From positions 248,001 through 312,000 of the forward strand of contig NZ_JACHDN010000001.1 in NCBI RefSeq assembly GCF_014201095.1: a stretch of 64,000 nucleotides of DNA. The letters are read 5' to 3'. Made by a program: the position numbers and the translations under genes. How positions within the stretch are numbered: the first letter of the stretch is position 1; each line of letters opens with the position of its first letter. Positions 1 through 64,000 of this stretch are shown one piece after another. The notes under the pieces were generated by a model, which was given only the letters and a program-made list of their open reading frames with translations, ran no database searches and was not told the origin of the DNA. This DNA comes from Cellulomonas hominis (lineage in GTDB: Bacteria; Actinomycetota; Actinomycetes; Actinomycetales; Cellulomonadaceae).

Positions 1-525
1 ACGATCCAGTCGAACGTGCTCGTGCTGGTCGCGTCCGCGCTGCTGGCCGGCCGGCCCGCGCGCGCCGGCCGGGTCGTGGCCGTGCTGCACCTGGACGCGC
101 TGCTGTGCATCGCGGTCACGGGCGTCGTCTACCACGCGGTGCTCGCCGGCGCCGGGCTGCCCCTCACGCCGAGCGGCGCGGTGGCGAACCTGCTGCTGCA
201 CACCGTCGCGCCCGTCGGCGCCTGGCTGGCGTGGCTGCTGGTCGGTCCGCGGCCGCGGTTCGGCGGCGCGACCGTCGGGTGGGCCGTCGTGTTCCCGCTG
301 ACCTGGATCGCGTACACGTTCCTGCACGGGGCGGCGAGCGGCTGGTACCCGTACCCGTTCCTCGACGTCGGAGCGATCGGGTACGGCGCGGCGGCGTTGA
401 ACACGGCGGTCGTCGCGGCCGGCTTCCTCGTGCTCGCGGCGCTCGTGCGGCTGCTGGAGCGGGTGCTGCCGGGGACGCCGCGGGTGCCGAGCGCCGCGCC
501 GGGGCCCGAGGCGCCCGCCGTCTGA
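1..525 (+). CDS. Pr6Pr-type integral membrane protein, 5' end outside window
   Basis: The frame is open from the first base, so the N-terminus lies outside the window; 174 residues are visible. The visible part starts TIQSNVLVLVASALLAG and has about four hydrophobic spans, with short loops rich in Gly, Pro and aromatic residues (a GWYPYPFLDV loop near residue 117). The early QSN motif and the loop with FLDV match what I know of the Pr6Pr (FAR-17a/AIG1-like) membrane family; no catalytic function is established for the bacterial members. The C-terminus is a short Pro/Ala tail. It converges on the ABC-F gene with 25 bases between stops. Family call is moderate; function unknown. Confidence 0.6.
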   Translation, partial: TIQSNVLVLVASALLAGRPARAGRVVAVLHLDALLCIAVTGVVYHAVLAGAGLPLTPSGAVANLLLHTVAPVGAWLAWLLVGPRPRFGGATVGWAVVFPLTWIAYTFLHGAASGWYPYPFLDVGAIGYGAAALNTAVVAAGFLVLAALVRLLERVLPGTPRVPSAAPGPEAPAV

Positions 526-550
526 CGGCGGGCCCGGCCGGCGCGGCACC

Positions 551-2167
551 TCAGAGCTCGATCGCCGGCCAGTCCGCGAGGTCCACCCGCATCGCCCGGT
601 CGTGCGTCGCCACCACCACGGCCGCCGAGGTCAGCCGCAGCGCCTCGGTCAGCTCGTCGACGAGCGCGATCGACAGGTGGTTGGTCGGCTCGTCCAGCAC
701 GAGCACGTGCGGCGCGGCCACCAGCGCGGCCGCGAGCTCGAACCGCCGGCGCTGCCCGACCGACAGCTCGCGCAGCGGCCGGTCCAGGTCCTCCTCCTCG
801 AGCAGCCCGAGTGCGGCCACCGGGAGCACGTGCGCCGGGTCGAGCGCGCCGGAGCCGAGCAGGTCCAGCGCGCGGCGGGCGGCGGCCTCGAACCCGGTCA
901 TGGCCAGGCGCGCCGGGCTGTCGTCGTCCTGCACCAGCACGCCGAGCCGCACCCCGTCCGCCACCGACCGGTGCCCCCGGTCGAGCGCGACCTGCCCGGT
1001 CAGGGCGCCCAGCAGGGTGGACTTGCCCGACCCGTTGGGGCCGGTGACCAGCAGCCGGCCGGCGGGCGGGAGGTCGACCCGGACACCGGGCAGGTCCAGC
1101 CGCCCCGTGACGCGCGGCGCGCGCAGCTCCAGCAGTGGTCCGCCGCGGTAGTCCGCGGGCAGGCTCGGCAGGTCCGGGAACGTCAGCGCGGGCGGCGGCA
1201 CGGGCACCTCGACGGCCTCGGCCTCGAGCTTCTGCACCAGCCGGTCGGCGGCCTTGACGTGGATCCGGGCGCGGGTGGCGCGGCGGTGCTTCTGGGAGCC
1301 CTTCGCGGGGCGCCACTCGTCGGACAGGCCCTCGTAGGACGCGTCCAGCCGCTCGGCCAGGCGAGCCGCCCGCTTGCGCTCCTGGGCGTACCGGGCGCGC
1401 CAGCGCCGCAGCGCCTGGTCCTTCTGGAACCGGTAGGTCGCGTACCGGGTCGCGCCGTACAGCACCGGCCGCCCGTCCATCGACGGGTCGAGGTCGAGGA
1501 TCGCCGTCATCACGTCGTCCAGCAGCCGCCGGTCGTGCGTGACGATGACCACCACGCCGGGCCACTGCTGCAGCTGGGCGGTCAGGTACTCGATGCCACC
1601 GACGTCGAGGTGGTTCGTCGGCTCGTCCAGCAGCAGCACGTCCGCCCGCTCGGCGACGTGGCACGCCAGCCGCGCCCGGTACGCCTCGCCGACGCTGAGC
1701 GTGTCCAGGCGGCGCGCCGGGTCGCGCGGCGCGCCGAACCGGGTCAGCGCCTCGTCCACCCGGCGGTCGACGTCCCAGGCCGCGAGCCGCTCCGCCGCGG
1801 CCAGCGCCTCGGTGAGCGCCGCGAGGTCGCCCCGCTCGTGGTCGAACGCCGCGACGGCCGCGTCCAGGCGCTCAGCGGCCTCCCGGACGTGCCGCTGCGT
1901 GCGGCGCACCAGGTCGCCGACCGTCGCGCCGGGGGCCACGTCGAGCTCCTGCTGCACCACGGACACGGACCCCGCCCGGCGCACCTCGCCGGACGTCGGC
2001 AGCAGGTCCCCGGCCAGCAGCCGGAGCAGCGTCGTCTTGCCCGCGCCGTTCTCCCCCACCACGCCGACGCGGTCGCCGGCGGACGCGGACATGCCGACCG
2101 CGTTCAGCACCGGGCGGCCCGGGTAGCCGAACGTCAGGGCGTCCGCGACCAGGTGGACGTCGGCCAC
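551..2167 (-). CDS. ABC-F family ATP-binding protein (tandem ABC domains, no membrane part)
   Basis: 538 residues, GTG start, 7 bases after the rdgB stop. Two nucleotide-binding domains: the first has Walker A GENGAGKTT (38-46), signature LSVGEAYRA and Walker B LLLDEPTNHLD; the second has GPNGSGKST near 375, signature LSVGQRRR and LVLDEPTNHLS. There are no transmembrane segments, and a charged Arg/Lys/Glu-rich linker joins the domains, as expected for ABC-F. Members bind ribosomes; some rescue stalled translation and others protect against ribosome-targeting antibiotics. Sequence alone does not say which. The position downstream of rdgB and rph suggests co-transcription and a housekeeping or intrinsic-resistance role (inference). 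Confidence 0.9.
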   Translation of the reverse strand: MADVHLVADALTFGYPGRPVLNAVGMSASAGDRVGVVGENGAGKTTLLRLLAGDLLPTSGEVRRAGSVSVVQQELDVAPGATVGDLVRRTQRHVREAAERLDAAVAAFDHERGDLAALTEALAAAERLAAWDVDRRVDEALTRFGAPRDPARRLDTLSVGEAYRARLACHVAERADVLLLDEPTNHLDVGGIEYLTAQLQQWPGVVVIVTHDRRLLDDVMTAILDLDPSMDGRPVLYGATRYATYRFQKDQALRRWRARYAQERKRAARLAERLDASYEGLSDEWRPAKGSQKHRRATRARIHVKAADRLVQKLEAEAVEVPVPPPALTFPDLPSLPADYRGGPLLELRAPRVTGRLDLPGVRVDLPPAGRLLVTGPNGSGKSTLLGALTGQVALDRGHRSVADGVRLGVLVQDDDSPARLAMTGFEAAARRALDLLGSGALDPAHVLPVAALGLLEEEDLDRPLRELSVGQRRRFELAAALVAAPHVLVLDEPTNHLSIALVDELTEALRLTSAAVVVATHDRAMRVDLADWPAIEL

Positions 2168-2174
2168 GGGCGCC

Positions 2175-2807
2175 TCAGCCGTCCCGCGGGCCGCCGAGCG
2201 CGGCGACGATCGCGGGCACCAGCGCGCGGAACGCCTGGCCGCGGTGCGAGATGCGGTTCTTCTCGGCCGGCTCCAGCTCCGCGCACGTCCGGGTGTCGCC
2301 CTCGGGCACCAGCACCGGGTCGTAGCCGAAGCCGTGGCTGCCCCGCGGGGCGGTCGCGAGCGTGCCGGGCAGGTGCCCGAGCTCGACGTGCTCGACCCCG
2401 TCCGGGGTGACCAGGGCCGCCGCGCACGTGAACCGCGCGGCGCGGTGCTCCGGGGAGATGTCCGACAGCTGCGCGAGCAGCAGGTCGAGGTTCGCGCGGT
2501 CGTCGCCGTGCCGGCCGGACCAGCGCGCCGAGAAGATGCCCGGCGCCCCGCCGAGCACGTCGACCGACAGGCCGGAGTCGTCCGCGACCGCGGGCAGGCC
2601 GGTGTGCCGGGCCAGCGCGCGCGCCTTGATCAGGGCGTTCTCGGCGAAGGTCACCCCGTCCTCGACCGGCTCGGGCGCGCCGACGTCGCGCGCGCCGACC
2701 ACGGAGTCCGGGTCCAGGTCCGGCAGCGCCGGGACGAGGATCGCCCGCAGCTCGCCGACCTTGTGGGCGTTGTGGGTGGCGAGGACCAGGCGGGCCGGGC
2801 CGGTCAC
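2175..2807 (-). CDS. rdgB: dITP/XTP pyrophosphatase (Ham1 family)
   Basis: 210 residues. The enzyme hydrolyses non-canonical purine triphosphates (dITP, XTP) to monophosphates and keeps them out of DNA and RNA. Visible family motifs are [14 protein letters not shown] at the N-terminus, the central ADDSGL and [12 protein letters not shown], and GFGYDPV and EKNRISHRG near the end. The GTG start is chosen because it overlaps the rph stop in a GTGA tetranucleotide, which points to translational coupling; the rph-rdgB order is common in bacteria. Length fits the family (about 190-210). Confidence 0.95.
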
Positions 2808-3619
2808 GCGCGCACCGCCGAGCCGCCGCGCACCGTCACCGGGGCGTCGCCCGGCAGGGCCAGCACCTCGGCCTGCACGCGCGCCAGCTCCGACGTGCCG
2901 ACCAGCGCGAGGTCCAGCAGCGCGTCGAGCTCGGCGCGGTCGAACGGCGCGTGCTCCGCGGTGCCCTGCACCTCGACGAAGTGCCCGGACCCGGTGACGA
3001 CGACGTTCATGTCGGTCTCGGCGCGCACGTCCTCGACGTACGGCAGGTCCAGCACCGGCCGGCCGTCCACGATGCCGACGCTGACCGCCGCCACCGAGTC
3101 GCGCAGCACGGTGCGCTTCCGGTCGACCTGCTTCTGCGCGACGCCCCACGCCACCGCGTCCGCGAGCGCCACGTACGCGCCCGTCACGGCCGCGGTGCGG
3201 GTGCCGCCGTCCGCCTGGAGCACGTCGCAGTCCAGCACGATCGTGTTCTCGCCCAGCGCGGCGACGTCCACGACGGCGCGCAGCGACCGGCCGATCAGCC
3301 GGGAGATCTCGTGCGTGCGGCCGCCGATCTTCCCGCGCACCGACTCGCGGTCCGAGCGGGTGCTCGTCGAGCGCGGCAGCATCGCGTACTCCGCGGTCAC
3401 CCAGCCCTCGCCGGAGCCCTTGCGCCAGCGCGGCACGCCGGCCGTGAAGGACGCGACGCACAGCACCTTCGTGCCGCCGAACTCCACCAGGACGCTGCCC
3501 TCGCCCGCGTCGAGGTACCGGCGGGTGATCGAGATCGGGCGCAGCGCGTCCGGGGCGCGGCCGTCGGCGCGCGGGGCGGTCGCGGGCGCGGCGGACGAGG
3601 TCGGGGAGTCGGTGGTCAT
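2804..3619 (-). CDS. rph: Ribonuclease PH
   Basis: 271 residues from the ATG at 3619. RNase PH is a phosphorolytic 3'-5' exoribonuclease that trims tRNA 3' ends. The core starts at [20 protein letters not shown] and includes [20 protein letters not shown] (substrate/phosphate-binding Arg-rich segment), [19 protein letters not shown] and the late [19 protein letters not shown]. The first ~25 residues are a low-complexity Ser/Ala/Pro leader, a little longer than usual. An upstream in-frame start at 3736 exists, but it would add a Pro/Arg-rich tail without family similarity. It is coupled to rdgB by a 4-base overlap. Confidence 0.95.
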
Positions 3620-3739
3620 GCCCCCGAGGGTAGCCCGGCCCGGGGACACCCCCCGGCCCGCCGCCCGCCACCCCGCGGCCCGCCGACCCCGCAGTCCGCC
3701 GACAGAGGGGCCCGGGCCCGGGTCCCGGCGGACCACGGG

Positions 3740-4543
3740 TCAGAGGTCGACGGTCAGGCCCGGGCGGGCCAGGTCCACCGGGCCGGCGTACGCCGCCGCG
3801 GCCTCCGCCAGGCTCGCGGCCGGGTCGTTCCACGCCACGAGGTGCGTGAGCAGCAGCCGGCGGGAGCCGCCGCGCGCCGCCGCCTCGCCCGCGCGGCGGC
3901 CCGTGAGGTGCACGCCCCGCGGTGCCCCGGCGGTCGTCTCCAGGTAGGCCGCCTCGGCGAGCAGCAGGTCCGCGTCCCGGGCCAGGTCGTCCAGCCCGGG
4001 GCACGCGTCGGTGTCGCCGGTGTACGCGAGCGTGACGGTCCGGCCCGGGTCGGCGGACGACGGTCCGGTCACGCGGAGCCCGAACGCCGGGACCGGGTGC
4101 TCCACCGGCACGGGCTCGAGCGTGAGCGGCCCCACCCGCACCGGCTCGCCGGCGCGCCAGGTGCCGAGCGCGAGGTGGTCGGCGGTGTCGGTCGCCGGGT
4201 CGTGGCCGGACAGCTGCGCCAGCCGCTCGCGCGTCCCGTCGGGCCCCCACAGCGGCAGGGGCCCCGGCCGGGCCCCGCGCGGGTCGTAGCGGAGCATGAC
4301 GCCGAGCACCACGACGTCAGCGACGTGGTCCGCGTGCAGGTGGCTGATCGCGACCGCGTCCAGCGTCGCGGGCTCCAGGTACCGCTGCAGCGGGCCGAGC
4401 GCGCCGTTGCCGAGGTCGAGCAGCACGCTCCACGTGCGCGTCCCGCCCGACCCGTCCGGCCCCTCGGCCTGGACCAGGTAGCAGGACGCCGCCGCGTCCG
4501 GGCCCGGGAACGACCCGGCACTGCCCACGACCACGAGCCTCAT
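3740..4543 (-). CDS. Metallo-beta-lactamase-fold hydrolase (RNase Z/CPSF-like)
   Basis: 267 residues, ATG start preceded by GGAGAGG at a normal distance. The fold is shown by the HLHADH zinc-binding motif near residue 66, the YTGDTD segment (about 182) and a late His in LLLTHL. The order MRLVVVGSAGSFPGPDAA...SCYLV is typical of the actinobacterial MBL-fold proteins that sit between murI and rph. The natural substrate is not known; annotation as RNase Z-like or as a cyclic-nucleotide phosphodiesterase would be a guess. It lies between murI and rph on the same strand, with 173 bases to murI. Confidence 0.85.
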   Translation of the reverse strand: MRLVVVGSAGSFPGPDAAASCYLVQAEGPDGSGGTRTWSVLLDLGNGALGPLQRYLEPATLDAVAISHLHADHVADVVVLGVMLRYDPRGARPGPLPLWGPDGTRERLAQLSGHDPATDTADHLALGTWRAGEPVRVGPLTLEPVPVEHPVPAFGLRVTGPSSADPGRTVTLAYTGDTDACPGLDDLARDADLLLAEAAYLETTAGAPRGVHLTGRRAGEAAARGGSRRLLLTHLVAWNDPAASLAEAAAAYAGPVDLARPGLTVDL

Positions 4544-4716
4544 CGGCACCTCTCCCCTGCGCGACAGGGGGCCGGGACGACCCCGTCCTGCGACGGCCCC
4601 GGAGCCATGATGCCGTGCGGGCCCCGGCCGTGTGCGGACGAGGGTCCTGCCGGGGACGTGGCGCTCGTCACGGCCGCAGCGGGGGCGGCGCGGGCCGGCA
4701 CGGGCGGCTCCGGCCC

Positions 4717-5532
4717 TCAGCGCAGCGCGGCGCGCTCCTCCACGTGCCGCACCTCGGGCCCGAGGAACCGGCGGGCCAGGGCCGCGAACGGCTCGGGGTC
4801 GCCGGTCGCGAGGAACCGGTGCTCGGGCGGCCCGGCGGCCGGGTCGCGCTCGAGGTCGTGCGCGACGAGCGTGCGGTACACGTCCTTCGCGGTCTCCTCG
4901 GCGCTGGACACCAGCGTGACGTCCTCGCCCATCACGTAGGAGATGACGCCGGTCAGCAGCGGGTAGTGCGTGCAGCCGAGGACGAGCGTGTCGACGCCCG
5001 CGTCCTTCACCGGCTGCAGGTACTCCGCCGCGACGCCGAGCAGCTCGGGGCCGGACGTGATGCCCGCCTCGACGAACTCCACGAACCGCGGGCACGCCTG
5101 CGTCGTGAGCTGCACGCCGGGCGCGACGGCGAACGCGTCGTCGTACGCCCGCGACTCGATGGTCGCGCGGGTGCCGATCACGCCGATGTGCCCGCTGCGG
5201 GTGGCGGCGACGGCGCGGCGCGCGGCGGGCAGGATCACCTCGACCACGGGGAGCCCCTTGCGGAGGGTGTACCGCTCGCGCGCGTCCCGCAGGACTGCCG
5301 AGGACGCGGTGTTGCAGGCGATGACCAGCATCTTCACCCCGGCGTCGACGAGGTCGTCCATCACCTCGAGCGCGTGGGCGCGCACCGCCGCGAGCGGCTT
5401 CGGCCCGTACGGGGTGTTCAGGGTGTCGCCGATGTACAGCACGGCCTCGTGCGGGAGCTGGTCGATGATCGCCCGCGCGTTGGTGAGCCCGCCCACCCCC
5501 GAGTCGAAGATCCCGATGGGTGCGTCGTTCAC
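4717..5532 (-). CDS. murI: Glutamate racemase
   Basis: 271 residues. It interconverts L- and D-glutamate and supplies D-Glu for peptidoglycan. Motifs include [13 protein letters not shown] at the N-terminus, [11 protein letters not shown], the first catalytic Cys in ACNTASSAV and the second in GCTHYPLL. The GTG at 5532 is preferred because it gives the family N-terminus exactly and overlaps the DUF2017 stop as GTGA; a start further upstream would add a low-complexity extension. It forms a coupled run with DUF2017 and clpS. Confidence 0.96.
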
Positions 5533-6266
5533 GACCCCGAGCCTAGCCCCGTCCGCGGGTCGTCCCGGCCCGGCTCGTCGCGGCCCGGCCCGTCCGGCAG
5601 GTCCGCCAGCAGGCAGGCCATCAGCGTCTCCTGCCACCAGCCCAGCGCAAGGAACACCGACCCGAGGTAGTGCCGGGCCTGGGCCGCGTGGTCGTCGGCC
5701 GCGGGGTCGGCGTGCACGACCTCGTCCTCGAGCGCCGCGCTCGCCTCCTCGTCGGTCACGCCGAGCCGCTCCCCGAGCACGAGCCGGATGTCCGTCAGCG
5801 CGGCGGCGAACGCCGGCGCCCGGTGCGCGCGCACCCGGACCACGGCGGTGTCGGACTGCCGGGCCCGGTACCGCTCGCCGGTGGCGGGGTCCACGTCGTC
5901 CGCGATCAGCGCCCGGTACACCTCGACCAGCCGCAGGGCCTTCTCCCGGCGCAGGTCGTCCTCGGTGAGGCGGCGGAACTCCCGCGCGACCTCCCGGTCG
6001 TCCCTCGACGCGTCGGGCAGCAGCCGGCGCACCGCCGGGTCCTCGGGGGTGCGGTACGGCAGGTGCGCCATCCGGGCCCAGTCCGGCCGGCCCGGCCCGT
6101 CGACGTCGTGGTCCTCCCCGTCGGGGTGCACCGGCTCCCAGGTCTCCAGCCGCTCGCCGATGCCGAGCAGCTCCGCGACGTCCGACACCACCGTGGCCAG
6201 CACGTCCCGCTCGCCGGCCTCCATCTCGGCGACGAACCGGTCGCCCTCCCGCCGGAACGCCCGCAC
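5529..6266 (-). CDS. DUF2017 family protein, partner of clpS
   Basis: 245 residues, GTG start. The sequence begins [20 protein letters not shown] and includes [13 protein letters not shown], an acidic middle, and a late [16 protein letters not shown] segment (here [12 protein letters not shown]). DUF2017 proteins are almost always encoded beside clpS in Actinobacteria; their biochemical role is not known to me, and a link to the ClpS/ClpP adaptor system is inference from context. The start overlaps the clpS stop by one base (TAGTG) and the stop overlaps the murI start, so the three genes look translationally coupled. The last ~20 residues are a charged Gly/Arg/Asp tail. Confidence 0.85.
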
Positions 6267-6553
6267 TACGCCGACGCCCCGCTGCGCTGCAGGGTCGCCC
6301 ACAGCCCGAAGCCGTGCATGGCCTGCACGTGCACCTCCATCTGCTCCCGGTTCCCCGAGGACACCACGGACCGGCCCTGCTCGTGCACCTCGAGCATGAG
6401 CCGCTCCGCCTTGGTCTGCGAGTAGCCGAAGTACGACCGGAACACGTAGGTGACGTAGGACATGAGGTTGACCGGGTCGTTCCACACGATCGTCACCCAC
6501 GGGTCGCCGAGGGCGCTCTCCGCGTGGGCAATCTGCTCGGGTGCGATCGACAC
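6266..6553 (-). CDS. clpS: ATP-dependent Clp protease adaptor ClpS
   Basis: 95 residues. ClpS delivers N-degron substrates to the ClpAP/ClpCP protease. Visible family features are [20 protein letters not shown], the helix [16 protein letters not shown] and the C-terminal [20 protein letters not shown]. The GTG start (VSIAPEQ) gives the usual length and lies six bases after a TACAGT hexamer (6560-6565), suggesting a leaderless transcript; the in-frame ATG upstream would add about 26 atypical residues and run into pncB. It heads the clpS-DUF2017-murI run and diverges from pncB. Confidence 0.93.
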
Positions 6554-6559
6554 CCGTCC

Positions 6560-6608
6560 ACTGTAGGTGCCCCCGGGTGCGGCGCACGGCCGCCCGCCCG
6601 CATACCGT
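6560..6608. promoter_or_regulatory. Divergent leaderless promoters of clpS and pncB
   Basis: In the 61-base gap between the two start codons, the minus strand carries TACAGT (6560-6565) six bases before the clpS GTG, and the plus strand carries TACCGT (6603-6608) six bases before the pncB ATG. Both fit a -10 element with transcription starting at or next to the start codon. No Shine-Dalgarno sequence is seen in front of either gene, which agrees. The -35 regions must overlap each other in the 37 bases between. Confidence 0.6.
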
Positions 6609-6614
6609 GTGGTC

Positions 6615-7943
6615 ATGACGTCGTCGAGCACCGCGCTGCTGACCGACCGCTACGAGCTCACCATGCTGCAGGCCGCCCTCGCCGACGGGACGGCCGGGCG
6701 CCGGTGCGTGTTCGAGGTGTTCACCCGGAGGCTGCCGCACGGACGCCGGTACGGGGTGCTCGCCGGGACCGGCCGGGTGCTCGAGGCGCTGGCGGACTTC
6801 CGGTTCGGCCCCGAGGAGCTCGACTGGCTGGCCCGCGAGCGCGTGGTGGACGACGCGACGCTCGACTACCTCGCGGGCTACCGGTTCACCGGCTCGGTCA
6901 GCGGGTACGCCGAGGGCGAGATGTTCTTCCCGCACTCCCCCGTCCTGACCGTCGAGGGCACGTTCGCCGAGGCGGTGCTGCTCGAGACCGTCGTGCTGTC
7001 CGTCCTCAACTACGACTCCGCCGTCGCGTCCGCGGCGTCCCGGATGACGAGCGCCGCGATCGGCCGGCCCTGCCTGGAGATGGGCGCGCGCCGCGCGCAC
7101 GAGCAGGCGGCCGTCGCGGCCGCGCGGGCCGCCGCGGTCGCCGGGTTCGCCGGCACCTCGAACCTCGAGGCGGGCCGCCGGTACGGGCTGCCGACCATCG
7201 GCACCGCCGCGCACGCCTTCACCCTGCTGCACGACGACGAGGAGGCCGCGTTCGCCGCGCAGGTCGCGTCCTCGGGCCCCGGCACGACGCTGCTGGTGGA
7301 CACCTACGACGTGCGGCGCGGGGTGGAGCGGGCGATCGCCGCCGCGGGCACCGGCCTGGGCGCGGTCCGGCTGGACTCCGGCGACCTGGGGGTGCTCGCG
7401 CAGGAGGTCCGGGCGCAGCTCGACGGGCTCGGCGCCCGCGACACCCGGATCGTCGTCACGTCCGACCTCGACGAGTACGCCATCGCCGCGCTGGCGGTCG
7501 CGCCCGTCGACTCCTACGGCGTCGGGACCTCGCTCGTCACCGGCTCGGGGGCCCCGACGTGCGGCATGGTCTACAAGCTCGTCGCCCGCGAGGGCCGCGA
7601 CGGGACGCTGGAGCCGGTCGCGAAGGCCTCGGTCGCGAAGGGGTCGGTCGGCGGGCGGAAGTCGGCGGCCAGGCGCCTGGACGAGTCCGGGCGCGCCGTC
7701 GCGGAGGTCGTGGTCAGCGGCGAGGACGAGGCGGTGCGCGCGTGGGCGCCCGCCGAGGCCGACCTGCGAGGGCTCGTGGTGCCGCTGGTGACGGACGGGG
7801 AGGTGCGCCCGGGGTGGACCGGCCCCGAGGGCGTCGCCGCGGCCACCGCCCGGCACGCGGCCTCCCGGGACGAGCTGCCCCGCGGGGCGCGGCGGCTGTC
7901 CGCCGACGAGGCGGCCCTGCCCACGGTGACGCTGACGCTCTGA
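6615..7943 (+). CDS. pncB: Nicotinate phosphoribosyltransferase
   Basis: 442 residues. It converts nicotinate, PRPP and ATP to nicotinate mononucleotide in NAD salvage. The N-terminus [19 protein letters not shown] is diagnostic. The family core is seen as [30 protein letters not shown] followed by TAAHAF (the His that is phosphorylated in the family), [20 protein letters not shown], and [12 protein letters not shown]. The ATG at 6615 is supported by the -10-like hexamer six bases upstream. It ends 60 bases before a strong terminator hairpin. Confidence 0.95.
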
Positions 7944-8003
7944 CCGCGCCGGTCGGCGGCCGACCGGCGGCCGAGTGGAGGCCGAATGGCCGCCCCGGAC
8001 ACG

Positions 8004-8043
8004 ACGGAGCCCGCACCCTCTCGAAGGGGGGTGCGGGCTCCGT
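8004..8043. terminator. Bidirectional hairpin terminator after pncB
   Basis: Perfect 15-bp stem: ACGGAGCCCGCACCC (8004-8018) pairs with positions 8029-8043 around a 10-base loop. It sits between convergent pncB (+) and the 51-residue gene (-), so it can serve both. It lacks a long T-run, as is usual in high-GC actinobacteria. Confidence 0.85.
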
Positions 8044-8062
8044 GTCTGCGGCAGCCGCGCGG

Positions 8063-8218
8063 CTACACGCGCGAGCGGCCCCGGCCGACCAGGCCCAGGA
8101 TCAGGCTCACGACCAGGACGGCGATACCGATCCACAGCAGGAACTTCGCGGCCTCCACGGCCACACCCAGGATCAGCAGGACCACACCGATGATGATGAG
8201 GATCAGCCACGCGGGCAT
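8063..8218 (-). CDS. 51-residue hydrophobic membrane protein
   Basis: The ATG at 8218 is preceded by AAGGGAG at six bases, a strong ribosome binding site, and the frame ends in TAG at 8063. The product begins MPAWLILIIIGVVLLILG, has a second hydrophobic span (FLLWIGIAVLVVSLILGLV) and ends in GRGRSRV. Two membrane helices with a basic C-terminal tail are predicted; the two helices are separated by VAVEAAK. I recognise it only as a member of the many tiny two-helix proteins of Actinobacteria and assign no function. It is transcribed away from the helicase gene region and stops at the shared terminator. A possible ECF-sigma-like promoter upstream is too weak to call. Confidence 0.8.
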   Translation of the reverse strand: MPAWLILIIIGVVLLILGVAVEAAKFLLWIGIAVLVVSLILGLVGRGRSRV

Positions 8219-8390
8219 GTGTCGCTCCCTTCGTCCCCCTGCTCCGTGGTCCGCCGGCCGGAACCGGCGAACTCCCTGTTCATGAGGACGACGCTCTCAC
8301 CGAAACGCCAGGTCGGCACGTCGAACGCTCCGGTTGCGGGCACGCATCAGCGGTGCTAATCCGGTGCGCTCACCTGCGGGAACGCGTCGG

Positions 8391-10196
8391 TCAGCGCTTG
8401 CCGACGAACCAGCCGCGCACCATCGCCACGCGGGCCTCGAGCTGGGCGGGGTCCGCGAGCGGCACCTCGGGCCCGCCGCACCGGCGCCGGAGCTCGGCGT
8501 GCACGGCGCCGTGCGGCTGCCCGCTGCGCCGCGACCACGCCCCGACCAGCTGCGACAGCTCCTTGCGGAGCTCCGCCTGCCGCCGGTGGTCCATCTCGGC
8601 GCGGTCGGGACCGGGCTGGCCCTTGCCCTTCTTCGCGTTGAGCTGGCTCGCCTGGCGCTGCCGCAGCAGCGTCGTCACCTGGTCCGCGTCCAGCAGCCCG
8701 GGCAGGCCGAGGAAGTCGAGCTCCTCCTCCGAGCCGACGTCGGCGCCGGTACCGAACTCGCCGCCGTCGAACAGCACGCGGTCGAACGACGCCTGCGCCT
8801 CCAGCGCCTCGAACGTGCCCTGCAGCGCGTCCGACGCCTTCTCGGACCGGTTGGCGTCCGCGACCAGCGCGTCCTCGGGGTTGTAGCCCTCGCCCTGCTC
8901 CTCCGCGGTCAGCGGCCGGTCGAGGGCGTGGTCGCGCTCGACCTCCAGCGCGTTCGCCAGGGCCAGCAGCGGCGCGACGCTCGGCAGGAACACCGACGCC
9001 GTCTCGCCGCGCTTGCGGGCGCGCACGAACCGGCCGATGGCCTGCGCGAAGAACAGCGGCGTCGCGGCGCTCGTCGCGTACACGCCCACCGCGAGCCGCG
9101 GCACGTCGACGCCCTCGGACACCATGCGGACCGCGACGAGCCACCGGTCGTCGGACGCCGAGAACTCGTCGATCCGGGCGCTCGCGCCGTCGTCGTCGGA
9201 CAGCACGACCGTCGGCGACTTCCCGGTGAGCCGCGCGAGGTGCCCGGCGTAGGCGCGCGCGTCCGTCTGGTCCGTGGCGATCACCATGGCGCCGGCGTCC
9301 GGCACCGAGCGGCGGACCTCGGTCAGGCGCCGGTCGGCGGCCGCCAGCACCGACGGGATCCACTCGCCCTCGGGGTTGAGGGCCGTGCGCCACGCCTGGG
9401 CGGTCATGTCCTTGGTCAGCGGCTCCCCGAGCCGGGCGCTGATCTCGTCGCCGGCCTTCGTCCGCCAGCGCATCGACCCCGAGTACGTGAGGAACAGCAC
9501 CGGCCGGACCACGTGGTCCCGCAGCGCCTCGGAGTACCCGTAGGTGTAGTCGGCCTTGCTGCGCCGGATGCCGTCCGCCCCGCGCTCGTACTCGACGAAC
9601 GGGATCGCCGCGGTGTCCGACCGGAACGGCGTCCCGGTCAGCGACAGCCGCCGGGTCGCGCCCTCGAAGGCCTCGCGGACCGCGTCGCCCCACGACAGCG
9701 CGTCACCGCCGTGGTGCACCTCGTCGAGGATCACGAGCGTCGGCGCGGCCGTCGTGCGGGCGGCGTGCAGGGCCGGCTTCGCCGCGACGCCCGCGTAGGT
9801 CAGCGCGACGCCGTCGAACCCGTGCCCGTGCCGGCCCTGGGCGTTCTTGAAGTTGGGGTCCAGCTTGATGCCCACCCGCGCGGCGGCGTCGGCCCACTGG
9901 TGCTTGAGGTGCTCCGTCGGCGCGACGACGGTCACCCGGCGCACGATCCCGGCCTGCAGCAGCTCGGTGGCGATCCGCAGCGCGAACGTCGTCTTGCCCG
10001 CGCCCGGCGTCGCGACGGCGAGGAAGTCCCGCGGCGCGGTCGTCAGGTACTGCTCCAGCGCCTCGGCCTGCCAGGCACGCAGCTTCCCCGCCGTCCCCCA
10101 CGGCGCACGCCCCGGGAACGCCGGCGGCAGGTGCGAGGCAGCCGACGTGGAGGCGTGCGAGGCGGATGCGGACGACGGGCGGTCCGCGGCGGTCAC
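8391..10196 (-). CDS. DEAD/DEAH-box (DEVH) superfamily 2 helicase
   Basis: 601 residues. The N-terminal ATPase half has Walker A ATPGAGKTT, Walker B/motif II LDEVHHG and motif III SLTGTPFRS; the C-terminal half has motif V-like VRMVSEGVDVPRL and motif VI QAIGRFVRA. Substrate is unknown; the family includes XPB/Rad25-like and restriction-type helicases, and in Actinobacteria this gene follows DUF3039. The C-terminal 170 residues are acidic and then basic and may bind nucleic acid or partners. The GTG start overlaps the DUF3039 stop in GTGA, so the pair is coupled. The region 8219-8390 upstream of the neighbouring small gene holds no gene that I can see. Confidence 0.9.
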   Translation of the reverse strand: MTAADRPSSASASHASTSAASHLPPAFPGRAPWGTAGKLRAWQAEALEQYLTTAPRDFLAVATPGAGKTTFALRIATELLQAGIVRRVTVVAPTEHLKHQWADAAARVGIKLDPNFKNAQGRHGHGFDGVALTYAGVAAKPALHAARTTAAPTLVILDEVHHGGDALSWGDAVREAFEGATRRLSLTGTPFRSDTAAIPFVEYERGADGIRRSKADYTYGYSEALRDHVVRPVLFLTYSGSMRWRTKAGDEISARLGEPLTKDMTAQAWRTALNPEGEWIPSVLAAADRRLTEVRRSVPDAGAMVIATDQTDARAYAGHLARLTGKSPTVVLSDDDGASARIDEFSASDDRWLVAVRMVSEGVDVPRLAVGVYATSAATPLFFAQAIGRFVRARKRGETASVFLPSVAPLLALANALEVERDHALDRPLTAEEQGEGYNPEDALVADANRSEKASDALQGTFEALEAQASFDRVLFDGGEFGTGADVGSEEELDFLGLPGLLDADQVTTLLRQRQASQLNAKKGKGQPGPDRAEMDHRRQAELRKELSQLVGAWSRRSGQPHGAVHAELRRRCGGPEVPLADPAQLEARVAMVRGWFVGKR

Positions 10197-10579
10197 TGTC
10201 CGCCGGAGGAGTCGCCCGAACCCTTGCCGCGGCCGAAGCCCCAGCGGCGTCCCCCGCCGCCGCCCGCCCCGGGCCCGTCGTCGCCGTCCTGCGGCTCGCG
10301 GAGGCCCTCGTAGATCTCCTTGCACACCGGGCAGACGGGGAACTTGTTCGGGTCCCGGCCCGGGACCCACACCTTCCCGCAGAGCGCGACCACGGGCTTG
10401 CCGGACATCGCCGACTCCATGATCTTCTCCTTGCGCACGTAGTGCGCGAAGCGCTCGTGGTCGCCCGGCTCGACGGCCTGGGTCTCCTCGACCCGCTCGA
10501 GCAGGCCGGTCGCCCCGCCGCCCGTGCCGGGGTCCGAGAGTCGGTCCGGTTCGGCGTTCGGAGGCAGGGGCTCACTCAT
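10193..10579 (-). CDS. DUF3039 protein (putative zinc-binding)
   Basis: 128 residues. The central region ERFAHYVRKEKIMESAMSG is followed by VVALCGKVWVPGRDPNKFPV and CPVCKEIYEGL: three cysteines (C, then CPVC) that could bind a metal. The N-terminus is Pro/Gly rich and the C-terminus is a Gly-rich basic tail. DUF3039 is a small actinobacterial family commonly encoded directly before a superfamily 2 helicase, as here with a 4-base overlap, so a joint role in nucleic-acid metabolism is likely (inference). The start could also be an ATG nine bases upstream. Confidence 0.85.
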   Translation of the reverse strand: MSEPLPPNAEPDRLSDPGTGGGATGLLERVEETQAVEPGDHERFAHYVRKEKIMESAMSGKPVVALCGKVWVPGRDPNKFPVCPVCKEIYEGLREPQDGDDGPGAGGGGGRRWGFGRGKGSGDSSGGQ

Positions 10580-10635
10580 GCCGCCCATCGTACGTCCCCC
10601 CTCGGACACCCCCCGGGCCCGGGCGTGGGCCCGGG

Positions 10636-10708
10636 CCCGAGGTCGTCGGTTGCGCCTGCCGGACGGGGTGCGCAACCGACGACCTCGGGCGGAACCGTCG
10701 ACCTCGCC
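10636..10708. repeat. Intergenic three-unit palindromic repeat, copy A
   Basis: A perfect 20-bp inverted repeat, CCCGAGGTCGTCGGTTGCGC (10636-10655) against 10670-10689, with a 14-base spacer, followed at once by a third, reversed unit (GGAACCGTCGACCTCGC, about 10691-10707). It lies between the DUF3039 start and the stop of the DUF559 gene. Copies with the same unit order are at 11697, 53348 and 59911. As a hairpin it could terminate the DUF559 transcript. Confidence 0.8.
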
Positions 10709-10728
10709 GGAACCACCGGTCGGGGCGG

Positions 10729-11628
10729 TCAGCGGGGCCGGCTCGCCAGGGCGCGGGCCACGCGCGCCGACAGCCCTGCCGGGTCGCGGAGGTCCGGCCA
10801 TGTCGCGCGGAGCACACGCCAGCCCTCGTCCTCGATCGCGTCCTGGCGCTGCTTCTCGGCGAACACCACCTCCGGCGCCGTCCCGCCGAAGGCGCCGGAG
10901 TACTTCACGAGCCCGTCGAACTCGAGCGCGACCCGTCGAGCGGGCCAGGCGAGGTCGACGAAGAACCGCCCGCGCCGGGTTGCGACCTCCACCTGCAGGT
11001 CGGGTGCGGGCACACCGCCGGACAGCAGCGCCAGCCGCGTGAGCGTCTCCCCCGGCGACTGCGCGCGTCCGTCGGCCGACGCGAGGATCTCCCGCGCCCG
11101 CGCCACCCCGCGCCCGCCGGACCGTGAGGCGAGCACGGTGGCGGACTCGCCGGGGTCCAGACCGAGACGCAGCGCGGAGTCCGCGATCACGAGCGCCCGG
11201 TCGGCCGGGAGCGAGCACGCGCAGTCGACGACGGTCCGCGCGAGGCTCGTCACGGGCAGCCCGCCGACCTCCGCCCGCTCGTGCGCCGGCAGGTCGGTGT
11301 GGTGCCGCACCACGGGGTCGTCACCGCGCGAGCGCGGCCGGGTCGCCTGGGTGACGTGGACGAGCCCGCTGAGGCCGACGGTGTCGCAGCCCCAGAGCAG
11401 CGCGGCGGACTCGTGGCTGAACCACTTCGCCACCTGCAGCTGCGCGTGCACCGCCCGGATGCGGGCCAGAGCCAGCGCGCGCCGGTCGCGCGCCGGCCCC
11501 TGCGAGGGCAGCCGCGCCACGTACGCCCCTCGACGCACCCGTTCCAGCCCCGCACGCGTCCGCAGCCGCCCCCCGCCGGGCGGGGCGTCACGGACCAGCA
11601 GCACCGGGTTCGGTTTCTCGGAGGTCAT
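10729..11628 (-). CDS. AbiEi-like N-terminus plus DUF559 (Vsr-like) domain protein
   Basis: 299 residues. The N-terminal two thirds (LERVRRGAYVARL, HAQLQVAKWFSHESAALLWG, GLPVTSLARTVVDCA) look like the AbiEi-type antitoxin/winged-helix region common in actinobacterial proteins of this size. The C-terminal third (FFVDLAWPARRVALEFDGLV, QRQDAIEDEGWRVLRATWPDL) is a DUF559 domain, related to very-short-patch-repair endonucleases. No cognate AbiEii toxin is adjacent. The role is unknown; a standalone nuclease or DNA-binding function is inference. It is flanked on both sides by copies of the same palindromic repeat, which is unusual. Confidence 0.75.
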   Translation of the reverse strand: MTSEKPNPVLLVRDAPPGGGRLRTRAGLERVRRGAYVARLPSQGPARDRRALALARIRAVHAQLQVAKWFSHESAALLWGCDTVGLSGLVHVTQATRPRSRGDDPVVRHHTDLPAHERAEVGGLPVTSLARTVVDCACSLPADRALVIADSALRLGLDPGESATVLASRSGGRGVARAREILASADGRAQSPGETLTRLALLSGGVPAPDLQVEVATRRGRFFVDLAWPARRVALEFDGLVKYSGAFGGTAPEVVFAEKQRQDAIEDEGWRVLRATWPDLRDPAGLSARVARALASRPR

Positions 11629-11696
11629 CCCCCGACCATGCCCGCCCGTAGCCCCGAACGGGCCGCCCCGCCTCGATCTGTGGATGACGCACGCCC

Positions 11697-11763
11697 AGGT
11701 CGTCGGTTGCGCCGCTCAGAGGGGGTGCGCAACCGACGACCTCGGGCGGAACCGACGACCTCG
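11697..11763. repeat. Intergenic three-unit palindromic repeat, copy B
   Basis: AGGTCGTCGGTTGCGC (11697-11712) is inverted perfectly at 11727-11742 after a 14-base spacer, followed by a third reversed unit GGAACCGACGACCTCG (about 11748-11763). This is the same arrangement and almost the same sequence as copy A, placed upstream of the DUF559 gene. It lies between that gene's start and the end of the DUF2200 gene. Confidence 0.8.
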
Positions 11764-11788
11764 TGCTTCCGGGGCGACCCCCGCGCGC

Positions 11789-12139
11789 TCAGGTGCGGAG
11801 GATGCTCGACAGGCGCTTTCCGCGGGCCAGCTCGTCCACGAGCTTGTCCATGTACCGGATCTTCTGCATCAGCGGGTCCTCGATCTGCTCGACCCGCACG
11901 CCGCACACCACGCCCGTGATGAGCGCCGCGTCCGGGTTCAGGCCGGGGGCCTGCGCGAAGAACGTCTCCAGGTCCCGCTCGTCGCCCACCGCCTCCGCGA
12001 GGCCGGCCTCGTCGTACCCGGTCAGCCACGTGAGGACGGTGTCGACCTCCTCGCGGGTGCGGCCCTTGCGCTCGGCCTTCTGCACGTAGAGCGGGTAGAT
12101 CGACCCGAACGGCGTGCCGAAGATCCGGTGCCCGGCCAT
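11789..12139 (-). CDS. DUF2200 protein
   Basis: 116 residues. The sequence MAGHRIFGTPFGSIYPLYVQ, then AERKGRTREEVDTVLTWLTG, and the C-terminal DPLMQKIRYMDKLVDELARG match the small DUF2200 family of unknown function. The ATG overlaps the nagB stop by one base (TGATG), so it is the last gene of the amino-sugar operon by position, though DUF2200 genes are found in many contexts and a role in sugar use is not implied by the family. Confidence 0.85.
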   Translation of the reverse strand: MAGHRIFGTPFGSIYPLYVQKAERKGRTREEVDTVLTWLTGYDEAGLAEAVGDERDLETFFAQAPGLNPDAALITGVVCGVRVEQIEDPLMQKIRYMDKLVDELARGKRLSSILRT

Positions 12140-12933
12140 CAGATGCCCTGCCAGTCCGGCTTCGCCGCGAACGTCTCGCGGTAGTAGGAGGCGAGCTGCA
12201 GGCGGCTCGCGGCGGCCTCGTCGACGAGGACGGTGGTGTGCGGGTGGTGCTGCAGCACGGTGCCCGGCCACATGGCGCTGACGGAGCCCTCGACGATCTG
12301 GTGCACGGCCTCGGCCTTGTGCTTGCCGGTGGCGAGCAGCAGGAGGTGCCGGGCGGACATGATCGTCGCGAGCCCCTGCGTGAGGCAGTGCGTCGGGACG
12401 CGGGACACGTCGCCGTCGAAGAACCGGGCGTTGTCCTCGCGGGTCTGCCGGGTGAGCGTCTTGATCCGGGTGCGGGACGCGAGGGACGAGCCGGGCTCGT
12501 TGAACGCGATGTGCCCGTCGGTGCCGACGCCGAGCAGCTGCACGTCGACGCCGCCGGAGGCCGCGATGGCCGCCTCGTACGCGGCGCACGCGGCGGGCAG
12601 GTCCTCGGCGAGGCCGTCGGGGCCGTGCACGTCGGCCGGGTCGATGTCGACGCGGGACGCGAACTCGGTCTCGATGACGTTGCGGTAGCGCTCGGGGTGG
12701 TCGGCGGGCAGGCCGACGTACTCGTCCAGCATGAAGGCGCGCACGCCGGCGAAGGACAGGCCCTCCTCGGTGTGCCGGCGCGCGAGCTCGTCGTACACCG
12801 CCAGCGGGCTGGAGCCGGTGGCCACGCCGAGCACGGCGCGGCCCCCCTCCGCCGCGCGGGCGCGCAGCACCCGCTCGATCGCGTCCGCCGCGAGCCGGGC
12901 CAGCTCGGGCCCGGGTGCGATGACGACCTCCAT
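12139..12933 (-). CDS. nagB: Glucosamine-6-phosphate deaminase
   Basis: 264 residues, the usual length. It converts glucosamine-6-phosphate to fructose-6-phosphate and ammonia. Motifs are GVATGSSPLAVYDEL (phosphate loop), AFMLDEYVGLPADHPERYRN (catalytic Asp), LLGVGTDGHIAFNEPGSSL, and TRQTREDNARFF. The start overlaps the ROK kinase stop by one base. With the kinase and transporter upstream it completes the entry of amino sugar into glycolysis, except that no nagA deacetylase is present in the window. Confidence 0.95.
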   Translation of the reverse strand: MEVVIAPGPELARLAADAIERVLRARAAEGGRAVLGVATGSSPLAVYDELARRHTEEGLSFAGVRAFMLDEYVGLPADHPERYRNVIETEFASRVDIDPADVHGPDGLAEDLPAACAAYEAAIAASGGVDVQLLGVGTDGHIAFNEPGSSLASRTRIKTLTRQTREDNARFFDGDVSRVPTHCLTQGLATIMSARHLLLLATGKHKAEAVHQIVEGSVSAMWPGTVLQHHPHTTVLVDEAAASRLQLASYYRETFAAKPDWQGI

Positions 12934-13907
12934 CAGGACTCCTTCCGTCCGACCAGTGCGGCACCCACGGCGCCCACCGGCACTCCGCGCGGGGCGAGGG
13001 TGACCCGCTCCGCCATCTGCATCGCGGCCAGGAACGCCGAGTCCCGGGCCTGCCGGTCCAGCTCGGCGCGGACGACCTCGAGCAGCGGGTCGCCGAGCTC
13101 GCTCACCCCGCCGCCGATGACCACGTGCGCCACGTCGGTGGTCAGCAGCAGCACCCGCACGGCCGCGGCGACGGCCTCCGCGAACCGGCTGCGCACGGCC
13201 AGCGCGCCGTGGTCGCCCGCGGCGGCCGCCGCGAACAGCGCGACGGGTGCGGGGCGGTCGTCCGGCGACGGCCAGGCGGCGCCCAGCGCACTCCCGGAAG
13301 CGTACTGCTCGAGGCAGCCGCGCTGGCCGCAGGGGCAGGGCAGCCCGCCGGGCACGTGCACGAGGTGCCCGATCTCCCCCGCGACGCCGCTGGCACCCCG
13401 GCGCAGCCGGCCGTCGAGCACCAGCCCCGCGGCGAGCCCCGTCCCGAGCGCGAGGAACGCGAGGTCCGGCGCCGTGTCGGGCAGCAGGTGCGCCGCCCCC
13501 AGCGCCGCGACGTTGAGGTCGTTCTCCAGCCGGACCGGCACCCCGCCGAGCGCGGCGGAGACCCGGTCGGCGAGCGGGAACGCGCCCTGGATGCCGAGGT
13601 TCACGGCGTGCTCGACGCGCCCGGTCGAGGGATCGACGATCCCGGGCAGCCCGATGCCGACGCCGTCCAGGTCGTCCGGCGCGAGCCCGGCCTCGTCGAG
13701 CAGCCGGCGCACGGCCTGCGCCGCGGTGGCGGCGACCGCGAGGGACCCGCGCTGCGACTCCAGCCGCAGCCCGGGACCGCTCGTGCCGTCGGGGGCGACG
13801 AGCACCCCGAGCGTCTTGGTCCCGCCGACGTCGAGCCCGACGGACCAGCCGGTACCCGGCCCGGTGGCGGGGGCGCCCGCCGCCGGGACCGTCATCACCT
13901 CGTCCAC
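12933..13907 (-). CDS. ROK-family sugar kinase, probably for amino sugars
   Basis: 324 residues without an N-terminal helix-turn-helix, so an enzyme and not a repressor. The ATP-binding DVGGTKTLGVLV is at the N-terminus; the ROK segments are VGIGLPGIVDP, LENDLNVAALGA (catalytic Asp), GEIGHLVHVPGG and the zinc motif CPCGQRGCLEQYASG. Placement next to nagB suggests GlcNAc or glucosamine as the substrate (inference). The GTG at 13907 sits one base from the permease stop; an ATG at 13895 would shorten it by four residues. Confidence 0.88.
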   Translation of the reverse strand: MDEVMTVPAAGAPATGPGTGWSVGLDVGGTKTLGVLVAPDGTSGPGLRLESQRGSLAVAATAAQAVRRLLDEAGLAPDDLDGVGIGLPGIVDPSTGRVEHAVNLGIQGAFPLADRVSAALGGVPVRLENDLNVAALGAAHLLPDTAPDLAFLALGTGLAAGLVLDGRLRRGASGVAGEIGHLVHVPGGLPCPCGQRGCLEQYASGSALGAAWPSPDDRPAPVALFAAAAAGDHGALAVRSRFAEAVAAAVRVLLLTTDVAHVVIGGGVSELGDPLLEVVRAELDRQARDSAFLAAMQMAERVTLAPRGVPVGAVGAALVGRKES

Positions 13908-13908
13908 G

Positions 13909-14853
13909 TCAGCCCTTCACCGCTCCGGACACGAGCCCCGAGGTCATCCTGCCCTGCACGATGAGGAAGAAGATGATCACCGGGACCGCGATCAGCGTGG
14001 ACGCGGCCATGACCTCGCCCCAGTCGACGCCCCGGTTCGCGCTGGCGGCCAGGAACGACCGCAGCCACAGGGGCAGCGTGCGCGCGGACTCCGCGGGCAG
14101 GGCGACCAGCGCGACGGTGAACTCGTTCCAGGCCTGCAGGAACGCGTACACGCCGGAGGCGACCAGCCCGGGGGCCAGCAGCGGGAACGTGATCCGGATG
14201 AACGCCTTCGTGCGGGACAGGCCGTCCACCATGGCGGCCTCCTCCAGCTCGATGGGCACGCCGGCGACGAAGCCCCGGAGCATCCAGATCGTGAACGGCA
14301 CGACGGCCGCGGTGTAGAGCACCGAGACGCCGATGACGCTGTTCAGCAGGTTCGCGGACGAGAGCATCTTGTACTGCGCGATGAACAGGCCCTCGGCGGG
14401 CAGCATCTGCACGAACAGGACGGCGATGACGAACGTCAGGCGCCCGCGGAACCGGAACCGGCTGATGGCCAGCGCCGCGAGGAACGCGAACACGAGGACC
14501 GCCACGACCGTGGTGCCGGTGATCGCCAGGCTCATCCGCAGCGCGGAGGCGAACGAGTCGCCGTCGAGCACCGAGCGGAAGTTGCCGAGCGTCGGGCTGG
14601 TCGGCAGGAAGGAGGGCGTCGCGGACCGCAGCCGGGCGTTCGGCGTCAGCGCGGACAGCACCATCCAGTAGACCGGGAACGCCCAGAGCAGGGCGACCAG
14701 GACGGCGACGGCGCCGAGCGCGACGCGGCCGAGGCGGCGGGTGAGGCGCGGCCCGGTGGCGCGCCGGCCGGGGGTGCCGGCCGGGGCGGCGGGGGTGCCG
14801 GCCCGGGCGGGGCCGGCGGCGACGGGGCCGGGCGTCGAGGTGGTGGCGCTCAT
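13909..14853 (-). CDS. Carbohydrate ABC transporter permease (MalG type)
   Basis: 314 residues. After a ~45-residue Pro/Ala-rich cytoplasmic leader come six membrane spans. The inner-membrane EAA loop is seen as IELEEAAMVDGLSRTKAFIR, followed by ITFPLLAPGLVASGVYAFL, which docks the ATPase. The family is CUT1 (di/oligosaccharides). It overlaps the first permease by ATGA. No ATP-binding subunit is encoded nearby; actinobacterial CUT1 systems often share one genome-wide ATPase (MsiK), so this is expected. Confidence 0.92.
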   Translation of the reverse strand: MSATTSTPGPVAAGPARAGTPAAPAGTPGRRATGPRLTRRLGRVALGAVAVLVALLWAFPVYWMVLSALTPNARLRSATPSFLPTSPTLGNFRSVLDGDSFASALRMSLAITGTTVVAVLVFAFLAALAISRFRFRGRLTFVIAVLFVQMLPAEGLFIAQYKMLSSANLLNSVIGVSVLYTAAVVPFTIWMLRGFVAGVPIELEEAAMVDGLSRTKAFIRITFPLLAPGLVASGVYAFLQAWNEFTVALVALPAESARTLPLWLRSFLAASANRGVDWGEVMAASTLIAVPVIIFFLIVQGRMTSGLVSGAVKG

Positions 14854-15797
14854 CGGTCCTCCTTCAGCAGGCTGCGGACGTACGGCCAGCTCAGCAGGAC
14901 GGTGAGCGCGAGCACGAAGATGGAGACGGCCGCGGCGCCGGCGAAGTCCTGCCGGCCGATGCCCAGCTCGTAGATGAAGTTGCCCAGCAGGTTCGTCTCG
15001 CTGACGGGCGCGCCGCTGTCCTGCAGCAGCCGGATCTGCGCGAACACCCGCAGGTCCCAGATGATCTGCAGCAGCAGCACGATGGACAGCACGGGGCGGA
15101 CCAGCGGCATGGTGACGTGCCAGAAGATCTGCGCGGGCCGGGCGCCGTCGATGCGGGCGGCCTCGAGCACCTCGTCGGACACCTGGGTCAGCGCGGCGTA
15201 CACCGACAGCGCGACGAACGGCACCGACATCCAGACGATGACGACGGTCGCGACGAAGAAGAACGACAGCGGCTGCGCGAGCCACGAGTGCCCGTCGAAC
15301 GAGTCGAAGCCCATCTGGACGAGCAGCCAGTTGATGACGCCGGTGCGCCAGTCGAACAGCCACTTCCAGACGGTCACCGCGGCGACCAGCGGCATGGCCC
15401 ATGCGAGCAGCAGGGACACCTGGAGCACGACCCGGACGACGGGGTGCACGGCCTTCATCAGCAGCGCGAACAGGATGCCGATCCCGACGGTGACGAAGGC
15501 GTTGACCAGGCAGAACACGATCGAGCGGACGACGACGGCCCAGAGCGCGTCGTCGGTGAAGATGCGGGCGTAGTTGTCGAGCCCGACGAACGTGGGCGGC
15601 TGCCCGAACTGCTGGGCCAGGCCGAACTCCTGCAGCGACGTGACCACCTGCCAGAACAGCGGGTAGCCCATCCCGAGGGCCAGCACGGCGACGGCCGGCA
15701 CGAGCAGGACGTAGGGGGTGGTGCGGGGGCCGCGGCGCCGGCGGGCGGCGGGCGCGGGGGCGGCGGGCGGCGCGGGGCGCGCCTCGGTCGTGGACAT
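14850..15797 (-). CDS. Carbohydrate ABC transporter permease (MalF type)
   Basis: 315 residues from the ATG at 15797, which has AGGAGAGG four bases upstream. After a Pro/Ala leader of ~35 residues come six hydrophobic spans (TTPYVLLVPAVAVLALGMGY first). The EAA loop is DEVLEAARIDGARPAQIFWH. It pairs with the downstream MalG-type permease through an ATGA overlap and with the solute-binding lipoprotein upstream (74-base gap). CUT1 family by length and loop. Confidence 0.92.
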   Translation of the reverse strand: MSTTEARPAPPAAPAPAARRRRGPRTTPYVLLVPAVAVLALGMGYPLFWQVVTSLQEFGLAQQFGQPPTFVGLDNYARIFTDDALWAVVVRSIVFCLVNAFVTVGIGILFALLMKAVHPVVRVVLQVSLLLAWAMPLVAAVTVWKWLFDWRTGVINWLLVQMGFDSFDGHSWLAQPLSFFFVATVVIVWMSVPFVALSVYAALTQVSDEVLEAARIDGARPAQIFWHVTMPLVRPVLSIVLLLQIIWDLRVFAQIRLLQDSGAPVSETNLLGNFIYELGIGRQDFAGAAAVSIFVLALTVLLSWPYVRSLLKEDR

Positions 15798-15871
15798 GGG
15801 ACCTCTCCTGACGGGCGACGAGCCGGACCGCGCCGGCCGCGGGGCGTGAGGGCCCCGCGGCCGGCGGAGGG

Positions 15872-17182
15872 TCACTTGCCGTTCAGCATCGGCGTGATCT
15901 GCTCGTCGTACTGCGCGGCGAGCTCGGTCACGTCACCGCCCTCGGCGATCTTCTGGAACAGCTCCTCGTAGACGAACGCCGCCTCGACCGCGGCCCAGCC
16001 CGGCGCCGCCGGGGTGAGCTTGGACGCGGCAGCCGTCTCGATCATCGTGGAGGCGAACTCGTCGTCGCCGAGCGCGTCGACGTACTCCTTGTTCGCCGGA
16101 CCCAGGCCGTTCTCGCCGAGCATCTGCTGGTACTCGGGCGAGAAGATGATCCGCAGCAGGTTCTCGGAGAGCTCCGGGTGCTGGGACTTCGCCGAGATCG
16201 CGATGTTCGAGCCGCCCGCGAACACCGGCGCGAGGCCGCCGTCCGCGCCCGGCAGGGCGAAGATGCCGAACTTGTTCGTGTCGGCCATCCCGTCGCGGAC
16301 CTCCTCACCGTCGTCGTTCGTGGTGAGGTCGCCGATCGACCAGCGCGCCCAGCCCGGGGCCATGATCGTCGCGGCGGCCGGCGCGGCGCCGTCCGTCCCG
16401 TCGTTCAGGAAGTCCCAGTACGCCACGTCGCGCTCGGTGGCCGGCACGTTCGACGAGCCCTGGTACACGGCCTGCCACTGCTCGAGGCCCGCGATGGTCT
16501 TCGGGTCGGACAGCGTGGAGGTCCACTCGCCGCCGTCCTCGGTGGCGAGCTCGCCGCCGTTGGCGAAGACCCACGAGATGCCGTTGCGCCAGTCCTGGCC
16601 GCCGATCGCGAAGCCCGACTGGCTGTCGGTGCGGAGCTTCGTCACGTCCTCGGCGAACTCCGCGAGGGTCGTCGGGGGCTCCATGCCCGCCGCCGACCAG
16701 ATGTCCTTGCGGTAGAACATGTAGCGCGAGCCGAAGTAGTACGGCAGCGCGAAGTTCTTGCCGTCCGCCTTGCCGACCTCGACGAAGGACTGGAGCAGGT
16801 TGTCGCCGCCCAGCTCGTCGTACAGCGGGGTCAGGTCGCGGAACGCGCCGACCGTGGTGAACGTCGGCGACTGCGTGTTGCCGATCTCCACGACGTCGGG
16901 GGAGTTCTCGGCGTCCGGCAGCGCGGTGGTGAGCTTCGTGACCAGGTCGCCCCAGTCCTGCTCCTCGATCGTGAGCGTCGAGCCGGGGTTCTCCTCCTCG
17001 AAGGTCGTCTTGAGGTAGTCGCGGAGCTCGTCGGGCGTGTCCGCGCCCGCGAGCCAGAGGGTGATGTCGGCGGCCTCGGGCGTGCCGTCCGAGGTGGTCG
17101 ACGGGTCGTCGCCGCCCGACGAGCAGGCGGTCAGCACGAGCGCCGCCGCCACACCGACGGCTGCCATCCGTACGATCTTCAC
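15872..17182 (-). CDS. Sugar-binding lipoprotein of ABC transporter (DasA-like)
   Basis: 436 residues, GTG start with GGGAGGA upstream. The N-terminus VKIVRMAAVGVAAALVLTAC ends in a lipobox (Cys 20), so the mature protein is anchored outside the membrane. The ligand-binding fold is family 1: ITLWLAGADTPDELRDYL, then the segment SPDVVEIGNTQSPTFTTVG, close to what I recall for the chitobiose-binding DasA of Streptomyces. With nagB and a ROK kinase in the same run, chitobiose or GlcNAc oligomers are the likely ligand (inference). It is the first transporter gene after the ROK repressor (89-base gap). Confidence 0.88.
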   Translation of the reverse strand: MKIVRMAAVGVAAALVLTACSSGGDDPSTTSDGTPEAADITLWLAGADTPDELRDYLKTTFEEENPGSTLTIEEQDWGDLVTKLTTALPDAENSPDVVEIGNTQSPTFTTVGAFRDLTPLYDELGGDNLLQSFVEVGKADGKNFALPYYFGSRYMFYRKDIWSAAGMEPPTTLAEFAEDVTKLRTDSQSGFAIGGQDWRNGISWVFANGGELATEDGGEWTSTLSDPKTIAGLEQWQAVYQGSSNVPATERDVAYWDFLNDGTDGAAPAAATIMAPGWARWSIGDLTTNDDGEEVRDGMADTNKFGIFALPGADGGLAPVFAGGSNIAISAKSQHPELSENLLRIIFSPEYQQMLGENGLGPANKEYVDALGDDEFASTMIETAAASKLTPAAPGWAAVEAAFVYEELFQKIAEGGDVTELAAQYDEQITPMLNGK

Positions 17183-17271
17183 GTTGGTGTTCCTCCCTGA
17201 TGCGAGGCGAGGCCCGTCCGGGCGTCGCCGGGGTGGTGATACCGGCACTGCAAGCGGTCGGCTCGGGGTCG

Positions 17272-18459
17272 TCACGTGACCCCGAGCTGACCGGACAGCA
17301 CGAGCGCCGCGGCGCCGGAGAGCGCCCCGTCCTCGTCCAACGAGCCCATCCGCAGCACGAGGTCCTGCCCCAGCAGGGGCATGGTCCGGGCCCGGACGGT
17401 GGCGAGCGCCTCCACCCTCAGGGCCCCGTCCAGCAGCTCCGGGGGACCCGAGAGCAGCACCTCGGCGAGGTTGAGCGCACTGACGACGGGAGCGAGGGCG
17501 ATGCCCAGCTTCCGTCCGACCGACGCGAGCACCGCGTCGGACTCCTGGGGGCTGCGACCGGCGGTGGCGCGGCGCAGCGCGGGCAGGGAGAGCAGGGTCT
17601 CCAGGCAGCCGGCGCGCCCGCACGCGCACGGCAGGGGCAGCGGGTCGCCGGCCCGCACGTCGCGGTCGTCGACGACGGTGACGTGCCCGATCTCGCCGGC
17701 CGCGTGCGCCCGGCCGCGCACGAGCGCGCCGTCCAGCACGATGCCGGCGCCGACGCCCTGGCCGACGGTGACGACCATGAGGCCGGTGCCGGTGGCGCCG
17801 CCGTAGGTGTACTCCCCCAGCGCGTGCGTGTTCGCGTCGTTCGCGACCTGCACCGGCAGGCCGAGCCGCTCGGTGAGCAGGGCGGCGAGCGGCAGGTCGT
17901 ACCAGCCCCGGTTGGGGGCGGCGACGACGAACCCGGACGAGTCGATGACGCCGGGCGAGCCGACGCCGACGCCCACCACGGGGCGGTCCGCGGCGGCCAG
18001 CAGCTCGCGGCACAGGTCCTCGAGCACGCCGACGGCGTCGTCCCCGGTGCGCCCGTCGAGCGAGACGGCGCGCCGGGCGACGACGGTCCCCGTGAGCGTC
18101 ATGACGGCCCCGCGCAGGCTGGCGTCGTCGGCCAGGTCGACGGCCACGACCTGGTGGTCCTCGGTGCGCATCCCGACCAGGGTCGCGGGCTTGCCGACGC
18201 GCCCCTCGGGCCGGATGCCGAGCTCCGCGACCAGGCCCTCGGCGATGAGCACGGAGACCAGGTCGGAGACGGTGACCCGGGTCAGGCCGGTGCTGCGCGC
18301 GAGGTCGGCGCGGGACGACGGGCCCTGGTGGAACAGGTGCTGGAGGACCATCGCGCGGTTGTGCGCCCGGGCGTGCTCGGGCAGCACCTTCGCCGTGGGC
18401 CGGAGCGTCCGTCCCACACCCCTCGGTGCGGGGCCGGCGGACCGCGTCGTCGTGGTCAT
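17272..18459 (-). CDS. ROK-family transcriptional regulator (NagC/XylR type)
   Basis: 395 residues. The N-terminus holds a winged helix (NRAMVLQHLFHQGPSSRADL, ARSTGLTRVTVSDLVSVL), followed by a ROK sensor: VAVDLADDASLRGAVM, VGVGVGSPGVIDSSG, VANDANTHALGEYTYG, AGEIGHVTV and the zinc motif PCACGRAGCLE. Such proteins repress sugar genes until the sugar or its phosphate binds. It heads the transporter/kinase/nagB run on the same strand, so it most likely controls that set and itself. The ATG is preceded by a palindrome-containing promoter. Confidence 0.92.
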   Translation of the reverse strand: MTTTTRSAGPAPRGVGRTLRPTAKVLPEHARAHNRAMVLQHLFHQGPSSRADLARSTGLTRVTVSDLVSVLIAEGLVAELGIRPEGRVGKPATLVGMRTEDHQVVAVDLADDASLRGAVMTLTGTVVARRAVSLDGRTGDDAVGVLEDLCRELLAAADRPVVGVGVGSPGVIDSSGFVVAAPNRGWYDLPLAALLTERLGLPVQVANDANTHALGEYTYGGATGTGLMVVTVGQGVGAGIVLDGALVRGRAHAAGEIGHVTVVDDRDVRAGDPLPLPCACGRAGCLETLLSLPALRRATAGRSPQESDAVLASVGRKLGIALAPVVSALNLAEVLLSGPPELLDGALRVEALATVRARTMPLLGQDLVLRMGSLDEDGALSGAAALVLSGQLGVT

Positions 18460-18464
18460 GTTTG

Positions 18465-18495
18465 TTAGTAGACCTTCCTTACTAATCCGCGTCAA
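18465..18495 (-). promoter_or_regulatory. Promoter with TTAGTA/TACTAA operator before the ROK regulator
   Basis: On the minus strand TTGACG (18490-18495) and TCTACT (18467-18472) are 17 bases apart, a good -35/-10 pair, and the -10 ends seven bases before the ATG, so the mRNA may be leaderless. The half-sites TTAGTA (18465-18470) and TACTAA (18480-18485) form an inverted repeat with a 9-base spacer that covers the -10 and spacer. This suits autorepression by the ROK protein; AT-rich TTAGT-type arms are typical of ROK operators. Confidence 0.65.
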
Positions 18496-18612
18496 GGAGT
18501 TCCCGTGACCGTGACCACATCGTGACCGGGGGTTCACCGCCTCGACACACCGCGACGCCCGGGACCCAGGTCCCGCCGGGAATGCCCCGGTCCGCCCCCG
18601 CCTTGCACCGGC

Positions 18613-19662
18613 ATGGAGCTCGGTCTGTACACCTTCGGCGACATCCACCCCGACCCGGTCACCGGCGCGCGCACCTCCCCCGCGCAGCGGCTGCGGGACG
18701 TCCTGGAGCGGGTCCGGCTCGCGGAGCAGGTCGGCCTCGACCACGTCGGCGTCGGCGAGCACCACCGCCCCGACTACGCGATCTCCTCCCCCGCGACCGT
18801 GATCGCCGCCGCCCTGGCGCAGACCGAGCGGATCAGCGTCGGCAGCGCCGTGACCGTGCTGTCCACCGAGGACCCGGTCCGCGTCCACCAGCAGTTCGCG
18901 ACGATGGACCTGCTGTCCGGCGGCCGGGTCGAGCTCCTGGCCGGGCGCGGGTCGTTCATCGAGTCCTACCCGCTGTTCGGGGCCTCCCTCGACGACTACG
19001 ACGAGCTGTTCGAGGAGAAGATCCGCCTGCTGCTGCGGATCGACCGCGGCAACCCCGTCACCTGGTCCGGCCGGTTCCGCCCGCCGCTGCACGCCGCCGA
19101 GGTGCTGCCCCGGCCGCTCGACAAGCCCGGCCTCGGCGAGCACCTGCGGATCGCGATCGCCACCGGCGGCAACCCCGCGTCGTCCGAGCGCGCCGGCCGC
19201 CTGGGCCTGCCCGTGTCCTACGCGATCATCGGCGGGCGCCCCGCGGACTTCGCCGGGCTGGTGCAGCTCTACCGGCGCGCCCACGAGGAGGCGGGCCACG
19301 ACCCGGCGACGCGACGGGTCGAGGTGGCCGGGATCGGCTACGTGGCGGACGACGCGAAGGCCGCGCGGGAGTTCTTCTTCCCCTACTGGCTGGACTCGAT
19401 GCGCCGGATCGCCGCGGAGCGCGGGTTCGCCATCCCGAACCGCATCGCGTTCGAGTCCCAGGCGGCCAGGGGCGGGGCGTACTTCGTGGGATCGCCCGAG
19501 GAGGTCGCCGAGCGGATCGTCGCGCTGCACGGCGTGCTGGGCCACGACCGGCAGATCTTCCAGATGGACCTGTCCGGCGTCCCCCAGCGGGAGTCGCTGC
19601 GCGCGATCGAGCTGCTCGGCACCCGCGTCGCCCCGCTGGTGCGCGAGGCGCTGGGCGGCTGA
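18613..19662 (+). CDS. LLM-class flavin-dependent oxidoreductase
   Basis: 349 residues. Bacterial-luciferase-like TIM barrel: [90 protein letters not shown]. This group uses FMN with O2 or F420; the substrate is unknown. It is transcribed divergently from the ROK regulator (153-base gap) and lies 92 bases before pgi on the same strand. Nothing links it functionally to either neighbour. Confidence 0.88.
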
Positions 19663-19754
19663 CCCGCGGGTCGCCGGCCCGCGGGTCCTGCTCGGCCGCG
19701 GGCGCGCGCAAGTACGGTTGGTCCCGTTGGATCTGCTTCCGAGAGGGACTCCCC

Positions 19755-21437
19755 GTGACTGCACCCGTCGACGCCACCACCACCGGCGCCTGGACCGCCC
19801 TGACCGCGCACCGCGACGCGCTGACCCCCGACCTGCGCGGCTGGTTCGACGCCGACGCGGACCGGGCGACCCGCCTCACCCACCAGCTCGCGGACCTGAC
19901 CGTCGACCTGTCGAAGAACCTCGTCACCGACGAGACGCTGGCCCTGCTGGTCGCGCTGGCCGAGCAGGTCGACCTCAAGACCCGCCTCGACGCGATGTTC
20001 GCCGGCGAGCACATCAACGTCACCGAGGACCGCGCCGTGCTGCACACCGCGCTGCGCCGGCCCGCGGACGCCGAGCCGCCGCTGGTCGTCGACGGCCAGG
20101 ACGTGGACGCCGACGTGCAGGCGGTGCTCGCGAAGGTCGCCGCGTTCGCGGACAAGGTGCGCTCCGGCGAGTGGACCGGCGTCACCGGCGAGCGCGTCGC
20201 GACTGTCGTGAACATCGGCATCGGCGGCTCGGACCTCGGCCCGGTCATGGCGTACGAGGCGCTCAAGCCGTACGTGCAGGACGGCCTGGAGGTGCGGTTC
20301 GTGTCGAACATCGACCCGACCGACATCGCCGAGAAGACCAAGGACCTCGACCCGACGACGACGCTGTTCATCGTCGCGTCCAAGACCTTCGGCACGCTGG
20401 AGACGCTGACCAACGCGCGCCTCGCCCGCGACTGGCTGTGGCGCGGGCTCGTCGCCGCCGGTGCGATCGAGGACACCGAGGAGGCCCGCACGGCCGCGGT
20501 CGCGAAGCACTTCGTCGCCGTGTCGACCGCGCTGGACAAGGTCGCCGCGTTCGGCATCGACCCGGAGAACGCGTTCGGCTTCTGGGACTGGGTCGGCGGC
20601 CGCTACTCGATGGACTCCGCGATCGGCACCTCCCTGGCCATCGCGATCGGCCCGGACGCGTTCGGCGAGCTCCTCGAGGGCTTCCACGCGGTCGACGAGC
20701 ACGTCCGCAGCACCCCGTTCGCGCAGAACGTGCCGGTCCTCATGGGCCTGCTCAACGTCTGGTACGTCAACTTCCTCGACGCGCACACCCACGCGGTGCT
20801 GCCCTACGCCCAGTACCTGCACCGGTTCCCGGCGTACCTGCAGCAGCTGACGATGGAGTCGAACGGCAAGTCGGTCCGCTGGGACGGCACCCCCGTCACC
20901 ACCGAGACCGGCGAGGTGTTCTGGGGCGAGCCCGGCACCAACGGCCAGCACGCGTTCTACCAGCTCATCCACCAGGGCACCCGGCTGATCCCGGCGGACT
21001 TCATCGCGGTCGCGAACCCCGCGCACCCGCTGAAGGACGGCGGCACCGACGTGCACGCGCTGTTCCTGGCGAACTACTTCGCGCAGACCAAGGCGCTGGC
21101 GTTCGGCAAGACCGCGGACGAGGTGCGCGCCGAGGGCACCTCGGAGGACATCGTCCCGGCCCGCGTCTTCTCCGGGAACCGGCCGACGACGTCGATCCTC
21201 GCGCCGTCGCTGACCCCGTCCGTGCTCGGCCAGCTGATCGCGCTGTACGAGCACATCACGTTCGTGCAGGGCGTCGTCTGGGGCATCGACTCGTTCGACC
21301 AGTGGGGCGTCGAGCTCGGCAAGAAGCTCGCGCTGGAGATCGCCCCGGCGGTCGAGGGCGACGCCACCGCGCTGGACGCGCAGGACCCGTCCACCCGCGC
21401 GCTGATCGCCCGGTACCTGGAGCTGCGCCAGGGCTGA
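19755..21437 (+). CDS. pgi: Glucose-6-phosphate isomerase
   Basis: 560 residues, GTG start with GAGAGGGA upstream. It interconverts glucose-6-phosphate and fructose-6-phosphate. Motifs include [69 protein letters not shown] and [19 protein letters not shown]. Length is normal. It ends in a strong terminator hairpin, so it appears monocistronic. It connects to the amino-sugar genes only through the shared fructose-6-phosphate product. Confidence 0.96.
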
Positions 21438-21447
21438 GCCGGCACGC

Positions 21448-21485
21448 CGCGGGCCCGGACGACCACGCTGTCGTCCGGGCCCGCG
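21448..21485. terminator. Bidirectional hairpin terminator between pgi and glycosyltransferase
   Basis: CGCGGGCCCGGACGAC (21448-21463) pairs perfectly with 21470-21485 around a 6-base loop: a 16-bp stem. It sits between the converging pgi and glycosyltransferase stops and can serve both. Confidence 0.85.
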
Positions 21486-21497
21486 CGCGTCTGTGCC

Positions 21498-22556
21498 TCA
21501 GTCCGTGCCGAACCACTCCCGCACCCGGTCGGCGACCGCCCGGTCGAACGTGTCGTCGTCGTGGTGCGCCATCAGCCACGCCACGAACGACCCACCGGCG
21601 ACCTCGTCGAGCTCCTTGCGGCAGGTGGCCGTGTCGGTGACCGCCCGGTGCAGCGCCTCCACCGCCTCGTCCGGCGTCCGGTAGAGGAACGGGTAGCCCG
21701 CCGGCAGCAGCGCCCGCGCCCACGGCAGGTCCGGGAACACCCCGACCGCGCCGGCCGCGAGCGCCTCGACGTACTCCAGGCCGTAGGACTCCTCGGTCGC
21801 AGTCGCCAGGAACGCGGTGGTCCGGGCGAGCGCCTGCCAGTAGGAGTCGCGGTTCGCGGTGAGCGGGCCGACCCAGCACCAGTCGCGCTCGGACATCCGC
21901 ATCGCGGTCTCCGACACGAGGTGCGACTCGTGCAGCCGCGCCTCCACCCGGATCGGGATGCGCCGGTGCACCCGGTCCACGACCTCGAGGAACAGCCGCG
22001 GCTGCTTGCGCTCGGAGACGTAGATCGCGGGGTACAGCACCACGGGGACGTCCGGCTCGCGCCGGGGCTGCACGTGCTCCACCCGGAACCCGAGGTTCAC
22101 CCAGGCGATCCGGGCCCGCTCCCCCAGCGCGGGCACGGTGTCCCGGGCGACGAGCTCCCGGATCTCCGAGGCCGTGCGCGACGAGTTCGCGAAGGTCGGG
22201 AACAGCGCGCAGGACAGCGCGAGCGCCGCCCGCTCGACGTCGTGCGTGTACCGGGTGGCGTCCCACCACACGAAGTTCATGATCCGCGGCTGCTCGCACC
22301 CGCCGGCGCGCAGGGTCTGCCAGACGTGCACCGAGTCGAGCACGTCCATCGTCACGACGACCGTGCGGTCCCCGTCGACGAACTCGAGCGGCAGCATGTC
22401 GAACCCCGCGCACCGCCGGGGCCCGGGGCCGACGAGCACCGACCCCGGGAACACCCGCAGCAGCCGCCGGACCAGCGTGGCGCCCGCGTCGTGGCCGGCG
22501 ACCCGGCCCTCAGCGTCGACCCCGGCGGCGTCGTGCTTGACCGCGACGCGGACCAC
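21498..22556 (-). CDS. Glycosyltransferase (GT4-like)
   Basis: 352 residues, GTG start 7 bases after the hppA stop. The C-terminal half has the GT-B signature region: FLATATEESYGLEYVEALAA, GAVGVFPDLPWARALLP, GYPFLY. The N-terminal half has VRVAVKHDAAG and segments such as VVVTMDVLDSVHVWQTL. Donor and acceptor are unknown. The close spacing to hppA suggests co-transcription, although no functional link is evident. Some proteins of this type are annotated only as hypothetical or as group 1 glycosyltransferases. Confidence 0.7.
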   Translation of the reverse strand: MVRVAVKHDAAGVDAEGRVAGHDAGATLVRRLLRVFPGSVLVGPGPRRCAGFDMLPLEFVDGDRTVVVTMDVLDSVHVWQTLRAGGCEQPRIMNFVWWDATRYTHDVERAALALSCALFPTFANSSRTASEIRELVARDTVPALGERARIAWVNLGFRVEHVQPRREPDVPVVLYPAIYVSERKQPRLFLEVVDRVHRRIPIRVEARLHESHLVSETAMRMSERDWCWVGPLTANRDSYWQALARTTAFLATATEESYGLEYVEALAAGAVGVFPDLPWARALLPAGYPFLYRTPDEAVEALHRAVTDTATCRKELDEVAGGSFVAWLMAHHDDDTFDRAVADRVREWFGTD

Positions 22557-22562
22557 GGCGGG

Positions 22563-25256
22563 TCACCGCCCCTCGACCAGCGTGTCGGCGTCGTCCACGA
22601 CGTTGTCGGGCAGGGCGTCGTCCTCGCTGGCGGTCTGCCGGGGCAGGCCGGCGCCGCCGGCGCGGGCGGACACCGGGACGGGCGCCTCGTCGGCGTCGTG
22701 CGTGCCGCCGTCCACCGGCTCGGCGGGCTCGTCGTCGCCCGCCGGGGTGCTGCCGATCCGCATGCCGTAGAACGAGCGGTACACGAAGAACGCGGACGCC
22801 ACGAAGAACACCGCGGCGAGCACGTGGACCAGGGTGCCCCGGCCCTCGTCGGCCAGGCTGACCGCGAGCTCGACGGCCAGCAGGCCGAACAGGGTCGTGA
22901 ACTTGATGACCGGGTTCAGCGCGACGGACGAGGTGTCCTTGTACGGGTCCCCGACGGTGTCGCCGACGATGGTCGCGTCGTGCAGCGCGGTGCCCTTGGC
23001 GTGCAGGTCGACCTCGACGATCTTCTTCGCGTTGTCCCAGGCGCCGCCGGCGTTCGCCATGAAGATCGCCTGGTACAGGCCGAACACCGCGATCGACACC
23101 AGGTAGCCGATGAAGAAGAACGGCTCGACGAACGCGAACGCCAGCGTCGCGAAGAAGATCGCGAGGAACATCGTCAGCATGCCCTTCTGGGCGTACTGGG
23201 TGCAGATCTCCACGACCTTGCGGGAGTCCTCCTCGCTCGCGCGGGTGCTGCCGTCGAGCTTGATGTTCCCCTTGATGAACTCCACCGCGCGGTAGGCGCC
23301 CGTCGTGACGGCCTGGATGGAGGCGCCGGTGAACCAGTAGATGATCGCGCCACCCGTGATGAGCCCGAGCAGGAACGGCGGGTGCAGCAGGGAGAGGTTC
23401 TCCAGGCCGGTGGTGAGGCCCTGGGTGAGCGCGACGATGATCGAGAAGATCATCGTCGTGGCGCCGACAACGGCGGTGCCGATCAGCACCGGCTTCGCGG
23501 TGGCCTTGAAGGTGTTGCCGGCGCCGTCGTTCTCCTCCAGCATCCGCTTCGCCTTCTCCCACTGCGGGAGGAAGCCGTGCTCGGCGTCGATCTTCTCGGC
23601 CGCGCCGGGCTCCTCCTCCACGAGGGACAGCTCGTAGACGCTCTGCGCGTTGTCGGTGACCGGGCCGTAGGAGTCGACCGCGATGGTCACCGGGCCCATG
23701 CCGAGGAAGCCGAACGCCACGAGCCCGAACGCGAACACCGCCGGGGCGACCATGAGCTGGTCGAGGCCCTGCTCGCTGATGAGGAAGGCTCCGCCCATGA
23801 GTCCGACGACGGTGATGCCGAGCCAGTAGCCCGAGAAGTTGCCGGCGACCAGGCCGGACAGGATGTTGAGCGACGGCCCGCCCTCGCGGGACGACGTGAC
23901 GACCTCGCGGACGTGCCGGCTGTTCGTCGACGTGAAGACCTTGACCAGCTCCGGGATGAGTGCCCCCGCCAGGGTGCCGCAGGAGATGATCGTCGCGACC
24001 TTCCACCACAGCCCGGCGCCGGCGCCGTCCATGTGCCCGAGCACCGCCCACGTGGTCAGGTAGGTGAACGCGATCGACACCGCCGAGGTGAGCCACACCA
24101 GCGAGGTGAGCGGCTTCTCGAAGTCCATCCGGTCGACCCCGGCGTACCGGCGGCGGGTCCAGGCGTCGTTCGCCAGGTAGGACACCGCGGACGCGATGAC
24201 CATGACCGCGCGGACCACGAACAGCCAGACCAGGAGGGTCGCCTGGACGGCGGGGCTGTCGACCGCCAGGAGGACGAACGTCACGAGCGCGACGCCGGTG
24301 ACGCCGTAGGTCTCGAAGCCGTCCGCGCTGGGGCCGACCGAGTCGCCCGCGTTGTCGCCGGTGCAGTCGGCGATCACGCCGGGGTTGCGGGCGTCGTCCT
24401 CCTTGATCTTGAACACGATCTTCATGAGGTCCGAGCCGATGTCGGCGATCTTCGTGAAGATTCCGCCCGCGATGCGCAGCGCCGAGGCGCCGAGCGACTC
24501 GCCGACCGCGAACCCGATGAAGCACGCGCCCGCCACGTCCGCCGGCAGGAACAGCAGGATGACCAGCATCATCGCCAGCTCGAGGCTGATGAGGACCATG
24601 CCGATCGACATGCCCGACTGCATGGGGATCCGGTGCACCGGCAGCGGCCGGCCGCGCAGGGACGCGAACGCCGTGCGGGAGTTCGCGAAGGTGTTCACGC
24701 GGATGCCGAACCACGCGACCGCGTAGGACCCGGCGATGCCCAGCAGGCTGAACGCGATGATCATCGCGACCCGGCCCCACTCGAACCCGACGAGCGCCTT
24801 GTAGTAGACGACGATCACCGCGGCGATGAACACCCACAGCAGCATGAGGAACTTGCCCTGCTGCGTGAGGTACGCGCGGCACGTGGAGTAGATGAGCTCG
24901 GAGATCTCCCGCATCGCCGCGTGCACCGGCAGCTTGCGCAGCTGCACGTACGTCGCGACGCCGAACGCGAGGCCGAGCACGCACACCACCAGGCCGAGGC
25001 CCAGCAGCAGCCGCCCGGACACGCCGCCCAGCACGGTGACCGCGCCCAGGTCGGGCAGGACGAGGCTCGCCTCGCCGCCGTGCACCCCGCCCTCGCCCGC
25101 CTCGCCGGAGGACGCGCAGCCCGCCAGCAGGAGCGTGAGGATCGCGGCGGTCCCGCCGGTGAGGGCGCGCCGCCGGCGCGCCCCGCTCGGTGCGGGCGAG
25201 GAGGCCGCAGCCCTCGCCCCGTGCTCGTCGTTGCCGGTCCGGACTTCAGTGTTCAC
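22563..25256 (-). CDS. hppA: Membrane-bound proton-translocating pyrophosphatase with lipobox-like N-terminus
   Basis: 897 residues, longer than the usual 660-800. It couples PPi hydrolysis to ion pumping across the membrane. Catalytic loops are ADIGSDLMKIVFKIKEDDAR, ADCTGDNAGDSVGPSADGFE and VGDTVGDPYKDTSSVALNP. These differ from the common H+-PPase wording and fit the divergent subfamily that, as I recall, was characterised as Na+-regulated H+-PPase in Cellulomonas fimi and Chlorobium limicola. GNTFKATAKP carries Lys where K+-dependent enzymes have Ala, which predicts K+ independence. Odd: residues 27-47 (RRRR, then LTLLLAGC) look like a lipoprotein signal. The C-terminal ~75 residues are an acidic low-complexity tail. 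Confidence 0.93.
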   Translation of the reverse strand: MNTEVRTGNDEHGARAAASSPAPSGARRRRALTGGTAAILTLLLAGCASSGEAGEGGVHGGEASLVLPDLGAVTVLGGVSGRLLLGLGLVVCVLGLAFGVATYVQLRKLPVHAAMREISELIYSTCRAYLTQQGKFLMLLWVFIAAVIVVYYKALVGFEWGRVAMIIAFSLLGIAGSYAVAWFGIRVNTFANSRTAFASLRGRPLPVHRIPMQSGMSIGMVLISLELAMMLVILLFLPADVAGACFIGFAVGESLGASALRIAGGIFTKIADIGSDLMKIVFKIKEDDARNPGVIADCTGDNAGDSVGPSADGFETYGVTGVALVTFVLLAVDSPAVQATLLVWLFVVRAVMVIASAVSYLANDAWTRRRYAGVDRMDFEKPLTSLVWLTSAVSIAFTYLTTWAVLGHMDGAGAGLWWKVATIISCGTLAGALIPELVKVFTSTNSRHVREVVTSSREGGPSLNILSGLVAGNFSGYWLGITVVGLMGGAFLISEQGLDQLMVAPAVFAFGLVAFGFLGMGPVTIAVDSYGPVTDNAQSVYELSLVEEEPGAAEKIDAEHGFLPQWEKAKRMLEENDGAGNTFKATAKPVLIGTAVVGATTMIFSIIVALTQGLTTGLENLSLLHPPFLLGLITGGAIIYWFTGASIQAVTTGAYRAVEFIKGNIKLDGSTRASEEDSRKVVEICTQYAQKGMLTMFLAIFFATLAFAFVEPFFFIGYLVSIAVFGLYQAIFMANAGGAWDNAKKIVEVDLHAKGTALHDATIVGDTVGDPYKDTSSVALNPVIKFTTLFGLLAVELAVSLADEGRGTLVHVLAAVFFVASAFFVYRSFYGMRIGSTPAGDDEPAEPVDGGTHDADEAPVPVSARAGGAGLPRQTASEDDALPDNVVDDADTLVEGR

Positions 25257-25305
25257 GGTCGGTTCCCTGGTGAGAGCGCCTTCGCTGCCACCTTCGACGC
25301 TAGGA

Positions 25306-25323
25306 CCGTGACGCGCGTCACGG
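25306..25323. promoter_or_regulatory. 18-bp perfect palindrome in the hppA promoter (Crp-like GTGA-N6-TCAC)
   Basis: CCGTGACGCGCGTCACGG reads the same on both strands and fits GTGA-N6-TCAC, the Crp/GlxR-type consensus. It lies about 50 bases upstream of the hppA start. On the minus strand a TAGCGT hexamer follows two to three bases after a short GTCC, so the palindrome would cover the -35 to spacer region. This suggests repression or activation by a Crp-family or other dimeric regulator. Confidence 0.5.
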
Positions 25324-25400
25324 ATGAGACGTACGGCCCAGGACCGACGTCCCGGGTGCGCGGGGAGGCGCCCCGGTGTGCGCTCGCGCGCGCGGGCCGG

Positions 25401-26168
25401 TCAGGACCAGCGGCCCAGGCGCTCCGCCAGGAGGGAGAGGGCGACCGGGCCCGCCGTGGACGTGCGCAGCACGTGCGGGCCCAGGCGGACCGGCACCGCC
25501 CCGGCGTCCACCAGGGCCGCGACCTCGCGCTCCGCGATGCCTCCCTCCGGGCCGACGACGACCAGCACGTCCGCGACGGTCCCCGGGGCGGGGAGCGCGA
25601 CCGCGGCCAGCGGGACCGTCGCCTCCTCGTGCAGCACCAGCACCGCGCCGCCGGCCTCGACGACCTCGCGGGCCCGCCGGGCGAGGGCCGCCGTGTCGAG
25701 CGCCAGGTCCACCGCGGGCACGTGCGCGCGGCGGGACTGCTTCGCGGCCGTGCGCACCGTGCCGAGCCACCTGGCGCGGCTCTTCGCCGCCCGGTCGCCG
25801 CGCCAGACCACGATCGAGCGCTCCGCCTGCCACGGCACGACGCCGTCGGCCCCGACCTCGGTCGCCGCCTCGATCGCCAGCTCGTCCCGGTCGCCCTTGG
25901 CGAGCGCCTGGACCAGCAGCAGCCGCGGTGCGGGCACCGGCTCGACGACGACCTCGCGCACCCGCAGGTGCACGCCCTCGGGGCCGACCGACTCGACCTC
26001 GCCGACCACGCGGGTACCCGCGCCGTCCACGACGTCGACCCGCTCCCCGGCGGCGCGGCGCTGCACGACGCCCGCGTGCCGGCCCTCGGTGCCGTCGAGC
26101 AGGTACGCGTCCCCGGCCGCGAGCGCGGAGAGCGTGCCCGGCTCGGCCAGGAAGACGGGTGCGGTCAC
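25401..26168 (-). CDS. rsmE: 16S rRNA (uracil1498-N3)-methyltransferase
   Basis: 255 residues. It methylates U1498 in the decoding centre with SAM and has a trefoil-knot (SPOUT) fold. Family signs: the N-terminal HAGVVQRRAAGERVDVVDG, LVQALAKGDRDELAIEAATE, SRRAHVPAV, VVVGPEGGIAEREVAALVDA and VRLGPHVLRTSTAGPVALSL, which form the SAM-binding knot. The GTG is four bases after the dnaJ stop, so it is co-transcribed with hrcA-dnaJ; hrcA-dnaJ-rsmE is a conserved order. Confidence 0.95.
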   Translation of the reverse strand: MTAPVFLAEPGTLSALAAGDAYLLDGTEGRHAGVVQRRAAGERVDVVDGAGTRVVGEVESVGPEGVHLRVREVVVEPVPAPRLLLVQALAKGDRDELAIEAATEVGADGVVPWQAERSIVVWRGDRAAKSRARWLGTVRTAAKQSRRAHVPAVDLALDTAALARRAREVVEAGGAVLVLHEEATVPLAAVALPAPGTVADVLVVVGPEGGIAEREVAALVDAGAVPVRLGPHVLRTSTAGPVALSLLAERLGRWS

Positions 26169-26172
26169 CGGC

Positions 26173-27300
26173 TCAGCGCCCGGAGAGCTTGTCGCGCAGC
26201 TTGGCGAACACGCCGGGGCTGGACGCCGACAGGCGCGCCTCGGGGCGCTCCTCGCCGCGCAGGGCCGCGAGGCGGCGCAGCAGCTCGGACTGCTCGTCGT
26301 CCATCGCGGTCGGCACCTGGACGTCGACGTGCACGTGCAGGTCGCCGCGGCCGCCGGCGTGGAGGTGGCCGACGCCGAGGCCCCGCAGCGTGACGACCTG
26401 GGCCGGCTGCGTGCCCGGGCGCAGGTCGACGTCCTTCGGGCCGTCCAGCGTCTCCAGGGTCAGCACGGTGCCGAGCGCGGCGGCCGTCATCGGGACCTGG
26501 AGCGTGCAGTGCAGGTCGTCGCCCTCGCGGACGAACGTGTCGTGCCGGCGCTCCCGGACCTCGAGGTACACGTCGCCCGCCGGGCCGCCGGCCGGGCCGA
26601 CCTCGCCCTGCGCGGTCAGCTTGATGCGGGTGCCGGTGTCCACGCCCGCCGGGACGTCGACCTCGAGCGTCCGGCGCGAGCGCACGCGGCCCTCGCCGGC
26701 GCACTCGGTGCAGGGCTCGGGGATCACCGTGCCGAAGCCGTGGCACGCGGCGCACGGCTGCGAGGTCATCACCTGGCCGAGGAACGACCGGGCGACGCGC
26801 TGCACGCTGCCGCGGCCGCCGCAGACGTCGCAGGTGCGCGGCGACGTGCCGGGGCGGCAGCAGGTGCCGCCGCATGTCGGGCACAGCACGGCCGTCTCGA
26901 CGGGGACCTCCCGGTGCGTGCCGAACGTCGCCTCGGCGAGGTCGATGTCCAGCCGGACGAGCGCGTCCTGGCCGCGCCGCGCCCGAGGGATCGGCCCCCG
27001 CTGCGGCCCGCCGGCCGCCGCGGCGCCGAAGAACGTCTCGAAGATGTCCTGGAAGCCGAAGCCCCCGCCCATCCCGCCGCCGGGGGACGCCGGGTCGGCG
27101 CCCATGTCGTACATCCGGCGCTTCTCCGGGTTCGACAGCACGTCGTACGCGCGGGAGACGTCCTTGAACCGCTCCTCCGACGCGGCGTCCGCCCCGGCCA
27201 CGTCCGGGTGCAGCTCGCGGGCCAGGCGGCGGTAGGCCTTCTTGATCTGCTCGGGCGTCGCCTCGCGCGGCACGCCGAGCACCTCGTAGTAGTCGCTCAC
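26173..27300 (-). CDS. dnaJ: Chaperone DnaJ (type I, with zinc fingers)
   Basis: 375 residues, GTG start. The J-domain is at 3-66 (YYEVLGVPREATPEQIKKAY, HPDV), followed by a G/F region (GGGMGGGFGFQDIFETFFG), four zinc modules (CPTCGGTC, CDVCGGRG, CAACHGFG, CTECAGEG) and the C-terminal substrate domain. The first module lacks the usual CxxCxGxG Gly at its end. As the copy next to hrcA it is the heat-regulated paralogue usually called dnaJ2 in Actinobacteria. It lies 55 bases after hrcA under the CIRCE element. Confidence 0.95.
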   Translation of the reverse strand: MSDYYEVLGVPREATPEQIKKAYRRLARELHPDVAGADAASEERFKDVSRAYDVLSNPEKRRMYDMGADPASPGGGMGGGFGFQDIFETFFGAAAAGGPQRGPIPRARRGQDALVRLDIDLAEATFGTHREVPVETAVLCPTCGGTCCRPGTSPRTCDVCGGRGSVQRVARSFLGQVMTSQPCAACHGFGTVIPEPCTECAGEGRVRSRRTLEVDVPAGVDTGTRIKLTAQGEVGPAGGPAGDVYLEVRERRHDTFVREGDDLHCTLQVPMTAAALGTVLTLETLDGPKDVDLRPGTQPAQVVTLRGLGVGHLHAGGRGDLHVHVDVQVPTAMDDEQSELLRRLAALRGEERPEARLSASSPGVFAKLRDKLSGR

Positions 27301-27355
27301 TCGTCACTTCCTGTGTCGGTCGCGCGCGCCGGCGCGGGTCGGGGACCGGCGGCGC

Positions 27356-28390
27356 TCATCCCGCGAGGATCCGGGAGAGGTACCGCGCGACGGCACGCAC
27401 CGTCGCGATCGTGCCGGGGTAGTCCATGCGGAGCGGGCCCACGGAGCCGATGCGGGCCACGGCCGCGCCCCCGCCGTCGCCCGGGCCGCCGTAGCCGGTG
27501 GTCACGAAGGACGTCTCGACGAGCCCCTCGTGCTGCGTCTCGCGGCCGATCCGGACGGACACGGCGGCCTCGTCCTCGGCCATCTCGGTGAGCAGCCGCA
27601 GCAGCACCACCTGCTCCTCGAGCGCCTCGAGCACCGGGCTGATCGTGTGCGCGAAGTCGTGGCCGCCGCCCCGGACGAGGTTCGCGGTGCCGGCCATCAC
27701 GACGCGCTCCTCGCTCTCGCGGGCCAGCGTGTCCTCGACCACGCCGACCACGGCGCGCACCAGCGGGGCGTCGGCGTCGGCGAACGCGTCGGCCAGGTCC
27801 GCGAGCACGCCGTCCAGCTCGGCGAGCCGCCGGCCCGCCGCCGCGACGTTGAGCCGCGTGCGCAGCCGGGCCACGACGGTGGCGTCCAGCGGGTCCGCGA
27901 GCTCCAGGGTGCGCTGCTCGACCCGGCCGTGGTCGGTGATGATGACCACGAGCAGGTGCCGCTCCCCCACGGGGACGAGCTCCACGTGCCGCACCGCGGT
28001 CCGGCGCAGCGACGGGTACTGCACGACGGCCACCTGGTGCGTGAGCTGCGCGAGCAGCCGGACCGCGCGGTCCACGACGTCGTCCAGGTCGGCGGCGTCC
28101 TCCATGAAGGACTCGATGGCCCGCCGCTCCGGGGCGGACAGCGGCTTCACCGTCGCCAGCCGGTCCACGAACAGCCGGTAGCCCGTGTCGGTCGGCACCC
28201 GCCCGGCCGAGGTGTGCGGCTGCACGATGTAGCCGGCGTCCTCGAGGGCGGCCATGTCGTTCCGGATCGTCGCCGGGGAGACGCCCAGGGAGTGCCGCTC
28301 GACGAGGGCGCGGGAGCCGACCGGCTCGCGGGTCGCGACGTAGTCCTCGACGATCGCCCGCAGCACGTCCAGCCTGCGGTCCTCGCTCAT
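27356..28390 (-). CDS. hrcA: Heat-inducible transcription repressor HrcA
   Basis: 344 residues. HrcA binds CIRCE and represses chaperone genes; GroE-dependent folding controls its activity. The N-terminal winged helix is [60 protein letters not shown]; then the GAF-like and C-terminal domains. The ATG at 28390 is chosen for the GGGAGG five bases upstream; the in-frame alternative would overlap CIRCE. The gene is the first of hrcA-dnaJ-rsmE. Confidence 0.96.
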
Positions 28391-28434
28391 CGCCACCTCC
28401 CGACACCTCGCGCGCCCCACCGGGGCCAGCGCTG

Positions 28435-28461
28435 GTAGCACTCCCCCGGTCCGAGTGCCAA
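28435..28461. promoter_or_regulatory. CIRCE operator of the hrcA operon
   Basis: Plus strand GTAGCACTC (28435-28443), nine bases, then GAGTGCCAA (28453-28461). This matches the CIRCE consensus TTAGCACTC-N9-GAGTGCTAA at 15 of 18 positions (the plus-strand arms carry three changes: the first, and T to C in the second arm). It lies 45 bases upstream of hrcA and starts 3 bases from the stop of the preceding efflux gene. Confidence 0.92.
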
Positions 28462-28463
28462 TT

Positions 28464-29978
28464 CTACTCGGCTCCGCGAGCGGTCGTCGTGACGGGCTCG
28501 CGGGCCGCGTCCCGGCGGCGGGCGACGAGGTCCGCGACGCCGATCACCAGCGCCACCGCCACCAGCACCACGGTGATGAGCAGCGCGCGGCCGGCCGCCT
28601 GGTTCCCGGCCAGCCCGGACGCCAGCGCCGCGTAGTACGTCGACAGCGCGACCGCCACGCCGAGCGCCGAGCCGATGCGCTGCCCGACCTGGAGCATGCT
28701 GCCCGCCACACCCGCGCGGTCGAGCGGCACGTGCGCGAGCGTGAGCGTCTGGTTCGGTGCGATCACCAGGCCGCTGCCGGCACCGGCCACCATCTGCGTC
28801 GCGGCGACGACGAACCCGACCGCGGGCGGGTCGACCAGCCGGATCGCGAGGTCGGTGCCCAGCAGGCCGAGCAGCACCAGCACCAGGCCGACGACGACGA
28901 GCGCCCGGCCCCGGGTCGCGACCAGGCGGCCGGACTGCTGCGCGGCGACCGCCGACGCCACCGCGAACGGCATGCCGACGAGCCCCGCCTGCAGCGGCGT
29001 GAACCCGGCGTCCTGCTGCAGGTACAGCGTGGTGACGAGGAACACGGCGGTGAACCCCGCGAAGTACGCCATGCCGAGCAGGGCGCCGTTGCGGAACGAG
29101 GGCTCGCCCAGCACCCGCGGGTCGAGCACCGCCGCGCCCGTGCGCCGCTGGTACCCCCGCTCCCACACCACCGTCACGACCGCGAGCGCGGCGGCCGCCG
29201 CGAGCCACCACCAGCGCGCCGGGTCGTCGCCGCCCGACCCCGACGTCACCACGAACGGGACCATCACGGCCGTCGTGGTCAGCGCGACCAGCGCCAGCCC
29301 CGGGACGTCGAGCCGCGGCCGGCCGCCCGGGCCCGCCACGCCCGCCGGGACGCCGACCCGGCCCCGCGGCAGGAACCGCACGGCGAGCGGCAGCACCACG
29401 GCGATCACGGGGACGTTGACGAAGAACACCCAGCGCCAGCCGTCCTCCGGGCCCGCCGCCTGGATGATGAGCCCGCCGAGCAGCGGCCCGATCGCGGTCG
29501 ACACCCCGATGGTCGCGCCGAAGAACCCGAACGCGCGCCCGCGCTCGTACCCGCGGAACAGCTGCTGGATCGTCCCCACGACCTGCGGGTTCAGCAGGCC
29601 CGCGCTGACGCCCTGCAGCAGCCGCATCCCCGCCAGCACCTCGTCGGACGGCGCCAGGCCGGCGCCCAGGCTGGTCAGGGCGAACCCGGACAGCCCGACG
29701 AGGAACAGCGCCCGCCGGCCGCGCGCGTCGCCGAGGCGCCCCGCCGGGACCAGCACCAGGCCGAACGCGAGCGTGTACCCGGCGACCACGAGCTGGAGCT
29801 GGCTGGCCCCCGCGTCCAGGCTGCGCTCGATCGACGGCAGCGCCACGTTGACGATCGAGACGTCGAGCATCGTGATGAACCCGATCGCCAGGCAGACGGC
29901 GAGTGCGCGCCACCGGTCCGGGTCGGGGGCGTCCGGGTCCGAGGCGTCCGGGGCGGGGGCCTGCTGCGGCGACGTCAC
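28464..29978 (-). CDS. Major facilitator drug transporter, DHA2 (14-helix) type
   Basis: 504 residues. The first helix carries the DHA2 motif [17 protein letters not shown], followed by the loop [16 protein letters not shown] (motif A) and the motif C-like [19 protein letters not shown]. About 14 hydrophobic spans fit EmrB/QacA-type proton-drug antiporters. Substrate cannot be read from sequence. The stop is three bases from CIRCE, so its transcript must end inside or beside the hrcA control region. It is divergent from DUF3097. Confidence 0.9.
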
Positions 29979-30014
29979 CGTCGTGTCGTATCACGGCCGC
30001 GCCGGGTCGGCACC

Positions 30015-30020
30015 TAGGCT
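30015..30020 (+). promoter_or_regulatory. -10-like hexamer before DUF3097 gene
   Basis: TAGGCT ends seven bases before the GTG at 30028, with no Shine-Dalgarno sequence between. It fits the leaderless spacing seen at other starts in this window and supports the chosen start. Confidence 0.45.
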
Positions 30021-30027
30021 GCCGCGG

Positions 30028-30877
30028 GTGACCGACCGCTACGGACCCGACGTGCTGTCCGGCTCCTCCCCGAGCAGCCACCGCCGCCCCACCTCCGTCC
30101 CCACCCCGGCCGAGCCGGGGCTGGTGGTGGAGGAGGTCACGACGGGCTGGGTCGGCGCCGTCGTCCGGGTGGAGAAGTCCGGCGGTGAGCACGTCGTGGT
30201 CCTGGAGGACCGGCGCGGGAAGACGCGGACGTTCCGGCTCGGGCCGGGGTTCTGGGTCGACGGCAGGCCGGTCGAGCTCGTCCCGCCGCGCCCCGCCGCG
30301 CCGACCGGGCCGCGGCGCACCGCGTCGGGGTCGCTGGCGGCGCCGGACCAGCGCGCGCGGGTCGCGATCGGCAGCCGGATCTGGGTCGAGGGCAAGCACG
30401 ACGCCGAGCTCGTCGAGAAGGTGTGGGGCGACGACCTGCGCGCGGAGGGCGTCGTCGTCGAGCTGCTGGACGGCGTGGACAACCTCGTCGACGCGCTGCG
30501 CGAGTTCGGCCCCGGGCCGGGGCGGCGCGTCGGGGTGCTGGTCGACCACCTGGTCGCCGGGTCCAAGGAGCGCCGGATCGCCGACGAGGCCGTGCGGGCC
30601 GCCCCGGCCGGCACGGTGCTGGTGCTCGGGCACCCCTACGTCGACGTGTGGCAGGCCGTGCGCCCCGAGCGGATCGGGCTGACCGCGTGGCCGACGATCG
30701 AGCGCGGCACCGAGTGGAAGCGCGGCATCCTGCGCGAGCTGGGCTGGCCCGCCGACGAGCAGGCCGACGTCGCGCGCCTGGCAGCGCATCCTGCGCAGCG
30801 TGCGGACGTACGCCGACCTGGAGCCGTCGTTGCTCGGGCGGGTCGAGGAGCTCATCGACTTCGTCACCGCGCCCTGA
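30028..30877 (+). pseudogene. DUF3097 gene interrupted by a frameshift near its 3' end
   Basis: Starting at GTG 30028, the product (VTDRYGPDVLSG..., IGSRIWVEGKHDAELVEKVW, VLVDHLVAGSKERRI, HPYVDVWQAVRP) follows the DUF3097 family to about residue 250 (DEQADVAR, 30750-30775). The frame then turns into Arg-rich nonsense that would run past the neighbouring gene's stop. Shifting one base at 30771-30778 restores AWQRILRSVRTYADLEPSLL and GRVEELIDFVTAP before TGA at 30877, the C-terminus I expect for this family. The simplest event is loss of one GC pair from a short GCGCGC run. It may be a real mutation or an assembly error. Function of DUF3097 is unknown. Confidence 0.75.
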
Positions 30878-30886
30878 GACGACGAC

Positions 30887-30917
30887 GGCGCCGCCCCCGG
30901 TGGACGGGGACGGCGCC
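30887..30917. terminator. Probable hairpin terminator between converging genes
   Basis: GGCGCCGCCCC (30887-30897) pairs with GGGG plus CGGCGCC (30906-30917) with one bulged A and an 8-base loop. It lies between the DUF3097 stop and the end of the minus-strand membrane protein gene. Confidence 0.5.
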
Positions 30918-30929
30918 GAGGGCGCGGGG

Positions 30930-31985
30930 TCAGGCCGCGACCGGCTCGTTCTGCAGGCGGCGGTAGATGTACGTCGTCGCCAGCAGGCCCAGCGGGTACG
31001 TGACGAGCTGGCCGATGCCGCAGACCGCGGCGCCCACCAGGTTCGCCGCGTAGACCGCGAGGAACAGCAGCACCACGGTGCCGAGGTTGCGGTTCACCAG
31101 CGTGAAGCTGGCCTTCAGCGCGTCGACCGCGCCCAGGCCCTTGTCCAGCACGAAGAACAGCGTGAACTGGGCGAAGAACGCGAACACCAGGCCCGGGAGC
31201 ACGAACAGCAGCGTGCCGACCGCGGTGCCGGCACCGACCAGCAGCACCGCCACGACCACGGCGCCGAGGTTCTCGAACCGGAAGAAGCTCGCGAACTCCA
31301 GGCGCCGGCCGTTCGCCACGTCCAGGGAGGCACGCGTGACGCCCGCCTGCATGAACGCCGTGAGCAGCACGTAGATCGCCAGCACGACGAGCGTGCCGAA
31401 CCCGAGCACGAACCCGCCGCCCGGGCGGAGGTTGCCGTACGCGTCGGTGCTGGCCGCCGCGCCGCCCGCGAAGAGCGAGAACGCGATGATCGACACGACG
31501 AAGATGACCGCGAGGTACGCGAGCACCGCCAGGACGATCGGGCCGACGTTCTGGGTGAACTTGGTCCAGCCCCAGTTGAACGCCTCGCCGACGCCCGCGG
31601 GGGCCGGGGCGCCGTAGCCCGCGGGCTGGCCGTAGGGCTGCTGCTGCGCGTAGGGCTGCTGCGGGGCGCCGTACGGCTGCTGGCCGTACGGGTCCTGCGG
31701 CTGGCCGTAGCCGGCACCCGAGGGCGGCGGCGGGTACCCGCCGGCGGGCGGGCCGTATCCGGGCGCCGGGGGCGGCGGGTACGCCCCGCCCGGGGCGGTC
31801 TCCGGCGCGGGCGGCACGGGCGGCGCTGCGGGGGGCTCGGCCGGCGGGACCGGCGGCGCGGCGGGCGGGGACTGCGGCTCGGGGGCCGGCGTGCCCGGCT
31901 GCTCCGGGGTGCTCGGCGGGGGCGGCGGCGCGGGCGTCGACGGGTCGTCGTCGCGCGGCGGGTTCGTGCCGGGGTTCTCGCGCAT
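30930..31985 (-). CDS. Membrane protein with Pro/Gly/Gln-rich N-terminus
   Basis: 351 residues. The first ~135 residues are low complexity (Pro, Ala, then repeats of YGQ/PYGQ type), probably disordered and cytoplasmic. The rest has about six hydrophobic spans, beginning EAFNWGWTKFTQNVGPIVLA, with LGAVDALKASFTLVNRNLGT between later spans. This resembles DUF975/YciC-like or glycerophosphoryl-phosphodiesterase membrane-domain proteins. Function unknown. Similar Pro-rich plus membrane-domain proteins are common in Actinobacteria. It is divergent from the DUF4870 gene. Confidence 0.8.
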   Translation of the reverse strand: MRENPGTNPPRDDDPSTPAPPPPPSTPEQPGTPAPEPQSPPAAPPVPPAEPPAAPPVPPAPETAPGGAYPPPPAPGYGPPAGGYPPPPSGAGYGQPQDPYGQQPYGAPQQPYAQQQPYGQPAGYGAPAPAGVGEAFNWGWTKFTQNVGPIVLAVLAYLAVIFVVSIIAFSLFAGGAAASTDAYGNLRPGGGFVLGFGTLVVLAIYVLLTAFMQAGVTRASLDVANGRRLEFASFFRFENLGAVVVAVLLVGAGTAVGTLLFVLPGLVFAFFAQFTLFFVLDKGLGAVDALKASFTLVNRNLGTVVLLFLAVYAANLVGAAVCGIGQLVTYPLGLLATTYIYRRLQNEPVAA

Positions 31986-32187
31986 CAGAGTCCTCCTGGT
32001 CCGGACGTCGCTCGTCCGTCGCGTCAGCGAACCGAAGCCGCAGGTCGCGTGTCAAGGAACCCGCCGGGCGTGCCACGATCCGGACGAACCGGACACCCCT
32101 GTCCGCGGACCCCGCCCGCCGGCCTCCCCGGGCCCTCGGCTGGGTACGCTCGGGACGGCCGCACCGCCGTCGACCCGGGAGCACGTC

Positions 32188-32559
32188 GTGACCTACCCCC
32201 CGCCCCACCCCGCCTACGGGCCGCCGCCGCTGCGCCCCGACGAGGAGCGCACCTGGGCGGTGCTCGCGCACCTCGGCGGGCTGTTCTTCAGCTTCGTCGC
32301 GCCGCTCGTCGTCTGGCTGGTGTTCCGGGGCCGCGGTCCCTACCTGGAGGACCAGGCCAAGGAGGCGCTGAACTTCCAGATCACGGTGGTCATCGCCTAC
32401 GTGGCGGCCGGGATCCTCGCCCTCGTCACGTTCGGCATCGGCTCGCCCGTCCTGGCCGTGGTCGGCGTCTGCCAGCTGGTGTTCCAGATCCTCGCGGCCG
32501 TCGCCGCGGGCCGGTACGAGTGGTACCGCTACCCGGTGACCATCCGCTTCGTCAGCTGA
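32188..32559 (+). CDS. DUF4870 small membrane protein
   Basis: 123 residues from GTG 32188, with GGGAG upstream. A short Pro/Tyr tail precedes ERTWAVLAHLGGLFFSFVAP, WLVFRGRGPYLEDQAKEALN and FQITVVIAYVAAGILALV, matching DUF4870 (about three helices, Tic20-like fold). Function not known. It converges on hemW with three bases between the stops. Confidence 0.88.
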   Translation: MTYPPPHPAYGPPPLRPDEERTWAVLAHLGGLFFSFVAPLVVWLVFRGRGPYLEDQAKEALNFQITVVIAYVAAGILALVTFGIGSPVLAVVGVCQLVFQILAAVAAGRYEWYRYPVTIRFVS

Positions 32560-32562
32560 TCG

Positions 32563-33807
32563 TCAGTCCGCGAGGGTCCGCACGACGGCGTCCGCGAGCA
32601 GCCGCCCCCGCCGGGTGAGCAGGACGCGGGCGCCCGGGACGTCCCCCCGGCCGAGCGCGGCGCGGCCGTCGACCAGCCCGTCCGCGACGAGCGAGCCCAC
32701 CGCGGACCGCGCGCGGGCGCTGAGCGAGTCGAGCGGCAGCCCCTCGCTGAGCCGCACGCCGAGCATGACCCGCTCCAGCTGCGCCGACTCGTGCTCGATC
32801 GTCTCGCGCCCCGCGGCCGGGCTGACGCCCTCGGCGAGCCGGGCGGCGTAGGCGCGCGGATGCTTGACGTTCCACCAGCGGACGCCGCCCACGTGGCTGT
32901 GGGCCCCGGGGCCGACCCCCCACCAGTCGTCGTTCCGCCAGTAGGCGAGGTTGTGCCGGCAGGCGTCCGCGGGGGTGCGCGCCCAGTTGCTGACCTCGTA
33001 CCAGTGCAGCCCGGCCTCGGTGAGCAGGTCGTCGGCGAGCTCGTACTTGGCCGCCTGGTCGTCCTCCTCGGGCAGCGCCAGCTCGCCTCGGCGCACCTGC
33101 ACCGCCATCCGGGTGCCGGGCTCGACCACCAGCGCGTACGCCGACACGTGGTCCACGCCGGTCGCGAGCGCGGCCTCGAGGGACGCCCGCCAGTCGTCCA
33201 GGGACTCCCCCGGCGTGCCGTAGATGAGGTCCAGCGACACCACGAGCCCCGCGTCCCGGGCCCAGCGCACCACGTCGGGGATCCGGCGCGGGTCGTGCGT
33301 GCGGTCCAGCGTCGCGAGCACGTGCGGGACGGCGGACTGCATGCCGAACGACACCCGGGTGAACCCGCCGCGCGCGAGGGCCGCCAGCGACTCCGGCGTC
33401 ACCGAGTCGGGGTTCGCCTCGGTCGTGACCTCCGCGCCGTCCGCGAGACCCCACGCGTCGCGGACGCCGTCGAGCATCCTTACCAGGTCGCCGGGCGGCA
33501 GCACCGTCGGCGTGCCGCCGCCGACGAACACGGTCGACACGGGACGCCCCGGCAGCCCGGCGTCGCGCAGCACCCGGGCGCCGAGCGCGACCTCCGCCAG
33601 CGCGGTGTCCGCGTACGCCACCTGGGAGGCGCCGCCGCCGAGCTCGGTCGCGGTGTACGTGTTGAAGTCGCAGTACCCGCAGCGCACCGTGCAGAACGGG
33701 ACGTGCAGGTACACGCCGAAGGCGCGGTCACCCGCGCCGTCGCGCACCGAGCCCGGGAGGGCGCCGTCCGCGGGTGCGGCGTCGCCGTCCGGGAGGGCGG
33801 GGCTCAC
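32563..33807 (-). CDS. hemW: Radical SAM protein HemW (heme chaperone)
   Basis: 414 residues, GTG start overlapping the lepA stop (GTGA). The radical-SAM 4Fe-4S motif is [15 protein letters not shown] (CxxxCxxC). Next come [53 protein letters not shown], and [20 protein letters not shown], all characteristic of HemW rather than coproporphyrinogen dehydrogenase HemN. lepA-hemW is a conserved order, and hrcA follows further along on the same strand. Confidence 0.95.
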
Positions 33808-35684
33808 TTCTTCTTCGCGTCCTTGGCGTCCTTGCCGCCGCCCGCGTCGGACGACAGCGCGGCGATGAAGGCCTCCTGCGGCACGTCGACCCGGCCGATG
33901 GTCTTCATGCGCTTCTTGCCCTCCTTCTGCTTCTCCAGCAGCTTGCGCTTGCGGGTGATGTCGCCGCCGTAGCACTTGGCGAGGACGTCCTTGCGGATCG
34001 CGCGGATGGTCTCGCGGGCGATCACGCGGGAGCCGACGGCGGCCTGGATCGGCACCTCGAACTGCTGGCGCGGGATGAGGTCCTTGAGCTTGGACGCCAT
34101 CATCACGCCGTACGCGTACGCCTTGTCCTTGTGCACGATCGAGCTGAACGCGTCGACCTGCTCGCCCTGGAGCAGGATGTCGACCTTCACCAGGTCGGCC
34201 ACCTGCTCGCCCAGGGGCTCGTAGTCGAGGCTCGCGTAGCCGCGGGTGCGCGACTTCAGCTGGTCGAAGAAGTCGAACACGATCTCGGCGAGCGGCAGCG
34301 TGTACCGCATCTCGACGCGGTCCTCGGACAGGTAGTCCATGCCCTGCAGGTCGCCGCGCTTCGCCTGGCAGAGCTCCATGATCGCGCCGATGAACTCGCT
34401 CGGGGCGAGGATCGTCGACTTCACGACCGGCTCCCGCACCTCGCGGATCTTGCCGCCGGGGAACTCGCTCGGGTTGGTGACCGTGACGACCGTGCGGTCC
34501 TCCATCGTCACCTCGTAGACCACGTTCGGGGCGGTCGAGATGAGGTCGAGGCCGAACTCGCGCTCCAGCCGCTCCCGGATGATCTCGAGGTGCAGCAGGC
34601 CGAGGAACCCGACGCGGAACCCGAAGCCGAGGGCCACCGAGGTCTCCGGCTCGTAGTTCAGGGCGGCGTCGTTGAGCTTGAGCTTGTCGAGCGCGTCGCG
34701 CAGCGCCGGGTAGTCCGAGCCGTCGATCGGGTACAGGCCGGAGAACACCATCGGCTTCGGGTCGGAGTACCCGCCGAGGGCCTCGTCCGCGGGCTTGCCG
34801 GCGTTCGTGACGGTGTCGCCGACCTTCGACTGGCGCACGTCCTTCACGCCGGTGATGAGGTAGCCGACCTCGCCGACGCCGAGGCCCTTCGTCGGCACGG
34901 GCTCCGGGGAGATGACCCCGATCTCCAGCAGCTCGTGCGTCGCGCGGGTCGACATCATCGCGATCCGCTCGCGCGGGTTGAGCTTGCCGTCCTTGACCCG
35001 CACGTAGGTCACGACGCCGCGGTAGGTGTCGTAGACCGAGTCGAAGATCATGGCGCGCGCCGGGGCGTCCGGGTCGCCCGTGGGCGGCGGGATCAGCTCG
35101 ACGATGCGGTCCAGCAGCGCCTCGACGCCCTCGCCCGTCTTCCCCGACACCTTGAGGCAGTCCGCGGGGTCGCCGCCGATCAGGCCCGCGAGCTCCTCGG
35201 CGTACTTCTCCGGCTGCGCGGCGGGCAGGTCGATCTTGTTGAGGACCGGGATGATCTGCAGGTCGTTCTCGAGCGCCAGGTACAGGTTGGCCAGCGTCTG
35301 GGCCTCGATGCCCTGCGCCGCGTCCACCAGCAGCACCGCGCCCTCGCACGCGGCGAGCGACCGGGACACCTCGTACGTGAAGTCGACGTGCCCGGGGGTG
35401 TCGATCATGTTCAGCGCGTACGGTGTGTCGCCCAGCTGCCAGGGCATCCGGACGGCCTGCGACTTGATGGTGATCCCGCGCTCGCGCTCGATGTCCATCC
35501 GGTCGAGGTACTGGGCGCGCATGGCGCGCGCCTCGACCACGCCGGTGAGCTGGAGCATCCGGTCGGCGAGCGTCGACTTGCCGTGGTCGATGTGCGCGAT
35601 GATGCAGAAGTTGCGCAGCAGCTCGGGCGGGGTCGCCGCGGGGTTGATGCGCCGGGTCAGGTCGGCGCTCGGGATCGGGGACAC
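33804..35684 (-). CDS. lepA: Elongation factor 4 (back-translocating GTPase)
   Basis: 626 residues, GTG start. G1 is [16 protein letters not shown]3 [16 protein letters not shown], and G4 [11 protein letters not shown]; the unique C-terminal domain includes [24 protein letters not shown] sequence and ends in [17 protein letters not shown] with a Lys-rich tail. EF4 acts on ribosomes during elongation stress. Overlap with hemW indicates coupling. Confidence 0.97.
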
Positions 35685-35778
35685 GTGCTCCCTCGGTTTC
35701 GCAGGGTCTCGTCTGACCCCATGGTCCCATGCCCGCGACGGAAGCCCGAGCCGGCCGGCGCGGGCCTGGGGACGCGCG

Positions 35779-36606
35779 TCAGCGGGTGGCGGTCAGGGAG
35801 AACGCGAGCGGCAGCCGGTCGGCGCCCTCGGGGAGCACCCAGCTCGCGCCCTCGCGGACCATCTGCGGCAGCGCCCGCCACGGCAGGGACCGGTGCTCCG
35901 CCAGGGAGGTGAGCCGCAGCCCGGCGTCGAGCAGCGCCTGGACGATCTCGCCGAGGTCGTGCTGCCACTCGTAGCTGTCGGCGCTGTCCTCGGGGACCTC
36001 GGTGCCGGCGTACGTGGTGGTGTGCGCGTAGTGCCGTGGCGTCCCGCTGCCGAAGTAGGGGTCGGCGAGCACGAGCAGCCCGTCGGTCCGCTCCGCGTCC
36101 ACGGCCTGCAGCGCCGGGTGCGCGTCCCGGACGTAGAAGGTCCCGCCCGGCCGGAGCAGCCCCGCGACCACCCGCGCCCACCGCGTGAGGTCCGGCAGCC
36201 AGCACAGCGCGCCGATGCCCGTGTACACGACGTCGAACGGCCCCGGGCAGGCGTCGAGGGCGTGGTCGACGTCGCTGTCCACGAACGTGGCCGCCAGCCC
36301 CGCGCGCGACGCGATCTCCCGGCCCGCCGCCGTGGCCGCCGGGGAGAAGTCCACCCCCGTGACCCGCGCGCCGAGCCGCGCCCAGGACAGGGTGTCCAGC
36401 CCGATGTGGCACTGCAGGTGCACGAGGTCCAGCCCCGCGGGCGACCCGCCCGGCAGGTGCGGCGCCAGGAGCGGGAGGTCCTCCCGCACCACGGAGGACA
36501 CGCGCCCGGGGTCGGCCACGAAGTCGTCCACCCCGTACGCGACGAGGTGACCGGGGACGGCGGCGTCCCAGTTGCGCTGGTTCACGGCGAGGGCGGCGTC
36601 GGTCAC
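35779..36606 (-). CDS. Class I SAM-dependent methyltransferase
   Basis: 275 residues, GTG start. Motif I is the SAM-binding [20 protein letters not shown], with [16 protein letters not shown] as the adenosine-binding segment and [15 protein letters not shown] as motif [21 protein letters not shown] is post-motif IV. Substrate unknown. The start lies seven bases after a TAGCGT hexamer (36614-36619, minus strand), consistent with a leaderless transcript. It stands alone between lepA and the PemK gene. Confidence 0.88.
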
Positions 36607-36613
36607 CCGCGCG

Positions 36614-36619
36614 ACGCTA
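36614..36619 (-). promoter_or_regulatory. -10-like hexamer before methyltransferase gene
   Basis: TAGCGT on the minus strand ends seven bases before the GTG start at 36606. No Shine-Dalgarno sequence intervenes. Confidence 0.45.
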
Positions 36620-36765
36620 GCGCCGCGTGCGCGCCCGGCACGAGGACTTTCGGGGGTGCGGACCGCGCGGCCCGGGCCCGCGGGCCGCGTCCTGCCGCCG
36701 AGGGTCCACGAAGCCGGGCGGCTCGCCCGGAGCGCCCCGCCGGTCGTGGACGCCCGGCGTCGCGG

Positions 36766-36771
36766 TAGCGT
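36766..36771 (+). promoter_or_regulatory. -10-like hexamer before PemK/MazF-like gene
   Basis: TAGCGT ends six bases before the ATG at 36778, consistent with leaderless transcription. Just upstream, GTCCACGA (36704-36711) is inverted at 36744-36751, a possible operator or hairpin. Confidence 0.45.
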
Positions 36772-36777
36772 GCCCGC

Positions 36778-37275
36778 ATGGCGGGAGCGGTGCGGCGCGG
36801 GCTGCGGGCGGTGGCGCGCGCACTGAGCGGACGCCCGGCCGCGGGGGCGCCGAGCGACCCGGTCCCCCGGCGCACCCCCGCTCCCGGCGACCACACCGGA
36901 CCGTGGACCGCGTCCTACTCCCCCGCCCGCGACGGCCGCCCGGACCCCGGCGAGGTCGTGTGGACCTGGGTCCCCTACGAGGACGACCCCGCGCGCGGCA
37001 AGGACCGGCCGGTGCTCGTGGTCGGGCGCGACGACCCCTGGCTGCTCGCCCTCATGCTGACCAGCAAGGACCACGACCGCGACGCCGCGGACGAGGCCCG
37101 GCACGGCCGCCGGTGGCTCGACGTCGGGGCGGGCGCCTGGGACGCGCAGCGCCGGCCGAGCGAGGTCCGCCTGGACCGGGTGCTGCGGATCGACCCCGCG
37201 CAGGTGCGCCGCGAGGGCGCCGTCCTGGACCGCGCGCTGTTCGACCGCGTCGTCCGCGAGGCCGCCGCCTGGTAG
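36778..37275 (+). CDS. PemK/MazF-like toxin family protein, no antitoxin visible
   Basis: 165 residues. After a basic leader (MAGAVRRGLRAVARALSG) comes the core GEVVWTWVPYEDDPARGKDR, PVLVVGRDDPWLLALMLTSK, then RVLRIDPAQVRREGAVL, which fits the PemK/MazF endoribonuclease fold (SH3-like start GEVVW, RPVLVV). The usual short antitoxin gene is absent up- or downstream. Family members of this size are widespread in Actinobacteria and may have lost toxicity. Its stop overlaps a candidate rpsT promoter. Confidence 0.7.
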   Translation: MAGAVRRGLRAVARALSGRPAAGAPSDPVPRRTPAPGDHTGPWTASYSPARDGRPDPGEVVWTWVPYEDDPARGKDRPVLVVGRDDPWLLALMLTSKDHDRDAADEARHGRRWLDVGAGAWDAQRRPSEVRLDRVLRIDPAQVRREGAVLDRALFDRVVREAAAW

Positions 37276-37420
37276 TCTTGTCAGTCGCGTGTCCGCCCGG
37301 GTCGGCGGGCACACGTCCAGTGCCTCTCCGCGGGTGTCCCCACGCCCCAGTCCCGGCACCGGACGCGCCCTCTAGACCTGTTCCTCTTCGCTCCGGCGAA
37401 CACACGAGAGAGTCCACACC

Positions 37421-37681
37421 GTGGCCAACATCAAGTCCCAGATCAAGCGGATCCGCACCAACGAGAAGGCGCGCCTGCGCAACAAGGCCGTCAAGTCCGA
37501 GCTGAAGACCTACGTGCGCCGCGTGCGCGAGGCCGTCGCCGGCGGCGACAAGGACGCCGCGGGCGTCGCGCTCGTCACCGCGTCGAAGAAGCTCGACAAG
37601 GCCGTCTCGAAGGGTGTCATCCACGCCAACCAGGCGGCCAACAAGAAGTCGGCCCTGGCCAAGGCGGTCAACGCGCTCTGA
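37421..37681 (+). CDS. rpsT: 30S ribosomal protein S20
   Basis: 86 residues, GTG start ([21 protein letters not shown]). Basic helical protein of the small subunit that binds 16S rRNA. The 145-base leader between the preceding gene and the start contains a GC-rich hairpin and a TAGTCT hexamer at 37273-37278, a possible promoter; a leader-mediated control as known for S20 in other bacteria is possible. It ends in a strong terminator. Confidence 0.97.
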
Positions 37682-37700
37682 CGCGTCAGCGGTCCTGATC

Positions 37701-37733
37701 GGAGGGCGCCACCCCGCGGGGGTGGCGCCCTCC
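37701..37733 (+). terminator. Terminator of rpsT
   Basis: A perfect 15-bp stem: GGAGGGCGCCACCCC (37701-37715) with 37719-37733 and a 3-base loop, 19 bases after the rpsT stop. Confidence 0.9.
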
Positions 37734-37849
37734 GTCGTCCCCCCCCGCTCGACCCCGCGGCGGATCCACCCCGCGCGGGCACGCCGGCGCGCGCCGCGTC
37801 GCGGGGATCCACCGGCGCCACGAGGGGACGCCGTTGCCCGGGAACGCCC

Positions 37850-37883
37850 GAGGGCGTCACCCCCCCTGCGGGGTGACGCCCTC
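37850..37883 (-). terminator. Terminator of the XRE-TPR regulator gene
   Basis: GAGGGCGTCACCCC (37850-37863) pairs perfectly with 37870-37883 around a 6-base loop, 45 bases beyond the regulator stop on the minus strand. The 116 bases between this and the rpsT terminator contain two GGATCCACC words but no gene. Confidence 0.85.
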
Positions 37884-37928
37884 TGCGCGGGGACGGCCGC
37901 CGAAGCCGCCCCGTGGGGAACGCGGTGG

Positions 37929-39260
37929 TCAGTCCTGCGCCACCGCGCTCCACGCCTCCCACAGCACCGCGGGGACCGCGGGCCGGAAGCCTGCCTCGCG
38001 CAGCGCCCTGTCGAACGCCTGCGCGGCCCCGGTGACGTCGCCGTGCCCGAGGAACCGGTCGCCGAGCTCGCGCCAGACCGCCGCCGACTGCCGGGACGCC
38101 GACATCATGCCGAGCATGTCCGCGGCCCAGCGGTACGCCCGCGAGGCCGCCGGGACGTCGCCGTGCGCGTGGAGCGCGTCGCCGAGCGCGAGCTGCGCGG
38201 CGCTGCTCTCGAGCCGGGGCTGGTCGCCGAGCCGCTCGAGCGCGGCGCGCGCGAAGCTCTCGGCCGCGGCTGGGTCCCCCTGCATGAGGTGCGCCCGGGA
38301 CCGCTCGACGTCGACGCGCGCGAGCTCCACCTCGGAGCCGGACACCGCGAGCTCCGGCGCCGCGCGCTCGAGCTGCTCGAGCGCCATCGCCGGCTCGGCC
38401 GGGTCGGAGCGCAGCAGCAGCCACGCGTAGTTCAGCCGCAGGCGCGGGATGTCGCGGCTGACCTCGCCCTCGCCGAGCAGCGCCAGCGCGCGCTCGGTGT
38501 AGCGCTTGGCCAGGCCGTAGTCGTGCCGCTGCTCCGCGACGAGCGCCGCGTTCCAGTACACCGACCCGCGGCCGCGCGGCGTGCCGAGCGACTCGGCCTG
38601 CCGGATGAGGTCCGCGGCGCGGTGCGTCGCGTAGAGCAGGTCGCCACGCTCGACGTACGCCCACAGCGTCGTCGAGCCCAGGCGCAGGTGCTCGTCCGTG
38701 CCGGTCAGGCCGGCGTCCTCCAGCTCCACGAGCTGGCGGTCGCCCACCTCGATCGCACGGCCGAGGTCGCCGGACTCCACGTAGGACGCGACGAGCGCGG
38801 TGGCCGCCGCGGCGGCGTCGAGGTGGTGCCCCTCGGCGCGCGCCTGGGACAGGAGCGGCTCGAGGACGCCGACGGCGGACTCGAGGTCGCCGAGCATCTC
38901 GTACGCCTGCGCGAGGGCGAGCCGGGAGTCGACGCGGACCTGGCGGGTCACCGACTCGAGGTCGAGGGCGAGGATGCGGTCGCGGGCCGACGTCGCCTCG
39001 CCGGACACCAGGTCCAGGCGGGCGTAGTCGAGCGCGAGCTTGGCGCGGGCCTCGGCGGGCCCCTCGTCGCCGTGCTTGAGATACTCGACCGTGGAGCCCA
39101 GGCGCTCGGCGATGATGCCGAGCGCGGCGTCGGTCGGCTCGCGCCGGCCGGACTCGATGAGCGAGATGTAGCTGGGCGAGAGCGCGTCACCGGCGAGGGC
39201 CGTCTGGGAGAGCCCAGCGGCCAACCGCGCCTGGCGGACGCGGTCAGCAATGGTCGTCAT
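37929..39260 (-). CDS. Helix-turn-helix (XRE) regulator with TPR-like peptide-binding C-terminus
   Basis: 443 residues. Residues 1-60 are a Cro/C1-type HTH: ADRVRQARLAAGLSQTALAG, then SPSYISLIESGRREPTDAAL. The remaining ~370 residues are all-helical with a ~34-36-residue period of TPR type (for example ALAQAYEMLGDLESAVGVLE, AALVAEQRHDYGLAKRYTER, ALGDALHAHGDVPAASRAYR, GDRFLGHGDVTGAAQAFDRA). HTH plus TPR is the architecture of RRNPP receptors (Rap, NprR, PlcR, Rgg) that bind secreted peptides. A secreted-peptide gene lies 131 bases upstream. The ATG is seven bases after TACAGT within a palindrome, implying autoregulation. Function as a peptide receptor is inference. Confidence 0.85.
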   Translation of the reverse strand: MTTIADRVRQARLAAGLSQTALAGDALSPSYISLIESGRREPTDAALGIIAERLGSTVEYLKHGDEGPAEARAKLALDYARLDLVSGEATSARDRILALDLESVTRQVRVDSRLALAQAYEMLGDLESAVGVLEPLLSQARAEGHHLDAAAAATALVASYVESGDLGRAIEVGDRQLVELEDAGLTGTDEHLRLGSTTLWAYVERGDLLYATHRAADLIRQAESLGTPRGRGSVYWNAALVAEQRHDYGLAKRYTERALALLGEGEVSRDIPRLRLNYAWLLLRSDPAEPAMALEQLERAAPELAVSGSEVELARVDVERSRAHLMQGDPAAAESFARAALERLGDQPRLESSAAQLALGDALHAHGDVPAASRAYRWAADMLGMMSASRQSAAVWRELGDRFLGHGDVTGAAQAFDRALREAGFRPAVPAVLWEAWSAVAQD

Positions 39261-39264
39261 GGGT

Positions 39265-39281
39265 GTCACTGTACCTATGAC
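39265..39281 (-). promoter_or_regulatory. GTCA-N9-TGAC palindrome over the -10 of the XRE-TPR gene
   Basis: On the minus strand GTCATAGGTACAGTGAC. The TACAGT inside (39268-39273) ends seven bases before the ATG, so the site would control a leaderless transcript. One of three such palindromes in this locus. Confidence 0.6.
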
Positions 39282-39338
39282 GACCTGCCGCGGCGAGCGG
39301 GTCACCCGTCCGCCAGCACCCCGCAGGCACAGCTCCGA

Positions 39339-39371
39339 CTCGCCCCGCACACCGAGAGCCAGCGGGGCGAG
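39339..39371 (-). terminator. Hairpin between peptide gene and XRE-TPR gene (attenuator candidate)
   Basis: CTCGCCCCGC (39339-39348) pairs perfectly with GCGGGGCGAG (39362-39371) around a 13-base loop. It begins 21 bases after the peptide stop on the minus strand. It may end most peptide transcripts, with some read-through into the regulator. Confidence 0.65.
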
Positions 39372-39391
39372 CCGGGAGACGCCGAAGGGGT

Positions 39392-39529
39392 TCAGACCGC
39401 GATCCGGCAGCAGCCGGTGGCGCCGCTGTCGATCGTGATGCCGCCGGCGGCGTTGGCAGCACCGGAGGCACCGAGCGTGAGGGTGAGGGCGAGGGCGGCG
39501 GTCGCGAGGGCCTTCAGGGAGGTGCGCAT
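39392..39529 (-). CDS. 45-residue secreted peptide precursor (candidate signal peptide of the XRE-TPR system)
   Basis: The ATG at 39529 has AGGAG (39536-39540) six bases upstream and a TGA at 39392. The product starts MRTSLKALATAALALTLTLG (basic n-region, long Ala/Leu/Thr hydrophobic core), then ASGAANA, a Sec signal-peptidase site after ANA (residue 27), leaving an 18-residue mature peptide AGGITIDSGATGCCRIAV. Two adjacent Cys precede the hydrophobic end RIAV. It is encoded just before and in the same direction as the HTH-TPR regulator, like Phr/PapR/NprX-type precursors relative to their receptors. I do not recognise the peptide from any described system. It is too short for usual gene callers. 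That it is a pheromone is inference. Confidence 0.7.
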   Translation of the reverse strand: MRTSLKALATAALALTLTLGASGAANAAGGITIDSGATGCCRIAV

Positions 39530-39561
39530 GGATGTCTCCTGTCACAAAGGGTTGACTCTCT

Positions 39562-39578
39562 GTCACGTCGATCATGAC
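39562..39578 (-). promoter_or_regulatory. GTCA-N9-TGAC palindrome in the peptide gene promoter
   Basis: Minus strand GTCATGATCGACGTGAC. A CATGAT hexamer (39571-39576) within it could be the -10, giving a leader of about 35 bases to the peptide ATG. Same spacing as the sites at 39265 and 39726. Confidence 0.55.
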
Positions 39579-39725
39579 TCATCAGGCGGCGCCCGCACCA
39601 CCTCCTGAGGGGTTTCGCAGCAGTTCCGCCCGTTCGGGTGAATTGTCTGCGCTGGTCACGCGCCGTGTCGCAGTATCACCCCCGGTGAGAGAAGTCCAGG
39701 GATGTCATGCGCCGAGGTCTGTGGT

Positions 39726-39742
39726 GTCATAGATGTCATGAC
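39726..39742 (+). promoter_or_regulatory. GTCA-N9-TGAC palindrome at the start of the EAL gene
   Basis: Plus strand GTCATAGATGTCATGAC, sharing GTCATAG and TGAC with the regulator's own site. It overlaps the ATG at 39738. A direct repeat GATGTCATG occurs at 39701-39709 and 39732-39740. Confidence 0.55.
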
Positions 39743-40490
39743 CAGGGGACAGCGCGACGCGGAGCGGCGGCTCGCCGCCGAGATCGACTCGTCGATCCCG
39801 GACGTGCTGCGCCGCGAGTGGGACCGGCACGTCGCCCGCGAGCAGGCGGTCGTCGCACGCCAGGGGATCTTCTCCCCGCGCCTGCACCCCTTCGGCTACG
39901 AGCTCGGCTTCCGGGCGCCCGGGTCGACGGGGGTCGACGCGGCCGGCTGGACGGAGCTGCAGCACGAGCGCGCCACCAGCGCGGTCCTGCGCGCGACGTT
40001 CGGCCGCGCGGACGTCGACGAGGTCGGGCACGGCCGCTGGCTGTTCGTGCGGTGCCCGCGGTCGTACCTGGTCGGGGACCTGCACCTGCCCGCCCGCCCG
40101 GACCGCCTCGTCATCGAGATCGCCGGCGGCACCCGCATCGACGGCGACGTGCTGCGCGGCGTCCGGCGGCTCCGCGAGCAGGGCTTCCGGATCGCCCTGG
40201 CCGGGTTCGTCTCGCGCGCCGACCAGCGCGCGCTGCTCCCGCAGGCCGACTTCGTCAAGATCGACGCCCGGGACCTCGACGTCGAGGGCGAGCCCGTCGT
40301 CGACCTGGCGCGGTCCCACGGCGCGCTGCTGGTCGCCGAGTTCGTCGAGTCGTCCGCCGAGCTGCGCGCCGGCCGCCGCCTGGGCTTCGACCTGTACCAG
40401 GGGTACCTGCTGGAGCGGAGCCTGCTGCTGGACCGCTCGTCGGCGCCGCTGCTCGGCCCCGACCACGACTCGATCGGCCGCTCGCTCTAG
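39738..40490 (+). CDS. EAL-domain protein (YuxH-like, no HDOD domain)
   Basis: 250 residues from ATG 39738; an in-frame ATG at 39702 would add 12 residues and has a weak GAGAAG upstream, so the start is uncertain. EAL-fold segments: FSPRLHPFGYELGFRAPG (in place of ExLxR), RLVIEIAGGTRIDGDVLRG, FVKIDARDLDVEG (K-D pair), LLVAEFVESSAELRAGRRLG and FDLYQGYLLER. The wording resembles YuxH/CdgR-type EAL-HDOD proteins, where the EAL part often binds cyclic-di-GMP without cleaving it; the HDOD half is absent. About 80 N-terminal residues precede the core. It is divergent from the peptide-regulator genes and overlaps the next gene's stop by 4 bases. Confidence 0.8.
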   Translation: MTRGQRDAERRLAAEIDSSIPDVLRREWDRHVAREQAVVARQGIFSPRLHPFGYELGFRAPGSTGVDAAGWTELQHERATSAVLRATFGRADVDEVGHGRWLFVRCPRSYLVGDLHLPARPDRLVIEIAGGTRIDGDVLRGVRRLREQGFRIALAGFVSRADQRALLPQADFVKIDARDLDVEGEPVVDLARSHGALLVAEFVESSAELRAGRRLGFDLYQGYLLERSLLLDRSSAPLLGPDHDSIGRSL

Positions 40491-41467
40491 CGGGTCGTGC
40501 CGTCCCACCAGCGCAGCACCCGCAGGGCGCGCAGCGTCACCCACCGCGAGGGCCTGCCCACGCCCGCGTCGAGCGCGAACCACGTGCGCCCGCGCGGCGT
40601 CCGGTCCAGGAGCCAGCGGCCGTCCGGCTGCCGGCGCGCCCGCACGTGCTCGACCGCCTCCGCCGCCCGCGGGTCCGGGGCCGCGCCGTCGTGGAGCGAC
40701 GCCGCCCGGAGGTGGTCGAGCGCGCGCAGCACGTCGTAGCGCCACCGGTTCGGGTGCTGGAACGCGAGGTAGTCCGGGTCGGCGGGCTCGCCGGTGCTCA
40801 GCCGCCGGAACAGGTGCCGGTCCAGCAGGAACTCCGTGCCCGACCGCCGGGCCGCGCGCGACCCCGGGCTGCCCCCGGTCGCGCGCTCGTGCTCCAGCAG
40901 TCCCTCCAGCACGTTGATCGTCGTGTCGAACGAGGACCGCACCGAGCCGAGCGGCCGCTCGCAGTTCCAGCCGCCGTCCGGTTGCCGCTCCCCCACCAGC
41001 CGCGCCACCAGTGCGGCGACGTCGACGCCGAAGTACGCCCCGTCCGCCACCGTCCGGCCGTTGATGCACTCCTCGGTCTCGCCGGCCCAGTACGGCTGAC
41101 CGCCCTCGTCCCACCGACTGTGCTCGCCCACGAGCCGCACCGCCCGAACCGCCGGCGCGCACCGGGGGTCGAGCCCGAGCTCGCGCAGCTGGGACAGCAC
41201 GAACGACGTCGCCGTCCACGGCTGGCCGGACGCGTCCCACTCCTCGCGCGTGAACCCTCGCGGGACGTAGGAGCCGCCCGCCCACTGGCCGTCCGGGTCC
41301 TCGAGCGCGAGCAGGCGGGCGCCCCAGCCCTCCGTCTCGACGCGCGCGCGCTCCGGGGACCAGGTCCGCTCGGGCAGCCCCTGGACGTCCCGCATCGCCT
41401 GCCACCGGACGGCGGGGTCGCCGTCGAGCAGCCAGGCCACGACTGCGTCCTCGTGCACGCCCGGCAC
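40487..41467 (-). CDS. Prenyltransferase/squalene-cyclase-fold repeat protein
   Basis: 326 residues. Repeated alpha-toroid motifs of the QW type are seen: DPDGQWAGGSYVPRGFTREE, RQPDGGWNCERPLGSVRSSF, RRQPDGRWLLDRTPRG. The N-terminus DAVVAWLLDGDPAVRWQAMR is typical of the squalene-cyclase-like proteins in Actinobacteria that lack the catalytic DxDD motif, which I do not see here. Function unknown. Start could be GTG 41467 or 41458. It converges on the EAL gene and overlaps it at the CTAG palindrome 40487-40490. Confidence 0.7.
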   Translation of the reverse strand: MPGVHEDAVVAWLLDGDPAVRWQAMRDVQGLPERTWSPERARVETEGWGARLLALEDPDGQWAGGSYVPRGFTREEWDASGQPWTATSFVLSQLRELGLDPRCAPAVRAVRLVGEHSRWDEGGQPYWAGETEECINGRTVADGAYFGVDVAALVARLVGERQPDGGWNCERPLGSVRSSFDTTINVLEGLLEHERATGGSPGSRAARRSGTEFLLDRHLFRRLSTGEPADPDYLAFQHPNRWRYDVLRALDHLRAASLHDGAAPDPRAAEAVEHVRARRQPDGRWLLDRTPRGRTWFALDAGVGRPSRWVTLRALRVLRWWDGTTR

Positions 41468-41547
41468 GCTACCGCGGGGCGCGCCGGGGGCGCGCGACGG
41501 AGAGCGTGCGAGGGGGAACGTGCGACGGGCGGTCGGTGCGCGACGGG

Positions 41548-42585
41548 TCAGCGGCGGACGGAGGCCGCGATGCGCAGGACGGCGCGCTCGACGGCGAAGT
41601 GCGGGTCGCGGCTCGCGCCCTTCACCTCGGCGTCCGCCTGCGCGACGGCCGTGATCGCCTGGGCCAGCCCCTCGGGCGTCCAGCTCGCGAGCTCCTTGCG
41701 CGACCGGTCGATCTGCCAGGGGGCGAGCCCGAGGTCCCGCTCCGCGCCCGAGCCGCGGCCCCGGACCGCCGAGACCTTCGCCAGCACCCGCAGCCGCGCG
41801 GCCAGCGCCGCGACCAGCGGCACCGGGTCGACGCCGGTCGCGAAGGCGTGCCGCAGCAGCGCGACCGCCTCCCCGGCGGCCCCCCCGACCGCCGCGTCGG
41901 CGACCCGGAACCCGGTCGCCTCGATCCGGCCGCCGTAGTACCGCTCCACCACCTCGACGCCGATGACGCCCGTGGTGTCGGCGACGAGCTGGCTGCACGC
42001 CGCCGCGAGCTCGCGCAGGTCGCTGCCGACCGCGTCGACCAGGGACCGCACGGCGCGCGGCTCCATCCGCCGGCGGGCGCGCCGCAGCTCCTGGTTCACG
42101 AACGCGACCTTGTCCGCGTCCCGCTTGACCGGCTCGCAGGCGGCGACCGGGTGGCCGGCCGCCTTCACGGCGTCGAGGAGCCGCTTGCCCCGCTGCCCGC
42201 CGCCGTGCCGCAGGACGAGCACCACGTCCGGCTGGGGCGCCGCGACGTACGCCGTCACCTCGAGGATGAGGTCGTCGGTCGCCTTCTCGACGCCCTCGAC
42301 CACGACGACCTTGTCCTCCGCGAACAAGGACGGGCTGGTCGCGAGCACGAGCTCGCCCGACCCATACGCCGCGCCGTCGATCCGGGTCAGCTCGATCTCC
42401 GGGTCGCGCTCGCGCGCGAGGCCGACGAGCCGCTCCACGGCGCGGTCGGCCAGCAGGTCCTCGGCGCCGCTGACCAGGACGACCGGCGCCAGCTCGACCT
42501 CGTCCCACGCGACCCCGACCGGGGCCGACGAGCGGGCACCGCCCCGTGCGGGTCGGCGCGAGGCGGAGCTGGAGGCGGGTGGCAC
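41548..42585 (-). CDS. holA: DNA polymerase III delta subunit
   Basis: 345 residues, GTG start five bases from the comEC stop. The N-terminus is a Ser/Ala/Arg tail, then APVVLVSGAEDLLADRAVER (ATPase-like domain I), and later segments KVAFVNQELRRARRRMEPRA and AVGSDLRELAAACSQLVADT match the clamp-loader delta family. It opens the beta clamp. holA follows comEC as in many Actinobacteria, and rpsT is nearby. Confidence 0.92.
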   Translation of the reverse strand: MPPASSSASRRPARGGARSSAPVGVAWDEVELAPVVLVSGAEDLLADRAVERLVGLARERDPEIELTRIDGAAYGSGELVLATSPSLFAEDKVVVVEGVEKATDDLILEVTAYVAAPQPDVVLVLRHGGGQRGKRLLDAVKAAGHPVAACEPVKRDADKVAFVNQELRRARRRMEPRAVRSLVDAVGSDLRELAAACSQLVADTTGVIGVEVVERYYGGRIEATGFRVADAAVGGAAGEAVALLRHAFATGVDPVPLVAALAARLRVLAKVSAVRGRGSGAERDLGLAPWQIDRSRKELASWTPEGLAQAITAVAQADAEVKGASRDPHFAVERAVLRIAASVRR

Positions 42586-42589
42586 GCCC

Positions 42590-44245
42590 CTAGGGTGCCA
42601 CGCCCTGCCGACACCGCAGGACCAGGACCAGCGCCGCCGCGGACGCGCCGGCCAGCAGCAGCGGGCCGACCGGGCCGCCCACCCAGGCGACCTGCGCCCC
42701 CGGCAGCCCCGCCGCGGCGCGGGCGACGGCGGCGATCCACCAGCAGCCCGCCCCGGCGACCTGCGCGCACCAGGTGGCCGCCGCCGGCCACCAGCCGCCC
42801 AGGAGCGCGGCCAGCAGGCCGCCCACCGTCGCGGGGGCGACGGCCGGGGCGACGAGGACGTTCGCCGGCACCGCGTACAGCGGGACCGCCGGGGACAGCA
42901 GCAGCACGACGGGGGCGCAGACGGCCTGGGCCGCGACCGGGACGGCGAGCGCCGCGGCGAGCGCCGAGGCGGTGCCCGGCGGCCCCGGACCCGGTCGGCC
43001 CGCGCCCGCGCCCGCGCCCGGGCCCGTGCCCGAACGCCCACCCGCGCCCTCCCGCGCACGCGGACCCGTCCTCGCCGCGGCACCGCCGACGTGGTCGACG
43101 CGCGCCGTCCACCCTCGCGCGAGCGGCCCGGCCAGCAGCGCGATCCCGGCGGTCGCGACGACGGACAGCACGAAGCCGATGTCCCCCGCGAGCCACGGGT
43201 CGACGACCAGCAGCACGACGACCGCCGCGGCCAGCGCGGGCACGGTCCGGGCCGGGCGCCCCGCGACGAGCCCGAGGACCCCGACCGCCCCCATGACGGC
43301 GGCGCGCACCACGCTCGCCCCCGGGTGCACCACCGCGACGAACCCGCCCATCACAACGGCCACCGGCAGCCACCGGGCCCGGCGCGGCACCCGGCACCGC
43401 ACCGCGAGCGCGAGGACGACGCCGCCGAGCAGCGAGAAGTGCGCCCCGGACACGGCCGTGAGGTGCGCGAGCCCGGACACCCGCATCGCCGCGTCGAGGT
43501 CCCCCACGCCGCGCACGTCCCCCACCGCGACCCCGGGCAGCAGCCGCCCGGCGTCACCCGGCACGCCCGCCGCCGTGGTGACCAGCCCCGCGCGCAGCGC
43601 CTCCGTCGCGCGGAGCAGGGGCGGCGGGCGGGAGCGGACCGTGACGTCGCCGGTCGTGCGCGCCCGCGCCACCGCGCGCGCACCGCGGTCGGGGACCGGG
43701 GCGAGCCGGACGCGCACCTCCACCTCCGTGCCGTACGCCAGGCCCGCCGCGGAGGCCGGGGCCAGCACGTCGACGGCGGCGCGCGTGCGGACCGTCGACG
43801 GCGACGGGTGCCCCGGCTCGCGGCGGTCCTCCCGCACCTCCCGGGCAGCGAGGAGGAACCGCACGGTCCCGCCGGCCCCGTCGTCGCCGCCCCCGAGCGC
43901 CTGCGGCGTCGACCGCACCACGCCGACGAGCCGGACGGCGGCCCCGTCCGCGGCGAGCTCCCGCAGCCCGCCGGACTCGCGCCCGCGCACCTGCCCGGCG
44001 GTCGTGAGCAGCAGCACCGCGACGGCGCCGAGGGCGAGCACCGCCTGCCCCGCCGTCCCCGCACGGGACCGGGGGCTCGGGCGCCGGCGGACCCGGACGA
44101 GGCAGCCCGCCGCGAGCGCCGCGGCCACGACCCCCGTCGCCGCGAGCGCCACCGCCGGCAGCCGCACCGCCGCCCCCGCCGCGACCCACACCGCCGCCGC
44201 TGCGGGCACCAGCCGCACGTCCACCGCCTCGTCCCGCGCGGTCAC
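42590..44245 (-). CDS. comEC: ComEC/Rec2-type competence channel, short form
   Basis: 551 residues, GTG start overlapping the comEA stop (GTGA). It forms the inner-membrane channel for single-stranded DNA uptake. The N-terminal part has the DUF4131-like region; the Competence domain shows LRAGLVTTAAGVPGDAGRLL, GLAHLTAVSGAHFSLLGGVV, and many hydrophobic spans. The usual C-terminal metallo-beta-lactamase-like domain is missing: the protein ends in a membrane region (VLRCRQGVAP). There is a Gly/Pro-rich insert near 385-420. Confidence 0.9.
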   Translation of the reverse strand: MTARDEAVDVRLVPAAAAVWVAAGAAVRLPAVALAATGVVAAALAAGCLVRVRRRPSPRSRAGTAGQAVLALGAVAVLLLTTAGQVRGRESGGLRELAADGAAVRLVGVVRSTPQALGGGDDGAGGTVRFLLAAREVREDRREPGHPSPSTVRTRAAVDVLAPASAAGLAYGTEVEVRVRLAPVPDRGARAVARARTTGDVTVRSRPPPLLRATEALRAGLVTTAAGVPGDAGRLLPGVAVGDVRGVGDLDAAMRVSGLAHLTAVSGAHFSLLGGVVLALAVRCRVPRRARWLPVAVVMGGFVAVVHPGASVVRAAVMGAVGVLGLVAGRPARTVPALAAAVVVLLVVDPWLAGDIGFVLSVVATAGIALLAGPLARGWTARVDHVGGAAARTGPRAREGAGGRSGTGPGAGAGAGRPGPGPPGTASALAAALAVPVAAQAVCAPVVLLLSPAVPLYAVPANVLVAPAVAPATVGGLLAALLGGWWPAAATWCAQVAGAGCWWIAAVARAAAGLPGAQVAWVGGPVGPLLLAGASAAALVLVLRCRQGVAP

Positions 44246-45162
44246 ACCCGCACCAGGTCCCGGATCTGCGCGAGCACCGACGGCCCGATCCCGGGCACGT
44301 CGAGCAGCCCGTCGACGTCCCGGAACGGCCCGTGCTCCGTGCGCCACGCGACGACCCGCTCGGCGAGCACGGGACCGATGCCGGGCAGCGCCTCGAGGTC
44401 GGCGGCGGACGCCGCGTTGACGTCGACCGTGGCCGGCCCGGACCCGCCGGGGTCAGCAGCAGCGACGGAAGCCTCCCCCGGTGCCTCCCCGGGCGCCGGC
44501 ACGTGCACCTGCGTGCCGTCCTGCACGACGGCCGCGAGGTTGACCGCGGCGAGGTCGGCGTCCGGCAGCGCGCCGCCCGCCGCCGCGATCGCCTCCGCGA
44601 CGCGCGATCCGGCGGGCAGCTGCACGAGGCCCGGCGACGCGACCCGACCGACGACGTGCACCCACAGCGCCGCGGCGTCCGCGGCCGCCGCCGTCGGCTC
44701 CCCCGGACCGGTGTCCGACACCGCCGGCTCCGGCACGTCGACGGCCGGCGCGCTCGGCTGCGCGGCGGCCCGCAGCGCGACCGCCCCGCCCAGCAGCGCG
44801 AGCGCCAGCACGGCGACGACCGCCACCCGCGGCGGCACCCGCCAGCGCAGCTCCGCGAGGCCGGCCCAGCGACGCCCTCCGTCGCCGTCCGGCAGCGCGT
44901 CGGCCTCCACCGGGTCGTCCGCCCACGACGCCCCGCCGGCCGACCCGGCCGCCTCGCGGAGCCGCGCGGCCCCGGAGGGCTCGGCCGCGTGCCGGCCCGG
45001 ACGGCGCGGAGCGGGCGTGACCGGCACGGGACCCGGCTCGACCGGCACGGGGCCCGGCCAGGTCGGCGCAGATCCCGGCCGGGCCGGCTCGGGGCCCGCC
45101 GCAGCGGACACCCGCCGCGGCGCGGTCGGGTCGGGTGGCGGTCCGCCGTCGTACCAGGACAT
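44242..45162 (-). CDS. comEA: ComEA-type DNA-binding protein with SLBB and helix-hairpin-helix
   Basis: 306 residues. The first ~105 residues are a Pro/Ala-rich cytoplasmic part, a membrane helix lies near 110-132 (VAVVAVLALALLGGAVAL), an SLBB domain near 165-225 (WVHVVGRVASPGLVQLPAGS), and a C-terminal double helix-hairpin-helix (VDVNAASAADLEALPGIGPV, PFRDVDGLLDVPGIGPSVL). This binds incoming DNA outside the membrane. Coupled to comEC. Confidence 0.93.
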   Translation of the reverse strand: MSWYDGGPPPDPTAPRRVSAAAGPEPARPGSAPTWPGPVPVEPGPVPVTPAPRRPGRHAAEPSGAARLREAAGSAGGASWADDPVEADALPDGDGGRRWAGLAELRWRVPPRVAVVAVLALALLGGAVALRAAAQPSAPAVDVPEPAVSDTGPGEPTAAAADAAALWVHVVGRVASPGLVQLPAGSRVAEAIAAAGGALPDADLAAVNLAAVVQDGTQVHVPAPGEAPGEASVAAADPGGSGPATVDVNAASAADLEALPGIGPVLAERVVAWRTEHGPFRDVDGLLDVPGIGPSVLAQIRDLVRV

Positions 45163-45282
45163 GCCGCGACGCTAGGCACCGCCCGGCGTCCGGCGCCGCC
45201 CGCGCACGCCCGGCCTGGGGACCACGCACCGCGTGGCCGCCTGTGGAGGACTCGGCGCCCCGTGATCGCCGGGCCCGGGACC

Positions 45283-46299
45283 TCAGCGGTCCGTCAGCAT
45301 CACCGCGAGCGCCCCGACCCCGAGGTGGCCGCCGAGCACGGCGCCGACCTCCCGCACGAGCACCTCGTCCGCCCCGGTGGCCGCCCGCAGCCGCTCTGCG
45401 AGCTCCGCGGCGACGTCCGGCCGGCCGAGGTGCTGCACCGCGAGCCGCACCCCCGGCCCGCGCCGGCCGGCCTCGGCGACCGCGAGGTCGTGCAGCCGGT
45501 CGCGCGCGGCCCTCCGGGTGCGCACCCGCTCGGCGACCTCGATCCGCCCGTCGCGCAGCGCGAGCACGGGCCGCAGCCCGAGCACCGTCCCGAACGCGGC
45601 GGCCGCGGCGGACAGCCGGCCCCCGCGGCGCAGGTGGTCGAGCGAGTCGACGACGAACCAGGCGGCCGTCGAGCGCCCGACCTGCTCCGCCACCTCGGCG
45701 ACGGCCGACCCCTCGGGCAGCCCGCCCCAGGCGTCCCCGCGCGCGGCCTCGGCGGCGGCGAGCGCGGCGAACCCGAGCCCGAGCCCGGCGCTGCGCGAGT
45801 CCACGACGTGCACGGGCAGCGGCGCGAGCTGCGCGGCGAGCCCGGCGGCCCGCACGGTCCCGGAGAGCTCACCCGACAGGTGCACGGACACCACCTCGGC
45901 GGCCCCGTGCGCGGCGGCGGCCTCGTAGGCGGCGGCGAACGCGGCGGGTGGCGGCTGGGAGGTCGTGATCCGGCGCCCGGACGCGAGGAGCGCCGCGAGC
46001 CCGTCGCCGGTCAGGTCCACGCCGTCCCGGTACCGGGCACCGTCGGCCGCCACGTCGAGCGGCACCACGTCGACGCCCCACGCCGCGGCATCCGCGGCGT
46101 CGAGGCAGGACGTCGAGTCGGTCACGACGGCCACCCGGGGGACGGGCGCCGCCGCGACGGGCACCTCGCCCCGCGCACGCCACCGCTCGACCGCCCCGGC
46201 CGCCCACGCGGGCAGCGCGACCCGGCGGCGGCGCGGCTCGGCCGCCCCGCCGGACCCGGCCCCGCCGGCCCCCGCGGCGGGAGCCCCGCTCGCCGGCAC
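45283..46299 (-). CDS. DegV-family fatty-acid-binding protein
   Basis: 338 residues, GTG start two bases before the leuS stop region. DegV signs: VAVVTDSTSCLDAADAAAWG, RRITTSQPPPAAFAAAYEAA (lipid-contacting TTS), VVSVHLSGELSGTVRAAGLA and VHVVDSRSAGLGLGFAAL. DegV proteins present fatty acids to the fatty-acid kinase FakA in Firmicutes; no fakA is adjacent. The N-terminal ~45 residues are low complexity and the start may be further in. Confidence 0.88.
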   Translation of the reverse strand: MPASGAPAAGAGGAGSGGAAEPRRRRVALPAWAAGAVERWRARGEVPVAAAPVPRVAVVTDSTSCLDAADAAAWGVDVVPLDVAADGARYRDGVDLTGDGLAALLASGRRITTSQPPPAAFAAAYEAAAAHGAAEVVSVHLSGELSGTVRAAGLAAQLAPLPVHVVDSRSAGLGLGFAALAAAEAARGDAWGGLPEGSAVAEVAEQVGRSTAAWFVVDSLDHLRRGGRLSAAAAAFGTVLGLRPVLALRDGRIEVAERVRTRRAARDRLHDLAVAEAGRRGPGVRLAVQHLGRPDVAAELAERLRAATGADEVLVREVGAVLGGHLGVGALAVMLTDR

Positions 46300-46301
46300 C
46301 G

Positions 46302-49265
46302 TCAGGCCGGCACCACGTTGACGAGCTTCGGCGCCCGGACGACCACGGTCCGCACGTCCCGTCCGGCCAGCGCACGCTGCACGCCGGCGTCCGCCAGGGC
46401 GAGCTCCCGCAGGGCGTCCTCGCCGGCGTCGGGGCTGACCTCGGCACGCCCGCGGACCTTGCCCTGCACCTGGAACACGCAGGTCACGGTGTCCTCGACC
46501 AGGTACTGCGGGTCGACGGCCGGGAACGGCTCGTGCGCCAGCGACCGCTCGTGACCCAGGCGCGACCACAGCTCCTCGGCCAGGTGCGGGGCGACGGGGG
46601 CGGTCATGAGCACCAGCTGCTCGGCGACGGACCGCGGCACGGCGTCCAGCGACGTCAGGTGGTTGTTGAGGACGATGAGCTTGGCGATCGCGGTGTTGAT
46701 CCGCATGCCCGCCATGTCCTCGCCGACCTCGGCGATCGTCCGGTGCAGCACGCGCAGCGTCTCGACCGAGGGCTCGACGTCCGCGACGGTGACCTCGCCG
46801 GTCTCCTCGGAGACGACGTTGCGCCACACGCGCTGCAGGAACCGCTGCGCCCCGACGACGGCCCGGGTCTCCCACGGGCGGGACAGGTCCAGCGGGCCCA
46901 TCGACATCTCGTAGACGCGCAGGGTGTCCGCGCCGTACTCGGCGTACATCTCGTCGGGCGACACGGCGTTCTTCAGCGACTTGCCGATCTTGCCGTACTC
47001 GCGGAACACCTCCTCGCCGTTCCAGGTGAACCCGGACTCGACGGAGCCGTCCTCGACCACCTCGGCGGCGGGCACGTACACGCCGCGCGCGTCGGTGTAG
47101 GCGTACGCCTGGATGTAGCCCTGGTTGAACAGCTTGTAGAAGGGCTCCCGGCTGGTGACGTGCCCCAGGTCGTAGAGCACCTTGTGCCAGAACCGCGCGT
47201 ACAGCAGGTGCAGGACGGCGTGCTCGACGCCGCCCACGTACAGGTCGACGCCGCCGGCGCCGTGGGTGTCGCCCGGGTTGTGGCCGGGCCCCATCCAGTA
47301 CTGCTCGAGCGCGGGGTCGACGACCTGGCCGGTGCGGTGCGCCGGGTCGAGGTAGTGCAGGTAGTACCAGCACGACCCGGCCCAGTTCGGCATGGTGTTC
47401 GTGTCGCGGCGGTACGTCTTCGGCCCGTCGCCCAGGTCGAGCGTGACGGCGACCCAGTCGTCGTTGCGGCTCAGCGGCGCCTCGGGCGAGGAGTCGGCGT
47501 CGTCGGGGTCGAAGGTCCGCGGCGCGTAGTCCGGCACGTCGGGCAGGTCGACCGGCAGTGCCGACTCGGGCACGGCGATCGGCAGGTCGTGCTCGTCGTA
47601 GACGACCGGGAACGGCTCGCCCCAGTACCGCTGCCGGCTGAACAGCCAGTCGCGCAGCCGGTACGTGACGGTGCGCGACCCGGCGCCACGCTCCTCCAGC
47701 CAGTCGACGATCCGCGCCTTGGCGTCCGCCACGGACAGGCCGTCCAGGGAGATCTCCTCGTTCGCCGAGTTGATGATCTCGCCGTCGCCGGTCCAGGCGC
47801 CCTCGTGGCCCTCCGGCGGCTGCACGGTGTGCACGACCGGCAGCCCGAACGCCTCGGCGAACGCGAAGTCGCGGGTGTCGCCGCCGGGGACGGCCATGAT
47901 CGCGCCGGTGCCGTAGCCCATGAGGACGTAGTCGGCGATGAACACGGGCAGCTGCGCGCCGTTCACCGGGTTCAGGGCGTAGCCGCCGGTGAACACGCCG
48001 GTCTTGCGGCCCGCGTCGGCCTGCCGCTCGACGGCGGACTTGGCGGCGGCCTCGCGGCGGTACGCGGCGACGGCCTCGGCGGGCGACGTGGCGCCACCGC
48101 GCCACGCCTCGGGCACGTCCTCGTCCCAGACCGACCCCGCCTCGGAGTCGGCGACGATCGCGTCGACCAGCGGGTGCTCGGGCGCCAGCACGACGTAGGT
48201 GGCGCCGAACAGCGTGTCGGGGCGGGTCGTGAAGACGGTCAGCGGCTCGTCGGCGTCGGTGACCTCGAAGTCGACGTGCGCGCCCTCGGAGCGGCCGATC
48301 CAGTTCCGCTGCATCGCGGTGACCTTCTCGGGCCAGTCGATGAGCGACAGGTCGTCGGCCAGGCGGTCCGCGTACGCGGTGATCCGCATGTTCCACTGCC
48401 GCAGCGTGCGCTGGAAGACCGGGAAGTTGCCGCGCTCGGAGCGGCCCTCGGAGGTGACCTCCTCGTTGGCCAGCACGGTGCCCAGCCCCGGGCACCAGTT
48501 CACCGGGGTCTCGGAGACGTACGCCAGGCGCTGGGCGTCGACCACGCGGCGGCGCTGCACGTCGTCCAGGTCGGCCCACGCGGCGCCCGCGGGCACCCCG
48601 TCGATGCCGTCCGGCACCTCGCGCTCCCCCGACTCGTACGCCGCGACCAGCGTCGACACCGGCCGGGCCGCGCCCGTGCCGCCGTCGGGGCGCACCGCGT
48701 CCTCGTCGTACCAGGACCCGAAGATCTGCAGGAAGATCCACTGCGTCCAGCGGACGTAGTCGGAGTCGATGGTCGCGAACGTGCGGCGCGGGTCGTGCGC
48801 GACGCCCAGGCGCTTGAGCTGGCGCGCCATGATCTCGATGTTCGCCTCGGTGGTCGTGCGCGGGTGCTGGCCCGTCTGCACGGCGTACTGCTCGGCGGGC
48901 AGGCCGAACGCGTCGTAGCCCAGGGCGTGCAGCACGTTGTCGCCCTGCATCCGGCGGAACCGCGCGACGACGTCGGTGGCGATGTAGCCCAGGGGGTGAC
49001 CGACGTGCAGGCCCGCGCCCGAGGGGTACGGGAACATGTCCATGACGAAGAACGGCCGGGCGCCCGGGCGGGCGTGCGCGCCGTCGCCGTCGGTGAGGTC
49101 GCCCGCGGGGTTGGCCGCGAAGAACGTGCCGCGCTCGACCCACTCGTCCTGCCACCGGAGCTCGATCTCGCGGGCGAGGTCGGCGGTGTACCGGAACGGC
49201 ACGTCCTGGCCGGTGGCCGGGACGGGAGCGGCGGGGTCGGGCTGGGTGGAGGCGGGCGACGTCAC
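46302..49265 (-). CDS. leuS: Leucyl-tRNA synthetase
   Basis: 987 residues, ATG start. Class I synthetase: HIGH is [12 protein letters not shown] in [17 protein letters not shown]; the KMSKS loop is [15 protein letters not shown], a variant seen in actinobacterial LeuRS. The CP1 editing domain is present ([20 protein letters not shown]). The anticodon-binding and C-terminal domains end PKLVNVVPA. Insertions relative to E. coli are normal for this phylum. Coupled with the degV gene by a two-base gap. Confidence 0.97.
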
Positions 49266-49335
49266 CGGGCGAGTCTAGCGAGGACCGCGGCCCCCTCCCG
49301 ACCGCGTCCCGGCGCCAGCTGCGGCGCCGCGCGCG

Positions 49336-50544
49336 TCAGACCGCGCGCCGCCGCGGCAGCACGAACACGGCGATCACCAGGCCCGCTGCGGTCAGCCCGG
49401 CCCCCACCCACGCGGGCGCCAGGTACCCCAGCCCGGCCGCGATCACCACGCCGCCGGCCCATGCCCCCGCCGCGTTCCCGACGTTCAGCGCGGAGTGGCA
49501 CAGCGCCGCCCCGAGCGAGGGCGCCTGCGGCGACAGGTCCATCAGCCACGACTGCAGCGCGATCCCGAGCACCTGCGACGTCACGCCGAGCGCCACGACC
49601 GCCAGCACCCCGGGCACCACCCACTGCGCGACGACGGCGATGAGCACGAGGGCCACGATCGTCGTCGCGAACCCGAGGAGCACGGTCCGGGGCACGGACC
49701 GGTCCGCGAGCCGGCCGCCGAGCAGCGTGCCCACGGTCATCCCGACGCCGAACAGCGCGAGCACGAGCGGGACGGTCGCCTCGGCCACGCCGGTGACGTC
49801 CGTGAGCAGCGGGGCGACGTACGAGTACACGGCGAACATGCCGCCGAACCCGATGGCCCCCGCGGCGCAGACCACCCACAGCCGGGCGTTCCGCAGCGCG
49901 CGCACCTCGGTCCGCACGCTCACGCCGTCGGCCACGGCCAGCCCGGGGACGAACCGCCACAGCGCCGCGAGCGTCGCCAGCCCGAGCGCCCCCACCGCGA
50001 CGAACGCCGCCCGCCAGCCGAACGCCTGGCCGAGCACCGTGGACAGCGGCACCCCGACGACGTTCGCGATCGTCAGCCCGGCCATCATCGTCGCGACGGC
50101 CTGCCCGCGGCGCCCGGGGCCGGCGACGTGCGCGCCCATCGCGGCGCCGACGCCGAAGAACGCCCCGTGCGGCAGGCCGGCGGCGAACCGCGCGGCGACC
50201 AGCCAGCCGGCGGTCGGTGCGAGCGCGGACAGCACGTTGCCGACCGTGAACGCCGCCATCAGCACGAGCAGCAGGGTCCGCCGGTCCATCCGGGCGGCGA
50301 CCGTGGTCAGCAGCGGGGCGCCCACGACGACGCCGAGCGCGTACGCCGTGATGACGTGCCCGGCGGTCGGGATCGAGACCTGCAGGTCGTCCGCGATCTG
50401 CGGCAGCAGGCCCATCGTCGTGAACTCGGTGGTGCCGATGCTGAACCCGCCGAGCGCGAGCGCCAGCAGCGGCAGCCGCGCGCGGCGGCGGACGAGACCC
50501 GGGTCGAGCGCGTCGGCGGGGGTGCCCGTCGTGGTGGTCGGCAT
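49336..50544 (-). CDS. Major facilitator efflux transporter, DHA1/AraJ type
   Basis: 402 residues from the ATG at 50544 (GGGAGC upstream). Twelve hydrophobic spans; the first carries the AraJ-type motif GTTEFTTMGLLPQIADDL; motif A is ARMDRRTLLLVL. A longer start at 50667 would add an Arg/Pro leader not typical of the family. Sugar or drug efflux; substrate unknown. The 195 bases to the MntR gene hold GC-rich sequence and a TAAGGT hexamer (minus strand, about 50668), a possible promoter. Confidence 0.88.
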   Translation of the reverse strand: MPTTTTGTPADALDPGLVRRRARLPLLALALGGFSIGTTEFTTMGLLPQIADDLQVSIPTAGHVITAYALGVVVGAPLLTTVAARMDRRTLLLVLMAAFTVGNVLSALAPTAGWLVAARFAAGLPHGAFFGVGAAMGAHVAGPGRRGQAVATMMAGLTIANVVGVPLSTVLGQAFGWRAAFVAVGALGLATLAALWRFVPGLAVADGVSVRTEVRALRNARLWVVCAAGAIGFGGMFAVYSYVAPLLTDVTGVAEATVPLVLALFGVGMTVGTLLGGRLADRSVPRTVLLGFATTIVALVLIAVVAQWVVPGVLAVVALGVTSQVLGIALQSWLMDLSPQAPSLGAALCHSALNVGNAAGAWAGGVVIAAGLGYLAPAWVGAGLTAAGLVIAVFVLPRRRAV

Positions 50545-50739
50545 GGTGCTCCCGCGTCGTGGGTCGGTGCGGCAGCACGCAGCGCGCCGGTCGCGCGGGG
50601 GCGCGCCCGACGGGTGCGGCGGCCCGTCCCGGTGGCCGCGGCGGCGGGGCGGACCGGTGCGGGCCACCTTACCGGGCGGTCAGCGAGCGGTCACCGGGCG
50701 CGCGCCGAGCGCGCACGCCGGATGAGCGGGCCCGGGCGA

Positions 50740-51438
50740 TCAGGCGTCGAGCAGGATCCAGATCGCCCGCGCCGCCAGCTCCCCGAGCTCGACGGCCCGC
50801 GGCTCGGCGTCGGCCGCCCCCTCCGGCGGCAGCACCCGCACCGCCGTCATCCCCGCGAAGTCCCGCCGCTCGACGACCTCGACCCGCGCGTCCAGCACCA
50901 CCCCGACGGTCGCGAGGTACCGCAGCAGCCCCGGGTCGGCGTCGGAGATGCGCGCGACCCGGCCGGTGCCCCCGGCGAGCTCCCACAGCATGCTGGCCGC
51001 GGGCGTCGGGACCGTGCCGTCGGGCGCCGGGATCGGGTCGCCGTGCGGGTCGCGCGTCGGGTGGCCCAGGCGGGCGTCGATCCGCTCGACCATGAGGTCG
51101 GAGACGGCGTGCTCCAGCACCTCGGCCTCGTCGTGCACCTCGTCCCAGGCGTACCCGAGCTCGCTGACCAGGAACGTCTCGATCAGCCGGTGCCGGCGCA
51201 CGACCTGGACGGCGTGCCGGACGCCCTCGTCGGTCAGCGCGATCGCGGCGTACGGGGCGTGCACGACCAGGCCCTGGTCCGCCAGCCGGCGCACCGTCTC
51301 GGACACCGTGGACGCGCCGACGCCGAGCCGCTCGGCGAGCATCTTGGTCGTCACCGGTGCCGTCGACCACTCCCGCGCGGTCCAGATGACCTTGAGGTAG
51401 TCCTGGGCGACGGGGGTCAGGTCGCTCGTCTCGCTCAC
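50740..51438 (-). CDS. mntR: DtxR/MntR-family metal-dependent repressor
   Basis: 232 residues, GTG start. N-terminal winged helix: DLTPVAQDYLKVIWTAREWS, KMLAERLGVGASTVSETVRR. The metal/dimer domain reads WDEVHDEAEVLEHAVSDLMV, in which Glu replaces the Cys102 of DtxR/IdeR, as in manganese-sensing MntR. An SH3-like C-terminal domain follows. Manganese is the likely effector (inference). TACCCT six bases before the start (51445-51450) suggests a leaderless mRNA. It is divergent from the membrane hydrolase gene. Confidence 0.85.
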   Translation of the reverse strand: MSETSDLTPVAQDYLKVIWTAREWSTAPVTTKMLAERLGVGASTVSETVRRLADQGLVVHAPYAAIALTDEGVRHAVQVVRRHRLIETFLVSELGYAWDEVHDEAEVLEHAVSDLMVERIDARLGHPTRDPHGDPIPAPDGTVPTPAASMLWELAGGTGRVARISDADPGLLRYLATVGVVLDARVEVVERRDFAGMTAVRVLPPEGAADAEPRAVELGELAARAIWILLDA

Positions 51439-51444
51439 ACGCCC

Positions 51445-51450
51445 AGGGTA
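51445..51450 (-). promoter_or_regulatory. -10-like hexamer before mntR
   Basis: TACCCT on the minus strand ends six bases before the GTG start at 51438, no Shine-Dalgarno sequence between. Confidence 0.45.
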
Positions 51451-51533
51451 GGGGCCGGTCGCGGGTCGGAGGCGCTGTGGTAGGAATCGCGGGAGCCGCC
51501 GGCGCACGTCGGGCGGCTGGACGGAGGACGCCC

Positions 51534-53312
51534 GTGGACACCGACCAGCCGGCCGCCGCGCCGCCGCAGCCCGCTACCCCCGCGGCCAACCGCCCCGCCG
51601 CCGCGAGCGGGTTCGCCCCGGCCCTGCGCCGCGCCGGCGGCCCGGTCGCCCGGTGGTTCGCCCGGCGGCGGCTGTCCTGGTCGGGGATGCTCGGCGCCCT
51701 GCTCGGCCTCGCCGCGGCGATGACGCCCTCGCTGCTCCCCCGCCCGACGCTGTACCTCGGCCTGATCGCCGGCGTCGGCACCGCGGCGGGCTACGGCCTC
51801 GGCGTCCTGGTCGCGTGGATCGTGCGCCGGACCGGGCTGCCGCTGCCGCCCGTGCGGGTGCGGCGCGCGGCGTGGCGGGTGCTGGCCTGGGTCGGGCCGG
51901 TGCTCGCGGTCGTCGTGGTCGTCGTCGGGGCCGGGTGGCAGAACGACGTGCGCGAGCTGGTCGGTGAGCAGCGGCGCCCGTCCTCGTGGTTCCTCGTGGG
52001 CGTGATCGCGTTCCTCGTCGGGCTGGGGCTCATCGCGCTCGGCCGCGCGCTGCGCAGGCTGTCGCGACGGATCGCCCGGCTGCTCGGCCGGTGGGTACCG
52101 GCGCCGGCCGCGTCGCTGCTCGGCGTGGTGCTCGTCGCGCTGCTCGTGTACTGGCTCGCGGCCGGCGTGCTGTTCCGGGTGGTCGTCGATGTCGCCGACT
52201 CCGTCTACGCGGGCACGAACGCCGGGACGGACGAGGGCGTCGAGCCGGTGACCTCCGATCTCCGCTCCGGGTCCCCGGCGTCCGCCGTGTCCTGGGACTC
52301 GCTCGGCCGGCAGGGGCGGACGTTCGTCGCGGGCGGGCCGACCACCGCCGAGATCGGCGACGTCACCGGGCAGGCCGCGGTCGAGCCGATCCGGGTCTAC
52401 GCGGGCCTGGACTCCGCCGGCGACGCCGCCGGGCGCGCCGACCTGGTGGTCCAGGAGCTCGAGCGCACCGGGGCGTTCGACCGCTCGGTGCTCGTCGTCG
52501 CCGGCGCCACCGGGACCGGGTGGACCGAGCCGCAGCAGATGGCCGCCCTGGAGTACCTGTGGGGCGGGGACACCGCGATCGCCACGATGCAGTACTCGTT
52601 CCTGCCGTCGTGGATCTCGTTCCTCGTGGACGCCGACCGCGCGACCGAGGCCGGGCGCGTGCTGTTCGACGCCGTCCACGAGGCGTGGTCCGCGCTGCCG
52701 GAGGACGACCGCCCGCAGCTCGTGTCGTACGGGCTGAGCCTCGGGTCGTTCGCCGCGCAGGCGCCGTTCGGCTCCGTCGGCGACCTCACGACCCGGGTCG
52801 ACGGCGCCCTCTACGTCGGGACGCCGAACTTCACGCCGCTGTGGCGCACGATCACCGACGACCGGGACGCCGGCAGCCCCGAGTGGCAGCCGGTCGTCGA
52901 CGACGGCGAGACCGTGCGGTTCGCGTCGGACGGCACGGACCTCGGGGACCTGCCCGGCGACTGGGGGGCGCCGCGCGTCGCGTACCTGCAGCACGCCTCC
53001 GACCCGGTGGTGTGGTGGTCGTGGGACCTGCTCGCACGGCAGCCCGACTGGCTCGCCGAGCCGCGCGGCCCCGACGTCTCCGGGCGGGTGCGCTGGTTCC
53101 CGCTGATCACGTTCGTGCAGGTGACGGTCGACCAGTTCTTCGGCGTGAGCGTCCCGGACGGGCACGGGCACAACTACGCGTCGCAGGTCGTCGCCGCGTG
53201 GGCCGACGTCACCGAACCCCCCGGCTGGACCGACGCGGACCTCGCGGACCTCCAGTCCCTGATCGACGAGACCCTGGAGCTCCCGAGCCTCCCCGGCGCG
53301 GACGTCGGCTGA
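51534..53312 (+). CDS. Membrane-anchored alpha/beta hydrolase (Abhydrolase_9)
   Basis: 592 residues, GTG start with GGAGGA five bases upstream. About five N-terminal membrane spans (from MLGALLGLAAAMTPSLLPRP), then an extracytoplasmic hydrolase domain with nucleophile elbow VSYGLSLGSFAAQ (GxSxG). This is the two-part family of actinobacterial proteins with an N-terminal membrane domain and C-terminal alpha/beta-hydrolase. Substrate unknown; a lipid or cell-wall role is possible. It ends before repeat copy D. Confidence 0.88.
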   Translation: MDTDQPAAAPPQPATPAANRPAAASGFAPALRRAGGPVARWFARRRLSWSGMLGALLGLAAAMTPSLLPRPTLYLGLIAGVGTAAGYGLGVLVAWIVRRTGLPLPPVRVRRAAWRVLAWVGPVLAVVVVVVGAGWQNDVRELVGEQRRPSSWFLVGVIAFLVGLGLIALGRALRRLSRRIARLLGRWVPAPAASLLGVVLVALLVYWLAAGVLFRVVVDVADSVYAGTNAGTDEGVEPVTSDLRSGSPASAVSWDSLGRQGRTFVAGGPTTAEIGDVTGQAAVEPIRVYAGLDSAGDAAGRADLVVQELERTGAFDRSVLVVAGATGTGWTEPQQMAALEYLWGGDTAIATMQYSFLPSWISFLVDADRATEAGRVLFDAVHEAWSALPEDDRPQLVSYGLSLGSFAAQAPFGSVGDLTTRVDGALYVGTPNFTPLWRTITDDRDAGSPEWQPVVDDGETVRFASDGTDLGDLPGDWGAPRVAYLQHASDPVVWWSWDLLARQPDWLAEPRGPDVSGRVRWFPLITFVQVTVDQFFGVSVPDGHGHNYASQVVAAWADVTEPPGWTDADLADLQSLIDETLELPSLPGADVG

Positions 53313-53347
53313 GCCGCCGCCCCGCTCGCCCCGCTCGCCCCGCTCGC

Positions 53348-53415
53348 CGAGGTCGAGGGTCTCGTACGAGGTCGAGGGTTTCGACGGGGGTCGACCACCG
53401 AAACCCTCGACCTCG
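53348..53415. repeat. Intergenic three-unit palindromic repeat, copy D
   Basis: CGAGGTCGAGGGTCTCG (53348-53364) and CGAGGTCGAGGGTTTCG (53367-53383) are direct repeats; the second is inverted perfectly at 53399-53415. Read on the other strand the unit order is one forward, two reversed, as in copies A, B and C. It lies between convergent genes and may act as a terminator. Confidence 0.75.
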
Positions 53416-53435
53416 TGCGCCGCCGCCCGGCGCGC

Positions 53436-54215
53436 TCAGGACTGCGCGGCGTCCCGCCAGGCGACCCAGCGCTCCACCAGGGACAGGTCGTAGTCCGGGC
53501 CGCTGACGCCGACCGTGAACAGCGTCACCCCGGCGGCCACCAGCGCGTCCGCGGCGTCCTCGGGCGCCCCGCGGACCCCGACGCTGCGCTCGACCAGCGC
53601 GGCGGTGTCCCGGCCGACGGCAGCGCCGTGCTCGTCGAGGATCGCGCTCTTGCGGGTCAGCGTGTCCAGGTCGCCGAACGAGTGCCACACGTCGGCGTGC
53701 TCCGCGACGACCCGCAGCGTCTTGCGCTCGCCGCCCCCGCCGATCAGCACGGGGATGTCCCGGGTCGGCGCCGGGTTGCCCGCCGCGAGGCGGGCCTTGA
53801 TCCGGGGCAGCGCCTGCGCGAGGTCGGCGATCCGCGTGCCGGGCGTGCCGAACTCGTAGCCGAACCGGTCGTAGTCCTTCTCGAACCAGCCCGCGCCGAT
53901 CCCGAGCACCAGCCGGCCGCCGCTGATGTGGTCGACGGTCCGGGCCATGTCGGCCAGGAGCTCGGGGTTCCGGTACGAGTTGCAGCTCACCAGCGCGCCG
54001 ATCTGCACCCGGCTGGTCTGCTCCGCCCAGGCGCCGAGCATGGTCCAGCACTCGAAGTGCTTGCCGTCGGGGTCGCCGGACAGCGGGAAGAAGTGGTCCC
54101 AGTTGTAGACCACGTCCACCCCGAGGTCCTCGGCGCGACGGACGGCGTCGCGGATCTGGGCGTAGTCGGCGTGCTGGGGCTGGATCTGGACTCCGATGCG
54201 GAGAGGTCGCGTCAT
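53436..54215 (-). CDS. LLM-class F420-dependent oxidoreductase
   Basis: 259 residues. TIM-barrel luciferase-like family: RIGVQIQPQHADYAQIRDAV, VVYNWDHFFPLSGDPDGKHF, TSRVQIGALVSCNSYRNPEL, ARTVDHISGGRLVLGIGAGW, and VLIGGGGERKTLRVVAEHAD. The WDHFF and IGGGGE wording fits the F420-using mycobacterial-type group. Substrate unknown. The start is seven bases after a TACGGT hexamer (54223-54228, minus strand). Divergent from the HMG-CoA reductase gene. Confidence 0.85.
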   Translation of the reverse strand: MTRPLRIGVQIQPQHADYAQIRDAVRRAEDLGVDVVYNWDHFFPLSGDPDGKHFECWTMLGAWAEQTSRVQIGALVSCNSYRNPELLADMARTVDHISGGRLVLGIGAGWFEKDYDRFGYEFGTPGTRIADLAQALPRIKARLAAGNPAPTRDIPVLIGGGGERKTLRVVAEHADVWHSFGDLDTLTRKSAILDEHGAAVGRDTAALVERSVGVRGAPEDAADALVAAGVTLFTVGVSGPDYDLSLVERWVAWRDAAQS

Positions 54216-54222
54216 GGCGGTC

Positions 54223-54228
54223 ACCGTA
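54223..54228 (-). promoter_or_regulatory. -10-like hexamer before F420-type oxidoreductase
   Basis: TACGGT on the minus strand ends seven bases before the ATG at 54215. Confidence 0.45.
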
Positions 54229-54293
54229 CGTCCGTCTACGCTGACGGGGCGCCACGAGGGCGCCGCGCCCCGCTCCCCCACCCGGAGGTCCCC

Positions 54294-55349
54294 ATGTCCG
54301 CCGTCGCCGACGCGTCCGCGCCCGTCCCGCTGCGCTGGGTCGGCCCGCTGCGGATCAGCGGCAACGTCATGTCCGGCGAGACGGAGGTGCCGCTCGCCAC
54401 GTACGAGTCGCCGCTGTGGCCCTCGGTCCGCCGGGGCGCGCGGATCTCCACGATGGTCGCCGGCGGCATCCGGGCGACGCTCGTGGACGAGCGGATGTCC
54501 CGGTCGGTCCTGCTGGAGGCCGACGACGCCGGGGTCGCGCTGGCCGCCGTGCAGTGGCTGACCGCGCACCGGGCGGACCTCGAGGCCGTCGTGGCGGGCA
54601 CCAGCCGGTTCGCGCGGCTGCTCGACCTGCACACCCAGATCGCCGGGAACCTGCTGTTCGTCCGGTTCGAGCTCAGCACCGGCGACGCGTCCGGCCACAA
54701 CATGGTGACGAACGCGGCCGAGAAGCTGCTGGACCACGTGCTCGGCGCGGTCCCCGGCGTGCGGTACGGCTCGATCTCGGGCAACTACTGCTCGGACAAG
54801 AAGGCCACCGCGGTGAACGGGATCCTGGGCCGCGGCAAGAACGTCGTCACCGAGATCGTCATCCCCCGCCGGGTCGTCGAGCGGTTCCTGCACACCACCC
54901 CCGAGGCGGTCGTGCAGCTCAACATCCGCAAGAACCTCATCGGCACGATGCTGGCGGGCGGCCTGCGGTCGGCGAACGCGCACTACGCGAACATGCTGCT
55001 CGCGTTCTACCTGGCCACCGGGCAGGACGCCGCGAACATCGTCGAGGGCTCGCAGGGCCTGACGCACGCGGAGGTCCGCGGCGAGGACCTGTACTTCTCC
55101 TGCACGCTGCCGAACCTCGTCGTCGGCACGGTCGGCAACGGCAAGGGGCTGGACTTCGTCGAGGAGAACCTCGCCCGGCTCGGCTGCCGCGAGGAGCGCG
55201 AGCCCGGCGCCAACGCCCGGCGCCTCGCGGTGCTCTGCGCGGCGACGGTGCTGTGCGGGGAGCTGTCGCTCATGGCGGCGCAGACGAACCCCGGCGAGCT
55301 GATGGCGGCGCACCTGCGTCTGGAGCGCGGGGCCGGCGCGCAGGGCTGA
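54294..55349 (+). CDS. HMG-CoA reductase (class I-like, soluble)
   Basis: 351 residues, ATG with CGGAGG five bases upstream. It reduces HMG-CoA to mevalonate. Catalytic positions can be placed: Glu in VPLATYESPLWPSVRRGAR, Lys in GNYCSDKKATAVNG, Asp in STGDASGHNMVTNAAEK, and the late His in ELSLMAAQ...MAAHLRLER. NADPH-binding EGSQGLTHAEVRGEDL and NLVVGTVGNGKGL are present. The membrane anchor of eukaryotic enzymes is absent. It is followed by HMG-CoA synthase, so the two first committed mevalonate steps are here without kinases or decarboxylase. Confidence 0.92.
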   Translation: MSAVADASAPVPLRWVGPLRISGNVMSGETEVPLATYESPLWPSVRRGARISTMVAGGIRATLVDERMSRSVLLEADDAGVALAAVQWLTAHRADLEAVVAGTSRFARLLDLHTQIAGNLLFVRFELSTGDASGHNMVTNAAEKLLDHVLGAVPGVRYGSISGNYCSDKKATAVNGILGRGKNVVTEIVIPRRVVERFLHTTPEAVVQLNIRKNLIGTMLAGGLRSANAHYANMLLAFYLATGQDAANIVEGSQGLTHAEVRGEDLYFSCTLPNLVVGTVGNGKGLDFVEENLARLGCREEREPGANARRLAVLCAATVLCGELSLMAAQTNPGELMAAHLRLERGAGAQG

Positions 55350-55475
55350 CGCCCGGGCCCGACCCCGCGGGCCGATCCTGCGGGCCGCGCCGGGATGATG
55401 CGCGGCCTCGTCGGTGTTCCGTGAGGACGGCGTGCAGAGTCGTCACCCTCGTTGGTGGGGGTGCGCACGCGGGGC

Positions 55476-55481
55476 TACAGT
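55476..55481 (+). promoter_or_regulatory. Possible -10 element of the HMG-CoA synthase gene
   Basis: TACAGT in the 239-base gap after the reductase, giving a leader near 100 bases that carries GC-rich sequence. It suggests the synthase can be transcribed on its own. Confidence 0.35.
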
Positions 55482-55588
55482 CGTCCGGGCCTCGCGGGGG
55501 TGCCGGCGCCGGCGCTCGCGTCCCGGGGCCCCGCCGCCCCGGGCCGGACCCGCGGACGACGCCCCTCACGAGAGGATCCCTCCCCGAC

Positions 55589-56788
55589 ATGCAGCTCGGC
55601 ATCGACGACCTGGCGTTCGCGACCGCGGACCGCTACCTCGACCTCGCCGACCTCGCGCCGGTGCACGGCGTCGAGGTCGCGAAGTACACGGTCGGGCTGG
55701 GTCAGGACCGGATGAGCGTGTGCGCCCCCGACGAGGACGTCGTCACGCTCGCCGCCGCCGCCGCGCTCCCGCTCGTCGAGTCGCTGTCCGAGGCGGAGCT
55801 CGCCTCCGTGCGCACCGTGCTGCTGGCCACCGAGTCCGGCATCGACCAGTCGAAGTCCGCCGGCGTGTACGTGCACCGGCTGCTCGGGCTGCCCGCCGCC
55901 AGCCGCGTCGTCGAGCTCAAGCAGGCCTGCTACGCCGGGACGTCCGCGCTGCAGATGGCACTCGCGCTGGTGGCCCGGAACCCCGAGCAGAAGGTGCTGG
56001 TCATCTGCTCGGACGTCGCCCGGTACGACGTCGGGTCCTCCGGCGAGCCCACGCAGGGCTGCGGCGCCGTCGCGATGCTCATCACCGCCGACCCGCGCCT
56101 CGTTGCGATCGAGCCGGTCTCCGGCCTGCACACCACCGACGTGATGGACTTCTGGCGGCCGAACTACCGGACCACCGCCGTGGTGGACGGCCGGCTGTCC
56201 CTGCGGGCGTACACCGACTCGCTGACCGGCGCCTGGCAGGACCTGCAGGCCCAGGGCGGCCCCGCGTTCGGGGACATCGACGCGTTCGTGTACCACCAGC
56301 CGTTCACGAAGATGGCGGTCAAGGCCCACGCGCACCTGACCCGCGTCGCCGGCACCGCGCGGGACGCCGAGGTGATGGACGCGCAGATCGCGGACACGCT
56401 GCGGTACAACCGCGAGATCGGGAACTCCTACACGGCGTCGATGTACATCGGCCTCGCGTCGCTGCTCGACCACGCGGCCGCGGACCTCGCCGGCGCGCGG
56501 ATCGGGTTCTTCTCGTACGGGTCCGGCTCGGTCGGCGAGTTCTTCACCGGCGTCGTGCAGCCCGGGTACCGCGAGCACCTGCGCGCCGCCGCGCACCGCC
56601 GGCTGCTGGACGACCGGCAGCGCGTCTCGCACGCCGAGTACCTCGAGGTCATCGCGCCGGTGAACCCGGTCGACGGCGGCGAGCACCCGATCGAGGCCTC
56701 GACGCGCAGCCCGTTCCGGCTGGCCGGGATCTCCGGGCACCAGCGCGTCTACGAGCGCACCGCCGCCGCGGACGCCGCCGTCGCCTGA
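55589..56788 (+). CDS. mvaS: HMG-CoA synthase
   Basis: 399 residues, ATG with AGAGGA upstream. It condenses acetyl-CoA with acetoacetyl-CoA. The nucleophile is Cys114 in VVELKQACYAGTSALQMAL; the catalytic Glu lies in SVRTVLLATESGIDQSKSAG and the His in YHQPFTKMAVKAHAHL. The N-terminus MQLGIDDLAFATADRYLDL is typical of bacterial enzymes. Same strand as the reductase. Confidence 0.95.
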   Translation: MQLGIDDLAFATADRYLDLADLAPVHGVEVAKYTVGLGQDRMSVCAPDEDVVTLAAAAALPLVESLSEAELASVRTVLLATESGIDQSKSAGVYVHRLLGLPAASRVVELKQACYAGTSALQMALALVARNPEQKVLVICSDVARYDVGSSGEPTQGCGAVAMLITADPRLVAIEPVSGLHTTDVMDFWRPNYRTTAVVDGRLSLRAYTDSLTGAWQDLQAQGGPAFGDIDAFVYHQPFTKMAVKAHAHLTRVAGTARDAEVMDAQIADTLRYNREIGNSYTASMYIGLASLLDHAAADLAGARIGFFSYGSGSVGEFFTGVVQPGYREHLRAAAHRRLLDDRQRVSHAEYLEVIAPVNPVDGGEHPIEASTRSPFRLAGISGHQRVYERTAAADAAVA

Positions 56789-56800
56789 CGCCGCGCCGCC

Positions 56801-58750
56801 CTACTGGTACGTGACCAGGTCGGGCGTCGGCTGCACCGCGTAGGTCTGCGCCGGGTCCAGCATCGGCTGGTCCTCGTCGTAGAAGTTCTTCCAGCCCCAG
56901 TGCACCGGCGGCGCGCCCTGGTGCAGCGTCGCCCACGTCCCGGCCTTCGCCGGCTGGGAGCCCTGCCCGTCCGCGTGGATGATCGTCGCGAGCTCGTCGT
57001 GGCTCGTGTCGAGGCGCTCGCGCTCGGTGATCATCCGCAGCGAGAACTGGTGCAGCAGGAACATCTTCTGCGGCAGGTGCCGCGCGCGCGTGAACTCCGC
57101 GAGCCAGGCGGCGGTGGCGTTGACCTCGTCGATCCCGACGGAGCCGATCTGCCGCAGGTGCACCTGGTCCGGCGCCAGGCGCCACTCCGGGTCGAGCGCG
57201 AGGCCGACGTGCGGGTACGCGAGCAGGTCGGCGAACTGCTGCGCCTGGGTGACGAAGTCCGTGCGGCCGGGCTGCAGGTCGATGACGACGGCCTGCCCGG
57301 CGTCCTGCGCGGCCTCGACGAGCGGCCGCAGGTCCTCGATGCTGCGCGGGCGCGAGTAGGACCCGTCGGCCTCGGGGCCGGCCGACGCGATCGTCGCGAT
57401 GATCTCCAGCGTGGGGACGACGGTGTCCTCGGTGAGCGGGTCGTACTGCGCGGCGGTCTGCTGCGCGCGGGCGATCGTCGCCGGGACGTCCTGCTCCCCC
57501 AGCACGCCGAGCGCCGGGGTGCCCGGGGTGCCGTACAGGGCGACGTAGCGCTTGCCCGGCTCGCCCGGCGGGAACACGAGCTGCCCGCCGCCGGGGAGCT
57601 CGACGCCCGTCGACGCGGCGGCGACGCGCGCACCGAGGCGGTCCGCCGCGCCGAAGGCGGCCCCCAGCGCCACGACGTGCTCGACACCGGTCAGCGCCCG
57701 CACGGACGCGGACGTGGCGCGCGGGTCTCCGCCCGGGACGTCGACCACCGGGACGCCGGCGGCGCGGGCCGTGGCGAGCGCGGCGGCGGTCCGGCCGTCG
57801 GGGTCGGCGGCCAGGTCGACGAGCAGGGCCGCGCGCTCGGGAGCCGCCGGGGGCGCGACGACGGGGCCGTCGGCGCCGAGGCGGACCGGTCCCGGGTCGG
57901 CGGGCCGCGGGGTGGCGGACGGCCGGGGAGCCGCGGCCGCCGTCGAGGACGCCGTCGCCCCCGGCAGCTCGAGGCGGAGGGACGCGAGGACGTCGTCCGA
58001 CGCCGGGGTCGCCGGGGCGGCCGCCGGCGACCCCGACGGCGCGGCGGAGGTCGGCCCGGGCCCGGGCACCTCGCCGGACAGCAGGGCGGTCCCCGGGCGG
58101 CCGAGCCCCGCGACCGCGGCCGCGACGTCGCCCTCCGCGACCTCCCGCTCGGGGCCGAGCGGAACCCCGAGGTCCCCGAGCGCGGCCGGGTCCGCCGGGT
58201 CGACGCCGTGCGTGCGGACGTCGCGCGGCAGGCCGGTCACGTCGCCCACGACGACCACGTCGGTGCTGCCCAGCCGCTCGATCTCGTCGGCGAGCCCGTC
58301 CGCCCCCGCAACCAGCACCGGCGCGCCGAGGGCCACCCCGGCGGTCGCGGCGGGCCCGACGGCGCCCGGCGTCGCGTCCGCAGCGACGACCGCGACCGGC
58401 GCCTCCGCGAACAGCGCGCGGCTGACGGCCAGCGCGGTCGCCCCCGCCGGCCCGTCCGGCACGACGGTCGCGGGGGCCTCCGGCAGCGCGACGCGCGCGG
58501 TGACCGCCTCGGCCGTCGGCGTCGGTGTGGGCGTCGGCGGACGGGTCGACCCGCCGGTGCACGCGGCGAGGACGGCGACCAGGGCAGCGGCCCCGGCGGC
58601 GGCGCGGCGACGGGCGGACCGCGGCCCGCGGGCCGGCCGCGTCGGTCGGGCCGCTCGGGTCGGTCGGTCGGTGGCGGGCGGCACGACGGGCACGGGACTC
58701 CGGGGGACGACGGCGGGGGTCCCGGCCACTGTAGGCACCCGCGCCGACAT
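56801..58750 (-). CDS. Large lipoprotein, cell-wall-binding-repeat-2-like N-terminal part
   Basis: 649 residues. A 50-residue Pro/Arg leader precedes the hydrophobic AAGAAALVAVLAAC; Cys64 is the lipidation site. A Thr/Pro linker follows (PPTPTPTPTAEA). The next ~300 residues contain alternating segments such as APVLVAGADGLADEIERLGS and TDVVVVGDVTGLP, which resemble the CWB2 repeat fold. The C-terminal half (VDLQPGRTDFVTQAQQFADL, GLALDPEWRLAPDQVHLRQI) is more conserved and looks globular. Function unknown; surface role likely. The N-terminal start is uncertain. Confidence 0.7.
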   Translation of the reverse strand: MSARVPTVAGTPAVVPRSPVPVVPPATDRPTRAARPTRPARGPRSARRRAAAGAAALVAVLAACTGGSTRPPTPTPTPTAEAVTARVALPEAPATVVPDGPAGATALAVSRALFAEAPVAVVAADATPGAVGPAATAGVALGAPVLVAGADGLADEIERLGSTDVVVVGDVTGLPRDVRTHGVDPADPAALGDLGVPLGPEREVAEGDVAAAVAGLGRPGTALLSGEVPGPGPTSAAPSGSPAAAPATPASDDVLASLRLELPGATASSTAAAAPRPSATPRPADPGPVRLGADGPVVAPPAAPERAALLVDLAADPDGRTAAALATARAAGVPVVDVPGGDPRATSASVRALTGVEHVVALGAAFGAADRLGARVAAASTGVELPGGGQLVFPPGEPGKRYVALYGTPGTPALGVLGEQDVPATIARAQQTAAQYDPLTEDTVVPTLEIIATIASAGPEADGSYSRPRSIEDLRPLVEAAQDAGQAVVIDLQPGRTDFVTQAQQFADLLAYPHVGLALDPEWRLAPDQVHLRQIGSVGIDEVNATAAWLAEFTRARHLPQKMFLLHQFSLRMITERERLDTSHDELATIIHADGQGSQPAKAGTWATLHQGAPPVHWGWKNFYDEDQPMLDPAQTYAVQPTPDLVTYQ

Positions 58751-58796
58751 GCCGCGAGACCGGGCACCCGGCCTGGGGACGCGCGATGATCGACCC

Positions 58797-59846
58797 ATGG
58801 GCGACGCGCAGCAGGAGTTCAGCACGGCCGGGGCGTACGTGACGACCGTCGAGGAGTTCGTGCGGGACCAGAACTACATCACCACCCGGATCACCGCCGA
58901 CGGGCGGGACGGCTACCCCGTCGAGCCGGGCCGGTACCGCCTCGTGGTGTCCCGGGCCTGCCCGTGGGCGAACCGGGCGATCATCGTGCGCCGGCTGCTC
59001 GGCCTGGAGGACGCGATCTCCCTCGGGGTGTGCGGGCCCACGCACGACAAGCGGTCCTGGACGTTCGACCTCGACCCGGGCGGCGTCGACCCCGTGCTCG
59101 GCATCCCGCGCATCCAGGACGCCTACTTCCGCCGGTTCCCCGGGTACGAACGCGGCATCACGGTCCCGGCGGTCGTGGACGTCCCGACCGGCGCCGTCGT
59201 CACCAACGACTACGCCCAGATCACCCTGGACCTCTCGACCGAGTGGACCGCGCACCACCGCCCCGGCGCGCCCGACCTCTACCCCGAGCACCTGCGGGAC
59301 GAGATCGACCAGGTCGCCCGGAAGGTCTTCACCGACGTGAACAACGGGGTCTACCGGTGCGGGTTCGCCGGGTCCCAGGAGGCCTACGAGCGCGCCTACC
59401 GCCGGCTGTTCGCCCGCCTCGACTGGCTGGGCGAGCGCCTCGCCGGGCAGCGGTACCTCGTCGGCGACACGATCACCGAGGCCGACGTGCGGCTGTTCAC
59501 CACGCTCGTCCGGTTCGACGCGGTCTACCACGGGCACTTCAAGTGCAACCGCTCGAAGCTCACCGAGATGCCGGTGCTCTGGGCGTACGCGCGCGACCTG
59601 TTCCAGACCCCGGGCTTCGGGGACACGGTCGACTTCGACCACATCAAGCGGCACTACTACGTCGTCCACGAGGACATCAACCCCACGCAGATCGTCCCCG
59701 CGGGCCCCGACCTGCGCGGCTGGCTGAGCCCGCACGGTCGCGAGGCCCTGGGCGGCCGCCCGTTCGGCGACGGCACGCCCCCGCCCCCGGTCCGCCCGGC
59801 CGAGCGCGTCGACCCGTCCCACACCGCGGAGGCCATGGCGGGCTGA
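58797..59846 (+). CDS. Glutathionyl-hydroquinone reductase-like (Xi-class GST) protein
   Basis: 349 residues. Thioredoxin-like N-terminal part with the active Cys in RLVVSRACPWANRAIIVRR (CPWA motif), DPVLGIPRIQDAYFRRFPG, and the helical C-terminal domain with YLVGDTITEADVRLFTTLVR and FDAVYHGHFKCNRSKL. Actinobacteria use mycothiol, so the co-substrate may differ (inference). Start lies six bases after GATGAT. The gene diverges from the lipoprotein and ends before repeat copy C. Confidence 0.88.
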   Translation: MGDAQQEFSTAGAYVTTVEEFVRDQNYITTRITADGRDGYPVEPGRYRLVVSRACPWANRAIIVRRLLGLEDAISLGVCGPTHDKRSWTFDLDPGGVDPVLGIPRIQDAYFRRFPGYERGITVPAVVDVPTGAVVTNDYAQITLDLSTEWTAHHRPGAPDLYPEHLRDEIDQVARKVFTDVNNGVYRCGFAGSQEAYERAYRRLFARLDWLGERLAGQRYLVGDTITEADVRLFTTLVRFDAVYHGHFKCNRSKLTEMPVLWAYARDLFQTPGFGDTVDFDHIKRHYYVVHEDINPTQIVPAGPDLRGWLSPHGREALGGRPFGDGTPPPPVRPAERVDPSHTAEAMAG

Positions 59847-59910
59847 CCCGCCCACCTGCGGACCTGCCCCCGCACCGTCCGCGCGCCCCGTCCCGCCGTC
59901 GCACCGCGCG

Positions 59911-59985
59911 CGAGGTCGTCGGTCTTGCCCGTCCAGCGGAGTTCGCAGACGACGACCTCGCGCGCAACCGACGACCTCGCGAGCG
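59911..59985. repeat. Intergenic three-unit palindromic repeat, copy C
   Basis: CGAGGTCGTCGGT (59911-59923) forward, then two reversed units (AGACGACGACCTCGCGCG about 59947-59964, and GCGCAACCGACGACCTCGCG about 59962-59981). Units carry the same AGGTCGTCGG core as copies A and B, in the same order. It lies between convergent genes. Confidence 0.75.
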
Positions 59986-60007
59986 AACCCGCGTGGCCGC
60001 GCGGGGG

Positions 60008-60928
60008 TCAGGCCCCCGGGCGGACGCGGACCACGTTGCGCCACGGGTCGTCGAACGTGACCGTCGCCCCGTCGTCCCGCACCGCGACCCCGTGCGCCGC
60101 GAGCCGCTCGCGCAGCGCGCCGACGTCGTCCGGCCCGGGCACGACCAGCGTGACCTCGCCGAGCCCCAGCGAGCTCGCCCGCGGCCCCGCGCCCGCGGAG
60201 TTCCACGTGTTCATCGCCATGTGGTGGTGGTACCCGCCGGCGGACACGAACAGCGCCCCGTGCCACTCGGCCATGACGTCGAACCCGAGCGCGTCCACGT
60301 AGAACGCACGCGCCCCGGCGACGTCGCCGACCTGCAGGTGCACGTGCCCGACGACGGGACGCCCCGCGGGGCCCGCCAGCGCGGCGTCCGTGACGTTCCC
60401 GCGGATGAACTCGTTCGGGTCCAGCAGCAGCGAGTCCATGACGACCCGCCCGGCGGCGTCGTACTGCCACAGGTCGCGGGCGCGGTCCCAGTACAGCTCG
60501 ACGCCGTTGCCCTCGGGGTCGGTGAGGTAGAAGGCCTCGGACACCAGGTGGTCGGCGCTGCCGACGTAGGTCTGCGGGGCGCGCTGCGCGACGGAGGCGA
60601 GCGTGGCGGCCAGCGCCTCGCGGGTGTCGAACAGGATCGCGGTGTGGAACAGCCCGGCCTGCCCGCGGCTGGTGGGCGGCAGGTCCGGCGTGTGCCGCAG
60701 CACCACGAGCGCCTGCGTCCCCCGGCCCAGCACGACGACGTCCGGGCGTCCGACGCCCTCGAGGCGCTCGTCGGGGCGCACGACGACCTGCAGGCCGAGG
60801 ACGTCGCGGTAGTAGCGCACCTGGGCGTCGAGGTCGGCGACGAGGAGGGTCACAGGCCCCATCGCGGTGTCGGCGGCGAGGCGGTCCTGGGGCGACGAGG
60901 GGGTCGAGGGCACGGCGGCTGCGGTCAT
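60008..60928 (-). CDS. VOC-family protein with two glyoxalase-fold halves (CatE-like)
   Basis: 306 residues. Two VOC modules: MGPVTLLVADLDAQVRYYRD...HTAILFDTREALAATLAS and GHVHLQVGDVAGARAFYVDA...YHHHMAMNTWNS. Metal ligands are likely in HTAIL, HVHL, and the Glu of DPEGNGVELYWDR. Such proteins are typically annotated as catechol-2,3-dioxygenase CatE. The start follows TATTGT by seven bases, with an inverted repeat just upstream. Confidence 0.88.
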   Translation of the reverse strand: MTAAAVPSTPSSPQDRLAADTAMGPVTLLVADLDAQVRYYRDVLGLQVVVRPDERLEGVGRPDVVVLGRGTQALVVLRHTPDLPPTSRGQAGLFHTAILFDTREALAATLASVAQRAPQTYVGSADHLVSEAFYLTDPEGNGVELYWDRARDLWQYDAAGRVVMDSLLLDPNEFIRGNVTDAALAGPAGRPVVGHVHLQVGDVAGARAFYVDALGFDVMAEWHGALFVSAGGYHHHMAMNTWNSAGAGPRASSLGLGEVTLVVPGPDDVGALRERLAAHGVAVRDDGATVTFDDPWRNVVRVRPGA

Positions 60929-60935
60929 GCCACCT

Positions 60936-60955
60936 ACAATAGTTGAGGCTTCAAC
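60936..60955 (-). promoter_or_regulatory. -10 element and GTTGA/TCAAC operator before the VOC gene
   Basis: The inverted repeat GTTGAGGCTTCAAC (60942-60955, 5-bp perfect arms) abuts TATTGT (60936-60941 minus strand), which ends seven bases before the ATG. Short TTGAA/TTCAA arms are common for MarR-type repressors of VOC genes; no marR is in the window. Confidence 0.5.
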
Positions 60956-61000
60956 ATTCCGCCAGGCACACGAGGACCCACGACCCGCACACGGGGACCG

Positions 61001-61639
61001 TCAGCCCCGGCGCTGCAGGTCGTTGCGCCCGAAGTCGGTGAGGAACCGCGGCCCGCGCTCCGCGAGCTCGCGCTCGAACGACTCCGCCCACACCCCGTAC
61101 GGCGTGCGCGCGAGCCCGTCGTTCGAGAACCGGGCGTCGTCGGTCACCTCGGTGACGCAGAACGCCGGGATCTGCAGGTCGGTGACCGGCCCCGAGCGCT
61201 CGCACTCGGCGATCAGCAGCGGCCGGTTCGCCCCGCCGAACACGTCCACGACCCAGCCGTCCGTGCCGAGCCAGACCGCGTACCGGTTCTTGACGATCCG
61301 GCTCCCGCCGCGGCGGATCATCTCCGTGCCGACGGTCACGTCGATCTCCCGCTCGGCCTCGTACCGGGTGCCGACGTTCATCGGGCCCTTGAGCGTCACC
61401 GCGCAGAAGTCGAACCGGTCGCCCACCACGTCGAGGACGGCCAGGGGGTCGGCGTCCGGGCCGAGCGGCATCCGCACCCCCGACGCCTGGACGCGCAGCC
61501 GCAGCGCGTAGCCGTCCTGCGCCAGGTAGTACGACTGGACGATGAGCACGGGCTCCGGCTCGTCCAGCAGCTCGGGCGGGAGCTCGCGCACGAAGAACCG
61601 TCGCTCGAACTCGAAGTCGCCGTAGCCGGTGTCGCTCAC
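61001..61639 (-). CDS. CYTH-like domain protein
   Basis: 212 residues from GTG 61639 (an upstream GTG/ATG-side start is possible). FEFERRFFVRELPPELL resembles the CYTH ExExK start with Arg instead of Lys; strand motifs YALRLRVQASGVRMPL, CAVTLKGPMNVGTRYEAERE and ECERSGPVTDLQIPAFCVTE follow the CYTH barrel pattern. CYTH proteins are triphosphate tunnel enzymes or adenylate cyclases; the substrate is not clear. Confidence 0.75.
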   Translation of the reverse strand: MSDTGYGDFEFERRFFVRELPPELLDEPEPVLIVQSYYLAQDGYALRLRVQASGVRMPLGPDADPLAVLDVVGDRFDFCAVTLKGPMNVGTRYEAEREIDVTVGTEMIRRGGSRIVKNRYAVWLGTDGWVVDVFGGANRPLLIAECERSGPVTDLQIPAFCVTEVTDDARFSNDGLARTPYGVWAESFERELAERGPRFLTDFGRNDLQRRG

Positions 61640-61738
61640 CGCCGGGCCCTCCCCGCCGCTGGTCACGGGCGGCACCGGACCGGTGCCACCGAGGTCACCG
61701 TAACGCGGGGTCGCGCCGCGGCGACCCGGGACACGGCG

Positions 61739-62344
61739 TCAGGCGGCGGACCGCAGGTCCATCCCGAGGGTGCGGCCCCAGGTGTGCGCCGCGACCTCGC
61801 GGAACCCGACCCGCCCGTAGAACGCGATCGCCCCGGTGTTCTGCTCGGCCACCCCGAGGTGCAGCCCCGGCACGCCGCGCTCCCGCAGGGCGCCGGCGAG
61901 GGTCTCGATCAGCGTCCGGCCGAGCCCCCGGCCCTGGGCGCGCGGCAGCAGGTCGATGTGCAGGTGCGCCGGGTACCGGTCCGTCACGGCGGGGTCGTAC
62001 GTCGCGCCGTGGTGCACGGTCTCCCAGAGCTCGTGGTCCCGGAACCCGTCGACGGCCGGCCGCAGCGGGTACCGCTCGCGCAGCGGCGGCCACCACGCCT
62101 GCTCCTGCCAGCGCGCGAACGCCTGGGAGTCCGCGGTGCCGACCACGTAGCCGACCACGCCGTCGTCGTCGGTGACGACCCAGGTCAGGCCGGGGTCGGC
62201 CACCGGGTAGGGCGCGGCGTACACGTGGCCGAGCAGGTCGGGGTCCCGGTAGACGGGCGTGGCGTCGGCGCCCGCGTCCCCGGTCAGCAGGCACACGCGG
62301 TACATGCCGGCCAGGTCGCACGTCGCGAACGGTCTCACCTGCAT
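61739..62344 (-). CDS. GNAT-family N-acetyltransferase
   Basis: 201 residues from ATG 62344. The acetyl-CoA loop is LPRAQGRGLGRTLIETLAGA (Q/RxxGxG/A), with HLGVAEQNTGAIAFYGRVGF as the following helix-strand. The N-terminus MQVRPFATCDLAGMYRVCLL is typical of GNATs. Acceptor unknown. Start is seven bases after TAGGGT (62352-62357, minus strand). Confidence 0.9.
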   Translation of the reverse strand: MQVRPFATCDLAGMYRVCLLTGDAGADATPVYRDPDLLGHVYAAPYPVADPGLTWVVTDDDGVVGYVVGTADSQAFARWQEQAWWPPLRERYPLRPAVDGFRDHELWETVHHGATYDPAVTDRYPAHLHIDLLPRAQGRGLGRTLIETLAGALRERGVPGLHLGVAEQNTGAIAFYGRVGFREVAAHTWGRTLGMDLRSAA

Positions 62345-62351
62345 GCGCGCG

Positions 62352-62357
62352 ACCCTA
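62352..62357 (-). promoter_or_regulatory. -10-like hexamer before GNAT gene
   Basis: TAGGGT on the minus strand ends seven bases before the ATG at 62344. Confidence 0.4.
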
Positions 62358-62433
62358 CCGGCGGCCGCCCCCGGCCGGCGGGTCACCCGCACGGCGGGTC
62401 ACGTCCGCGCCCCCGCGTGCCGACAACACCGGC

Positions 62434-63408
62434 ATGGGACCGTCGGACGCGCTCGCGCCCCGGCTCTTCGCGACCCGGGGCCACCTGGCGATCGGCCTCG
62501 CCCTGATGTCGCTGCTCGTCGTCGGCGGCGGCCTGTGGCCGTTCGGGCCGGACGCCCCCGTCGGCCGCTGGTTCGCCGTCGCGGGCCTCCTGGCCGCGCT
62601 CGCCGCGCTGACCCCGGTCCTCCCCCGGCGGCCGTGGACGATGCCGGTGACCCTCGCGGTCGGGCTGCTCGGGGCGGGCGTGCTGCTCGCGTCCTGCGTC
62701 ACGGCCGAGGGGCTCGTCGTGCTCTCGCTCGGCGTCATCACGGCGGCGCAGCTCGCGGCGTACGCGTTCCCCGCGCGGGACGCCGCCCTGCTGCTCGGCC
62801 TGGCGCTGGCCGTCATGACCTACGGCATGGTGGCCGCGCCGCTGCCGTTCCACGCGATGACCTGGGCCGTCGTGACGATCATGGCCGTCGCGAGCACGTC
62901 CCTGCTCGGCTACGTCACGAACCGGCTCCGGCAGCACGCGACCACCGACGACCTCACCGGGGCGCTGACCCGCGGCGCGCTGCTCCAGCGGCTCGCCGGG
63001 CACCTGCAGGACGCCCAGCGCACCGGCACCGCGCTGGCCGTCGTCTCGGCGGACGTCGACGACTTCAAGACCGTCAACGACACCCGCGGCCACCTCGCCG
63101 GCGACGAGGTGCTCGCGTCGCTCGTCACGTCCTGGCGGGCGTCCCTCGGCCCCCGCGCCTGCATCGGCCGGGTCGGCGGGGACGAGTTCGTCGTCGTGCT
63201 GCCCGGCCGCGACCGGGCAGCGGCGGAGCGCTGGGTAGCCGGGGCCCGCGCCGGGTGCGCCCAGCCGTGGAGCGCCGGGATCGCGGTCGCCGGACGGACG
63301 GACACCACCCGGGACCTGCTGGACCGCGCGGACGTCGCGCTCTACGCCGCCAAGGCGTCCCGCCGGTCCGGGCGCCGGGCGCCCCGGGACGCGCCCGTCA
63401 CGCCGTGA
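62434..63408 (+). CDS. Membrane diguanylate cyclase (GGDEF)
   Basis: 324 residues. About six hydrophobic spans in the first ~150 residues, then a GGDEF domain: DDLTGALTRGALLQRL, VVSADVDDFKTVNDTRGHLA, GRVGGDEFVVVLPG (intact active-site GGDEF near residue 248), and DVALYAAKASRRSG. It should make cyclic-di-GMP; with the EAL-type protein in the same window it forms part of one second-messenger network (distance makes a direct link unlikely). It overlaps the NUDIX gene end by 11 bases. Confidence 0.92.
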   Translation: MGPSDALAPRLFATRGHLAIGLALMSLLVVGGGLWPFGPDAPVGRWFAVAGLLAALAALTPVLPRRPWTMPVTLAVGLLGAGVLLASCVTAEGLVVLSLGVITAAQLAAYAFPARDAALLLGLALAVMTYGMVAAPLPFHAMTWAVVTIMAVASTSLLGYVTNRLRQHATTDDLTGALTRGALLQRLAGHLQDAQRTGTALAVVSADVDDFKTVNDTRGHLAGDEVLASLVTSWRASLGPRACIGRVGGDEFVVVLPGRDRAAAERWVAGARAGCAQPWSAGIAVAGRTDTTRDLLDRADVALYAAKASRRSGRRAPRDAPVTP

Positions 63409-63880
63409 AGCGCGTCGCCTCCTCGCCCGCGAGCGCGTGCGCGATCCGGGCGTGCATCTCCGCCGACATCTCCGGCAGGGCGTCGACGCCGAACCAGCGC
63501 GCCTCGGAGTTCTCCCCGTCGCCCGGCCCCGGCTCCCCCGACACCCAGCGGAACCGGAACGTCAGGTCGAGGTACTGCGAGCGGTCCCCGTTCGCGTAGG
63601 TCATCGGCGGCAGGGAGTGCACCCACGCCAGGCGCTCGGCCACGGCGACGACCTCGGTCTCCTCCAGCACCTCACGCGCCCCGGCGACCGCCGGCTCCTC
63701 GCCGGGGTCGATGATCCCGGTGACCGGCGTCCACGCCCCGTTGTCGGCGCGGCGGACCAGCAGCACCTCCTCGGTGCCGTCCGGGCCGGGGCGCAGCACG
63801 ACGGCACTCACCCCGGAGAGCCAGAGCAGGTCGTGGCCGATCTTCTCGCGCAGGTCGAGGACGAAGTCAGGCGTGGGCAC
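63398..63880 (-). CDS. NUDIX hydrolase
   Basis: 160 residues, GTG start. The NUDIX box GIIDPGEEPAVAGAREVLEE is followed by TEV, so the last box Gly is Glu. The C-terminal part EARWFGVDALPEMSAEM supports the family. Substrate unknown. Start follows TAGCAT (63888-63893 minus) by seven bases. It converges on the diguanylate cyclase gene with an 11-base overlap. Confidence 0.9.
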   Translation of the reverse strand: MPTPDFVLDLREKIGHDLLWLSGVSAVVLRPGPDGTEEVLLVRRADNGAWTPVTGIIDPGEEPAVAGAREVLEETEVVAVAERLAWVHSLPPMTYANGDRSQYLDLTFRFRWVSGEPGPGDGENSEARWFGVDALPEMSAEMHARIAHALAGEEATRFTA

Positions 63881-63890
63881 GGACCCGATG

Positions 63891-64000
63891 CTAGGCGCGC
63901 GCGGGGTCCGCCGGCGGCACCTCGTCCCGCCACGAGTGCCGCGGCTCGAACCCGAGGAGCTCCCGCGCGGCGTCGATCGCCAGCAGCGTCTCGAACTCCC
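63891..64000 (-). CDS. C-terminus of a NAD-dependent epimerase/dehydratase, 5' part outside window
   Basis: The minus strand is open from the right edge to TAG at 63891. The visible end reads ETLLAIDAARELLGFEPRHS then WRDEVPPADPARA. A [S/A]xxARxxLGxxPxxSWRD ending is typical of short-chain extended epimerases. Only ~36 residues are seen. Its stop overlaps the -10-like hexamer of the NUDIX gene, whose GTG is 11 bases away. Confidence 0.65.
   Translation of the reverse strand, partial: EFETLLAIDAARELLGFEPRHSWRDEVPPADPARA

Follow-up and report, generated by a model that had tools for sequence, protein, structure and literature searches.

Background

HTH-TPR receptors are established as mediators of peptide signalling in Firmicutes. 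In a comparison that includes Rap-Phr and phage AimR-AimP, Rap differs from the regulator described here: it lacks an HTH and its targets are response regulators. Actinobacterial XRE/DUF397 pairs (WhiJ/BldB-like) likewise combine an XRE regulator with a small neighbouring protein, but this partner is not known to be a secreted peptide, nor the regulator C-terminus to be a TPR.

According to excerpts of two large RRNPP surveys (PMC10075063, PMC9765709), both covered Firmicutes and one also viruses; one of the two excerpts describes actinobacterial signals as typically enzyme-made small molecules. A full-text literature search, with preprints and most subscription journals outside its scope, returned no description of such a system in Actinobacteria among the titles and abstract starts of the matches listed. 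The papers that a search on the peptide motif returned were unrelated by title. Peptide communication of this kind is hardly described in actinobacteria. An earlier note on this DNA had recognised the peptide and locus from no described actinobacterial system. Here we describe a gene pair in the window (the whole stretch of 64,000 nucleotides that was analysed), its conservation, its pairing across clades and the palindromes that accompany it.

The regulator and the small ORF in the window

The regulator was analysed by Pfam searches, modelling and structure comparison (Table 1). It matched HTH_3 (E 1.4e-10) and TPR_MalT (E 3.1e-13), both above the Pfam cut-offs, in agreement with the HTH protein with a TPR-like C-terminus that the earlier note had read on the same strand as the small ORF. 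The TPR match of the C-terminal region had been fixed beforehand as a point on which the reading could fail, and TPR profiles matched there. Among 50 aligned family members, HTH_3 was found in all 50 and TPR_12 in 48. An AlphaFold model built from a 50-sequence alignment was all helical (pLDDT 92.0, pTM 0.82), and its residues 67-427 superposed on TPR superhelices. The structure comparison returned mainly generic TPR proteins, eukaryotic APPBP2 and LGN scoring as high or higher, so the fold alone does not assign the regulator to a family. The regulator profile matched PlcR (E 1.9e-11, profile positions 1-189), and designed and eukaryotic TPR proteins matched as well or better, the designed ones far better than PlcR. 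For the window regulator, Pfam listed 16 families, and no RRNPP name is among them. The genome of the window contains one such receptor. Its eight SBP_bac_5 proteins would make oligopeptide re-import possible. The window also encodes a protein with a PemK/MazF-like toxin domain (36778-37275, plus strand; Pfam E 5.3e-9), just upstream of an apparent ribosomal protein S20 gene.

The unlisted ORF with an AGGAG site, to which the earlier note had pointed, was found as described. It comprises 45 codons, starts with ATG and encodes MRTSLKALATAALALTLTLGASGAANAAGGITIDSGATGCCRIAV. The AGGAG lies 6 nt upstream of the ATG, and 131 nt separate the peptide stop from the regulator ATG. The product has a basic N-terminus followed by a hydrophobic core, A-N-A as a plausible cleavage site, and the C-terminal end SGATGCCRIAV. 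Judged by our own hydropathy rule and by eye, it looks like a Sec-type prepeptide with predicted export. The predicted cut behind ANA, also placed by eye, would leave a mature tail of 18 residues, the length that the earlier note had given together with its Sec signal.

A fixed rule for secreted CC peptides was applied, consisting of a start codon, a Shine-Dalgarno-like word, a length of 35-110 aa, a hydrophobic core, K/R and no acidic residue before the core end, and CC within the last 8 residues. Exactly one ORF in the 64-kb window passed, namely this one. The peptide matched no Pfam family at E 1, and its single NCBIfam match, to the CpxP family, was weak (13.9 bits; cut-off 148). Seven peptides of different clades matched no Pfam family at E 0.1 and gave only sub-cut-off NCBIfam matches, the best being WGxxGxxG (E 1.4e-4, 22.4 bits; cut-off 35).

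Table 1. Features of the locus, in window coordinates
Feature	Position	Strand	Basis and remarks
Proposed peptide receptor: cysteine-free HTH (XRE)-TPR regulator of 443 aa	37929..39260	-	Pfam, AlphaFold model, structure comparison, Cys count
Third palindrome copy, 2 mismatches, 4-22 nt 5' of regulator ATG	39264..39282	+	Site here in 12/28 loci
Secreted prepeptide (predicted), 45 aa	39392..39529	-	Sec-type signal ~residues 1-27; predicted mature tail AGGITIDSGATGCCRIAV; 28/28 loci; pN/pS 0.35
Ribosome-binding site AGGAG of peptide ORF	39536..39540	-	Within recurrent TGACAGGAG
Second palindrome copy, 2 mismatches, 32-50 nt 5' of peptide ATG	39561..39579	+	Site here in 10/28 loci
Operator-like palindrome TGTCATAGATGTCATGACC, 1 mismatch, covers EAL start codon	39725..39743	+	Site here in 25/28 loci
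Divergent single-domain EAL protein, probable target, probably non-catalytic	39738..40490	+	Pfam; start taken as the ATG inside the palindrome; in-frame ATG also at 39702

Conservation of the pair in the genus

Searches covered 58 genomes, of which 36 belong to the same genus, the genome of the window included. An orthologue of the regulator (58-100% identity) was present in 28 genus genomes and absent from eight. A conserved peptide ORF 5' of the orthologous regulators was the other point checked, and in all 28 loci the regulator is preceded on the same strand by an ORF that begins like a signal peptide, has GCC in its tail and stops 82-364 nt ahead of the regulator start. In an alignment of 26 of the 28 peptides, M1, G36, G39, C40 and C41 were invariant. 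The pooled pN/pS of the peptide ORF was 0.35 for pairs among the seven closest loci (L001-L007) and 0.32 for L016, L017, L018 and L023. Within the seven closest loci, the tail was more weakly constrained (pN 0.137, pS 0.209) than the signal part (pN 0.072, pS 0.315). This weaker constraint on the predicted mature part counts against the signalling interpretation. A peptide profile search returned 116 protein clusters, in which the visible organism names were Cellulomonas and the products hypothetical except for one Spy/CpxP-type label.

A second, paralogous regulator (~40% identity) was found in 12 genus genomes. Downstream of it, all 12 loci (L031-L043 without L040, which belongs to another family) encode another secreted-type peptide, in which 1-8 residues follow PCCK; at five of these loci it is present in 2-3 tandem copies. 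The RRNPP-type layout claimed in the earlier note is supported by the upstream peptide ORFs of the 28 loci and the TPR profiles, and paralogous and distant regulators also have secreted-type peptides of their own, with the gene order altered.

Palindromes and the divergent EAL gene

TGACA/TGTCA words occurred 90 times in the sequences ahead of the 28 peptides, compared to 7.8 in mononucleotide shuffles. The palindrome TGTCAT-N7-ATGACA, with at most two mismatches, was found three times in the window against 0.2 expected, and none of 100 dinucleotide shuffles reached three. The copies precede the regulator, peptide and EAL genes and occur nowhere else in the window at two mismatches. Across the 28 loci, the 19.7 kb that surround and precede the peptides contained 48 matches, the 99 kb elsewhere none. 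The peptide-side and regulator-side copies are present in only 10 and 12 of the 28 loci, respectively, and L028 has no palindrome at two mismatches; both observations count against the signalling interpretation.

Exact copies were found in 30 of 60 genus genomes, once per genome in 28 of these. Of 19 exact sites placed in 18 of the 30 genomes, 18 were within 1 kb of the regulator. In the genome of the window, the best palindrome (39725) is unique at one mismatch. Allowing two mismatches, this genome has 11 places, three at the locus and eight scattered, and a reversed control pattern gave three. A wider regulon was rejected on this count, as eight scattered sites against three control matches indicate no clear further targets. 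Outside the window, two TGTCAA-N7-TTGACA palindromes stand 28 bp apart at G000:C1:97658-97704, perhaps the operator of another regulator. A 2-mismatch palindrome at G000:C1:3841552-3841570, ~1.5 kb from an SBP_bac_5 match (3838924-3840048), may be due to chance.

All divergent intergenic regions of 18 loci of family f38 share the words CATGACA, GTCATGA and ATGACAG on either strand, seen as CTGTCATGACA in six printed regions. A half-site thus appears to be conserved across families. The placement of the palindromes fits direct binding by the regulator and autoregulation, without proving either.

The EAL gene matched Pfam EAL (E 9.9e-14, profile positions 113-235 of 236), and a homologue is divergent from the peptide in all 28 loci. 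Its motifs were read by eye in an alignment without a reference enzyme. The DD pair of the catalytic loop was absent in all 13 printed rows (of 28 homologues, window included), which read LAGF, LPGF, VPAF and alike. The EAL motif was YEL in four of these rows (window included), with its glutamate kept, and YQ in nine, with Q in place of the glutamate. The QG motif was retained in the 13, as was VKID or a variant of it. The protein is probably non-catalytic, and the missing DD pair makes an active c-di-GMP phosphodiesterase an unlikely function. The earlier note had proposed the EAL gene as a target and, through it, a link to cyclic-di-GMP. The first part appears likely because an operator-like palindrome covers the start codon, whereas the second is weakened by the loss of the DD pair and by the Q in nine of the 13 rows.

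Relatives in other actinobacterial families

The searches were widened to the order (248 genomes, E 1e-25) and the class (296 genomes, E 1e-20), two overlapping sets in which regulators were found in 30 and 76 genomes, respectively. At the fetched loci, secreted-type peptides adjoin the regulators in many families. The order of the pair varies (upstream, downstream, divergent or convergent), divergent being the most frequent in these families. The tail motif differs between regulator clades, and judged by the conservation pattern, the conserved residues sit at the C-terminus or in repeats. Peptides of f38 end in ..PGMCC or ..FCC/YCC, those of f32, f45 and f54 often in ..WCC, and those of f15 in CCTKG or GCC. 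Streptomyces regulators are accompanied by ..IPLCC or ..VPLCC peptides, several of which were missed by the automatic rule. Precursors of f6 contain 2-4 repeats of xGNWPDPx, the named loci with such repeats being Arthrobacter, Pseudarthrobacter and Paenarthrobacter. No such motif was seen at the loci of 8-10-Mb f37 genomes (L173-L177, L179-L183).

The fixed rule was applied to 107 loci (L077-L183), many of them from related genomes, so that matches are not independent; 60 matches lay within 600 nt of the regulator (129 kb), compared to one in 335 kb farther away and none in 148 kb inside the regulators. A match was present in 55 of the loci, and the 52 without a CC match count against the signalling interpretation. 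A chance ORF was ruled out by this near/far control together with the conservation and pN/pS.

A wide count used L001-L045 and L077-L263 after removal of duplicates and of regulators with a match starting beyond profile position 10. A motif-class peptide was found within 620 nt for 144 of 207 distinct regulators (121 CC, 21 WP and 2 NTG, all classes defined after examples had been seen). By regulator profile score, peptides accompanied 63/70 regulators at 400 or above, 72/99 at 250-400, 6/18 at 150-250 and 3/20 at 80-150. The 63 regulators without a peptide by the automatic rule also count against the signalling interpretation. A relaxed look at 34 misses scoring at least 250 gave a matching peptide, picked by eye, in 13 (L029, L088, L137, L207, L209, L210 at ~0.9 kb, L212, L213, L218, L220, L222, L223 and L261).

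In a tree of 68 regulators with a peptide, the four relative positions need 11 changes compared to a shuffled mean of 33.3, a count that took one peptide per regulator and is somewhat too high, as a few peptides shared between two regulators were counted twice. This difference indicates that the pair was kept together through repeated rearrangement. Furthermore, in 19 Micrococcaceae precursors, 8-mers were identical in 37/42 pairs within a precursor and in 114/1086 pairs between precursors, a concerted change which suggests that the short unit as such is under selection.

Several further arrangements were observed. In Micrococcaceae (L044:4149-4386, L077, L080, L112-L114, L117, L245, L247-L257 and L259), secreted-type precursors with 2-4 tandem xGNWPDPx or GNWPN copies are divergent from an HTH-TPR gene, and the copies change in concert between species. 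The f6 genomes of L123, L126, L127 and L132-L134 contain a second TPR protein type, whose profile match starts only beyond the HTH part; the secreted-type peptides divergent from it end in WWPN/WWPH/NWPG/YWPF-like tails. At L128 (f17), a divergent 58-aa secreted-type ORF with three TVGGSWPT copies lies beside an HTH-TPR gene. At four f38 loci (L091, L097, L098 and L101), the regulator has, besides its divergent ..CC peptide, another of secreted type that lies 3' of it in convergent orientation (..DGGSDFCC or similar), so one receptor may have two signals.

On a linear plasmid of Streptomyces goshikiensis (L264:6986-9093), an HTH-TPR gene is followed by two small proteins annotated as hypothetical (..DIPLCC and ..VNNTGSSFDPREKM); a BTAD-domain (SARP-like) regulator and a cytochrome P450 are their neighbours. 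Among 72,556 plasmid records, 16 matched the regulator at E 1e-15, 14 of them from Streptomyces. Among 50,697 phage records, one match was obtained at E 1e-8, a partial one on an unannotated faecal contig. This contig (L268, MT836207.1, 'Bacteriophage sp.') carries a partial HTH-TPR homologue of 38.5% identity near its end, and the scan beside it found no secreted-type ORF. Six match regions from the phage and plasmid collections were inspected.

Proposed mechanism and alternatives

We consider it quite probable that the locus encodes a signalling module of peptide and receptor that operates in the manner of RRNPP systems. The prepeptide would be translated, exported through Sec and trimmed to a short GCC-containing C-terminal peptide, which an Opp-type importer would return to the cell. 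There it would occupy the groove of the TPR superhelix and alter the regulator's hold on the three palindromes. Since the best palindrome covers the EAL start codon, the free regulator may repress the EAL gene and the peptide lift this repression; repressor rather than activator is a guess. Feedback on the peptide and regulator genes would be expected as well. Given the missing DD pair, the EAL protein would serve as a binding or scaffold protein and not as a phosphodiesterase. The conserved CC of the peptide has no counterpart in the Cys-free receptor and is absent from the Micrococcaceae repeats, which counts against the signalling interpretation.

The peptide might instead be a secreted effector, antimicrobial or metal/thiol-active, that is merely controlled by the HTH-TPR protein, the TPR sensing something else. 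The CC could bind a metal or form a vicinal disulfide, and the adjacency and shared palindromes fit simple co-regulation. However, the tail has only ~14-20 residues and its motif varies with the regulator clade, and the Micrococcaceae repeats are tandem copies of one Cys-free 8-mer that vary in concert. On inspection of the ORF list, with Pfam run on the EAL and PemK-like neighbours, no gene for modification, immunity or export was recognised beside the pair. We regard an effector as improbable. Since neither the receptor nor the Micrococcaceae repeats contain Cys, a single metal- or disulfide-based chemistry is unlikely to hold across the superfamily.

About equally doubtful is a peptide that acts on the producing cell only, as self-sensing or a readout of export, with no population signal. 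The single receptor of the genome is in line with this, as is the 'pump-probe' behaviour of a Bacillus system described in an excerpt of PMC7055314; this alternative overlaps the RRNPP-like module in mechanism, and the present data separate it from cell-cell signalling in nothing. It is very improbable that the ORF is untranslated, with its conservation due to a regulatory RNA or promoter region. The ORF is short and lies in high-GC DNA, and conserved words are also found upstream, but pN lies below pS, the peptide profile is matched by 116 protein clusters and relocated copies retain the signal-like start and CC tail.

Comparison with known systems

Beyond this locus, we lean towards the view that a superfamily of intracellular peptide-pheromone receptors of their own is widespread in Actinomycetota, together with secreted signals dedicated to these receptors. 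The signals would mostly have Cys-Cys at or near their ends, with NWPDP tandem repeats in Micrococcaceae, and the superfamily would include Streptomyces regulators adjoining antibiotic-type clusters. If so, the superfamily may account for part of the long-sought peptide signals that actinobacterial oligopeptide permeases import. The peptides are predictable from Cellulomonas, Arthrobacter, Streptomyces and other genomes, so that cheap synthetic peptides would allow a direct test of peptide communication in actinobacteria. The module may also offer inducers for silent biosynthetic clusters, given the neighbours of the Streptomyces goshikiensis regulator and its small ORFs.

The module may be placed beside RRNPPA by its layout and domain order, while its TPR similarity is generic, which counts against the signalling interpretation, and descent from the Firmicutes family is only a possibility. 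Like PlcR-PapR and NprR-NprX of the Firmicutes RRNPP(A), it has an HTH-then-TPR receptor and an adjacent small Sec-type propeptide with a C-terminal conserved part. Starting from the window regulator, PlcR was recovered by profile, and NprR and Rap by structure. In contrast to the Firmicutes systems, the host belongs to Actinomycetota, the peptides end in or near CC or carry NWPDP-type repeats, and the orientation of the pair varies. Furthermore, the EAL gene, as the likely target in the window, lacks the DD pair, and peptide binding is a prediction.
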